The position numbers and the translations under genes were made by a program. A DNA stretch of 39,193 bases, taken from contig CALGTK010000135.1 in the NCBI GenBank assembly GCA_937904325.1, forward strand, positions 1 through 39,193, given 5' to 3'. Positions 1-39,193 of this stretch are shown here, piece by piece. This DNA is from an uncultured Planctomyces sp. Its GTDB lineage: Bacteria; Planctomycetota; Planctomycetia; Planctomycetales; Planctomycetaceae. Numbering within the stretch: position 1 is the stretch's first letter; each line of letters begins with the position of its first letter. The notes under the pieces are model-generated. The model saw only the letters and a program-made list of their open reading frames with translations, was not told the origin of the DNA and did not search any database.

Positions 1-2049
1 CGAAACAGGCCGCGGCCATTCAACTCGAGTTTGGATATCCGGCTTCACACGGCAGTCTTCAAATGCCAGCTTTTTGAAGAAGCCGAGATTGAGGTTCGAA
101 AGCTGTTCACCAGGGCCCTGTTTCGCTTGAGAAAAGAATGCTGTCGAAGCCCCAAGTGAGACAAGATCCCAATCTGGTGATGCCAGGAGATCGAAGTACG
201 AGTTGTAATCCGGACTCACTCCCCACATTCGCGGCGTAACCAGTTTGACCTGGTACTCGTCAAACGGCACCTGCCAGAGTTCTCGTTTTCCGAGCCAGGT
301 GTCAGATTCTTTGACGGAACTTCCTGAAGCGGGATCTGCAGAAGCAGGCTTCGCCGCGGCTCGTCTCAACGCATGCCGAGCTTTGTTATGTGTCTTCAAG
401 ATGTCGTCGTCGCCCGCGAAGACTCCGACGCGGCTGTCAACGAACGATGGAATGCCAAGCCAGAGTAACACGTCGGCCTGGTCAAGGCGGAAGGTAAATA
501 TGTGACCTTCTGGCAGCTGCTCAACTTCGTCTCTGGCAGCTTCGATTGTCGCTGCCAGCAGTGGGGAAAATCCAAGCCCGACGCGACGACCGTCCGGTCC
601 CATTAGTCGACCGCTGATTGCCAGAAACGCGATGGCCGCAAAACCGAGCACCGTGATGGCTCGTCCCGCTCTTGACCACAGCACTTCGATCGTCTCAATA
701 GTGTATTCCTGGCGACAGTGGGCGCGGTACCAGTCCTGACCATTCAGCGAAGCCAATACACACGAAACAAGAGCCAGTGCTCCGAGTTCGTGTGAACACG
801 CGATCGAAAGCCCAAGCACGGTAACGTAGGTTGCAAACAGGCCAATGTTCAAACGCGAAAAATTCATGACACTGGTCACTGCGGCCACGACGGCAATCGT
901 CAGTGCGGCAATCGTGTGCAGGTTGAGATTTTTCCAAACTGCAGGGTCAAACAGTGGAACAAACTGTAGTTCGTGTGGAAGTTGGACGCGCCCGACGTAT
1001 CGAGCCAGAGCCGGCATTTCGATTCCATAAAGCTGGATCGGAGAAAGGACCGCATGCCATCCGAATGGATTGACCATCAGCGCTACGAATCCGGCTCCGG
1101 TCGCCATCGCCAGACCTTTGAGCGATGCATTTTCGTGTAGCGAACTTCGACCGGATTTCTGACCAATCGCCATTCCGATCAGGTAGGCCAGCAGAACGAT
1201 CCAGCCGATGAACGCACGCGGATCGAGATTGCTCCATACCGCGAGAGAGCCCGCCAGACACCATAGCGTCGATTGATTGCCCGTCTGAGACCACGAGTGC
1301 AGTCCGCGCAGCATCCACGTGACGCCGAGCAAAGTGATGATCTGAGGCAGCATGGTGAACTGCAGATTCACCATCAGTAATGCAATACCGACGCAAACCG
1401 AAGTCCACCAGGTGGGAAGATTGTCGCGAGTGATTCCGTGCAGAAAGTAACACGTCGCGCTGGCGGCCATGGCAGTCAGCAACGTCAGCCCGGTGGCACC
1501 ACCGACTCCAAACACGCCGGCAATCAACAAGTCGAACAGCCAGCCTAGATTAACCCAGGGGCGTTCGGCGGCCGTGTAGGAAAAAACGTCGGTGGCTGGC
1601 GGCAGAACTCCGTTCGACGCAAGATGCTCGCCCGTTCGAATCCGAACCAGTGTGACGGTATCCGCGATGTGCCGACATCCCAGTAGGAACGCGAGCAGGA
1701 TGACCGCCCATCGCAACATAAAATCGCCGCGAATGGCTTCGTCCTCGACAATCTCTGGAGACAGTGGCTCCCACTCAGGCAAATCATCTTCTTCGTCGTC
1801 GGTGTCTTCATCGACCCCGTTTTCGTTGCTCGTGTCTTCAAGCTGAGCATCTGACGATTCCGGGTTGCCTGCCTCAACTTCAGAGTTCGGCTCGCCGAAG
1901 TCTTCAACGGCTGTTGGCGCCAACTTAGAAGACTCAGCCGGAGAATCATCCGCCCGCGATTCATCAGCCTCGTTGGAGCTGGAAACATCATTCGAAGTTG
2001 TGCCGGAATCATCCGATGGAACTTCATCCTGGTCTTTGGGATCTTTCAC
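1..2049 (-). CDS. GT-C-like polytopic membrane protein (partial, C-terminus outside window)
   Basis: The minus frame stays open from about 2190 to the window edge, so at least 683 residues are visible and the C-terminus is missing. About 95 N-terminal residues are hydrophilic and rich in Ser, Asp and Glu. A series of hydrophobic segments follows. After the first segment comes a stretch reading RIRTGEHL...PATDVFSYTAAERPW, which resembles the first extracytoplasmic loop of GT-C-type (family 39/RgtA-like) membrane glycosyltransferases. After the membrane part a soluble segment contains LWLGIPSFVDSRVGVF, similar to the soluble domain of such planctomycete proteins. I chose GTG at 2049 because AGAGG lies five bases upstream. 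An in-frame ATG at 2190 would add 47 residues that look non-coding. Transfer to a lipid-linked or surface glycan is the family expectation; donor and acceptor are unknown. Confidence 0.7.
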   Translation of the reverse strand, partial: MKDPKDQDEVPSDDSGTTSNDVSSSNEADESRADDSPAESSKLAPTAVEDFGEPNSEVEAGNPESSDAQLEDTSNENGVDEDTDDEEDDLPEWEPLSPEIVEDEAIRGDFMLRWAVILLAFLLGCRHIADTVTLVRIRTGEHLASNGVLPPATDVFSYTAAERPWVNLGWLFDLLIAGVFGVGGATGLTLLTAMAASATCYFLHGITRDNLPTWWTSVCVGIALLMVNLQFTMLPQIITLLGVTWMLRGLHSWSQTGNQSTLWCLAGSLAVWSNLDPRAFIGWIVLLAYLIGMAIGQKSGRSSLHENASLKGLAMATGAGFVALMVNPFGWHAVLSPIQLYGIEMPALARYVGRVQLPHELQFVPLFDPAVWKNLNLHTIAALTIAVVAAVTSVMNFSRLNIGLFATYVTVLGLSIACSHELGALALVSCVLASLNGQDWYRAHCRQEYTIETIEVLWSRAGRAITVLGFAAIAFLAISGRLMGPDGRRVGLGFSPLLAATIEAARDEVEQLPEGHIFTFRLDQADVLLWLGIPSFVDSRVGVFAGDDDILKTHNKARHALRRAAAKPASADPASGSSVKESDTWLGKRELWQVPFDEYQVKLVTPRMWGVSPDYNSYFDLLASPDWDLVSLGASTAFFSQAKQGPGEQLSNLNLGFFKKLAFEDCRVKPDIQTRVEWPRPVS

Positions 2050-2267
2050 GAAAGCCTCTGCGCGGTTGAGAAATGAAGACCGTTTGATAACACCGAAATG
2101 AAAACAAAGAGATGAAGCCGTGCAGACTACGATTCCGGGCACAGCAGAATCAACAACAGACGATGATTCATCTGCTGTCGATGTTGACATCCGGTCGGTC
2201 CATGCCGGCTTGTTGCATAATCGAAACAGCCGACAGGACGCGTTCAGCCGCTGTCCACGACCGCAGT

Positions 2268-3053
2268 CTACGTCAGAAACCCGCTGCGTTGCTGGCAGTT
2301 CTTTGTGACTTCGTCGTTCAAACAGTCGTCCAGAGCGAGAATCTTTCGCAGATCCTCGCCCAAATGCATCTGAACGGATTCGGACAGCAGCTCGCGCTGG
2401 TACTGCTGCTGAGGTTTGTCACGACGAGCGTAAAAAGCGTGCAATGCCGTTCTGGGAGAGTCCGTGCGATTGGCCGTTCCGCCGTGCCAGGCATGAGCAT
2501 TCATGATGACAACTGTGCCAGCCGGACCGGTGATGATCTCTTCCTCAGCGTGCGGCTTTGATGGATCATCCATCACCTCTTGCGGCAACTGTTTCCAGCG
2601 ATGCGAGCCTGGCACAACCCGAATCGGACCATTCTCTTCGGTAAAATTGTCGAGCATCCACACGGAATTGCAGACCCAGTAACCGTGCTCGTCAGCGATG
2701 GCTCCCATGTCGGCGTGCAACGGCTGGCTGATCCCGTTGTGAGGATTCGCCGATCGCGCATTCAGACTGCTGAGTTTGAATTCGGAGCCAAGTACCAGCT
2801 CGACGTAGGCCAGTAATCGCGATTCGGCGACAACACGTTGAAACGCCTCGCCCTTGTTAATGAGATTGGCCAGCCGCCGGCTACCGATCTCGGTCTTGAA
2901 CTCCGAACCGGCTTCCTCGCCTTCGACCTCGAATTGTCCCTCAGTCGTTTGTTGCAGTTCGGTTAACCAGGCGGGATCGATAAATCCCGGCAGAACAACA
3001 AAGCCGCGTTCATCGAGTTCGCGTTTTGCCTGCTGCAAGTTCGGAAGCGGCAT
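2268..3053 (-). CDS. phytanoyl-CoA dioxygenase family protein (PhyH-like)
   Basis: The product is 261 residues with the PhyH double-stranded beta-helix pattern of Fe(II)/2-oxoglutarate oxygenases. The N-terminus carries the usual RELDERGFVVLPGFID opening. The metal triad is visible as H and D in PLHADMGA, with a distal H in NAHAWHGGT. RTALHAFYARRD near the C-terminus supplies the Arg expected to bind 2-oxoglutarate. The substrate cannot be predicted; planctomycetes carry many paralogues. I chose ATG 3053, which has GGAG eight bases upstream. The frame can be extended to GTG 3098, but that start has no usable ribosome site and lies in a palindromic repeat. It is transcribed in the same direction as nadA, about 95 bases upstream, so co-transcription is possible but not required. 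Confidence 0.85.
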   Translation of the reverse strand: MPLPNLQQAKRELDERGFVVLPGFIDPAWLTELQQTTEGQFEVEGEEAGSEFKTEIGSRRLANLINKGEAFQRVVAESRLLAYVELVLGSEFKLSSLNARSANPHNGISQPLHADMGAIADEHGYWVCNSVWMLDNFTEENGPIRVVPGSHRWKQLPQEVMDDPSKPHAEEEIITGPAGTVVIMNAHAWHGGTANRTDSPRTALHAFYARRDKPQQQYQRELLSESVQMHLGEDLRKILALDDCLNDEVTKNCQQRSGFLT

Positions 3054-3081
3054 CGTGATCGCTCCGCAGTTCGAATCGGCA

Positions 3082-3137
3082 GGGTGGGTATCGCCCACCT
3101 TCTGGTTGATCGTTCCGGCGGGAGGTGCCCACCCGTG
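3082..3137. repeat. palindromic intergenic repeat between phyH-like gene and nadA
   Basis: The gap contains a short hairpin, GGTGGG-TATCG-CCCACC (3083-3099). About 25 bases on is a second G/C-rich partial palindrome, with cggg and cccg arms around aggtgcccac. The GGTGGG/CCCACC core resembles the palindromes at 27376 and 39125. It looks like a member of a small dispersed repeat family. A role as transcript-end hairpin for nadA is possible, but there is no T-run. Confidence 0.45.
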
Positions 3138-3147
3138 CGGAACCAGC

Positions 3148-4137
3148 TTAATTCAACAAGCTCTTCGTGACGACTTCGCGAGCGTCTTCGAAGAACGGCA
3201 TCCACTCAATTTCCGGCGTCTCATCACGCAGGCAGTTGCGCACCGCCTGCAGCGTGTTGCGAGCCATGTGCGGGCATCGGTTACACGCACACGTTTCGCC
3301 GGAATCTGTCATGATGCCAGGCACGGGGATGTACTTGTGCTGTGGAGCTGATTTCTCCAGCGGATGGATCATGTTGGCTTCCGTGGCAATCAAAAACGTA
3401 TGAGGCTCCGTCAAGGTCATCACGTGTCGCCGCATGGCTTCGGTACCGCCGATAAAGTCGCTGAGTTCAAGAATGTTCTGCGGGCATTCCGGGTGAGCGA
3501 GCACGGCGCTGCCATCATTTTTCCTCTTTGCGGTCAACAAGTCCTGAATACTGAAAACTTCGTGAACCATGCACGAACCCGGCCATAGAATCATTTCCCG
3601 GCCAGTGACTTCCGCAAGGTACCGACCAAGATGCTGATCCGGGGCAAAGAGGATTTCTTTGCCTTCAGGAACTCGTTCGACAATCTCGCGAGCGTTACCG
3701 CTGGTCACGATCCAGTCGCACAGTGACTTCACCGCTGCCGAAGTGTTTATGTAGGCGACCGTTTCGAAATCGCGGCCTTCCGTCCGCAGCTCATCCTGAA
3801 AATTCCTTAACGCTTCCGGCTGACAACTTTCCGCCAGCGAACATCCTGCCAGCATGTCGGGAAGAAGAACTCGCTTCTCGCGGTTCAACATTTTGGCAGT
3901 TTCGGCCATGAAGTGAACGCCGCTGAAAAGGATCGTCGACGTTGTGACATTTGTCGCGTCGCGAGCCAGCTTCAAGCTGTCGCCGACAAAATCTGCCACA
4001 TCCTGAATCTCGCCATCCACGTAGTAGTGAGCGAGGATGCTGACATCCTTGTCGCGTTTGAGCTGCTCAATTTCTTCGATCAGTTCAAACGGATCTTCGT
4101 CGATTTCAGTCAGAACACCCGGCACACCAACAGACAT
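3148..4137 (-). CDS. nadA: quinolinate synthase NadA
   Basis: The 329-residue product matches NadA, which condenses iminoaspartate (from NadB) with dihydroxyacetone phosphate to give quinolinate in de novo NAD synthesis, in the cytoplasm. The N-terminal substrate region reads [21 protein letters not shown] (about 34-54). The expected [4Fe-4S] ligands are visible: Cys99 in MLAGCSLAE, Cys189 in WPGSCMVHE, and a C-terminal CACNRCP cluster (283-288) that supplies the third. [14 protein letters not shown] (71-84) and the ATEANMIH segment are also typical. Length is close to the NadA norm. No nadB or nadC is visible, so the pathway is dispersed in this genome. The start is ATG 4137; no alternative was needed. 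Confidence 0.96.
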
Positions 4138-4204
4138 GACTCAACTCCAGAATCCGGCAGTCAATCTGCCGGTCAAAAACAAATTCAGAGATTGCTTTAA
4201 GCCT

Positions 4205-4467
4205 TCAAATGGATCGCGTGATACCACCATCGACGCGTATGTTCTGGCCGGTAATGTATCGCGCTCCGTCAGTCAGAAGAAACGCTACAGTTTCGGCGAT
4301 TTCATCGGTCGTTCCGTAGCAGTCCATTAGAATACCGCAGCGAGTTCTTCACCCCGGCCTGACGAAGACAGGATTGCTACCTTGTAATCGAGATTGGCAG
4401 GTTTCCGCGCATTTGCGGCACCCATACCACTGCCCGCTGCCATGATTAATACGACTTTGTCAGCCAA
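4205..4467 (-). pseudogene. SDR-family oxidoreductase relic with large internal deletion
   Basis: The first part, from TTG 4467, reads ADKVVLIMAAGSGMGAANAR and continues to SSSGRGEELAAVF, then stops at 4327. This is the N-terminal Rossmann strand and first helices of a short-chain dehydrogenase, with the usual TGxxxGxG motif degraded to MAAGSGMG. A different frame starting at 4327 reads MDCYGTTDEIAETVAFLL and ends DGGITRSI, stopping at 4205. That is the typical C-terminus of the same kind of protein (YITGQNIRVDGG). About 150-190 central residues, including the YxxxK active site, are missing. The two halves are joined at the TAATG at 4325-4329 with a frame change, so no active enzyme can be made. 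Confidence 0.85.
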
Positions 4468-4630
4468 TTGGAGTGTCTCTTTAAGTCAGCTTACGGTGAT
4501 TCGGCAATCTGAAGTGTCAATGGCGATTCTTCGATGGACCGAAGAGTTCGGGCAAGGTACCCAAAAAAAATAGCCCCCGCTACGATCCTTCCCAGCAAGC
4601 TGCCAGAAACTCAGGCCAGACGTTCAACTT

Positions 4631-5467
4631 ATGAATTCCGAAGTCGATTTTTCACAGGACAAGCATTTCCAGGCACTGCTGGCGCGCAAGCCCTGCAGCC
4701 TGACGATGATCAATCTCGAGATCGCCCGGGACGCGTACCCGGAACTCGACTTCGCTGGAACGCTGGACTGGTTCGATCAGCGTCAACAGGAACTGGCCGG
4801 GCATTTTAGAGGCATGCATTCTGAGCAGGAGCAGTTGGAAGTTCTCGCTCGGTTAATTTCGATGGATTACGAAGTTACCGGTTCAGAAATGGCCTACCGC
4901 ACCGCCGATGGCAGTTTTCTGAATCGCGTCATCGAAACCGGCCAGGGAATCCCGATCAGCCTATCTCTTCTCTATATGGAATTGGCCAATCGGCTTGGCC
5001 TGACCCTCTCTGGCGTGTCGTCGCCACTGCACTTTCTGACGATAGCGGAAACAGCAACTGGCCCAATTTTTCTCGATGGATATTCTGACGGTCGACTGCT
5101 GACCGAAGACGAAGCGGCCGACTGGCTGAGCGACTTAACGCAAATGAGGCGGGATCAGGTCGAACGCAGTCTGGAGCCGGCCGACGATCGGACGATCGTC
5201 ATTCGAATGCTGAACAACCTGCGAACTTTCTACGCCGGTAACGAAGATTGGTCGTCAGCGTGGAAAGTTCAAAACCGATTAGTCGCCCTCAGCCCGGCCA
5301 GCTATCCACTGCGACGCGACCTGGCATTGATCGCGTTTAAGGCTCAGCATTCTGCGACGGCTGCGAGGCTTTTGAAATCGTTGCTGAATTCGTGCCCTGA
5401 TGAAGATCGCGAGTTCCTCACCAGTCAGCTCGAAGAAGCACAACAGGATATTCCTCGCTGGAATTGA
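4631..5467 (+). CDS. SirB1-like protein with transglutaminase-core-2 domain
   Basis: The product is 278 residues. The first two thirds match the SirB1/Transglut_core2 family: an N-terminal helical part (EIARDAYPELDFAGTLDWFD), then NRVIETGQGIPISLSLLYMELANRLGL and VSSPLHFLTIA, which contains the family His. Where many relatives carry a Cys in the ISLS region, this protein has Ser, so peptidase or transglutaminase activity is doubtful. The final 80 residues look like TPR-type helices (NRLVALSPASYPLRRDLALIAF). The biochemical role of the family is not established. It lies 49 bases upstream of the SenB-like gene on the same strand, so the two are probably co-transcribed. ATG 4631 is the first reasonable start. 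Confidence 0.8.
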   Translation: MNSEVDFSQDKHFQALLARKPCSLTMINLEIARDAYPELDFAGTLDWFDQRQQELAGHFRGMHSEQEQLEVLARLISMDYEVTGSEMAYRTADGSFLNRVIETGQGIPISLSLLYMELANRLGLTLSGVSSPLHFLTIAETATGPIFLDGYSDGRLLTEDEAADWLSDLTQMRRDQVERSLEPADDRTIVIRMLNNLRTFYAGNEDWSSAWKVQNRLVALSPASYPLRRDLALIAFKAQHSATAARLLKSLLNSCPDEDREFLTSQLEEAQQDIPRWN

Positions 5468-5516
5468 CCAGCCACAAATTTTTCTGACGATTTGTCAAAG
5501 AAGGCAGACGGCGACT

Positions 5517-6476
5517 GTGGCTCGAATTCTGATCGTCACCCCGGCTCCGCGAGGCTCCCGCAAGGGAAATCGCGTTACGGCCAACCGCTGGTCGCGACTC
5601 CTGAAAGCCAGCGGGCACAGCGTCCGGATCACCGAAGAATTCACTGGCCAGCGGTGCGACGTTCTTGTCGCGTTTCACGCTCGAAAGAGTGCAACATCAA
5701 TCAACCGCAGCATTCAGGCATCGCCTGAGACTTCGATCATTCTACTGCTGACGGGGACGGATCTTTACGAAGACATTCATCGAAATAAATCCGCAACCGC
5801 TGCGTTAGACAAAGTGAGCCGTCTCATCCTGTTGCAGAGCCACGGGCTCCACGAACTCCCGCCTCGTCTGCATCCAAAAGTTCGCGTCGTTGTGCAATCT
5901 GCCGTTCGACCACAGTCTACACCTCAGCCATTGAAACGAGCATTCGAGGTCTGTGTTTCCGGGCATTTGCGACCGGTGAAAGACCCGTTCCGAGCAGCAC
6001 TGGCTTCACGGAAACTTCCGGTCGATTCAAGAATTCGGATCACGCATATCGGCTCGGCACTGACTCCGGCAATGGAACGGCGGGCGCTCGACGAAATGTC
6101 TCGCAACGATCGTTATCGATGGCTCGGGGAGACTTCCAATTGGAAAGCTCGCCAACTACTCGCCCGCAGCCGATTAATGGTTCTTTCATCAAAGATGGAA
6201 GGCGGAGCAAATGTCGTCTCGGAAGCGATCGCCGCGGCGGTCCCGATTCTGGCTTCAAGAATCCCTGGCTCAATTGGTCTACTCGGAGAAAACTATCCCG
6301 GCTACTTTGACGTCGGATCGACGAAACAATTGACGTCATTGATGACCCGTTTCGAAACGGACACCGATTTTTATGAGCTGTTGTGTGCTCACGTGAAAAG
6401 GCTCGCTCCGCAGTTCACTCCTGAACGCGAACAGATATCGCTCGGGCAATTGATCGATGACGTGCTGCAGGACTGA
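5517..6476 (+). CDS. SenB-like glycosyltransferase (TIGR04348 type)
   Basis: From GTG 5517 the product is 319 residues. It begins ARILIVTPAPRGSRKGNRVT, matching the N-terminal signature of the TIGR04348 family, whose characterised member SenB makes selenosugar from UDP-sugar and selenophosphate in selenoneine synthesis. The C-terminal half has a GT-B donor-site pattern: LARSRLMVLSSKMEGGANVVSEA with the EGG..V.SEA motif, then ILASRIPGSIGLLGENYPGYF. An upstream ATG at 5400 is in frame but would overlap the SirB1-like gene by 68 bases, so I prefer the GTG. No SenA-like (EgtB-type) or SelD gene is in the window. The family assignment is firm; selenium as substrate is inference. The stop lies two bases from the converging DUF1501 gene. 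Confidence 0.82.
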   Translation: MARILIVTPAPRGSRKGNRVTANRWSRLLKASGHSVRITEEFTGQRCDVLVAFHARKSATSINRSIQASPETSIILLLTGTDLYEDIHRNKSATAALDKVSRLILLQSHGLHELPPRLHPKVRVVVQSAVRPQSTPQPLKRAFEVCVSGHLRPVKDPFRAALASRKLPVDSRIRITHIGSALTPAMERRALDEMSRNDRYRWLGETSNWKARQLLARSRLMVLSSKMEGGANVVSEAIAAAVPILASRIPGSIGLLGENYPGYFDVGSTKQLTSLMTRFETDTDFYELLCAHVKRLAPQFTPEREQISLGQLIDDVLQD

Positions 6477-6478
6477 TG

Positions 6479-7951
6479 TCAAGCAAGGATCTCGTTCACG
6501 ATGCGACCGTGGACGTCGGTCAGGCGGAACTCGCGACCGGAGTAACGATAGGTTAGTCGACGATGGTCAAAGCCCATCAGGTACAGAATCGTCGCGTGCA
6601 GGTCGTGTAGCTCGACCTTGTTCTCCGCGACCTTCATCCCGAACTCATCGGTCGACCCATACGTCATGCCCGGTCGAATTCCGCCGCCGGCCATCCACAT
6701 AGTGTAACCATCGATGTGATGATCACGGCCGATCTTGTTGACGTCTTTCGAACCGGATTGCGTTGTTGGGGTTCGGCCCATCTCGCCGCCCCAGATGAGC
6801 AGCGTGTCTTCGAGCATGCCTCGTTGCTTCAAGTCGGAAAGCAGTGCCGCGATTGGTTGGTCCGAGTCCTTACAAAGTTGTGTAATCCGTGGTACGAGTC
6901 CACCGTGATTGTCCCACGGCTGGCCGCCGCCATGATAGACCTGCACATACCTCACGCCGCGTTCTGACAGGCGGCGAGCGATCAGCATGTTGCGGCCCTG
7001 GACCGAATCGCCGTACGACTCGCGAATATGCTGCGGTTCTTTTTCAATATCAAACGCGTCGGTCCCGGCCGTTTGCATCCGGAATGCCAGCTCCATCGAG
7101 TGAATGCGACTGTCGAGTCGTTGATCCCCCGGTCGCAGATTTTTATGCCGCCGGTTAAGAAACTGCGTGAGCGCGACCTGGGCCTTCTGCGAGCCGGATC
7201 GGATATCGTTACGAGTCAGATTCGGAATGAGTTCTTTCCCGGAAGATTCAATATCAACGTGCGTGCCCTGGTAGATTCCCGGCAAAAATGCACTCGTCCA
7301 GTTTGTCGTCTGAGCGGTCGGTAGTCCCTTTGGGCATAGCACGACGAAGCCGGGTAGTTCGTCACTTTCATTGCCCAGTCCATACAACATCCACGATCCC
7401 AGCGACGGACGCGCCAAAGTCGAATGCCCGCAGTTTGTCAGCAGCAGTCCCGGCGTGTGATTTGCGATTTCGCCCTGCATTGAGCGAACGATGCACATAT
7501 CGTCGACGTATTGAGCAACTTTCGGAAACAGCTCGCTGACAGGCTGCCCACATTCGCCATACTTCTGAAACTTGAATGGTGACCCAAATAGAACGCCGAC
7601 TCGGTTTCGTTGAGTCCGCTGCAGTTGGTCGCTGATCGATTTAGGCAGCGGTTTTCCGTTCAGTTTCTGCACTTCCGGTTTTGGATAAAATGTGTCGAAC
7701 TGCGAAGGTCCCCCGTTCATGAATAGATGGATAATTCGCCTGGCTTTAGGCGGATGATGCGGAGCGCTAGCGATGAGCGGTGAAACTGATTTCTCACGTC
7801 GAGCCGGCGCAGCACTCACGTTTCGAGCATCAGCCAGCAAACCCGAAAGAGCAAGCGAGCCCAGCCCGAGCCCGCTTCGTTCTAAAAGATCGCGTCGTGA
7901 CCAGTCGGATAACGGATTAGATGAAAGCTGTGATTGCATCGGAAAACTCAT
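6479..7951 (-). CDS. DUF1501 domain protein (Tat-exported, alkaline phosphatase-fold)
   Basis: The 490-residue product starts with a twin-arginine type signal (WSRRDLLERSGLGLGSLALSG). The DUF1501 pattern follows: RRIIHLFMNGGPSQFDTFYP after the signal, PWDNHGG, LIWGGEMGRTP and RDHH in the C-terminal third, and [16 protein letters not shown] near the end. DUF1501 belongs to the sulfatase/alkaline phosphatase superfamily; its substrate is unknown. It is encoded about 110 bases downstream of a PSCyt1/DUF1549/DUF1553 gene on the same strand, the standard planctomycete pairing, and probably works with it. Two Met codons (7951, 7939) could start it, neither with a clear ribosome site; I give the longer form. 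Confidence 0.93.
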   Translation of the reverse strand: MSFPMQSQLSSNPLSDWSRRDLLERSGLGLGSLALSGLLADARNVSAAPARREKSVSPLIASAPHHPPKARRIIHLFMNGGPSQFDTFYPKPEVQKLNGKPLPKSISDQLQRTQRNRVGVLFGSPFKFQKYGECGQPVSELFPKVAQYVDDMCIVRSMQGEIANHTPGLLLTNCGHSTLARPSLGSWMLYGLGNESDELPGFVVLCPKGLPTAQTTNWTSAFLPGIYQGTHVDIESSGKELIPNLTRNDIRSGSQKAQVALTQFLNRRHKNLRPGDQRLDSRIHSMELAFRMQTAGTDAFDIEKEPQHIRESYGDSVQGRNMLIARRLSERGVRYVQVYHGGGQPWDNHGGLVPRITQLCKDSDQPIAALLSDLKQRGMLEDTLLIWGGEMGRTPTTQSGSKDVNKIGRDHHIDGYTMWMAGGGIRPGMTYGSTDEFGMKVAENKVELHDLHATILYLMGFDHRRLTYRYSGREFRLTDVHGRIVNEILA

Positions 7952-8063
7952 TTGCGCTGTTATTCAAATTCTTATTTAGCCACAAAGAACACAGCGGCCT
8001 CAGAGAAAGACTCTTAAGGCCAACTCTGTATCCGCAGTGGCAGAATTATTTTCAGGTTAGTTC

Positions 8064-10409
8064 CTAATCGATGTATTGAAATTCGTTGCTCATCATGAGC
8101 GACTGAGCAACGAGCGGCCATGTCGACGCTCGACGCTTCTTATCAGCTGGCTTTGTGAATCGTGATTGAAGTTCGACAAACCTCAACACGCGTTCGGTTT
8201 CCAAACCGGCTGGCGACCGCTGAAAAATCAACTTGAAGAGCGTCGATACGCGTTCCGCATCCGTGCCAGCCTCTCTGAATTCCGACGTCTCGGTGATGGC
8301 GACGGTCTGGTCGATCACGAACATCGAATTCATTGTAAACAAAGCCTGCGGAGCGACGATGCTCTCGCCGCGTTTCGGCTGGCTTTGCACCGGAGTCGGA
8401 AAGTCGAATGCTCGCAGCGTCGGATCAAGATTAAATCGATTAATGTATCCATAGATGGCTCGGCGTTTTGTGTAGCCGTTCGTCCACAGCTTGCCAGCAT
8501 GACCTCGCGGAGTCGGGTCGAGCTGCCGCGAGGCACTCAAAAGACTGTCGCGGATTGCCTCAATCGAAAGGTGCTTCCGATTACCTCGCCAAAGCAGTTT
8601 GTTCTGCAAATCGGTGTTCACCCCGTCTTCGCGATAGTCGCTGCGTTGCTGATAGGTCTGTGAAAGAACGATCGTTCGAACGAGATGTTTGATCGACCAG
8701 TCGTGCTCGACAAAGTCTGCAGCCAGCCAGTCAAGCAACTCCGGATGGGTTGGTGGCGAACCCTGCAACCCAAAGTCCGACGGAGTGTCGACAATATGCG
8801 AACCCATCAGGTAACCCCAGACTCGATTCACAAACACACGAGCAGTCAGAGGATTGTCTGGACCGACGATCTTCTCGGCGAGTTGAAGTCTTCCGCTGGA
8901 GTCATCAGGGAACGGAGTCTGGTTCGCATCGATAATCTTCAGGAAGCGACGCGGCACAGCGTCACCCGGACTGCCTGCGTCACCTCGGATAAAAACGACC
9001 GGTTCCAGTGGTTTTGGACGATCGATGACACGCATGGCACGAGCCGGCGCTCCAGGATGAAACAACAGCAACTCAGCCAGTTCAGTTTCTCTAATCTTCT
9101 GTGAGATCGAACGCTTGTTGTTCTTCGCTTTACTGTTTCCCGATTTCATAACCTTTGCTTCGATCGCCGCTCGATTCTTTTTATAGTCAGCGAGGTCTGC
9201 TTCCGAAGGTTCGTAACCAGGCACCAGTGGCTGCTTTTTCTCGTCAAGTGAATTGACCCGAGCGACTGATGCAAAGACTCCTCGCAACGAATAATAATCT
9301 TTGGTCGGGATGGGCTCGTACTTGTGATCGTGGCATCGCGCGCAAGCTGCCGTAACGCCAAGCAAACCTCGAGTCGTCACGTCAATCAGGTCGTCCAGCG
9401 ATTCCAACGCGTCACGATTGGCAAATGGTCCTGCTGCGAGAAACCCCAGCGCTGCCATTTCAGCATCGCCTGGTTTGAAACCGATCAGGTCGGCGGCAAA
9501 CTGCTCACGAACGAAATCGTCGAACGGCTTATCTTTGTTGAACGAATCGACAACGTAGTCTCGCCAGGTGAATGCGAAGGGGAAGTAATGCGGCGTTCGC
9601 GTGTCGGGACGGTAGGCGCTGTCTGTGTCAGCATACCGTGCCACGTCGAGCCACATCCTGCCCAGATGCTCGCCGAACGTGGGCCGATCGATCAGTCGAT
9701 TGACAGCTTCATTTATCGCGACTGCCCGATCCTTCGAAGCCTCTTCAATAAACTTCTCAACATCATCCATCGACGGCGGCAACCCGGTCAGGTCGTACGT
9801 CCATCGCCGAATCAACGTACGAAAATCGGCCTCAATTGAAGGCTCAAGGTTGTGCTCTTTGAGCCGTGCAAAAATGAATCGATCGATCGCGTTTTGATTC
9901 CAGCGTCCGTTGCTGGCTTTGGGGGGCGTCTCGGCACTGACAGGTTGAAATGCCCAGTGATTCTCGGCCTGTCCGAAAAGATGTTCCTGATCGCCGAGCC
10001 GCGAGAACTCAGAATCGCCAATATCGATCTTCGATCCATGAGCCCCCAGTCGCACCCACTCCTCCAGCAATTTGATCTGCTCGGGCTTCAGTTTCTCTTC
10101 CGGCGGCATCTGCAGATTCTCGTCGGAGTACCTCACGGCTTTGATGAGCAGCGATGCGTCCGGTTCGCCCGGCAGCACCGCTTTGGTGGTGTCTCCGCCT
10201 GCGATCCAGCCAGAACGCCGATCCAGCAGCAGGCCGCCCTGGCGTTCCTCGGCTTCTTCAGAGTGGCACTCGTAACAATGCTTGATGAGCAACGGCCGGA
10301 TCTTCTTCTCGAAGAACGCCGTCTGCTTATCGTTGTTCGCCGCTCGCACAATCCCTGGTTGCAGAAGCAACGAGGCCAACAGAGTGACTACAATTCTGAG
10401 GTTAGACAT
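8064..10409 (-). CDS. PSCyt1 / DUF1549 / DUF1553 secreted cytochrome-like protein
   Basis: From ATG 10409 the product is 781 residues with a Sec-type signal peptide (SNLRIVVTLLASLLL...GIVRA). PSCyt1 follows with the haem-type motif CYECH at 45-49 and the RQGGLLLDRRSGWIAGGD context. DUF1549 (about 180-400) contains LDVARYADTDSAYRPD and a second CXXCH, CARCHDHKYEPIPTKDYY. DUF1553 fills the C-terminal half ([52 protein letters not shown]). The reading frame continues upstream to 10487 with 26 more residues, but these would bury the signal peptide, so I use the inner Met. It is followed by a DUF1501 gene; the pair is thought to act on polysaccharides or their breakdown products in the periplasm, without direct proof. 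Confidence 0.93.
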   Translation of the reverse strand: MSNLRIVVTLLASLLLQPGIVRAANNDKQTAFFEKKIRPLLIKHCYECHSEEAEERQGGLLLDRRSGWIAGGDTTKAVLPGEPDASLLIKAVRYSDENLQMPPEEKLKPEQIKLLEEWVRLGAHGSKIDIGDSEFSRLGDQEHLFGQAENHWAFQPVSAETPPKASNGRWNQNAIDRFIFARLKEHNLEPSIEADFRTLIRRWTYDLTGLPPSMDDVEKFIEEASKDRAVAINEAVNRLIDRPTFGEHLGRMWLDVARYADTDSAYRPDTRTPHYFPFAFTWRDYVVDSFNKDKPFDDFVREQFAADLIGFKPGDAEMAALGFLAAGPFANRDALESLDDLIDVTTRGLLGVTAACARCHDHKYEPIPTKDYYSLRGVFASVARVNSLDEKKQPLVPGYEPSEADLADYKKNRAAIEAKVMKSGNSKAKNNKRSISQKIRETELAELLLFHPGAPARAMRVIDRPKPLEPVVFIRGDAGSPGDAVPRRFLKIIDANQTPFPDDSSGRLQLAEKIVGPDNPLTARVFVNRVWGYLMGSHIVDTPSDFGLQGSPPTHPELLDWLAADFVEHDWSIKHLVRTIVLSQTYQQRSDYREDGVNTDLQNKLLWRGNRKHLSIEAIRDSLLSASRQLDPTPRGHAGKLWTNGYTKRRAIYGYINRFNLDPTLRAFDFPTPVQSQPKRGESIVAPQALFTMNSMFVIDQTVAITETSEFREAGTDAERVSTLFKLIFQRSPAGLETERVLRFVELQSRFTKPADKKRRASTWPLVAQSLMMSNEFQYID

Positions 10410-10558
10410 CGATTGAAACCGAATTTCCGGGCAAAACAGATTTGCAGGTAGAGGCATTGCCTGCTTCGTACCACGCAACGTCGGCAACTTGTGAATCGGT
10501 CATCGTCATTTAAACATGCCACGTTTATCACGATTTACGGCAAAGAAACAACCGCGCC

Positions 10559-11038
10559 ATGGAAATCACAGCCTACCACGAATCCGGCCACGCGTTGATG
10601 GCGGTGCATGTCGGGGCGGAAATTCATTTGGTCACGATCGATCCTGACTGGGACGACGGCCCGAAACGGTTCGGCGACACGCAGATTATCTGGGACACAA
10701 CCGGTCTCTCCGAACGCGAGTATTGCGAAAAGCGTGTTCTCGTCGCACTGGCCGGGCCAGTTGCCGAGATGCTCTACACCGGCGACGCATTTCACCCGGG
10801 CATGGTTGCCGAATGGGCGGCCGACTGGACCGAAGCCTGGCAAGCCGCGCAGTCACTTCACCCTGACCAGACAAAAAGACTGGTGTTTCTGGAACAAACA
10901 TCCGCCGATTTGTATCGATTGCTCAACGGAGACGACTTATGGTCAGCTCTGGCCGCCCTCGCCGATAACCTGCTCGCCCACGAAACACTCGAATCAGAAG
11001 AGGTGGTCGACATCGTCGAACAATGGCTGCCTCAGTAG
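10559..11038 (+). CDS. stand-alone M41-like (FtsH peptidase-type) HExxH protein
   Basis: The 159-residue product opens with MEITAYHESGHALMAVHVGA, so the HESGH zinc motif sits at residues 7-11, as in the M41 peptidase domain of FtsH. LVALAGPVAEMLYTG (about 62-76) matches the AGPAAE helix of M41, which supplies the surroundings of the third metal ligand in FtsH. There is no AAA ATPase module and no membrane segment, and the protein starts right at the HExxH helix. It could be a small cytoplasmic metalloprotease or an inactive relative. No upstream in-frame start exists: a stop lies at 10511-10513 with no start codon between. It diverges from the PSCyt1 gene on the opposite strand. Confidence 0.75.
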   Translation: MEITAYHESGHALMAVHVGAEIHLVTIDPDWDDGPKRFGDTQIIWDTTGLSEREYCEKRVLVALAGPVAEMLYTGDAFHPGMVAEWAADWTEAWQAAQSLHPDQTKRLVFLEQTSADLYRLLNGDDLWSALAALADNLLAHETLESEEVVDIVEQWLPQ

Positions 11039-11220
11039 GTCAGTCTCTGCCATCCGAAGTGTCGTTCCAAATTTGTCGTGATGCGAAATCGATCCGCCCG
11101 TTTCAATTCGATACTGGAGATCACTCGATCGTCGCAGTAGTGTGTCGGGAGAATTTCAGCATTTTTGGTTGATCCAGCACACTCAGACACATCCAGCAAC
11201 TTCGCAACGAGAGAGTCACT

Positions 11221-12096
11221 ATGTCTCAGCCCGACCCGTTCGAGTCTCAGGATCAGGATCGGATTCCCGAGAAGAAAGGCCTTAGCGGCTGTGCGATCGC
11301 CGGCATCGGATGCGTAGTCATTGTCGTTCTGGGCTTAATCGCCGTCGTCGTTGGTGGATGGTGGGTTGCCAATAACGTTCGCGAATTCGGAACAGATTTC
11401 GCCGTCAGTGCGATGAAAGAGGGATTGAACGAACTCGAAGTTCCAGACGATCAACGCAAACGTATGCACGACCGTATCGACGACGTTGGTCAACAATTCA
11501 AAGATGGAAAACTTGAAATCGAGCAGGTGGGGGCGATCTTTAAAAAACTATCAGAAAGTCCGATCCTGCCAGCCGGTGTGTCACTTTTCGTGAAGCGAGT
11601 CTATATCCGCGATTCGGGGCTGACTGAAGAAGAAAAGGCGGCGGCAGACATCGCGATCCAGCGGTTCTCGCGAGGTGTGATTGACAATTCGATTCCAGAA
11701 GCCAAACGCGAAGCAGTGCTCGACATGATCAGCACCAGGAAACCAGATGGTAATCGAGAATTCGAACAGAAACTGACCGACGACGAACTGCGAGCCTTTC
11801 TGAAAGCTGTCACCGAGACTGCCGACGAAGCCGGTGTCCCCGCCAAAGTTCCGGAAATCAATTTTGCCGACGAATTCGATAACGCGATCGACGAAGCACT
11901 GGACGAGTTCGGCGGCCCATCACGCGACAACGAACCAGCTCAGCCTTTGCTGATCGAGGAACCGGAAGAACTGAATCACGAAGCTTCCGAAACGGCGAAC
12001 GGAGAAGCGTCTGAAAAGGCCGAGACAGACCAAGCTCAGTCAACTGAAACGGAGCTGACAGAATCAGAAAAGGCCGAACCCGCAACAACGGAGTAA
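11221..12096 (+). CDS. single-span membrane protein of unknown function
   Basis: I do not recognise this 291-residue protein. It has a short hydrophilic N-terminus and one strong transmembrane helix at about 25-50 (CAIAGIGCVVIVVLGLIAVVVGG in part). A helical, charged domain (about 60-215) follows, then a Glu/Ala/Thr-rich low-complexity tail (about 235-291). The layout suggests an anchored extracytoplasmic or cytoplasmic helical domain. GAGAG lies seven bases before ATG 11221. It follows the M41-like gene after about 180 bases and converges on the sulfatase-PhoD gene. The Lys/Glu-rich tail is probably disordered. Confidence 0.75.
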   Translation: MSQPDPFESQDQDRIPEKKGLSGCAIAGIGCVVIVVLGLIAVVVGGWWVANNVREFGTDFAVSAMKEGLNELEVPDDQRKRMHDRIDDVGQQFKDGKLEIEQVGAIFKKLSESPILPAGVSLFVKRVYIRDSGLTEEEKAAADIAIQRFSRGVIDNSIPEAKREAVLDMISTRKPDGNREFEQKLTDDELRAFLKAVTETADEAGVPAKVPEINFADEFDNAIDEALDEFGGPSRDNEPAQPLLIEEPEELNHEASETANGEASEKAETDQAQSTETELTESEKAEPATTE

Positions 12097-12186
12097 GAAC
12101 GACATGCTGCGAGGACTATTCGAGCCATCCAAGGCGGAAATCTGGAGTCGGATGGTGGCATGTCTCGATTCCTGATTGAATAGCAG

Positions 12187-15102
12187 TCAGTTCTTTCCCT
12201 GCTTTGTGTGTTTGTGCAGAATTTCTCCTTTTTCGTCATGGAAGACGAAGGACAGGGTTGATGACGTATTGGCTTTGGCGGGAGATGATTCAATCATCAG
12301 GAAGCCGCCGGAGCGTTCTTTCTGTGTGTAGAGTTGTTTGATCAGGCCGTCGGGGTCCGTAGATTGTGGGTCTCCGGGAGCACGGCCCAGACGGGAGTTC
12401 GGGTCGACGAGGGCTCCACAGGAGAACTCTTCAATGCCTGCTGGATGGCGTGCGTGGTATTGCCAGTGACGGTCTCCGCAGACCAGATAGAAGTTATTTC
12501 TGGCGATGCCGGTTTTGTTGAGCCAGGCGAAGAACCCGTCACGCTCGTGGCGGAAGCCGTTGAAGTTGGTGTGGTTGTCGAACTTGCGTTTGTCATCCGG
12601 GCCGACCATTGGCGTGGGTGAGATCATCAGTTTGAACGTGGCGTCGCTCTCCGCGAGCGATTTCTTCAGCCATGCTTTCTGCTCGGCTCCCCAGATCGTT
12701 TTGTTCGGTCCGTCTTCATCCGCGTTGTTGCTGCGGTAACGACGGTTTTCGGTAAACCAGACCTGCAGGTCTTTGTTGATTCGATGGGTCCGGTAAGTTC
12801 TGGTTTTTGAGCCGTCTTCCATCGCTCCGTAGGGAAGTTGTTCAAGCATGATGCGGAGACCGGTTTCGGGAGACGGCAGGTAATCACCCGAATTGTCTCC
12901 ATCGTCGATGCGATAGTCGTGGTCGTCGATCATCCAGTACGTCGGGACTTTGGCGAAGAACTTCCGGTAGCGAGGCTGCACGAACTGCTCGTGCCACTTC
13001 TGCCGCATCTGAGGCACGGTTTCCGCGCGAGGCTTCTTAGGAGTGTCGTAATAAATGTTGTCGCCAGTTCCGACGAAAAAGTGCGGCTGAAGACGAAGCA
13101 TCGACTCAAGAGCCGGATAGCCGAGATGCTTGTCTGGTCCGGCGTGCGGAGCTGGCAGTTTCGTATTGTTATTCTGAAGGTGAATCTTCGAATCAATACG
13201 ACCATCGCCGTGGAATTTTCCGTAGTTCATGCCCGTCACGACGACGAATCGCGTTGACTCGGAGCTTTCTTTGCCAGGCAACGTCCGGAATGAGGCTGTC
13301 GGGCCAGGGACCATCTCGTCGAGATTCAGTCCGATCTTTGTGCGAATTTTGTATTCAGCACCGGGTAGAAGACCCTTGACGACGGTTCGAGCAATGAAGT
13401 CCCGCTCGGGATTTGCATCGCCGAAACCGACAACCAGATTCTCGACTTGAACAAGCTTGTCCCCTTGCACCTTCGGCCCGGCCATGATGAACATCACTTT
13501 GCCTTTTGCACCAGGCAGGTCACTCGGTAAAGGCGTCTGCTCTGAATCGTCGATCTGCAAGACAAGATGATCAGCCTTTGTCAGTCGAACCTGGACGGCA
13601 GCACTCGTCGACGTTACTTCGCCAACCATGATTCCCTGACCGGCGTGCACAGCGGCCTGCTCGAATCCCTTGCGAATTTTCCCTTCGTGATTAATGAGCG
13701 GTTGCGGGTTCCTGGCTTTGCCGAGTGGTCGACAGCCTGGCCCGACGTCTTTCACTCCGAGATCGTCCTTCTGAGAGTCAGCGAATGCTCGGAGCCTGGC
13801 GACGACTCCTGGATGATCTTTCGCGACGTTGCTGGCTTCCGAAATGTCGTCTTTGAGGTTGTAAAGCTCGCCTTTGGCGAGGTGTAGTTTCCAGTCTCCG
13901 CTGCGGACGCATTGCAGGTTGAAGCCGCGAAAGAAGTAGAACGCTTCGTACTGTGACTTCGCGTCTTTGCCTCCGGACAGAATCGGCCAGATGTCATGTC
14001 CGTCGAGCTTGCGATCGGTCGGAGCCTTGCCACCAGACAGGTTCGTCAAAGTTGGCAGAATATCCATCGTGCTGACGATTTCGTCGGAAGAGGTGCCGGC
14101 TGGAATCTTTGTCGGCCACCAGGCAATCGTGGGGACTCGCATGCCGCCTTCGAAGGTTGAGCCTTTGCCGCCTCGCAGTGGCAGGTTGATCGCTCCGTGA
14201 CGATTCTGGCCTCCGTTATCAGAGGTGAAGATGACCATCGTGTTTTCTGCCAGGCCTAGCTGGCGCACGGTGTCGAGCACCTGACCAACGCTCCAGTCGA
14301 CTTCTTCCACCCAGTCACCGAACAGTCCGTGCTTCGATTTTCCGTGAAACTTCTTTCCAGGGTACAGCGGAAAATGAACGGCCGAATGTGGCAGGTACAG
14401 GAAAAACGGCTCGTCGCGATGATCCCAGATAAAGCTGACAGCTTCGTTGGTGTAGTTTTCGACGATCGCCTGCTGGTCGGCAGGGAGCACTCGCTGAAGA
14501 ACGGTTTCGTTTCGAAGCAGAGGTAGCGGCGGCTGGCTACGTCGGACGTTGCGAGGCTTTGGCAGCGGAGCACCCAGATTACTCTTCACGCCGTCCGCTG
14601 CAGGGCCCATGTCGTTGGAATAGGGCAGCCCGTAGTAGTAATCGAAGCCGTGCTTCCTCGGCAGAAATTCCGGCTGATCGCCAAGGTGCCACTTGCCGAC
14701 GATGCCGGTTGCGTAGCCTTGTTTTTTGAGAAGCTCGGCGACCGTGACTTCATCCTGTGAAAGTCCTTCGGCATTTCCTGGAAACAGTACGTGCGGGATG
14801 CTGAGTGCTCGCTTGGGATAGCTGCCGGTCATCAGTGACGCTCGCGACGGCGAGCAGACCGGAGCCGCGTAGAAGCACGTCAACTTGCGACCTTCTTCGG
14901 CCATCCGGTTGAGATGCGGCGTTCGGTTTACCTTCGATCCAAACGGCTCGATGTCAGCGTAACCAAGATCGTCAATGTTGATGTAGATGAAATTTGGTTT
15001 TGACTTCTTCGCCGCTTCCGCCAGTGACGGAGCCAATATCGACACTGTCAGAGCAGCCACGCACCAGCGCACGATCCTTGTCAGCCGAAGTTGCTGGCCC
15101 AT
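12187..15102 (-). CDS. sulfatase fused to PhoD-like alkaline phosphatase
   Basis: From ATG 15102 the product is 971 residues. It starts with a signal peptide (RIVRWCVAALTVSILAPSLAEA). A formylglycine-dependent sulfatase domain (about 31-480) follows, with metal-binding NIDDLGYAD, the maturation motif CSPSR with Cys83, GKWHLGD and FTSDNGG. A linker with beta-strand character (about 500-610) resembles the N-terminal domain of PhoD. The final part (618-940) is a PhoD-type metallophosphatase, with FVGTGDNIYYD, WMIDDHDYR and LVCGDRHWQYHA. The frame is open up to 15228, adding 42 hydrophilic residues before the signal, which I consider unlikely. The fusion points to an exported enzyme removing both sulfate and phosphate esters, perhaps from an algal polysaccharide. 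An anaerobic or FGE-type maturase is needed and is not in the window. Confidence 0.92.
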   Translation of the reverse strand: MGQQLRLTRIVRWCVAALTVSILAPSLAEAAKKSKPNFIYINIDDLGYADIEPFGSKVNRTPHLNRMAEEGRKLTCFYAAPVCSPSRASLMTGSYPKRALSIPHVLFPGNAEGLSQDEVTVAELLKKQGYATGIVGKWHLGDQPEFLPRKHGFDYYYGLPYSNDMGPAADGVKSNLGAPLPKPRNVRRSQPPLPLLRNETVLQRVLPADQQAIVENYTNEAVSFIWDHRDEPFFLYLPHSAVHFPLYPGKKFHGKSKHGLFGDWVEEVDWSVGQVLDTVRQLGLAENTMVIFTSDNGGQNRHGAINLPLRGGKGSTFEGGMRVPTIAWWPTKIPAGTSSDEIVSTMDILPTLTNLSGGKAPTDRKLDGHDIWPILSGGKDAKSQYEAFYFFRGFNLQCVRSGDWKLHLAKGELYNLKDDISEASNVAKDHPGVVARLRAFADSQKDDLGVKDVGPGCRPLGKARNPQPLINHEGKIRKGFEQAAVHAGQGIMVGEVTSTSAAVQVRLTKADHLVLQIDDSEQTPLPSDLPGAKGKVMFIMAGPKVQGDKLVQVENLVVGFGDANPERDFIARTVVKGLLPGAEYKIRTKIGLNLDEMVPGPTASFRTLPGKESSESTRFVVVTGMNYGKFHGDGRIDSKIHLQNNNTKLPAPHAGPDKHLGYPALESMLRLQPHFFVGTGDNIYYDTPKKPRAETVPQMRQKWHEQFVQPRYRKFFAKVPTYWMIDDHDYRIDDGDNSGDYLPSPETGLRIMLEQLPYGAMEDGSKTRTYRTHRINKDLQVWFTENRRYRSNNADEDGPNKTIWGAEQKAWLKKSLAESDATFKLMISPTPMVGPDDKRKFDNHTNFNGFRHERDGFFAWLNKTGIARNNFYLVCGDRHWQYHARHPAGIEEFSCGALVDPNSRLGRAPGDPQSTDPDGLIKQLYTQKERSGGFLMIESSPAKANTSSTLSFVFHDEKGEILHKHTKQGKN

Positions 15103-15525
15103 AGACGATGGCTGTTCGGAAGTGGTTTTGAGCTGAGTCACGGAAGGCACCTCGCTGTGAGATTCGGAAGTTGTGTCGGATTGGCGATCTCTGTCGACTG
15201 GCTGATCCTGTTGGATCGCGCCGGACATTCTGGAGAGTTTGCCAGCGTTTGTCGCCGCAACGCCGCCGTCACTACATCAGTAACGCCAATTCAGGCCTGT
15301 TCCGCACTTTTTGATCGTGGATTCCGACACGGAATTGGAGAACCGTGCGAAATCCCGGTATGATCACCCGTCAGACTGCCAGCGAAGGAAACTGGGTTTT
15401 TATTGGGTTCACTTTTTTACTGGCAGCTTCCCCGCTGGCAACATGCCACACCTTTGACTCTTCATCATCGCCGTCGTTCATTCACGCGCAGCGGCGTCTC
15501 TTCCATTGCCTTCTGGTGAATTCGA
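15103..15525. other. divergent intergenic region, sulfatase-PhoD / DUF1592-type gene
   Basis: This 423-base gap separates divergent genes and should hold both promoters. On the left it includes the 126 bases that could extend the sulfatase frame to 15228. I see no convincing -35/-10 pair, operator palindrome or RNA gene. Confidence 0.4.
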
Positions 15526-17946
15526 ATGTCCGGTTCTGCAGCACTCACCTTTCGTGTCTTGTTGCCAGTCGTTTTGCTCGGTGCAACGACGGTTGCGCGA
15601 GCGGCAGCTGACGCAAAGAAGACGACGTCAGCGAACTTCCCCGCCGCCGTTAAGACATTCCTGGTCAATCACTGCGTCGCGTGTCACGATGGGGAGGACG
15701 GCGAAGGTGGTCTGAACCTGGCGGCGCTGCAGAGCAATCTCGATGCACCCGGCGGGATGACTCGCTGGATTCGAATCTTCGATCGCGTTCGTGCCGGCGA
15801 GATGCCGCCCCAGGAAGCCAACCGTCCAAAGCAGAAAGAGATAGGCAAGTTCCTTGGCGTTACACGGAAATGGCTGAGTACTCATCAGAGAGCGCGGTGG
15901 CAAACGCTTGGCCGGGTGCATGGTAAACGACTGACCAACCTGCAGCTTGAGCGAACTTTGCACGACCTGCTGGGTATAGATATTCCGCTGACAAGATTGA
16001 TGACGGAAGAGCCTCGGACGAACGGATTCACCACCGTGGCCGACGGGCAGCCGATGTCTCACTTTCAGATTCAGAAACACCTGGAAGTTGTCGACGTCGC
16101 CCTCGACGAAGCGTTTCGGCGAATTACTCAGCCGAAAGACGAGCTGCAGAAAACGTTCTCGGCGAAAGAACTGGCTCGTCGAAATCCTTCAAGGCGAACT
16201 CGTGAACCGGAGATACTTAACGGAAAAGCCGTCACCTGGTCTGGCACGCTGGTGTTTTATGGAAGGCTTCCGGCGACGACCGCTCGCAAGGACGGCTGGT
16301 ATCGGTTCAAAGTAAATGCGGCAGCGTTGAAAGCTCCGCAAGGCAGAGGCGTCTGGTGCAGCGTTCGCTCGGGACCGTGCGTGTCGAGCGCTCCGCTGAT
16401 GGGATGGGTCGGTTCTTTTGAAGCGACGGCGAAACCTCAGGAATGGACGTTTGAGTGCTGGCTGCCGAAAGGCCACATGCTGGAAATTCGCCCTGGCGAT
16501 CGAACGCTCAAAAAGGCAAGGTTCAACGGAGGGCAGGTTGGAACGGGGGAAGGCGAGCCGCAAAACGTGCCCGGCATTGCGATTGAATCTGTCGAGATGG
16601 AGCGGGTTCACCATGGAGGAGGTAATTGGCTTCTGCGGCGGTCACTGATTGGCGAGCTGCAGGTGGAGCCGACAAAAAACAAAACCCCTGGTGTTCTGAT
16701 ATCAGACACTCCGAAAGAAGCCGCGGCCCATCTGGTACTCGCTTTCGCTGAGCGAGCATTTCGCCGACCGGTTTCTCAAGAAGAAGTGCAACCGTACGTT
16801 GAGATCGTACTGGCGGAACTCGCCAACGATGTGCAGTTGCTCGACGCGCTGCGAGGTGGCTACCGAGCCGTGCTGTGCTCACCGCGGTTTCTCTACTTCA
16901 ATGAAACGCCTGGACTGCTCGATGACTATGCTGTTGCCTCGCGGCTGAGCTACTTCCTGTGGAACACGATGCCGGATACACAGCTTTTTAAGCAGGCAAA
17001 AGCTGGAAAGCTCACAAAGTCATGGGCCGTTCAACAGCAGATTGAACGCATGCTGGCGGACGACCGCGGGCAGGATTTCGTTCGAGACTTTGCGGCTGAA
17101 TGGCTCGACCTCAGCCTGATCAATTTTACCGAACCTGACCCGAGGCTTTACCGCGATTTCGACATTCTGGTGCAGCAGTCGATGCTCGACGAGACGCACG
17201 CATTTTTGCAAACGTTGGTTAATGAAAACCTCAGCGTGGGGAATCTGATCGACTCTGACTTCACCTTTCTGAATAGCCGGCTTGCTCGTTTTTATCAGAT
17301 CGACGGAGTGGCTGGCGACGAACTGCAGCGAGTCGCGCTGAAGCCGGAGCATCACCGTGGCGGTGTGCTGAGCCATGGGGCTGTTCTTAAAGTGACGGCC
17401 AACGGCACGACCACATCGCCGGTGATTCGCGGTCTGTGGGTTTCAGAACGTCTGCTGGGCATTCACGTTCCGCCGCCACCTGAGAACGTCCCAGCCATCG
17501 AACCAGACATTCGCGGCGCAAAGTCAATTCGCGAAATGCTCGCCAAACACCGAGCAGACGCTTCCTGCGCAAGCTGTCACGTGAAGATTGACCCACCCGG
17601 CTTCGCGCTGGAAAATTTCAATCCGGCAGGGCAATGGCGGGATACTTATTACGCCGGCAGGAAAAACAGAAAGTTTAAGCCGCAGCCGATCGACGCCAGC
17701 TATGACATGCCCGACGGACGTCACTTTGAGGATTTCGAAGCGTTTAAAAAACTGGCGTTAGCAAAGCCTGAAGTCCTCGCCAGCAACGTTGCCGAAAAAC
17801 TGATCACCTACGGAACCGGAACTCCGGTAACATTTGCTGATCGAGCCGCCGTCGAACAGATCGTTCAAAAGTGTGCTGAGTCAAATTACGGATTCAAATC
17901 ACTCATCACCGCCGTGGGTTCTCATCGGGTTTTTATAACGAAGTGA
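15526..17946 (+). CDS. DUF1587/DUF1592/DUF1595/DUF1588/DUF1585 (PSD-type) cytochrome-like protein
   Basis: The product is 806 residues. A signal peptide (ALTFRVLLPVVLLGATTVARA) leads into a PSCyt-type module with CVACH at 50-54 and AGEMPP. DUF1587 follows (RLTNLQLERTLHDLLGID), then a carbohydrate-binding-like insert (about 220-370). DUF1595 and DUF1592 come next (AFRRPVSQEEVQPY, SRLSYFLWNTMPD), then DUF1588 with a second haem-type motif, CASCHVKIDPPGFALENF. DUF1585 closes the protein (YDMPDGRHFEDFEAFK). It is the standard partner of the DUF1552 protein encoded directly downstream. The role is presumed periplasmic electron transfer or oxidation linked to glycan use; no member has a fully defined reaction. 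ATG 15526 has a weak ribosome site. Confidence 0.93.
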   Translation: MSGSAALTFRVLLPVVLLGATTVARAAADAKKTTSANFPAAVKTFLVNHCVACHDGEDGEGGLNLAALQSNLDAPGGMTRWIRIFDRVRAGEMPPQEANRPKQKEIGKFLGVTRKWLSTHQRARWQTLGRVHGKRLTNLQLERTLHDLLGIDIPLTRLMTEEPRTNGFTTVADGQPMSHFQIQKHLEVVDVALDEAFRRITQPKDELQKTFSAKELARRNPSRRTREPEILNGKAVTWSGTLVFYGRLPATTARKDGWYRFKVNAAALKAPQGRGVWCSVRSGPCVSSAPLMGWVGSFEATAKPQEWTFECWLPKGHMLEIRPGDRTLKKARFNGGQVGTGEGEPQNVPGIAIESVEMERVHHGGGNWLLRRSLIGELQVEPTKNKTPGVLISDTPKEAAAHLVLAFAERAFRRPVSQEEVQPYVEIVLAELANDVQLLDALRGGYRAVLCSPRFLYFNETPGLLDDYAVASRLSYFLWNTMPDTQLFKQAKAGKLTKSWAVQQQIERMLADDRGQDFVRDFAAEWLDLSLINFTEPDPRLYRDFDILVQQSMLDETHAFLQTLVNENLSVGNLIDSDFTFLNSRLARFYQIDGVAGDELQRVALKPEHHRGGVLSHGAVLKVTANGTTTSPVIRGLWVSERLLGIHVPPPPENVPAIEPDIRGAKSIREMLAKHRADASCASCHVKIDPPGFALENFNPAGQWRDTYYAGRKNRKFKPQPIDASYDMPDGRHFEDFEAFKKLALAKPEVLASNVAEKLITYGTGTPVTFADRAAVEQIVQKCAESNYGFKSLITAVGSHRVFITK

Positions 17947-18018
17947 ATGCGGCCAGACTCCCAACATCAGGACAACCGACGAGCGCCCGATCATCGTCAC
18001 CATCACAGAACAGAGATC

Positions 18019-19314
18019 ATGTCAAAACGAATCAATTTCAACCGCGGCCGCCAGCTTGATCGTCGAACGATTCTGCGAGGGACTGGTGTCGCGATGGCGC
18101 TTCCGTGGATGACGGCGATGCATAAAGCGTGTGCCCGTGCGGACGCTCAGGAATCGCCTCGCCGGTTTGTGTCGATGTCGCTCGGGCTGGGATTGCTGGC
18201 CGACAACCTCAATCCGAAGCAGGCTGGCCGAGACTACGATCAGAGTCTCTACCTGGAACCGCTGCAGGATCTGCGAAATCAGATGACGATTATTTCCGGA
18301 TCGTCTCATCCGGGAGTTGGCGGCGGCCATCGAGCCGAGGCAAGCATCCTGACAGCCAATCCGGTTGGTAGTTCAGGCCGAGGCAAAAACACGATCTCCA
18401 TCGACCAGTACATGGCGAAGCACCTTGGTTCGAAGACCCGGTTTTCATCTCTCGTCCTTGGCAGCAGCGGAAGCAACAGCCCGTCGTACACCGAAAACGG
18501 TGCGATGATCCCCGCCGAAGACAAACCGTCTCGACTGTTTATGAAGCTGTTCGTTGATGATTCTCCAGCCGAACGTGTCAAACAGGCGCAGCGAGTGAAA
18601 CAGGGGCGAAGCATCATGGACCTGGTCAGCGACGATGCAAAACGACTCAGTCGCGAATTGGGCAACGGCGACAAAGAACGCCTCGACGCCTACTTCACGA
18701 GTGTACGCGAACTCGAGCTTCGCATGGCTGATTCCGAAGCGTGGGCCAATCGTCCGAAACCGAAAGTTCGCGTCAAAAAACCGGTCGACATTGGCAACTC
18801 CTCAGACGTCATTGGTCGGCAGAAACTGATGAGCGGAATGATTCGCCTTGCCCTGCAAACGGACTCGACGAGATTCGTGTCGTACCACCTGGGAGCGTCC
18901 GGTGGAGTCGTACCAATTAAAGGCGTCGGAGAAGGCTATCATACCCTCAGTCACCATGGTCTGGACGATGTGAAGCTCGACCAACTGACAATCGTCGAAG
19001 GAGCCATCATCAGCGCGTATGGCGACTTCCTGCGCGACCTCGCTTCAGTCAACGAAAATGGTTCAAGTCTCCTCGATCAGACATCCGTCTTCCTGACGAG
19101 CAACCTCGGCAACGCGTCAAGCCACAACAATCGTAACATGCCGGTCGTTCTGGCCGGTGGGGGTTTTAAGCATGGTCAGCATCTGGCGTTTGACCAGAGA
19201 AACAACTATCCACTGCCAAACCTTTTCGTCAGCGTACTACAGCGGCTAGGGATGGAACAGAACCGCTTTGCTTCAAGCACCGGCACACTGACCGGTTTGG
19301 AAATGACATTTTAG
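18019..19314 (+). CDS. DUF1552 protein (Tat-exported)
   Basis: From ATG 18019 (AGAG upstream) the product is 431 residues. It has a twin-arginine-type signal, [18 protein letters not shown], and then the DUF1552 pattern: [51 protein letters not shown], and [11 protein letters not shown] with [26 protein letters not shown] near the C-terminus. The frame is open directly from the previous stop (17947), but the extra 24 residues are His-rich and precede the Tat signal, so they are rejected. DUF1552 is a distant relative of DUF1501 and the alkaline phosphatase superfamily. It is encoded 72 bases after its PSD-type partner, certainly in one operon. Confidence 0.93.
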
Positions 19315-19463
19315 GCAACGCCTGGTTATTAAATTTCGAGCCGTGCGTGAAATGTCTAAAAAAGTCGCGGCAGACCTACAATAAATAAAATTCCAGTGCG
19401 AATACGATATTTTCATTGCAAACCTGATTGTGCGGGACTGAATCGATCACTGGAAATTGGACT

Positions 19464-22400
19464 ATGAATTGTTTGCTCAGATTCTCCATTGCCCTGATCG
19501 CCACCGTGAGCGTTCTGGTAACCCTTCCCGGATCAGAAGCAGCCAGGGCTGAACCGGTCGCTGCAAAATCGAAGCAGGTCGACTTCGCTCGCGACGTGTA
19601 TCCGATCTTCCGTCGGTCGTGCATCGAGTGCCACGGCCCGGAGAAGCAGGAAGCTGAATTGCGGCTCGATCAACGGACTTCAACTATGAAGTCCGAGTCA
19701 ATCGAACCGGGCAAGCCAGGCGACAGTGAACTGCTTCGTCGTATTCTGCTGCCTCGCGGTCACGACGAGGTCATGCCGGCAATCGGCGATCCACTCTCGA
19801 AGCGGCAAATCGGCATCATCCGTCGCTGGATTGAGCAGGGAGCGGTCTGGCCCGACAAGGTCGAAGTAAATCGGCACTGGTCTTACGTTGCTCCCAAACG
19901 CCCTGGGATGCCGCCGGTTCATAATTCGAAATGGGCGAAGTCGGCAATCGATCACTTCGTGCTGCAACGTCTACAGAATGAAGGTCTCTCCCCGTCGGGT
20001 AAGGCTGCGCCGGAGAAACTGGTGCGGAGAGCCTTTCTCGATTTGATCGGATTACCACCAACTCCGGATGAAGTTGATGCTTTCGTCAGGAATCCTTCTG
20101 ATGAACGCTTCGAGTTGCTGGTCGACGAACTTCTGCAACGACCTCAGTTTGGGGAACGCTGGGCGAGACCATGGCTGGATATCGCGCGTTACGCAGATTC
20201 GCACGGATTCCAGAGAGACAACCTGCGAAGTGTCTGGGCGTATCGCGACTGGGTAATTCGAGCGTTCAATGATGACATGCCATTCGACCAGTTTACGATC
20301 GAGCAGATCGCGGGCGACCTGCTACCTGATGCGACGGAATCACAGAAAATCGCGACTGGATTTCACCGTTGCACACCGACAAATGTTGAGGCCGGATCGC
20401 TTCCGGAAGAGACGCGGATCGAGCAGGTGATCGATCGCGTCAACACGACCGGTGCGGTCTGGCTGGGCTCGACACTGGAATGCTGCCAATGCCACGACCA
20501 TAAGTACGACCCGTTTCCGCAGAAGGATTACTACCGACTGCTGGCCTACTTCAATAACACGGAAATGGAAGCCGATCGAGCCAGCAAATCGCCTAGCTCC
20601 ATCGCATTCAAAGGTCCGAAAATGAATCTTTCGGATGCCGAGAACGATGCAAAACGTGTCGATCTGCAGAAGCAGATTGCGTCTGTGAAGAATCGTCAAA
20701 CCGCGCGTCGCCGTGAGTTGAACTCTGACTTATCCGAGTGGGCAACGGGATTTTCCAAAAGCCTGGGCGACGTTCCGAAGTCTCAGGTGCTCGACATCTT
20801 CGAGTTTGAATCGTTGGGGACTACCGACACGTTCGAACAGCAGGGAGACGGATCGATTGTCCTCGTCGGCAACGATCCGCCCTCGAAAGATGTCTACACG
20901 ATCAAAATCCGAACGAGCATGTCCGGAATCAAAGCATTCAAACTGGAAGCACTGCGGCACGACCTGCTTCCCGGGAAGGGGCCCGGTCGTGGCGACCCGG
21001 TTCGGCGCAATTTCGTTCTGAATGAGTTTTCTGCCACACTGACTCCAAGTGTGAAGCCCGAGTCAAAGAGCAAAACGACAACGCCATCAAAGCTGAAGTT
21101 TGCTTCGGCAAAAGCGAGCTTCTCCCAAAGTAAGTGGGACGTTGCCGGAGCACTTTCTACTAAGCCAAAAACTGGTTGGGCAGTTTCTCCGAAGTTCGAC
21201 GAGTCCCACTGGGCAACGTTCATTTTGAAACAACCGCTCGACGTTTCCGCCGATCAGGAACTGACTTTCCAGCTCAAACACGACTACGGCAGTGCTCGTT
21301 CGATTGGCTGTTTGAGGCTTTCGGCAATCACCGGGAATCTGGAAAACGATTCTGTTCCTGAAGCCGTCGCGGCAGTGGCAAAGTCTGAGATCAAGAAATG
21401 GTCAAAGGCTGATCGCAAGACGCTTTTTGATTATCGTGTCAAACAGGACCAGAAAACATCTGAACTGACCGCCGAGTTGACGAAACTCGGAAAAGAGCTA
21501 GCCAAAGTTGCCGCGGACACGACGCTCGTCATGATCGAGTTGGACAAGCCTCGTATGTCATCAGTTTTCGATCGAGGTGATTACCGAAAACCCGGCGAAA
21601 AAGTTGAAGCGGGAACGCCAGGAATTCTGCACACCGAAATCGAAGGCCCACCGAATCGGCTGACGCTTGCTCGATGGCTGGTCGACAAGAATAACCCGCT
21701 GGTTGCTCGCGTGACGGTTAATCGTTGGTGGGCTGAACTGTTCGGACAAGGCATCGTGCCGACTGTCGAAGATTTTGGAATCAAAGGCGAAGAACCGTCG
21801 CATCCGGAACTTCTCGATTGGCTCGCCGTTGAGTTCATGGAAAACGGTTGGTCGATGAAACACGTCCTGAAGTCGATCGTTCTGTCTGCTACCTACCAGC
21901 AGTCATCACGAGTTTCCCGCGAGTTACTTGAGAAAGATGATCTGAACACTCTACTCGCCCGTGGCCCAAGATTTCGGATGGGTGCGGAAATGATTCGCGA
22001 CAACGCTTTGGCTATTGCTGGGCTGATTGATTTGAAGCAGTTTGGCCCACCGATCTATCCTTACCAGCCGAACGGAATCTGGTCGAAGGTCGGCGGCACA
22101 TCCTACAAGTATAAAGTCAGTCCCGGCACCGAACGTCATCGCCGAGGTCTCTACGTCATCCTGAAACGCGGTTCGCCGTATCCAAGCTTCGTCAACTTCG
22201 ACGCGACAGCGCGTCTGGCATGTACGGTCAAACGATCACGAACCAACACGCCGCTGCAGGCGCTGACGCTGCTCAACGATCCGGTTTATGTGGAAGCAGC
22301 TGAAGCACTTGCCAGGCGGGCCGTGGATGAAAATCCGCGAGCGTCGCTTGTCGAGCAACTTGAATATGCATTTCAGCTTTGCACAGGCCGACGACCGACG

Positions 22401-22559
22401 GATACCGAAAACAATGCTTTGCACTATCTGTATACCGAAACTTACTCAACAGCTCAAAATTCAAAACGCCACATAGATCAGGAAGCCGCCAAATCCAAAG
22501 CGTGGTACAGCGTGGCTACCGTGCTGCTTAATCTTCACGAAACGATCACCAAAGATTGA
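19464..22559 (+). CDS. PSCyt1 / DUF1549 / DUF1553 protein, long form
   Basis: From ATG 19464 (GGA upstream) the product is 1031 residues, longer than the 781-residue paralogue at 8064. A signal peptide ([20 protein letters not shown]) is followed by PSCyt1 with [22 protein letters not shown]1549 contains [16 protein letters not shown] and [19 protein letters not shown] non-conserved central insert of roughly 300 residues (about 390-680) has beta-sandwich character and Lys-rich stretches, and may be a carbohydrate-binding domain. DUF1553 ends the protein ([61 protein letters not shown]). It sits 149 bases after the DUF1552 gene and 23 bases before a DUF1501 gene. Confidence 0.93.
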
Positions 22560-22582
22560 CGAACGTCCAAGGGTACACCGAC

Positions 22583-23986
22583 ATGACTTCTTCAAATTAT
22601 CTGCGAAACGATCGTCGAGCATTTTTGGGCTCTTGCGGGATCAGTTTCGGTGGAATGGCTCTGGCTTCGATGCTGAATAATGACGTCGATGCTGCATTGG
22701 GACAGCCGCATTTTGCGCCCAGGGCGAAGCACGTCATTTACCTCCACATGATTGGGGCGCCGTCGCATCTCGATCTGTACGACGAAAAGCCAGAGTTGAA
22801 AAAGCGACATAACGAGCCATGCCCTCCGGAGGTCACCAAAGATCGGGATTTCGCATTCATTGGCAAGACGTCGACACTGGCGGGGTCTCCTTGGAAATTT
22901 TCGCAGCACGGCGAGAGCGGGCAGTCACTTTCTGAACTGCTACCGCATATCAGCGAAGTCGTCGACGACATGGCCGTCATTCGGTCATTGCATAACGAAG
23001 AGATCAACCACGCGCCGGCTCAGATGTTTCTGCACTCGGGTTTTGGTCGCGGTGGACGGCCGAGTTTTGGATCGTGGGTCACTTACGGACTCGGTTCTGA
23101 AAACAAAGACTTACCCGGGTATGTCGTGCTGCTTAGCGGTCCGGCTGGTGGGGCTGGGACCAGTATGTGGTCGTCCGGTTTTCTGCCGAGCGTTCACCAG
23201 GGAATTCAGTTTCGCTCGCAGGGTGACGCCGTACTGTTTCTGTCGAGTCCGGAAGGTCAGTCGCCGGCGGATCGTCGTAGAGTGTTGGACACTCTTGGCC
23301 AATTGAATCAGGAGCAGTTTCAGGCGACTGGTGATCCGGAAATCGAAACTCGCATCAGTCAGTACGAACTGGCATTCCGCATGCAGACATCAGTTCCTGA
23401 ACTGATGGGAATCGGCGGTGAAACAAAAGAAACACTGGAGTCTTACGGTGCCGAACCGGGCAAGGCGTCGTTCGCCAACAATTGTCTATTGGCAAGACGA
23501 CTGGTCGAACGCGGCGTGCGGCTTGTCGAGCTGTACGATTCCGGATGGGATCATCACGGTGGCATCGAGACTCGGTTGCCGGCCAAGTGCAAAGAAACCG
23601 ACCGACCGATCGCGGCGCTGCTGAAAGATCTCAAGCAGCGAGACCTGCTGAAAGACACATTGATTGTTTGGGGGTCGGAATTTGGTCGAACGCCGCTGCG
23701 GCAAGGCGGCAACGCGAAGGACAAAGGGCTTTCCGGACGTGACCATCACAAAGACGCCTTCACGATGTGGTTGGCCGGCGGCGGGATCAAAGGCGGAGTC
23801 AGTTACGGACAGTCCGACGACTTCGGAATGGATGTAGGTGAAAACGGAGTCCACGTACACGATCTCAACGCCACAATTCTTCATCTGCTCGGCATGGACC
23901 ACGAACGGCTGACCTACCGATATCAAGGTCGCGAATTCCGCCTGACGGACGTCGAAGGCAACGTCGTGCATGACATCATCTCCTGA
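22583..23986 (+). CDS. DUF1501 domain protein (second copy)
   Basis: From ATG 22583 (AAGGG eleven bases upstream) the product is 467 residues. It has a twin-arginine-like N-terminus ([21 protein letters not shown]), then [62 protein letters not shown] and [18 protein letters not shown]. It is clearly paralogous to the 6479-7951 protein, including the C-terminal block, so the two PSCyt1-DUF1501 pairs of this window share ancestry. It follows its PSCyt1/DUF1553 partner with a 23-base gap, probably translationally linked. A frame extension to TTG 22556 overlaps the upstream stop and is not needed. Confidence 0.93.
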
Positions 23987-24070
23987 TTGATAGAGTGAGT
24001 CAGGTCACGATTAGACGAATGGTCTTTGGCACGCCGCTCATAAAACTCACGAATTTTCTAAGGTGCTCTG

Positions 24071-26026
24071 ATGCCAGCCTACTCAGTCGTTGGTCGCTCG
24101 CTGGCGATCCCCCTCGTCCTGACTTCGTTGATGGCCAGCGCGGCTGATTTGCAACGAATTTCTCCCGGCACATCGCAGTTTCGGCGGCCGGTTGCGATTG
24201 CAAGGCTCGATGAAGCGACGGGTGTTGTCGCGAATCGTTGTGGCACGTTGTCGTTGGTCGATCTTGTGAAATGGACGGTTGTTGCCGAGTACAAATTCGG
24301 AGGACAACTGACAGATGTTGCTGTGTCCCGTGGCCTGATTCTGGTGACTGATACGAAACGGTCTCGTCTTAGCGTGATCAGAATTTCTCGAGCCGGAGCG
24401 ACCGTTCTATCTGAGCTGCCCATGCCCACTTACCCGCTGACGGTGCAGGTCGCGCCGGACGAAAAGTCGTGCACCGTCGGTTCCAGGTGGGCTAGAACGT
24501 TGACAATGGTGACACTTGAGAATGGGCCGGCGATTGTGGACACGATTCATTTAGGGTTCGGCGCTGGTGAACAACTTTATCTTCCCGATGGATCTCGTAT
24601 GCTCGTTGCCGATGCCTTTACCGGGCGGCTGGCGGTCGTCAACACGGCGACTCGCGACGTCGAGCACATTCACGACTTCGGAGCTCACAACATACGAGGT
24701 CTGGCACTCAGCAATGATGGCCAGACGCTGTTGATTTCGCATCAGATCCTTAACGACGCGGCACTTCCGCGACGCAGTGACATCATCTGGGGCGTGATGA
24801 TCGACAATATGCTTCGCACGGCAAATCTTGATGACATTCTGGAAGGCAAATCGGGAGCGATCTACAGCGGGCAGACGATCAACGTCGGTTACGCGGGGCA
24901 GGGGGCGGGGGACCCGGACTCGTTGTTCATCGATCAAACTGGTCGAGCGGTGATTGCTCTGGCTGGTGTTAATGAAGTGTCGATCGGCGCACCTTTTTCG
25001 CGAGCCTTTCAACGTATCGGAGTTGGTCATCGACCGATTGATCTTTTGCCAATTTCTGAAGGCCGTTTCGTTGTGGTCAACGAATTATCAGACTCGCTCA
25101 CGCTGATCGACATGACGAAAAATCCAGCAGGAGATGCGGCTTCTAAAGACAAGTCGATTCGAGATGGATCGCAAGACGGTGTAGAATCTGCGGCAGACGT
25201 ATTGCCTGCGAAACCTGTGGCGACATCGCCGACAGACAATGAAGAATACAAAAAGCGTCACGCTGATAAGGCCGGTAAGAAGTACAACTACAGTGCGACG
25301 GCCAGTACATACGGCAGCTCGTACCAGGGGACGGACATCTACACATCGCATCTCTCACTGGGGCCGACGCCTGAACTCGGGCCTGCAGAACGAGGCGAAC
25401 AACTTTTCTTCTCCGCTCGACTTTCTCACGCGAGCTGGTTCAGTTGCCACAGTTGCCATGTCGACGGTCACACAAATGGTGGGCAGTCGGACACTTTTGG
25501 AGACGACACAGAAGGTGCTCCCAAGCGAGTTCTCTCGCTGCTCGGCGTCGGCGAAACAGGCCCGTGGGGCTGGAACGGCAAGAAGTCCACACTGTCGAAA
25601 CAGATCCATCAATCGGCCGCGTCAACAATGCGTGGCAAAGGCCTGACCGACAAAGCAGCGACCGACATCGCCGCATTTCTTAAAACGCTGCAACCACCAC
25701 CGCCCTGCCAACCGGCCACGACACCAGCAGACAAAGCGTTGGTAAAAGATGGCCGCCGTTTGTTCGAATCGCTGAGCTGCACCGACTGCCACACAGGAAC
25801 GGTTCTGACTTCAGCCGACGTGTACGACGTCGGCCTGGTCGACGAACGAGGTCTCCGAAAATTTAACCCGCCCTCGCTCCGCGGGGTCGGCTATCGCGAA
25901 AACCTGTTCCACGACAAACGTGCCAGCAATCTCGAAGAAGTCTTCACAAAGTTCGACCACCAGCTCGACCGTAAACTCTCCGCCACCGAGCTGAAGTCGC
26001 TTCTGCGGTATCTCCGCAGTTTGTAA
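24071..26026 (+). CDS. beta-propeller protein with C-terminal di-haem cytochrome c module
   Basis: The 651-residue product has a short signal peptide (LAIPLVLTSLMASA). A YVTN/YncE-like beta-propeller (about 30-360) follows, with repeated blade strands such as LTDVAVSRGLILVTDTKRSRL, GLALSNDGQTLLISH and GRFVVVNELSDSLTLIDM. A disordered Ser/Asp/Lys-rich linker (about 360-420) leads to a cytochrome part with CXXCH motifs at 459-463 (CHSCH) and 570-574 (CTDCH), and LRGVGYRENLFHDKRASNLEEV, as in the MauG/di-haem peroxidase-like group. It is probably a periplasmic redox protein. Its position at the end of the PSD/DUF1552/PSCyt1/DUF1501 run suggests it passes electrons for that system. AAGG stands ten bases before ATG 24071. 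Confidence 0.88.
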   Translation: MPAYSVVGRSLAIPLVLTSLMASAADLQRISPGTSQFRRPVAIARLDEATGVVANRCGTLSLVDLVKWTVVAEYKFGGQLTDVAVSRGLILVTDTKRSRLSVIRISRAGATVLSELPMPTYPLTVQVAPDEKSCTVGSRWARTLTMVTLENGPAIVDTIHLGFGAGEQLYLPDGSRMLVADAFTGRLAVVNTATRDVEHIHDFGAHNIRGLALSNDGQTLLISHQILNDAALPRRSDIIWGVMIDNMLRTANLDDILEGKSGAIYSGQTINVGYAGQGAGDPDSLFIDQTGRAVIALAGVNEVSIGAPFSRAFQRIGVGHRPIDLLPISEGRFVVVNELSDSLTLIDMTKNPAGDAASKDKSIRDGSQDGVESAADVLPAKPVATSPTDNEEYKKRHADKAGKKYNYSATASTYGSSYQGTDIYTSHLSLGPTPELGPAERGEQLFFSARLSHASWFSCHSCHVDGHTNGGQSDTFGDDTEGAPKRVLSLLGVGETGPWGWNGKKSTLSKQIHQSAASTMRGKGLTDKAATDIAAFLKTLQPPPPCQPATTPADKALVKDGRRLFESLSCTDCHTGTVLTSADVYDVGLVDERGLRKFNPPSLRGVGYRENLFHDKRASNLEEVFTKFDHQLDRKLSATELKSLLRYLRSL

Positions 26027-26057
26027 TAGAGGCAGTTTTCAGTTCCTGTAAAAGTAA

Positions 26058-26089
26058 AAGGCGAGTCCGCCACCACTCGGACTCGCCTT
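26058..26089 (-). terminator. hairpin between converging transcripts
   Basis: A perfect 12-bp stem (aaggcgagtccg / cggactcgcctt) encloses an 8-base loop. On the minus strand the stem is followed by CTTTTACTTTTAC, so it most likely ends the ssb-side transcript. On the plus strand there is no T-run, though it may also stop the beta-propeller gene's transcript 30 bases after its stop codon. Confidence 0.75.
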
Positions 26090-26179
26090 CCTGGCGATCG
26101 ATCTCGACCTGCCTCTCTGTTCCAGTTTTGTGATCCCAGGCCCGGGATTTTCAACGACTTATCGAATGGCTGCTGTTTT

Positions 26180-26458
26180 TCAGTTTCGTTGTGCTGCCGC
26201 ATGGCGATGGTGCTGCAACTCGGAGTTCATGACGTCCAGCGCAAACGCCGCCAGCTTGCTGCTGACGTGGTCGCGTCTGGGAATTCGTTCGCTCTTGACT
26301 ATCGTTTCCGCAGCGAAGTCCAGCAGTGCAGAGACGAACTGGTCCGTTTCGTCTTTCGTTGAGGGAAGTTGAAGTTGCCACGCCAGTGACGCGGCGGTCT
26401 GATCGTAGAAGGCGTCTTCGGATTCGATTTCAAACATCGTGTGATTTGTGGGTAGCAT
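26180..26458 (-). CDS. small conserved-looking protein downstream of ssb
   Basis: I do not recognise this 92-residue protein. It begins LPTNHTMFEIESEDAFYDQ, has helix-forming segments (SLAWQLQLP, DQFVSALLDFAAETI, SSKLAAFALDVMNSEL) and ends in a His-rich tail, HHRHAAAQRN. There is no signal or membrane segment. ATG 26458 is preceded by AAGGAG, a very good ribosome site, so the longer frame reaching back to 26527 is rejected. It lies 65 bases after ssb on the same strand and ends before the terminator hairpin at 26058, so it is very likely the last gene of an ssb transcript. A role linked to DNA maintenance is only a guess by position. Confidence 0.65.
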   Translation of the reverse strand: MLPTNHTMFEIESEDAFYDQTAASLAWQLQLPSTKDETDQFVSALLDFAAETIVKSERIPRRDHVSSKLAAFALDVMNSELQHHRHAAAQRN

Positions 26459-26523
26459 CCTGCTCTCCTTGTAGTGCGGGTTAAGTTTTATTCGGGGCGT
26501 TTGGTTCAGGGGATTGTCGGTTC

Positions 26524-26952
26524 TCAAAATGCGGCTGCGAGAGTCAGTTCCGGTTGCGTTTCAGCTGGTGTCTTCGGGTTCCGAGGTTTCTGGTCTTTCA
26601 TCTGGCGATCCTTGAACGGCTGACTCAGCACAGTCACTTGCTGCCCCAGCACGCGGAGTCGTTCACGTTTCACGCCGGAGTCTCGCTCCAGCCACTGGTC
26701 GAGTTGCAATCGCCCCTCGACGTGCACCGGAGTGCCTTTTCGGACTTGTGCTTTTGCGAAGTCGGCTTGCTGGCCCATCACTCGGATTTCCACGAACGTA
26801 GTTTCTTCTCGCCATTCGTTGCTTCGTCGTTCCTTCCAGCGGCGGTTAATGGCAAGTCCAAATTCAGCGACAGGAGTGCCCTGTGCGGTGTATCGGACTT
26901 CAGGGTCACGGGTAGCGTTTCCAGCGATCACAACAAGATTCAGGCTATGCAT
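26524..26952 (-). CDS. ssb: single-stranded DNA-binding protein
   Basis: The 142-residue product has an N-terminal OB-fold typical of bacterial SSB. It opens MHSLNLVVIAGNATRDPEVR, then has TPVAEFGLAINRRW, TTFVEIRVMGQQADFAKAQV and KGTPVHVEGRLQLDQW (to about residue 90). The tail is Gln/Pro/Lys-rich. It ends ELTLAAAF rather than the acidic DDDIPF-type tip that recruits partner proteins in most bacteria, so protein contacts may differ. It may be a secondary, accessory SSB. It coats single-stranded DNA in replication and repair. ATG 26952 with GGACC upstream is the clear start. A small reading frame lies upstream and a small gene downstream. Confidence 0.92.
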   Translation of the reverse strand: MHSLNLVVIAGNATRDPEVRYTAQGTPVAEFGLAINRRWKERRSNEWREETTFVEIRVMGQQADFAKAQVRKGTPVHVEGRLQLDQWLERDSGVKRERLRVLGQQVTVLSQPFKDRQMKDQKPRNPKTPAETQPELTLAAAF

Positions 26953-27133
26953 GATTGAGGTCCATTCTTTAAATTCGGATGAGGAATACCGCGAACGTCC
27001 GAGTCATGAAGACGTGCCGCGAGCGCAGAAGTCAGTGATTGAAAGTCTCGTTTGAGTGGCAGCGACCACTCTGAGTAGAAGGCGTCAAGCCAGACGTTCT
27101 CAAAATCAACGTTCAGGAGAACGACGGTCGCCG

Positions 27134-27226
27134 CTACCGAACTGGCGGCGGCATCTCGACAATGTCGGCGAGCCGAAGTTCTCTCTGGACGGCAATGAAG
27201 TGCCAGCGTGCGTCAGTTGCAGCCAT
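27134..27226 (-). CDS. possible 30-residue small protein upstream of ssb
   Basis: A short frame starts at ATG 27226 with AAAGGA about eight bases upstream, and encodes a 30-residue peptide beginning MAATDARWHFIAVQREL and ending MPPPVR. The ribosome site and codon choice are credible, but the length makes chance likely. It is read in the same direction as ssb, about 180 bases upstream. Confidence 0.25.
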   Translation of the reverse strand: MAATDARWHFIAVQRELRLADIVEMPPPVR

Positions 27227-27375
27227 CTTTGCAGTCCTTTGCTTTTGGAAGTTTAAGAGTCAGAGTCTCGTTCCTGTTTTTCGTTTCGACTCGGGTTCGC
27301 TTCAGGTGGCGTGAGTCTATGATTCATATCGACACGCACAAGATTGATACAAACTGATAATTCCGGCTTTTCTGC

Positions 27376-27403
27376 CAGGTGGGACAACAGTGTGTCCCAC
27401 CTG
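27376..27403. repeat. perfect 11-bp palindrome of a dispersed family
   Basis: CAGGTGGGACA, the loop acagtg and TGTCCCACCTG form a perfect hairpin, followed by ACGAG. It shares the tail CCACCTGACG and the layout GTGG-CAACA-TGTG-CCAC with the element at 39121-39150. It lies in the open frame before the WYL gene, which supports the inner start of that gene. Confidence 0.7.
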
Positions 27404-27453
27404 ACGAGTGGCTTGTCGAATCCCAGCCAAACCTCAAGGTTCTGGACGCAAAA

Positions 27454-28449
27454 ATGCCGCTGTCCGACTCAAAACTTCAGCCTCTGGCCCGCCAGTGGCG
27501 GATTGTCAAACTGCTTTCCAAGCCGAGCGGCCTTTCGCTGGATGAGCTAGCTGGAGAACTCGGCGTCTCGATCAAGAGTATCCGCCGCGATCTGAAAGAA
27601 TTACGTGAGGCCGACATCCCGTTTGCCGAATCAACTGGTCCACACGGAAAGAAAACGTGGCGGCTGGACATGAGCCGCAGCGTACCGACGACCTTCAACT
27701 TCGACGAAATTGCCGCGCTCTATTTCGGTCGATTATTTTTCGAACGACTGGCGGGCACGTCGTTGTGGGCGTCCGCGAACTCAGCGTTCCAGAAGATCGA
27801 GCAGTCGCTGGGGCAAACCGGCCTGACGTACCTCGACCAGCTAACGCCGCTCTTTCATCAGACAGCGGTCGGCATCACGAACTACTCATCGCGAGCTGAC
27901 AAGATCGACGCTCTTCGCACGGCGTGTGAAGACCTGCGAGTCGTTACTGCCGATTACGAATCGGTCGGTGCGGAAAAACCGCGTTGTTACACGCTTCGGC
28001 CTATCGGAATCACCGAGCACGAAGGATCACTCTACGCCGCGGTGTCGTCACCGGACTGGGACGGTGTTCGAAATTTCAAAGTCGACCGCTTTCACAACGT
28101 CGAACTCCAGACCGAACATTTCGATCGTCCGGCAGACTTCGATCTGAAAAGCCACTTCGCTTACAGCTTCGGAATTTACCACCAGGATGGCGATCCGTTT
28201 CGAGTACGGGTTCGGTTCGCTCCGGAAGCCGCACGGTACGTTTCCGAAAAAGTCTGGCACGTCAGCCAGACACTTGAACAGGAAGACGACGGCAGTGTCA
28301 TTCTGATTGTAGAACTTTCCAGCACCCGGTCATTCATGAGTTGGGTGCTGGGCTTTCGCTCGGCCGCGACCGTGCTGGAGCCAGAGTCGTTCGTTGAAGA
28401 AATGCGAAATGAAGTCGCGGCGATGGGCAAGAATTATGCCGCAAGTTGA
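27454..28449 (+). CDS. HTH/WYL-domain transcriptional regulator
   Basis: The 331-residue product has an N-terminal DeoR/HTH_11-type helix-turn-helix (about 8-65; IVKLLSKPSGLSLDELAGEL and SIKSIRRDLKELREA). A central helical part follows, then a WYL domain (about 160-250; RTACEDLRVVTADYESVGAE, TLRPIGITEHEGSLYAAVS, VRNFKVDRFHNVELQ) and the WCX C-terminal extension. WYL proteins sense nucleic acids or small ligands, and many regulate DNA-damage or defence genes. I chose ATG 27454, with GGA upstream, over the frame extension to 27379, because the extension runs through the palindromic repeat. It diverges from ssb, so ssb could be its target; that is only positional. Confidence 0.88.
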   Translation: MPLSDSKLQPLARQWRIVKLLSKPSGLSLDELAGELGVSIKSIRRDLKELREADIPFAESTGPHGKKTWRLDMSRSVPTTFNFDEIAALYFGRLFFERLAGTSLWASANSAFQKIEQSLGQTGLTYLDQLTPLFHQTAVGITNYSSRADKIDALRTACEDLRVVTADYESVGAEKPRCYTLRPIGITEHEGSLYAAVSSPDWDGVRNFKVDRFHNVELQTEHFDRPADFDLKSHFAYSFGIYHQDGDPFRVRVRFAPEAARYVSEKVWHVSQTLEQEDDGSVILIVELSSTRSFMSWVLGFRSAATVLEPESFVEEMRNEVAAMGKNYAAS

Positions 28450-28796
28450 GCTCAGTTTTCACGTCCGGGTTCGTGGTCGTCGAACTTTTCATGGCGACCG
28501 CGGCAAAGACGCCTAAGGCTTTATTTGGTCTGTCGCATAGCCGGGTTCTTACGGACTAATGCGTGATTCTGGAGAATCGTTAAATTATCGAACATGGACG
28601 AGGTTTCAGCGTGCTGAAATTTCATCATTGACGCGGCCTCGGATGAACCTTGTTCCATGCTCCGAGATCTCTTACCGAAACGGGCGAGTCCGCAAAAATT
28701 CGCAGAGAAATTATTTTACAGTGACGCTGCGTCTTCGCCTCAGATGTCTGGCATGACACCGGACAAAACTCAACAGACCACCAGGACAGATTCACG
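28450..28796. other. intergenic region before trpS
   Basis: These 347 bases hold no supported gene. A 7-bp palindrome (TTTCAGC-GT-GCTGAAA, 28604-28619) could be an operator or a short hairpin. I see no T-box leader or tandem-Trp leader peptide. Confidence 0.4.
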
Positions 28797-29759
28797 ATGA
28801 AAGTTTTATCCGGCATTCAGCCAACCGGTCGATTTCACTGGGGCAATTATTTCGGGGCCATCCGGCAGTACATCGATCTGCAGGACAACGAACAGGCGTT
28901 TTATTTCATCGCCGACTACCACGCTCTGACGACCGTACGCGAGCCGGAAATTCTGAAAGGCTACGTCCGCGATGCCGCTCTCGACCTGCTGGCTTTAGGC
29001 TTGAAACCTGAGCAGGCGACGCTATTTCGGCAATCGGACGTACCGGAGGTCACCGAATTAACATGGCTCCTCATGACCGTCACACAGATGCACCTGCTCG
29101 AGAAGTGCCACGCGTATAAGGACAAAAAGGCGAAAGGCATCGCCGCTGATGCTGGACTGTTCACGTATCCGGTTCTGATGGCCGCGGACATTCTGCTCTA
29201 CGACAGCGATACCGTTCCGGTCGGGCTCGATCAGGTTCAGCACATCGAAGTCACTCGAGACATTGCCTCACGTTTCAACAACATTTATGGAGTCGAAGCT
29301 CTCAAGCTTCCGAATGCAAAAGTTGTCGAATCTGCCGCCAAAGTCCCTGGCACAGACGGCGAGAAAATGTCGAAAAGCTACAACAACACGATCGAGCTGT
29401 TTGACACGCCGAAGCGGATCAAGAAGAAAATCAACGCGGTCAAGACGGACTCCAGCGGCGTCGAAGATAAGAAAAATCCTGAAACCTGCGCCGTCTTTGA
29501 TCTCTACAAACTATTCGCCACTGAGGACCAGCAGGCGGAACTCGCCGAGCGTTACCGAACCGGCGGTATGGGTTATGGCGAAGCAAAGAAACTGGTCAAC
29601 GCAGCCGCCGACGAACACTTTGCCGAAGCCCGTGAGCGGCGAGAGCAGCTCGAACAAAACCCCGACACACTGGAAGACATCCTTCGGGACGGAGCCGGAA
29701 GAGCACGGGCTGTTGCTTGCGAAGTCCTTGATCGAGTCCGCTCAGCTTGCGGTTTGTAG
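28797..29759 (+). CDS. trpS: tryptophanyl-tRNA synthetase
   Basis: The 320-residue product is a bacterial TrpRS, a class Ic aminoacyl-tRNA synthetase that charges tRNA-Trp. It opens [20 protein letters not shown], with the HIGH-type motif as HWGN (14-17). [12 protein letters not shown] and the tRNA/tryptophan pocket follow ([36 protein letters not shown]). The KMSKS loop is intact at 190-194 ([11 protein letters not shown]). The C-terminal anticodon-binding helices end at CGL. Length is normal for the family. It is the only tRNA-related gene in the window and is followed by a strong hairpin. Confidence 0.97.
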
Positions 29760-29792
29760 ACTGACAAGTCAAAAAATATAACTACATCGGGA

Positions 29793-29818
29793 GAAGGTCG
29801 ATGCTTACATCGACCTTC
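29793..29818 (+). terminator. hairpin after trpS (no T-run)
   Basis: GAAGGTCGATG, loop CTTA and CATCGACCTTC form a perfect 11-bp stem 33 bases after the trpS stop. There is no T-run, so it would be a non-canonical terminator. The stem also covers the GGAGAAGG-ATG start region of the small frame at 29801, so it could instead control translation. Confidence 0.5.
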
Positions 29819-29995
29819 AAGGACATTGTTGCGGCGGCCTTGGCATCCCTGATTTCGGTTTATGGGGCATGAGTCAGTCGATTCAGTGAATCCGGCTCAG
29901 TCGTTATCGGCAGTTCTGTTCAGATTGCAGCAGCAATCGTTGCCAATTCAATTAAAAGCGTTCGCGAAGTCAGCAACGCAGCCAAACCAGACTGA
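29801..29995 (+). other. small reading frame with one in-frame UGA
   Basis: ATG 29801 follows a strong GGAGAAGG site. The frame reads 23 residues (MLTSTFKDIVAAALASLISV plus YGA), then TGA at 29870, and continues open for 40 codons (starting VSRFSESGSVVIGSSVQIAA) to TGA at 29993. Both halves have similar mildly hydrophobic, Ala/Ser/Val-rich composition. The second half has no start codon of its own near its beginning. It may be a 23-residue peptide, a decayed gene, or a recoded UGA. I recognise no family. Confidence 0.3.
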
Positions 29996-30374
29996 CGGCA
30001 GTTGATACGTCTCGACTCTTAAATCTGAATCGTGCTACTGAAAAATCGTCACCAGGTTCATCACTTCGGAGGCTACTGGGCCATGAATAACAGTCGGACC
30101 TGGGCAGTTGGAATGCTCCTGGTCACTTTTGAGGTTTATCACGCGTACCTCGGAAGTGGCCCCGATACCAAGACTGATCCTTTGGTGGCTGGTAATGTTC
30201 CGATGGCGAGCGTTGAACTTGCGACTCGATCGACGCATTCAGGAAAGCCTCTTCGGGCTGGCTGAATGGTTCGGGCAAAGAAGAAGTTGACCAAACCAGA
30301 GAAGTCGGATGCACCTCTACTCTCCCGATACTTCCAATTGGTGCGTCGAGACGCATCCTACGATTGACCAACCC

Positions 30375-31208
30375 ATGAAACGTTTTGCACTTACCATTTG
30401 CTGCCTGGCTTTTATCTACCCGGTCAGCTCGACGTTCGCTGCGGACAAGACGCAACGTCTGCTGTTGATCGGTCAGGCTCCAGATGGCCACCCGCCGGGG
30501 ACTCATGAGTACCGTGCTGCGGCGAGTTTGTTTTCGAAGATGCTCGCGCCGATGGACCGGCTGCAGACGATTGCTGTTTCGGCAGACGGCGACTGGCCGG
30601 AAGGTCCAGAGTTGCTCGACGGAGCGGATGCGGCGGTCGTCTTTGTTTCCGAAGGAGCGAAGTGGCTACAGGCTGATGCCAAACGTCTTGCGGCATTTCA
30701 GTCTCTGGCCAAGCGTGGCGGAGGACTGATTTGTCTGCACTGGGGCATGGGCACTCGCGATGCGAAGTTTATTCCGGCCTGGGTCGAACTGTTCGGAGGG
30801 TGCCACGGCGGGCCGGACCGGCGATACAAAGTCGTCGATGTGAAAACCCAGCTTGTGACGCCGAGCCATCCAATTCTGCGAGGTGTCAGCCCGGTCGAAG
30901 TTCACGAAGAGTTCTACTTCAAGCTGAAGTGGGCTCAGCCTGCCGAGCAGATTACGCCGCTCATCCAGGTCCAAATTGAAAAGGAAAACCACACTGTCGG
31001 ATGGGCCTGGGAACGCCCGGATGGCGGGCGGTCGTTCGGTTTCAGCGGCCTGCACTTTCACGAAAACTGGAAGCTCGAACCGTATCAGCGAATGCTGGCT
31101 CAGTCCGTTCGCTGGGTATTGAAGCGAGCGATTCCCAAAAGCGAAGTCCGCGTGAATCTCGATGCCGCCGACTTCGTCCCTCCGCCTCAGCCTGACTATA
31201 AAAAGTAG
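30375..31208 (+). CDS. secreted ThuA-domain (trehalose-utilisation-like) protein
   Basis: From ATG 30375 the product is 277 residues. A signal peptide (RFALTICCLAFIYPVSSTFA) is followed by a ThuA fold, a class I glutamine amidotransferase-like domain: LLLIGQAPDGHPPGTHEY, ADAAVVFVSEGAKWLQ, GGGLICLHWGMG, and the C-terminal GRSFGFSGLHFHENW. PSHPILRGV is a ThuA hallmark. The nucleophile position of true amidotransferases is not clearly a Cys, as is usual for ThuA. Planctomycete ThuA proteins are thought to work on sugars in the periplasm. No clear ribosome site precedes this start. The longer frame from 30309 would bury the signal peptide, so it is rejected. Confidence 0.87.
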   Translation: MKRFALTICCLAFIYPVSSTFAADKTQRLLLIGQAPDGHPPGTHEYRAAASLFSKMLAPMDRLQTIAVSADGDWPEGPELLDGADAAVVFVSEGAKWLQADAKRLAAFQSLAKRGGGLICLHWGMGTRDAKFIPAWVELFGGCHGGPDRRYKVVDVKTQLVTPSHPILRGVSPVEVHEEFYFKLKWAQPAEQITPLIQVQIEKENHTVGWAWERPDGGRSFGFSGLHFHENWKLEPYQRMLAQSVRWVLKRAIPKSEVRVNLDAADFVPPPQPDYKK

Positions 31209-31374
31209 GCGGGCAGGCACTGTCAGCTGCTGCTTCTGGAGTTTTGCTGCCCGGAGCCAAGTCGAAGAATCAGGCCGTCCGGATTTCTGTGGATATGTGA
31301 GTGTGCTATGCAACGCTCGGAAACGTTCGTCGGTTCGATCCGGAATCATCTTATGATGACAGGCCTTTGGATTT

Positions 31375-32928
31375 GTGTTGTTCGCATCTTTGCTTGCTTT
31401 GGTGCCAAAGAAAGCCCTTGCAAGAGTTGAGTACCGTCCCGTTCTGGCGGCGCTATATGCCAACTCAATGAACTCAATGAATGCTTGTCTGTTTTGTCAT
31501 CCGAATAAAAATAAAAGATTTCGCAACGAGTACGGAAAAACCCTCGCGAAGCAGCTTGGGGGGGCAAAGCGTGTCAAAGACGAACTGGTGGTCAAGGCGG
31601 CGATGCTGGCTATCGAAACGAATTTTCCTGAACTTGCCGCCGCACACGCGAACGACTTGCGTGCGGGGCATTTTGAAACGCACTATAAACCGTCGAAAGT
31701 AGAAGGCGAGCTGGCAGTTGAGGCCAATTACTTTCTGTGGATTCCGGAAGGTGTCACGAAGCTACGCGGGATCATTGTTCATCAGCATGGATGCGGGGAC
31801 GGTGCCGAGAAAGGCGGCGTGACAGCTTCGCACGATCTGCACTGGCAGGCATTGGCTCGAAAGTGGGACTGTGCGTTGATGGGGTCTTCGTACCGGGCGA
31901 AGGGCGAGAGCTGTCGCCTGTGGTGCGATCCTCGCAAGGGTTCCAACAAAACGTTTCTGCGAGCGATTGACGACTTCGTCAAGCAGTCCCACCACAAGGA
32001 GCTGACGGAAGTTCCCTGGTGCCTGTGGGGGCACTCGGGCGGAGCGTTCTGGTCGAGCCTGATGCAGACTGATTTTCCTGAACGGATCGCTGCGATTTGG
32101 CTGAGATCGGGCACGGCTTTCGGGTACTGGGAAAAGGGCGAGATTGAGAAACCCGTCATCCCCGATGCCGCCTACCAGATTCCCGTGATGTGCAATCCAG
32201 GCGCGAAGGAACGTGACGATGAGCGTTTCCGTGTTGCCTGGGACGGCGGCATGGATATGTTTAAGGCTTATCGAGCGGAGGGTGCGCCGATCGGATTCGC
32301 TCCGGATCCAAACACGGCGCATGAGTGTGGCGATTCGCGGTACCTCGCGATTCCGTTTTTTGATGCGTGTCTCGCTCAGCGGCTCCCCGAGTCAGACACG
32401 GCATCGCAGAAACTGAAACCTGTTCGGCCCAATGAGAGCTGGCTGGTTTCGCCACTTGGCATGGACATCGCGCCGGCCGGCAAGTACGAAGGGAATCCTG
32501 GTGAATCCGTCTGGTTGCCAAATGAGTCGTTTGCAAAATCGTTTTTAGAATACTCCAGGACGGGTTCAACAACCGACACGACTCCACCACCCGCGCCGTA
32601 CCACCTTTCAGTTCAGAAGTCATACCGCACGGCACCGACCACTCTAACCTGGCAGGCCGAGGCGGATTTTGAGAGTGGGATTCGGCAGTTCATCATTCTA
32701 AAGGACGGCGTCGAACTTTTGCAGTTTCCTGAAGAACCTGAGAATCGATTCGGCCGGCCACTGTTCCAGGGAATGTCGTATCACGACACACCTGCCGAAC
32801 CGCTTGTGGAAATGAAGATTGTCTTTCCAAGGTTGGAGATCCCTGCAGGAAGCAAGCTGCAGGTCATCGCGGTCAACAGTGTTCAACTCAAGTCTTCACC
32901 GAGTGAACCGGTGGTTGTCCATCGTTAA
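31375..32928 (+). CDS. secreted CXXCH-domain plus alpha/beta-hydrolase protein
   Basis: The 517-residue product has a short N-terminal hydrophobic signal (LFASLLALVPKKALA). A small region with CLFCH at 38-42 and FRNEYGKTLAKQL resembles a mono-haem c motif domain. From about 115 an alpha/beta-hydrolase follows: FLWIPEGVTKLRGIIVHQHG, the nucleophile elbow GHSGG at 219-223 (Ser221), and NTAHECGDSR near a possible catalytic His. The last 100 residues form a fibronectin-like beta domain (TPPPAPYHLSVQK onward). The frame begins at GTG 31375. An ATG pair at 31353/31356 in the preceding frame reads MMTGLWIC and would give a better signal peptide if one base were absent near 31377. Substrate unknown. 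Confidence 0.8.
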   Translation: MLFASLLALVPKKALARVEYRPVLAALYANSMNSMNACLFCHPNKNKRFRNEYGKTLAKQLGGAKRVKDELVVKAAMLAIETNFPELAAAHANDLRAGHFETHYKPSKVEGELAVEANYFLWIPEGVTKLRGIIVHQHGCGDGAEKGGVTASHDLHWQALARKWDCALMGSSYRAKGESCRLWCDPRKGSNKTFLRAIDDFVKQSHHKELTEVPWCLWGHSGGAFWSSLMQTDFPERIAAIWLRSGTAFGYWEKGEIEKPVIPDAAYQIPVMCNPGAKERDDERFRVAWDGGMDMFKAYRAEGAPIGFAPDPNTAHECGDSRYLAIPFFDACLAQRLPESDTASQKLKPVRPNESWLVSPLGMDIAPAGKYEGNPGESVWLPNESFAKSFLEYSRTGSTTDTTPPPAPYHLSVQKSYRTAPTTLTWQAEADFESGIRQFIILKDGVELLQFPEEPENRFGRPLFQGMSYHDTPAEPLVEMKIVFPRLEIPAGSKLQVIAVNSVQLKSSPSEPVVVHR

Positions 32929-32951
32929 CCTGCAGATTCAGCGGACTCACA

Positions 32952-33938
32952 ATGCCCATGCCAATCGGTCATCAGCACGCTTCGTGTATTTTCTGTTTAG
33001 CAAGTGCTTTGTTGAACGCTGCCAGCTTGAATGCGCAAGAGAAATCAGCACAGACTGTAGACGGCAATTCGGTTGTTCGTGCTCCGTTGGGCGATTCGGA
33101 GATCGTAATAAGGACGACGTCGCGATTGGCTGGAGCGATCGATTCTTTGACCTGGAACGGGCAGGAATTCATCAACAGCGCCGATCACGGACGGCAGTTG
33201 CAGTCGGCGGCGAATCTGGACTTCGGGTCGACGATGACTCCCGAGTCGTTTAATCCAACCGAAGCCGGATCACGACTGGACGGTGCCGGGAAGGCTTCGA
33301 CGAGCCAGTTGCGGCATCTCATTGCGGACGGAAACCGGCTTCAGACAACGAGCCTGATGGCGTTCTGGCTGGCTCCAGGTCAGAAGTCTGGCGGCATTCA
33401 TCTCGCCAAAAACAAAACGAAGCTTTCGAACCATCTGCTGACCAAACACGTGCAGATTGGGTGGAAGAATCTGCCCAACGTGATCTCGTACGATGTAACG
33501 TTCGGGCTGCCGATCAACGAGCATCATCGATATGCGCAGTTCGAAGTTTTGACCGGTTATATGCCGCCGGAGTTCGAATCGTTTTTAAAGTTCAATCCGG
33601 ACTCGAGCGAGTTTGAATCATTGACGGACGGCCCTGGTGAGCAGAAGTGGCCGGTCGCTCTTTCAACAACGGATGGACGATTCGCGATGGGCATTTACAC
33701 GCCAAATCGACCGGGAGAAAACTGGACCGGTCCGGGCTATGGACGTTTTCGGTTCCGCCCACAGAAGGTCGTCAAATGGAATTGCGTCTTCCGATATCGC
33801 GTGGCAAAGGGCGTGCTTCCGGGTGACTACTCATTTCGGACGTTCGTGATCGTCGGGACGCGCGAAATGGTTCAATCAGCAATGCAACGTCTACATGAAG
33901 AGCCGGTTTCGACACTCAGGCAAGATTCCGCTGGTTAG
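32952..33938 (+). CDS. secreted protein of unknown function
   Basis: I do not recognise this 328-residue protein. It has a signal peptide (CIFCLASALLNAASLNA). The body is rich in beta-strand and aromatic residues, with AGAIDSLTWNGQEFINSADH early, then FGLPINEHHRYAQFEVLTGYMPPEF, KWPVALSTTDGRFAMGIYTP, and GRFRFRPQKVVKWNCVFRYR late. The pattern suggests a beta-sandwich of the galactose-mutarotase or glycan-binding type, but no catalytic motif is seen. It starts 23 bases after the CXXCH-hydrolase gene, so the two likely form one transcript, perhaps with the ThuA gene, as a small exported sugar-processing group. Its stop overlaps the stop of the convergent DUF1559 gene. Confidence 0.75.
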   Translation: MPMPIGHQHASCIFCLASALLNAASLNAQEKSAQTVDGNSVVRAPLGDSEIVIRTTSRLAGAIDSLTWNGQEFINSADHGRQLQSAANLDFGSTMTPESFNPTEAGSRLDGAGKASTSQLRHLIADGNRLQTTSLMAFWLAPGQKSGGIHLAKNKTKLSNHLLTKHVQIGWKNLPNVISYDVTFGLPINEHHRYAQFEVLTGYMPPEFESFLKFNPDSSEFESLTDGPGEQKWPVALSTTDGRFAMGIYTPNRPGENWTGPGYGRFRFRPQKVVKWNCVFRYRVAKGVLPGDYSFRTFVIVGTREMVQSAMQRLHEEPVSTLRQDSAG

Positions 33939-35470
33939 TCACCGGCGTTGCGAGTTGCCAGACGCTGAAGAACTTTGGTAGACGTCTTGTTCGAGAAGAA
34001 TCGGACACTGCCGTCTCCTTGAAGAAAATGGGCTCCGGTTCCCGCGGCGTTTCCGAAGCTTGACAGTCGTTTGTTGAGCGGGCCTTCGATGGTTCTCCAG
34101 TTTTCAGGATTGCCCCAGGCAGGAAGTGCCCTCGCGATTTCACCAGCAATCAGAGTTTGCGACATCCCGTCTAAGACATCTGCGGTTCTGATCGCGGAGT
34201 TCTTGTTGAAAATTCCGGTCGGTAGCAGGCCCAGGTCAGTTTGAATGAGGCCGCCGACGCCGGCGAAGTGAGTTGTTGCCAGGCCTCGTGCAGTTGGCTT
34301 GTGCTCCATCGTTGGAAGCAGAAAAGTAGTGACCGGTTGTTGCATTGCAGACGCGTTTGCTTCGTCGTTCCAGGGTTTTGAAAGCTGGATTGAATCGTAA
34401 ATTTCCATATGTCCGAGGTACGGAAGCAATGATGTCATCCAACTGTGCATGCCAGTTTCCATACCTTCGTCGTCGACGGCAAAAGTTCCACCGGCTGGAA
34501 ACTGACCTTTTTCGATGGCGTAGTCACCCAGAGCTTTGTTGATGCTGCTGAGATTCGATTCGATGACTTCTTTAGCCGAGCGGTTTCGCCATGACTCGCC
34601 GAGTTCGTTCAGGTAGGCCGGTCCGGCGAAGATGCCAACCAATCCGAGCAGCAATCCGACAGGAGCCAGCATTTGCGGAGCTGACTCTTTAAGTCGACGG
34701 TTGGAACCGAGAGTTTGATAGCCGAGCAGCAGTGCGTAGCTTCCCACAAGCGTTGCGGGGAATTTGGCGAGCATTGCTGGCAACAGGCAAAGTCCGCAAA
34801 GGAGCACCGACAAAACTCCCGCTACAACCGAACCCGTGCCTCGCGGAAACTTTGGTGAGCTTTCGGAATCGGCCGATGCGTCGTCGGTTGATCGTGAGAA
34901 ATCTGCCGTGTCGAGATCGCGCAGCGGAGAATCGACTTCCCAGCCGTCTTCCTCATCGTCATCCGCGAGCGAGAAATCGTCGTCGGATAGATCGTCATCG
35001 AAATCTGAGGGGTCGTCTGAGCCTGCGAACTCGGAGTCCAATTCTGAAACGTCATCGTCTTCGTTCGCAGGGTCATCTTTATTCTGAGCGAAAGATTCCG
35101 AGATGTCTTCGTCATTCTCGGGTGACGCCGCATCTTCAGCCTGTGATGCCCCCATCATGGCCCACAGGCCGCGAGGTTGTCCGTTGGGCTCTGGTGTCTC
35201 TGCTGTTGCAGATGCTTCTTCGAAAGTGGCTGAACCTGCACCATCACTTTCGTCCGCATCGTCAACTTCTGATGAAGCCTCGTCAGTCGCCGGTCGCCCC
35301 ATGACTTCCCACAGACTGCGAGCGGAGCCTGCCGGCGAAGCGGCGTTTCCGATTGACACCTCTGAGCCGCATTTCGGGCACGCGAGACTTCCGCTCGATG
35401 GTTCTTGCGTCTCCGCTTCGAAGGTGTGGCCATTCGGGCAAATGACGGTTTGGGCGTTGGAGTCAGGCAT
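33935..35470 (-). CDS. zinc-ribbon, acidic linker, membrane and DUF1559 protein
   Basis: The 511-residue product starts with a zinc-ribbon-like segment holding CPNGH (about 11) and CPKCG (about 32). A very acidic Ser/Asp/Glu-rich region (about 50-210) follows, in which a short LW-x-x-MG unit occurs twice (SLWEVMG, GLWAMMG). Three hydrophobic helices lie at about 215-300 (SVVAGVLSVLLCGLCLLPAM, LVGSYALLLGYQTLG, MLAPVGLLLGLVGIFAG). The rest is DUF1559 (SBP_bac_10), a planctomycete pseudopilin-like domain, with SWMTSLLPYLGHMEIYDSI, LDGMSQTLIAGEIARALP and a closing HFLQGDGSVRFFSNKT. The canonical N-terminal prepilin signal of DUF1559 proteins is replaced by the zinc-ribbon and multi-span part. Function unknown. 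Confidence 0.83.
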   Translation of the reverse strand: MPDSNAQTVICPNGHTFEAETQEPSSGSLACPKCGSEVSIGNAASPAGSARSLWEVMGRPATDEASSEVDDADESDGAGSATFEEASATAETPEPNGQPRGLWAMMGASQAEDAASPENDEDISESFAQNKDDPANEDDDVSELDSEFAGSDDPSDFDDDLSDDDFSLADDDEEDGWEVDSPLRDLDTADFSRSTDDASADSESSPKFPRGTGSVVAGVLSVLLCGLCLLPAMLAKFPATLVGSYALLLGYQTLGSNRRLKESAPQMLAPVGLLLGLVGIFAGPAYLNELGESWRNRSAKEVIESNLSSINKALGDYAIEKGQFPAGGTFAVDDEGMETGMHSWMTSLLPYLGHMEIYDSIQLSKPWNDEANASAMQQPVTTFLLPTMEHKPTARGLATTHFAGVGGLIQTDLGLLPTGIFNKNSAIRTADVLDGMSQTLIAGEIARALPAWGNPENWRTIEGPLNKRLSSFGNAAGTGAHFLQGDGSVRFFSNKTSTKVLQRLATRNAGD

Positions 35471-35554
35471 CCGGAGCGAGTTTCAATCTTGGTCGGAATC
35501 AGGTCAGTTAATAACTGTTTCGTAACCTGCCGACCAGGGAGAAAGCAAGCATTG

Positions 35555-36502
35555 TCACGTTGGCTTGTGTAGACGCGAGCTGACGTCGCGGAGGCGGCTG
35601 ACCTGCTGGATCAACCGTGGCAGCCCGTCAAGTCCCATGAGAAGAAGCATGAGGTAGCGGAAGACGGCGAAGATGTCGCCTGCCTGGACGGTCGAAAGGT
35701 GGCACGCTCGGAACAGAACCGCGACGATCGCTCCGAGAATGAAACATTCCATCAGACCGAAGTTGATGGCCTCGGCGTTGGAAAGCTTGATCCGCCAGCG
35801 TGCGACTTCGTCGAAGTGGTTTCTGATGTCGATCTCATTTTGAGCATGGATGACGTCGACCTCTTTTTCGAGTTCGTCATGTAAACCTCGGCTGAGACGA
35901 CGAGTCCACTTCGAATAGTGGTGACTGAGCAGCGCCGCCGGGATCAGTAATGCCAGACAGCAGGCGACGATCATCCAGTCGTACCACGCCAGCATGATTA
36001 CCGAACCGGCGACGGAGAATCCGACTTTCATCAGCATCGGGATTGAGTGTTCGAAGAATTCAACGAATTCGCGAGAAAGCGACGCACGCGCGGTGACGCG
36101 TGAGACGTCAACTCCGGATGCTCTCTGAGAAACAATCATTTGTGTGGCGAGGGCTGAGTAGATCGCTGAGAACATTCGCGTATCGTAAACCTGACGAACA
36201 AGACCGACTAAAAGATGCAAAACATGCTGCCCAATGAGCATGCCGACTCCGAGCATCTGCTCGTTCAGCAGATCGTTGATCGCCCAGCCCAGCGCAAACG
36301 GCTGAGCGAGACGGAGCAAATTCTCGATCGCGAACAGTGTGTAAGTAGCGAGAATTCCAAGTCGATTCTGTGTGAATAATGTTTTGAGGCGAAATGGAGA
36401 AGTGTCAAACATCGGTCGGCGGATGGCCGAGGGATTAGACTTAAGCGGAGTCGGAATCGGGCTGGCGTCAACGTGTGAAATGACTGGAATGTCGATGGGC
36501 AC
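35555..36502 (-). CDS. ABC-type six-helix transmembrane protein lacking an ATPase domain
   Basis: From GTG 36502, preceded by AGGAGG seven bases upstream, the product is 315 residues. After a Pro-rich N-terminus it has an exporter-type transmembrane domain. Helices are visible at LGILATYTLFAIENLLRLAQ, MLGVGMLIGQHVLHLLVGLV, MLMKVGFSVAGSVIMLAWYD, MIVACCLALLIPAALLSH, INFGLMECFILGAIVAVLF and VFRYLMLLLMGLDGLP, with long cytoplasmic helices between. The protein stops right after the last helix (QVSRLRDVSSRLHKPT). No Walker A/B or LSGGQ sequence follows: only 84 bases separate it from the next gene. It resembles the ABC six-transmembrane-domain family (PF13748-like). It is the last gene of the MNIO cluster, 82 bases after the partner gene, so it is a candidate exporter or receptor for the modified peptide. 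Confidence 0.78.
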   Translation of the reverse strand: MPIDIPVISHVDASPIPTPLKSNPSAIRRPMFDTSPFRLKTLFTQNRLGILATYTLFAIENLLRLAQPFALGWAINDLLNEQMLGVGMLIGQHVLHLLVGLVRQVYDTRMFSAIYSALATQMIVSQRASGVDVSRVTARASLSREFVEFFEHSIPMLMKVGFSVAGSVIMLAWYDWMIVACCLALLIPAALLSHHYSKWTRRLSRGLHDELEKEVDVIHAQNEIDIRNHFDEVARWRIKLSNAEAINFGLMECFILGAIVAVLFRACHLSTVQAGDIFAVFRYLMLLLMGLDGLPRLIQQVSRLRDVSSRLHKPT

Positions 36503-36584
36503 CGCACGTCCTCCTGAATTCATTTCGCTCTACTTCTTCTTGAACCGGGGCCCGTAAGCTTGACCTCAGCTGCTCACCGTCCAC

Positions 36585-37355
36585 TTAGCTGAAAGCGATG
36601 AGACCGACTTCGCTGCAGTCGTTCAGCATCTCCATGAGCGACTCGTCGTCGAACGACGTAGTCAGATCGAGTTGCTTTTTCAAACTTGCGAGCCGGCACG
36701 GGCCGATTTCAGAAAGCGTCTGCACGAGGGCTCGGCCTTCCCGTTCAAGAATCACCGTTCGTACTTCGGTTTGAAATGCGAAGAATAAAACTTCAACACC
36801 GTCAGCCGGCGATTCTTCCTCACCGATCAACAGGCCAGTTTCGAACACGGCTCGAGTTCTCATTGGGTTGAGATGAATTCTTAAACCTTCGTTCGACTCA
36901 AGTTCTGAAACGAGTCGGTCGTTCAGACTGGCCAGTTCCTGGAACCTGACATGACCGAGACGGTTTCGTCGTCCTGCTTCTTCAACGGTGAACCGACTCT
37001 TGATGACCAGAATAAGATCCCGTTGCTCTGGAGTCAGCTTGATGACCGTCGGCAACCAGCGGACGAAGCGGTCCGTATCGCTGGTGCCGGTGTCGTACGC
37101 GGCGAGGGGAATTTCTCGGATGTACCGGCTGATCAGGCCGGGCAACTCTTCCATGGTCTCTGCAAACATGTCGAGCTGGTCGTTCAGTTTGTCGGCACGC
37201 TTGTCGAGATTTCCCGACGTAAACATCTCGACGAGACAGCACGACTGTCCCGCAGCAACGTCGCCGTGTACGACGCCGTTCTTTGCAACTGCCAGCGACG
37301 TGGCGATGCGCGAAAGTTGTTCCGTGTAATCTTTTAAGAGAGTGTTGTCACTCAT
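36585..37355 (-). CDS. putative MNIO partner protein
   Basis: I do not recognise this 256-residue protein by sequence. ATG 37355 overlaps the MNIO stop codon as ATGA, so translation of the two is coupled, as for known MNIO partner proteins (MbnC, TglI, BufC). It is soluble and mostly helical (1-150; DYTEQLSRIATSLAVAKNG, DKRADKLNDQLDMFAETMEE). It has a Cys pair at 39-40 (GQSCCLVEMF) and two further Cys at 220 and 247. The last 50 residues (ALVQTLSEIGPCRLASLKKQ onward) look like a winged helix, the fold type that often binds RiPP leaders. It shows no evident DUF2063 pattern. The role as leader-binding partner is inferred from position. Confidence 0.75.
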   Translation of the reverse strand: MSDNTLLKDYTEQLSRIATSLAVAKNGVVHGDVAAGQSCCLVEMFTSGNLDKRADKLNDQLDMFAETMEELPGLISRYIREIPLAAYDTGTSDTDRFVRWLPTVIKLTPEQRDLILVIKSRFTVEEAGRRNRLGHVRFQELASLNDRLVSELESNEGLRIHLNPMRTRAVFETGLLIGEEESPADGVEVLFFAFQTEVRTVILEREGRALVQTLSEIGPCRLASLKKQLDLTTSFDDESLMEMLNDCSEVGLIAFS

Positions 37356-38194
37356 GCTGACACCTCGGCCTGTTCTGCGATTTCGCGAACGCGGCGAATT
37401 TCTGATCGCCAACCGGCTTCGTCCGGGAAGTCCTGGTCGCGCTCGACGAAGACCGCATCCACTTTGCCACGGCCCTTCTCGAGCGAAAACCGATACAAAT
37501 CCCAGACCGTGTCGGGAATCGGTTCGGAGTGACTGTCGATGTACATTTTCGATCGTTCGTCGAAGAAGCCACCAGCCAGGTGCATTTGCACAGACTCGGC
37601 GTGCGGCATCACGGACTCGATGAATTCGTACGCGTCGAAATTAAAGTTCTGCGCGTTGGCGTAAACGTTGGTGACGTCGAGCAGCCAGCCGCAGCCCGTA
37701 CACTTCAGCATTTTCGAGACGAAGTCGGCTTCGGACATCGTGCCTTGAAATTCGAACATGTACGCGATCGTTTCAACGTAAAAGCGAGTGTCGCCAAGTC
37801 GCTTCTGAATGTGGTCGATGTTTCTGCAGGTTGCGGTTAACGCGGCTTCGGTCCACGGCGGCGGAGCGAAGTGCCCCATTTCAACGCCGTTGTCGCCGTT
37901 TCGAGTAAAGCCGAGATGATCGCTGACGGAAGATGCTCCGTTTTCGATGGCGATCGCTCGGAGGGCTTCGAGGTAGGTTTGATTCGGTGGTTCCGGGCTG
38001 GCGACAGAAAGTTTCAATGCGTGAACGCTGACATGGTCGATGTCCAGATCCTGAAGGTAGCGGTCGACTCGGAGTGGATCGTCGGCTCGTTCGAAGGTGA
38101 TTTCGGCGGCGTTGATCGCCGGGTCGTCCATGATTGGCCGATTCTGCTCGCGAATTGCATATCCGATGGCGGGGGTTGTGGCGGAATCGTGCAC
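37352..38194 (-). CDS. DUF692 multinuclear non-haem iron oxidase (MNIO)
   Basis: From GTG 38194, with AGGAG six bases upstream, the product is 280 residues, the normal DUF692 length. The TIM-barrel pattern runs from AIGYAIREQN at the start. Expected metal-ligand regions are present: VSVHALKLS (His58), SDHLGF (Asp92, His93), YVETIAY (Glu141), LLDVTNVYANAQNFNFD (Asp173, Asn176), QMHLAGG (His205), YIDSHSEPIPDTVW (Asp220, His222) and FVERDQDFP (Glu251, Asp253). The usual ENP(S)-type motif is ETI here. DUF692 enzymes use a di- or tri-iron centre to oxidise Cys (or Asp, Asn) in precursor peptides. The upstream Cys-rich peptide is the obvious substrate. The partner gene overlaps its stop. Confidence 0.93.
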   Translation of the reverse strand: MHDSATTPAIGYAIREQNRPIMDDPAINAAEITFERADDPLRVDRYLQDLDIDHVSVHALKLSVASPEPPNQTYLEALRAIAIENGASSVSDHLGFTRNGDNGVEMGHFAPPPWTEAALTATCRNIDHIQKRLGDTRFYVETIAYMFEFQGTMSEADFVSKMLKCTGCGWLLDVTNVYANAQNFNFDAYEFIESVMPHAESVQMHLAGGFFDERSKMYIDSHSEPIPDTVWDLYRFSLEKGRGKVDAVFVERDQDFPDEAGWRSEIRRVREIAEQAEVSA

Positions 38195-38260
38195 GGCTGG
38201 CTCCTGTCGAAATTCTGCTGACGGCTTAACAGGTCGAAGATACAAATCCAAAATCAACTG

Positions 38261-38294
38261 CCGTGCTGACAACCGGTGTCTGGTATCAGCCCGG
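38261..38294 (-). promoter_or_regulatory. imperfect hairpin between precursor and MNIO genes
   Basis: In the 123-base spacer the minus strand reads CCGGGCTGATACC, loop AGACACC, then GGTTGTCAGCACGG. It pairs as an imperfect stem with CCG/CGG, GCTGA/TCAGC and ACC/GGT helices. Without a T-run it could be a partial terminator or RNA-stability element, giving more precursor than enzyme mRNA. Confidence 0.4.
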
Positions 38295-38317
38295 CAGTCG
38301 GATTTCGAGTCGCCGAT

Positions 38318-38455
38318 TTACCAGCGACAACGACAGCAGCGACAGCAACGGCAGCAGCAACGGCTGGCGGCCGCTTTCTTTGCTCGTTCTGAAGTCCGCA
38401 GCGATTTAATTTCGCGAACGGCTCTCTGTCTTTTTTGAGTGGCTGAGTTCGTCAT
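38318..38455 (-). CDS. putative MNIO RiPP precursor peptide, Cys-rich core
   Basis: ATG 38455, preceded by GGAGAGGA, opens a 45-residue peptide. Residues 1-32 are hydrophilic and very basic (MTNSATQKRQRAVREIKSLR, then TSERAKKAAASR), with no signal peptide; this would be the leader. Residues 33-45 are CCCRCCRCCRCRW: eight Cys with single Arg spacers and a terminal Trp, the likely core. The gene is 123 bases upstream of the DUF692 gene on the same strand. The frame could be extended to 38545, but those codons precede the strong ribosome site. The core is encoded by a TGC/TGT/CGN-rich run, so a low-complexity artefact is the alternative. The peptide could bind metal, be oxidised to thiooxazole-type rings, or both. 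Confidence 0.72.
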   Translation of the reverse strand: MTNSATQKRQRAVREIKSLRTSERAKKAAASRCCCRCCRCCRCRW

Positions 38456-38854
38456 GGGGATTTCCTCTCCATCGTGCCTCAAGCTGACCAGTTTCTGTCT
38501 TCGCACCACACAGGGGCGGTCCGCTTGAGACGTCACCGTGTACAACGTCGACCAGAGAACACCTCAGCCGACATTCCGGAAAGCTCCGGATTTACGATGG
38601 TCCACAGAAGGCACGAGCGATGCCCGAATCACAGAAGAAATAAGCGTGAAACTTCCTAACTTGTTGTTGTCAAGTGAGTTGTCGAGTTCTCAGAAACTGC
38701 CCGGCGGTGAATCCATAGTGAACTGGTAGTTGTCAGAGCGACCACAGAGGCAGTCCGACTGACGACATTTCGAGTGGATTCCGGCGAGATTTTCTCCAAC
38801 GGCAACCGCACGCTGTTCGCGTCAGGAAACTTCGAGAGCTTGAGGCGACGGGTC

Positions 38855-38885
38855 TGCAGTGTCGCTGTAGTCCAGCGACACTGCA
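38855..38885. repeat. 13-bp perfect hairpin
   Basis: TGCAGTGTCGCTG, loop TAGTC and CAGCGACACTGCA pair perfectly. On the plus strand five A residues follow; on the minus strand T residues come before the stem, so it is not a standard terminator for either direction. It may be a short dispersed palindrome inserted between genes. Confidence 0.65.
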
Positions 38886-39120
38886 AAAACAGGGTAGTTC
38901 TGGATGGATACCACGTGTTGGGCCAGTAATGCGACTCAGGATTTGAGTTTACACGCTTCCAGGTTCTGACTATATGTTCGCGGCGTTGCATTCGGGCAGA
39001 GACTGCGCCTGTATCGTGTGCTGTGTCTGCCTGTTAATTCAGAGGCCCCTTTTTGAAATAAGGTCGCTGATTGGTTGGGCGAGGTTGTCTTTGGTGCAAC
39101 ACTCACTTGACTGCTCACAT

Positions 39121-39150
39121 CTGAGTGGCAACACGATGTGCCACCTGACG
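39121..39150. repeat. palindromic repeat related to the 27376 element
   Basis: GTGGCA (39125-39130) pairs with TGCCAC (39139-39144) around ACACGATG, and the element ends CCACCTGACG like the copy at 27376. The left arm has one mismatch (CTGAGTGG instead of CAGGTGG), so this copy has drifted. Confidence 0.6.
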
Positions 39151-39181
39151 CGAATATGAACAATTCCTGGAGGAAACTCTC

Positions 39182-39193
39182 GTGACTGAAGAA
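39182..39193 (+). CDS. start of a gene leaving the window (partial)
   Basis: GTG 39182 is preceded by TGGAGGAAACTCTC, a near-ideal ribosome site. Only four codons (VTEE) are visible, so nothing can be said about the product. It diverges from the MNIO cluster. Confidence 0.45.

Follow-up and report, generated by a model that had tools for sequence, protein, structure and literature searches.

Enzymes of the MNIO superfamily (DUF692, PF05114) continue to yield new peptide chemistry; according to the sections of PMC12452194 consulted, many of their substrates are still unassigned, and precursor assignment is hazardous when small frames are absent. In the bufferin and EGKCG/oxazolin systems (BufABC, HvfABC, MmrABC), genes for an MNIO and for a partner with a DUF2063 plus RRE fold follow the gene of a precursor that has a signal peptide, a DUF2282 or EGKCG signature and multiple Cys in short repeats, and DoxX and a DUF2063 signature are also theirs. 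Thiooxazole or oxazolone-thioamide chemistry, with 4H lost per Cys, is known for one MNIO/DUF2063 pair that acts on Cys repeats (PMC12538549). In the TglHI pathway to 3-thiaglutamate (pearlin), the partner TglI has the same two-domain fold, and the precursor, TglA, has no signal peptide and bears one added C-terminal Cys. Signal-peptide-less precursors accompany partners of the type designated PME-type 2 in the consulted sections of PMC12452194, as documented there for the adjamnio families (TIGR04222; Antoine et al. 2025). Methanobactin is made with the MNIO MbnB. SbmA (SLiPT), an ATPase-less ABC-fold peptide transporter, has an ABC-exporter-like transmembrane domain (TMD) without a nucleotide-binding domain.

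The locus described here lies in a 39,193-nt stretch of DNA from an uncultured Planctomyces sp. (the window). All four minus-strand frames proposed in the first-pass annotation, for a precursor, an MNIO, a partner and a membrane protein, are present, and this gene order is retained in other genera while the outer neighbours change; the next gene after the membrane protein gene (33935-35470) encodes a DUF1559 protein and does not accompany the unit in other genera. No protease gene was noticed beside the unit, and neither a metal gene nor a metal box was seen near it. We interpret the locus, with a probability of about 0.7, as encoding a new signal-peptide-less MNIO-RiPP family, with leader-RRE docking, Cys oxidation, soft-metal binding, and transport or receipt by the ABC-type protein. 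If true, this would be a dedicated Planctomycetes RiPP family whose ABC-type membrane protein, lacking an ATPase, is unusual. The precursor family appears to be undescribed, the enzyme superfamily and partner type being already known: no description of a planctomycete or Cys-Cys-Arg MNIO precursor was found in the open-access literature, nor a planctomycete, CCR-type or <50-aa family in the consulted sections of PMC12452194, and the term 'ABC transporter' was not found in the main text of that paper.

The precursor gene (38318..38455, minus strand) encodes 45 aa, MTNSATQKRQRAVREIKSLRTSERAKKAAASRCCCRCCRCCRCRW, and has AGAGG upstream, in agreement with the ribosome site originally noted. Residues 1-32 constitute the leader, with the motif VREIKSLRT at 38393-38419 (minus strand), and are followed by the C-terminal core, CCCRCCRCCRCRW (38321-38359, minus strand). 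This core had been read as CC-R-CC-R-CC-R-C; the repeat is as described, but the core starts with CCC and so contains one more Cys (CCC-R-CC-R-CC-R-C-R-W). Read from its sequence, the precursor is charged and has no hydrophobic stretch and no signal peptide, and EGKCG repeats are absent from all aligned precursors, both as anticipated. A profile built from the first 21 precursors identified 34 homologues at E<1e-9, in 30 of the 170 genomes of the order. Within the window's genus, pN/pS values of 0.05-0.27 indicate that changes in the precursor are mostly at silent sites, and values of 0.00-0.10 were obtained in a second genus. Given these homologues, the purifying selection and the co-occurrence with the MNIO clade documented below, the frame is a real gene and a chance frame is ruled out. 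Pfam/NCBIfam searches with the precursor returned no family match, including to the DUF2282 or Buf2 precursor signature; a match to DUF2477 (E 0.011, below the cut-off) was read as noise from the Cys composition. Genome G060 has three precursors in tandem; in G087 there are two, neither of them on the contig that carries the MNIO gene.

RiPP precursors are recognized by a conserved leader joined to a variable core. Alignments of the precursors give the consensus KKxVREL..LRT....KK.AERHRCCRCCRCCR, with the leader motif [VI]REL..LRT conserved and the core differing in both the number and the type of its repeats. The number of RCC units varies in frame, and the core types seen are RCC repeats, (LERCGR)n, CRRG/CNRG repeats, FCRGCRRC.. 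and AFCHGCHA. The same leader grammar precedes RCCRCCRCCRGGRRKKK in G500, CRRGCSRGCNRGCRRGCNRGC.. in G568/G675, FCRGCRRCRSCRRCRRCRC in G074, eight LERCGR-like units in G059, and AFCHGCHA at loci L036 and L038. The CC-R repeats highlighted in the first-pass annotation are not the defining feature; as some relatives combine the same leader with quite different Arg/Cys cores, it is the leader that defines the family. With a conserved leader, a variable core, and a modifying enzyme and RRE protein encoded alongside, these sequences are as expected for a family of RiPP precursors with a putative modification, and the distinct, signal-peptide-less class of MNIO-RiPP precursor suggested by the first-pass annotation is supported. 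Here selection, conservation and the leader motif together establish a short frame, and ~35 natural variants of the precursor, in which different Cys/Arg cores follow a common leader, form a set with which substrate rules, recognition of the leader by the RRE and the nature of the product could be tested in E. coli. In the loci with the AFCHGCHA variant, a secreted-looking repeat protein is encoded between the precursor and the MNIO (L036 2729-3943; L038 3021-3854).

The MNIO clade is present in 34 of the 170 genomes of the order, a list drawn by hand from PF05114 matches with the tree as guide, and the genomes compared are mostly MAGs. MNIO-partner pairs lacking the Cys-rich frame had been singled out beforehand as the observation that would count against the proposal; the proposal withstands this test, the precursor being present in 30 of these 34 genomes, with the partner in 32 and the PF13748 membrane protein in 27. 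Hypergeometric p values for co-occurrence, calculated with kinship between genomes ignored, are 1e-22 to 1e-27 (~1e-24 for precursor and MNIO). One of the four MNIO-clade genomes without a precursor has a truncated contig. Beside the MNIO loci of G002, G006, G073, G709, G710 and G622:C124 (one of two in G622), no convincing precursor was found, and in G050-G052 and G087 the precursor is on a contig other than that of the MNIO.

Such unlinked precursors, and the persistence of a precursor in two MAGs (G107, G108) in which an MNIO was not detected, would suit a Cys/Arg peptide that functions unmodified, as a cytosolic metallothionein-like or nucleic-acid-binding small protein, with the MNIO acting elsewhere; CC motifs can bind metal without modification. 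Strong co-occurrence, the usual adjacency of the two genes and the combination of conserved leader and variable core nevertheless make this improbable. The G107 and G108 precursors (L094, L113) have, moreover, decayed as expected after enzyme loss, with VRE changed to VTQ (VTQL) in the leader and the core Cys pairs reduced to RCG/RCD and RCS, a pattern that fits an enzyme-dependent constraint, short of proof.

The enzyme of the preferred MNIO-RiPP reading (37352..38194, minus strand; 280 aa, probable GTG start) matches PF05114 with E=2.3e-54 (184.9 bits, cut-off 25), and the ligand motifs noted initially are present: H58, the DH of SDHL, the E of YVET, LDVTN, MHLAGG, IDSH and VERD. In alignments they are shared with 3bww and partly with TglH and MbnB, the ligands being assigned by motif alone. 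All NCBIfam MNIO scores are below the cut-offs; BufB is the best-scoring model (153.2 bits, cut-off 310), and the scores are lower for ApyH (75 bits, cut-off 400) and MbnB (32.5 bits, cut-off 325), the last separating the enzyme from that of methanobactin. Planctomycete BufB proteins score 361-370 bits against the same BufB model. Similarity to TglH is weak (PDB sequence E 1.5e-11). In a tree of 55 sequences, constructed without TglH, ApyH and MbnB, the enzyme belongs to a clade of its own with support of 100 and a long branch (1.93), separate from planctomycete BufB and from plasmid bufferin enzymes. A tblastn search of plasmids with the MNIO returned 351 records, all with <60% identity, and the five inspected are bufferin-like loci.

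Multiple Cys in short repeats and the partner fold are common to this unit and the bufferin and EGKCG/oxazolin systems. The choice of BufB as best model and the shared order of precursor, MNIO and partner genes raise the alternative of a bufferin/oxazolin subtype that has lost its signal peptide but performs the same copper buffering, and so is no new class. We regard this as unlikely and already disfavoured, as the signal peptide, DUF2282 and EGKCG are all absent here, there are no DoxX or sigma/NrsF neighbours, the partner is without a DUF2063 Pfam signature, the MNIO tree splits the clades with full support, and a separate bufferin-type BufB is often encoded in the same genomes. The bufferin-type BufB homologue of G000 (C232:31601-32380; L001/L096) has one in-frame TGA in the matched frame. 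A very divergent PF05114 group from the same family (L202, L203, L204), also on a long branch, scores 41-45 bits against the clade profile.

The partner gene (36585..37355, minus strand; 256 aa) was confirmed to overlap the MNIO stop codon in an ATGA. None of 23 partner members has the DUF2063 Pfam signature, the partner matches no Pfam or NCBIfam family, and a sequence search of the PDB with it gave no match; matches came from fold comparison alone. In the AlphaFold2 model (pLDDT 88), a helical DUF2063-like domain (residues ~1-150) is predicted to precede an RRE-like winged helix (~155-255), and the model aligns over 191 residues with NGO1945 (3dee; Z 13.4) and over 224 with TglI (8hi7_A; Z 13.3). 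Structure comparison also matched the C-terminal domain to the RREs of TbtB (Z 9.2), NisB (Z 7.2) and McbB. The partner, originally taken to be of unknown type, thus has the DUF2063 plus RRE fold of NGO1945 and TglI, which fits the PME-type 2 class. As modelled, it agrees with the definition of PME-type 2 in the consulted sections of PMC12452194, having a DUF2063-like helical domain and an RRE fold but no DUF2063 Pfam signature, and its occurrence with a signal-peptide-less Cys precursor is as predicted by the rule in those sections. The adjamnio-I and -IV precursors, at 119-293 aa in those same sections, differ from the 45-aa precursor here, a separation drawn from their descriptions.

A profile search located partner relatives beyond the window genome's family in 7 genomes from 4 other families of the class. 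Partner homologues without an adjoining MNIO or precursor occur at L079, L082, L083, L102, L103, L105, L078, L081 and L104, and a search for precursors near such orphan partners found none that was convincing; at L079, L082, L102, L103 and L105 there is a common neighbour gene, isocitrate dehydrogenase-like by sequence. These orphans may have a second, MNIO-independent role, or be relics. At L085, in the single-contig genome G088, genes for a partner and an ABC-type protein are adjacent, and no PF05114 protein was detected genome-wide.

The last gene of the unit (35555..36502, minus strand) encodes a six-helix, ABC-exporter-type transmembrane protein without a nucleotide-binding domain. Its reported AGGAGG site exists. 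The frame is open from ATG 36523, but the AGGAGG falls within it and would serve GTG 36502, which is the start conserved in relatives and the more likely one. The protein matches PF13748 (ABC_membrane_3) with E=1.5e-48 (165.7 bits, cut-off 27), its 322 aa are filled by long helices, and the AlphaFold2 model (pLDDT 74) matches the TMDs of ABC exporters (BmrA, E 3.9e-4; Z up to 18.6). The TMD without a nucleotide-binding domain is shared with SbmA, but the Pfam match differs, there being none to SbmA_BacA, and SbmA is absent among the structural matches listed. The ATPase-less ABC membrane protein of the first-pass annotation is therefore borne out in its fold and its lack of an ATPase, but not as a constant member of the unit; in some loci the gene is missing or non-adjacent, with ~17 kb separating it from the MNIO in G050 and G052, so that transport is not a general feature.

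For the new MNIO-RiPP family, we envisage that a small precursor is made in excess and that its charged leader, [VI]REL..LRT, would dock on the partner's RRE; the partner would present the C-terminal Arg/Cys-repeat core to the MNIO iron centre. The MNIO would oxidise a number of Cys, the likeliest product being a heterocycle that bears a thiol, for example the thiooxazole formed by MNIOs of the bufferin and EGKCG types. Once mature, the strongly cationic peptide may bind a soft metal, copper being the metal guessed first, and the ATPase-less ABC-type protein, as a dimer, might move it across the inner membrane, or receive it there. Precursor excess, leader-RRE docking and Cys oxidation are proposed from family knowledge; the exact product, the metal and the direction of transport are guesses. 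A thiooxazole-like product and soft-metal binding are likewise guessed by analogy and, as the EGKCG unit differs from the paired adjacent Cys here, the thiooxazole is an extrapolation.

The same RiPP logic might instead involve another Cys reaction (TglHI-like beta-carbon excision, cross-links, or fused heterocycles at CC), with a cationic peptide product that serves as a signal, an antimicrobial or a membrane-active agent rather than as a metal binder. We consider this a possibility worth keeping in mind, at somewhat adverse odds. The partner is structurally as near to TglI as to NGO1945; the MNIO has its own clade below all NCBIfam cut-offs, the CC pairs and the density of Arg set the cores apart from the repeats described for known MNIO substrates, and a dedicated ABC-type TMD suits export or immunity. 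Conversely, BufB is the best NCBIfam model, far above MbnB, with TglH compared via PDB sequence matches only, and the LERCGR-repeat cores resemble the EGKCG repeat type. The Arg/Cys repeat here is ribosomally encoded, unlike the added Cys of TglA. We suggest tentatively that the unit may represent a Planctomycetes RiPP class with a new MNIO/RRE-partner reaction on Cys-Cys in Arg-rich repeats, one leader grammar, unrelated cores and ATPase-less ABC-type delivery.

Directly 3' of the precursor stop codon, between the precursor and MNIO genes, there is a hairpin (38257..38298, minus strand; ACTGCCGGGCTGAT..GTCAGCACGGCAGT, then TGATTTT) with a z-score of -4.1 in the window; of 12 loci folded, 10 give -3.2 or lower. 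It is likely a partial intrinsic terminator, and as such would leave the precursor mRNA in excess. Upstream of the precursor gene, ~105-135 nt 5' of its start, is a conserved 31-bp element (38560..38590, minus strand; TCCGGAGCTTTCCGGAATGTCGGCTGAGGTG); an Rfam search with this element and the hairpin gave no match. The pattern of the upstream element, TCCGGA-N4-CCGGA..GTCGGCTGAGGTG, has a single occurrence in every genome of the genus (6/6), always at the precursor locus, with no occurrence of a control pattern, consistent with a putative control element.

Follow-up and report, generated by a model that had tools for sequence, protein, structure and literature searches.

A probable leader-guided RiPP family with a modular Cys-Cys-Arg core, encoded with a multinuclear non-heme iron oxidative enzyme in planctomycetes

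The precursor gene and its operon

The window analysed here is the whole stretch of 39,193 nucleotides of contig CALGTK010000135.1, from an uncultured Planctomyces sp. On its minus strand lies an operon that is headed by a precursor peptide gene and continues with genes for a multinuclear non-heme iron oxidative enzyme (MNIO), a TglI/NGO1945-like partner protein and an ABC-type transmembrane protein. The features are as follows.

38318..38455, minus strand: precursor peptide gene, 45 codons plus stop (ATG 38455-38453, stop 38320-38318), with related precursors elsewhere
38455..38360, minus strand: leader, residues 1-32
38321..38359, minus strand: core CCCRCCRCCRCRW, residues 33-45, three CC-R units, a 9-bp repeat in the DNA
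38393..38419, minus strand: leader motif VREIKSLRT (consensus VREL..LRT), from the precursor alignment and a leader-only HMM
38255..38300, minus strand: stem-loop right 3' of the precursor stop (z -3.34 for the whole gap between precursor and MNIO)
37352..38194, minus strand: MNIO enzyme (PF05114, E 3.1e-54, 184.4 bits against a cut-off of 25)
36585..37355, minus strand: partner protein, 256 aa, PME-type-2-like, with a predicted N-terminal helical domain and C-terminal RRE fold
35555..36523, minus strand: ABC-exporter transmembrane domain (PF13748), 322 aa, without nucleotide-binding domain (Pfam match, structure model and Walker A check)

The minus-strand frame 38455..38318 translates to MTNSATQKRQRAVREIKSLRTSERAKKAAASRCCCRCCRCCRCRW, and a ribosome-binding site, GGAGAGGA, is visible in the sequence 7 nt 5' of its ATG. 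Cys makes up eight of the final 13 residues, and the first 32 contain ten Arg or Lys and no Cys; the composition is as the original prediction had claimed, and its reading of the peptide as a precursor with a sharp border between leader and core was borne out. The peptide has no match above cut-off to any Pfam or NCBIfam family (weak matches, for example to DUF2477 with E 0.011, were dropped), and inspection of the 32-residue leader revealed no hydrophobic stretch of the kind found in a signal peptide. Hairpins that differ in sequence are stable behind the precursor stop in many orthologues. The window has a stable one in this gap, but in one genus several rows (L047-L064) have only a weak one, and we therefore treat the hairpin as a side feature. 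It probably tunes expression of the precursor relative to that of the enzyme, which would suit a system producing precursor in excess over enzyme.

For the MNIO, a start at GTG 38194 was preferred over a longer TTG-initiated frame reaching to 38272. The longer frame is probably unused, because the GTG is where the alignment starts and has a ribosome-binding site in front of it, and because the corresponding frame in genome G447 has a stop. The ATG of the partner gene overlaps the MNIO stop codon (ATGA).

The partner protein has no Pfam match, and its profile returned nothing when compared with PDB sequences; we therefore used fold comparison. The structure model (pLDDT 91.7) matches TglI (8hi7; Z 13.9, rmsd 4.2, 224 residues aligned) and NGO1945 (3dee; Z 13.5, rmsd 3.5, 192 aligned), with a weak match to MbnC (7dz9_C, Z 5.5). 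About residues 140-256 match RRE-bearing proteins such as TbtB, NisB, MccB and PqqD, and the partner is predicted from its model to carry a C-terminal RRE fold. With E up to 1 allowed, the matches listed for 32 partners include none to DUF2063, and NGO1945_C was matched in one of the 32 (E 0.12). Antoine 2025 (PMC12452194) describes PME-type 2 partners as having a DUF2063-like plus RRE fold without the DUF2063 signature; the present partner has this fold, no DUF2063 match and a gene placed after the MNIO gene. Antoine and co-workers also report that the type of partner is linked with the presence of Sec signals in precursors; a precursor lacking such a signal, paired as here with a type-2-like partner, is consistent with a group other than the bufferins.

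The model of the transmembrane protein (pLDDT 79.1, first 43 residues unreliable) matches ABC-type exporters including TAP, TmrAB, PCAT1 and Atm1 (Z 17 to 20). A Walker A motif was found in none of 21 relatives checked, one of which is a 7-residue fragment only. An SbmA-like reading of this ATPase-less protein was considered and set aside, although it may still be right; SbmA is not among the 50 matches listed for its fold. The gene follows that of the partner at 19 of 34 loci; some absences are contig ends and others are real (e.g. L040, L046, L048). Neither a leader peptidase nor an ATPase belongs to the conserved operon. Conserved neighbours were clustered, not all being named, and none is broadly recurrent beyond the MNIO, the partner and the transmembrane protein, so they provide no metal-resistance or copper-stress context. 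A DUF1559 gene (33935..35470) was excluded from the system, as it does not recur at this position outside the nearest relatives of the window's genus.

Distribution of the precursor and its linkage to the MNIO

A sample of 150 genomes of the family was searched with the window MNIO as query. Some MNIO was present in 91 genomes at E up to 1e-10, and the close MNIO clade, defined by bits above 370, in 29. We found a related precursor directly upstream of the clade MNIO in 24 of these 29 genomes. In another four (G257, G266, G435 and G457) the precursor is on a different contig, and in the last (G403) the contig ends 102 nt upstream of the MNIO.

A precursor profile built from 26 linked (adjacent) copies matched 33 places in 29 of the 150 genomes at E below 1e-5. 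These strong matches fall in 27 of the 29 genomes with a clade MNIO versus two of the 121 others (Fisher test), a comparison whose P value is not to be taken literally, as the genomes share ancestry and the profile was derived from copies adjacent to the MNIO. As far as linked copies go, the agreement between precursor and MNIO is thus in part circular; this does not apply to the unlinked copies or to the scarcity of matches in the 121 genomes without the clade. The unlinked precursors of the same family are L096 and L097 (both G266), L098 (G257), L099 (G435) and L100 (G457), and their position away from the MNIO operon suggests modification in trans. Genomes G473 and G511 have a related precursor, and no MNIO of the close clade was found in either in the search of the 150 genomes. 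The two precursors (L101 and L102, the latter on a contig of 3 kb) have the core RC[DG]RCCRCSRCW.

Within the phylum, the profile matched five of 392 genomes at E up to 1e-4. An exact search for CCRCCRCRW in the same 392 genomes returned only the genome from which the window comes, because core ends vary. A scan of named genomes yielded 34 relatives of the MNIO, and the deposited title of every record concerned is that of a planctomycete. The record titled Gemmata sp. IIL30 contains a Gemmata-type operon (L135).

Thirteen of the 48 rows of the MNIO tree have no recognised upstream precursor: the four with unlinked copies, the one at a contig end, and eight at which no precursor was recognised (L060, L061, L062, L123, L154, L160, L161 and L164, of which L123 and L154 are identical). 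L160, L161 and L164 form a sister MNIO group with Asp at position 16 and Trp at position 254, and may have different substrates. The stretch of about 1100 nt before the MNIO of L063 (G460) contains a membrane-type frame that ends in a Gly/Cys tail, GGCGGGCGGGGGGCGGCGD, and is somewhat reminiscent of TIGR04222 proteins.

Modularity and constraint of the core

We collected 40 distinct precursors by regular expression, which missed the Gemmata-type precursors and that of L155 and shortened a few N-termini. Only 12 of the 40 end in Trp, so this residue is not conserved, and a reading of Trp as the defining end of the core is not supported. Among 34 precursors with CC-R cores, 21 have three units and 13 have two, and both states are present inside the window's own genus. 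Changes between the two states number at least eight on the MNIO tree (48 rows, with L063 and L065 excluded; 27 of the rows scored), the states being assigned by hand with L039 (FCR-CCR-CCR) as three; scoring L039 as two gives nine changes, and omitting L039, L054 and L137 gives seven in 24 rows. Comparison of core length among orthologues, proposed as the check on a modular core, thus revealed two or three CC-R units under a conserved leader, with seven to nine changes on the tree.

In the six-codon block CCRCCR of 33 CC-R precursors, pS is 0.81, with synonymous sites near saturation, and pN is 0.011; as these rows were chosen by a pattern containing CRCCR, part of the low pN in the core follows from the selection, while the synonymous drift does not. 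The nine-codon leader motif of the same precursors has pS 0.57 and pN 0.19. Broken frames or unconstrained drift of Cys codons, which the original prediction had named as counter-evidence, were sought in the CC-R orthologues and not seen, and in more distant precursors Cys is retained within repeats of other kinds. Row L032 has a stop inside its untrimmed upstream extension. At the DNA level the window's core forms a weak tandem repeat of 9 bp (3.1 copies, 84% match) that could expand, in keeping with the suggestion that simple-repeat expansion produced or lengthened the core.

Related leaders also precede repeats of other types (C-R-S, C-x-R-G and L-E-R-C-G-R), and the following cores were found behind them.

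L133: repeat RCCRYCRSCRSCYSCRSC...
L135, L156 and L157: repeat SCRRGCSRGCNRGC...
L058: core FCRGCRRCRSCRRCRRCRC
L059: core (LERCGR)n
L134 and L155: short FCHGCH core

A leader-only HMM found a match upstream of 31 of the 48 MNIO loci, and all 31 matched frames end in a Cys core, 27 of them of CC-R type; this is a freer test, but most of the matched loci had themselves supplied leader rows. The leaders of L059 and of three Gemmata-type rows are too divergent for the HMM and were recognised by eye. The partner's RRE probably recognises the leader through its VREL..LRT motif. G416 (L044) has three tandem precursor genes with near-identical leaders and two-unit cores, upstream of the MNIO at distances of about 300 to 1436 nt.

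The MNIO, its relatives and the proposed product

Among family models, the window MNIO scores 152.8 bits for BufB, 135.7 for HvfB, 75.3 for ApyH, 41.0 for ChrH and 32.2 for MbnB. The first two scores are below the bufferin and captophorin cut-offs of 310 and 360 bits (NF050167 and NF003818), and the last is below the cut-off of 325 bits of the MbnB equivalog model. The closest solved MNIO is 3bww (E 2.4e-25), and the other solved relatives are TglH (8hci, E 5.9e-16) and MbnB; in PMC13419390, 3bww is given as 72.4% identical to HvfB, a thiooxazole former. The iron ligands that PMC10880893 reports for TglH map to H58, H93, E141, D173, N176, H205, D220, H222 and E251. None of these nine positions varies among the 20 close MNIO rows, and in the wider set each ligand is kept by 45 to 47 of the 48 rows.

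FonB is described in PMC12668002 as contacting a substrate Glu through Arg15 and Arg16 and as packing Phe250 beside the Cys. These selectivity sites appear to match R15/E16 and D253/Q254 of the window MNIO, as judged from an alignment with plasmid-borne, mostly bufferin-type MNIOs from which FonB itself is absent and of which row OWN2, a misframed stretch, was disregarded. Position 16 is Glu in 41 of 48 MNIO rows, and position 254 is Gln in 37. All 27 rows with CC-R cores have Gln at 254, or Glu in the case of L159. Asp or Ala stands there instead in the five loci whose cores are Arg-rich with spaced Cys (L058, L133, L135, L156 and L157), and L059, L134 and L155, with other cores, also have Gln. 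This pattern would fit an enzyme matched to its core; it needs to be read cautiously, as it was noticed post hoc and several rows share ancestry.

Bufferins and captophorins (BufABC, FonABC and the HvfABC oxazolin) have the same order of precursor, MNIO and partner and several Cys per precursor. The oxazolin/fontiphorin type has repeat-based cores like those found here, and BufB and HvfB give the nearest MNIO scores. However, as PMC12452194 and PMC12668002 describe them, bufferins and captophorins have Sec signal peptides, DUF2063 partners and precursors of EGKCG, Cys-Lys or DUF2282 type, whereas the planctomycete system combines a transmembrane protein of ABC type with a CC-R core. This system falls outside the bufferins and captophorins, because three tested features of those families fail: no signal peptide was seen, no DUF2063 match was obtained and the MNIO scores are below the family cut-offs.

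Pearlin TglHI is alike in its partner, TglI being the closest fold, and unlike in that the similarity of the window MNIO to TglH is weaker; its precursor and core also differ from the planctomycete ones. Methanobactin MbnABC shares a short precursor, Cys in the core and an enzyme of the MNIO family, but the MbnB score is far from its cut-off and the fold match to MbnC is weak. The Gemmata-type core, (CxRG)n, resembles TIGR04117, the Cys-Xaa-Xaa-Xaa repeat radical SAM target (E 3e-5), but that precursor scores 24 bits against a cut-off of 50, the window peptide has no match to the model, and the conserved neighbour here is an MNIO gene. What the system has in common with the broad class of MNIO-modified RiPPs is an MNIO with the full set of iron ligands, an RRE partner (by fold only) and a linked Cys precursor in 24 of 29 genomes. 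Our literature searches did not turn up a planctomycete MNIO precursor of CC-R type. The main text of PMC12452194 mentions neither planctomycetes nor CCR, and its unlabelled clusters could contain this clade.

The status of the peptide as a precursor and the modularity of its core are well supported, and we consider it highly likely that it belongs to an undescribed leader-guided RiPP family made by an MNIO. The strongest evidence is the presence of the MNIO, partner and transporter genes directly downstream of the precursor, which the original prediction did not take up. The RRE of the partner would bind the leader motif and feed the core to the MNIO, which would oxidise core Cys, probably once per CC-R unit, so that the count of units would set the number of modified sites. 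The product would be a cationic, sulphur-rich array of Cys and heterocycles. By kinship with HvfB/BufB alone, the likeliest product of the core Cys would be a 5-thiooxazole, which we put forward tentatively; otherwise the core chemistry may be oxazolone/thioamide formation or new.

A rival view of the chemistry, which leaves the RiPP reading untouched, is quite possible if short of an even chance: the MNIO could install on CC-R a change other than thiooxazole, namely the oxazolone/thioamide pair of methanobactin, the carbon excision that TglHI performs, or one heterocycle formed jointly by the two vicinal Cys. The partner fold nearest TglI, the Gln at the selectivity site instead of Phe or Asp, and the vicinal Cys, which is not the motif that PMC12668002 names for characterised thiooxazole formers, all point this way, whereas the MNIO sequence is nearer to BufB/HvfB than to ApyH, ChrH or MbnB. 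It is improbable that the peptide is an unmodified metallothionein-like or antimicrobial Cys-Arg peptide merely near an MNIO gene. The unlinked copies, and the G473 and G511 copies in genomes where no clade MNIO was found, are what such a peptide would lead one to expect, but the linked order holds in 24 of 29 clade genomes, and the unlinked precursors in four genomes keep the leader motif and coexist with MNIO and partner. A functionless low-complexity frame created by the weak DNA repeat in the core is exceedingly unlikely given synonymous drift with amino acids kept, a conserved leader and several repeat types under the same leader.

Returning to the MNIO-made RiPP, its product might bind copper or another soft metal, a suggestion made because of the analogy with bufferins and captophorins; the neighbouring genes give it no local support. 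The original prediction had likewise suggested a cationic product suited to soft metals or membranes, with perhaps one ring per Cys pair. The ATPase-less ABC transmembrane protein may well carry the product across the membrane, either drawing on an ATPase from another source or working without one. A fuller combination is rather doubtful as a whole: a planctomycete RiPP class whose MNIO would read vicinal CC-R with an acidic residue at the FonB Arg position that contacts substrate Glu, would convert each CC pair into a mixed heterocycle/thiol chelating site, would vary the number of sites by gain or loss of 9-bp units, and would export the product through an ABC-fold carrier without ATPase. 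Taken together, the precursors form a series, supplied by nature, that pairs a single leader and enzyme family with two or three CC-R units and with several other Cys-Arg repeats. This series opens the questions of how an MNIO picks its Cys, whether substrate charge and the choice of neighbour are set by residues 16 and 254, and what planctomycetes use such peptides for.

The genome from which the window comes has a second MNIO gene (L174; G000:C232:31601-32380) that is nearer the HvfB type (243 bits; PF05114 344.6 bits) and has one in-frame TGA near its N-terminus, reflecting either a mutated gene or a sequence error. At L065 (G456:C684), an MNIO without query residues of about 102-242 lies beside an intact partner gene.
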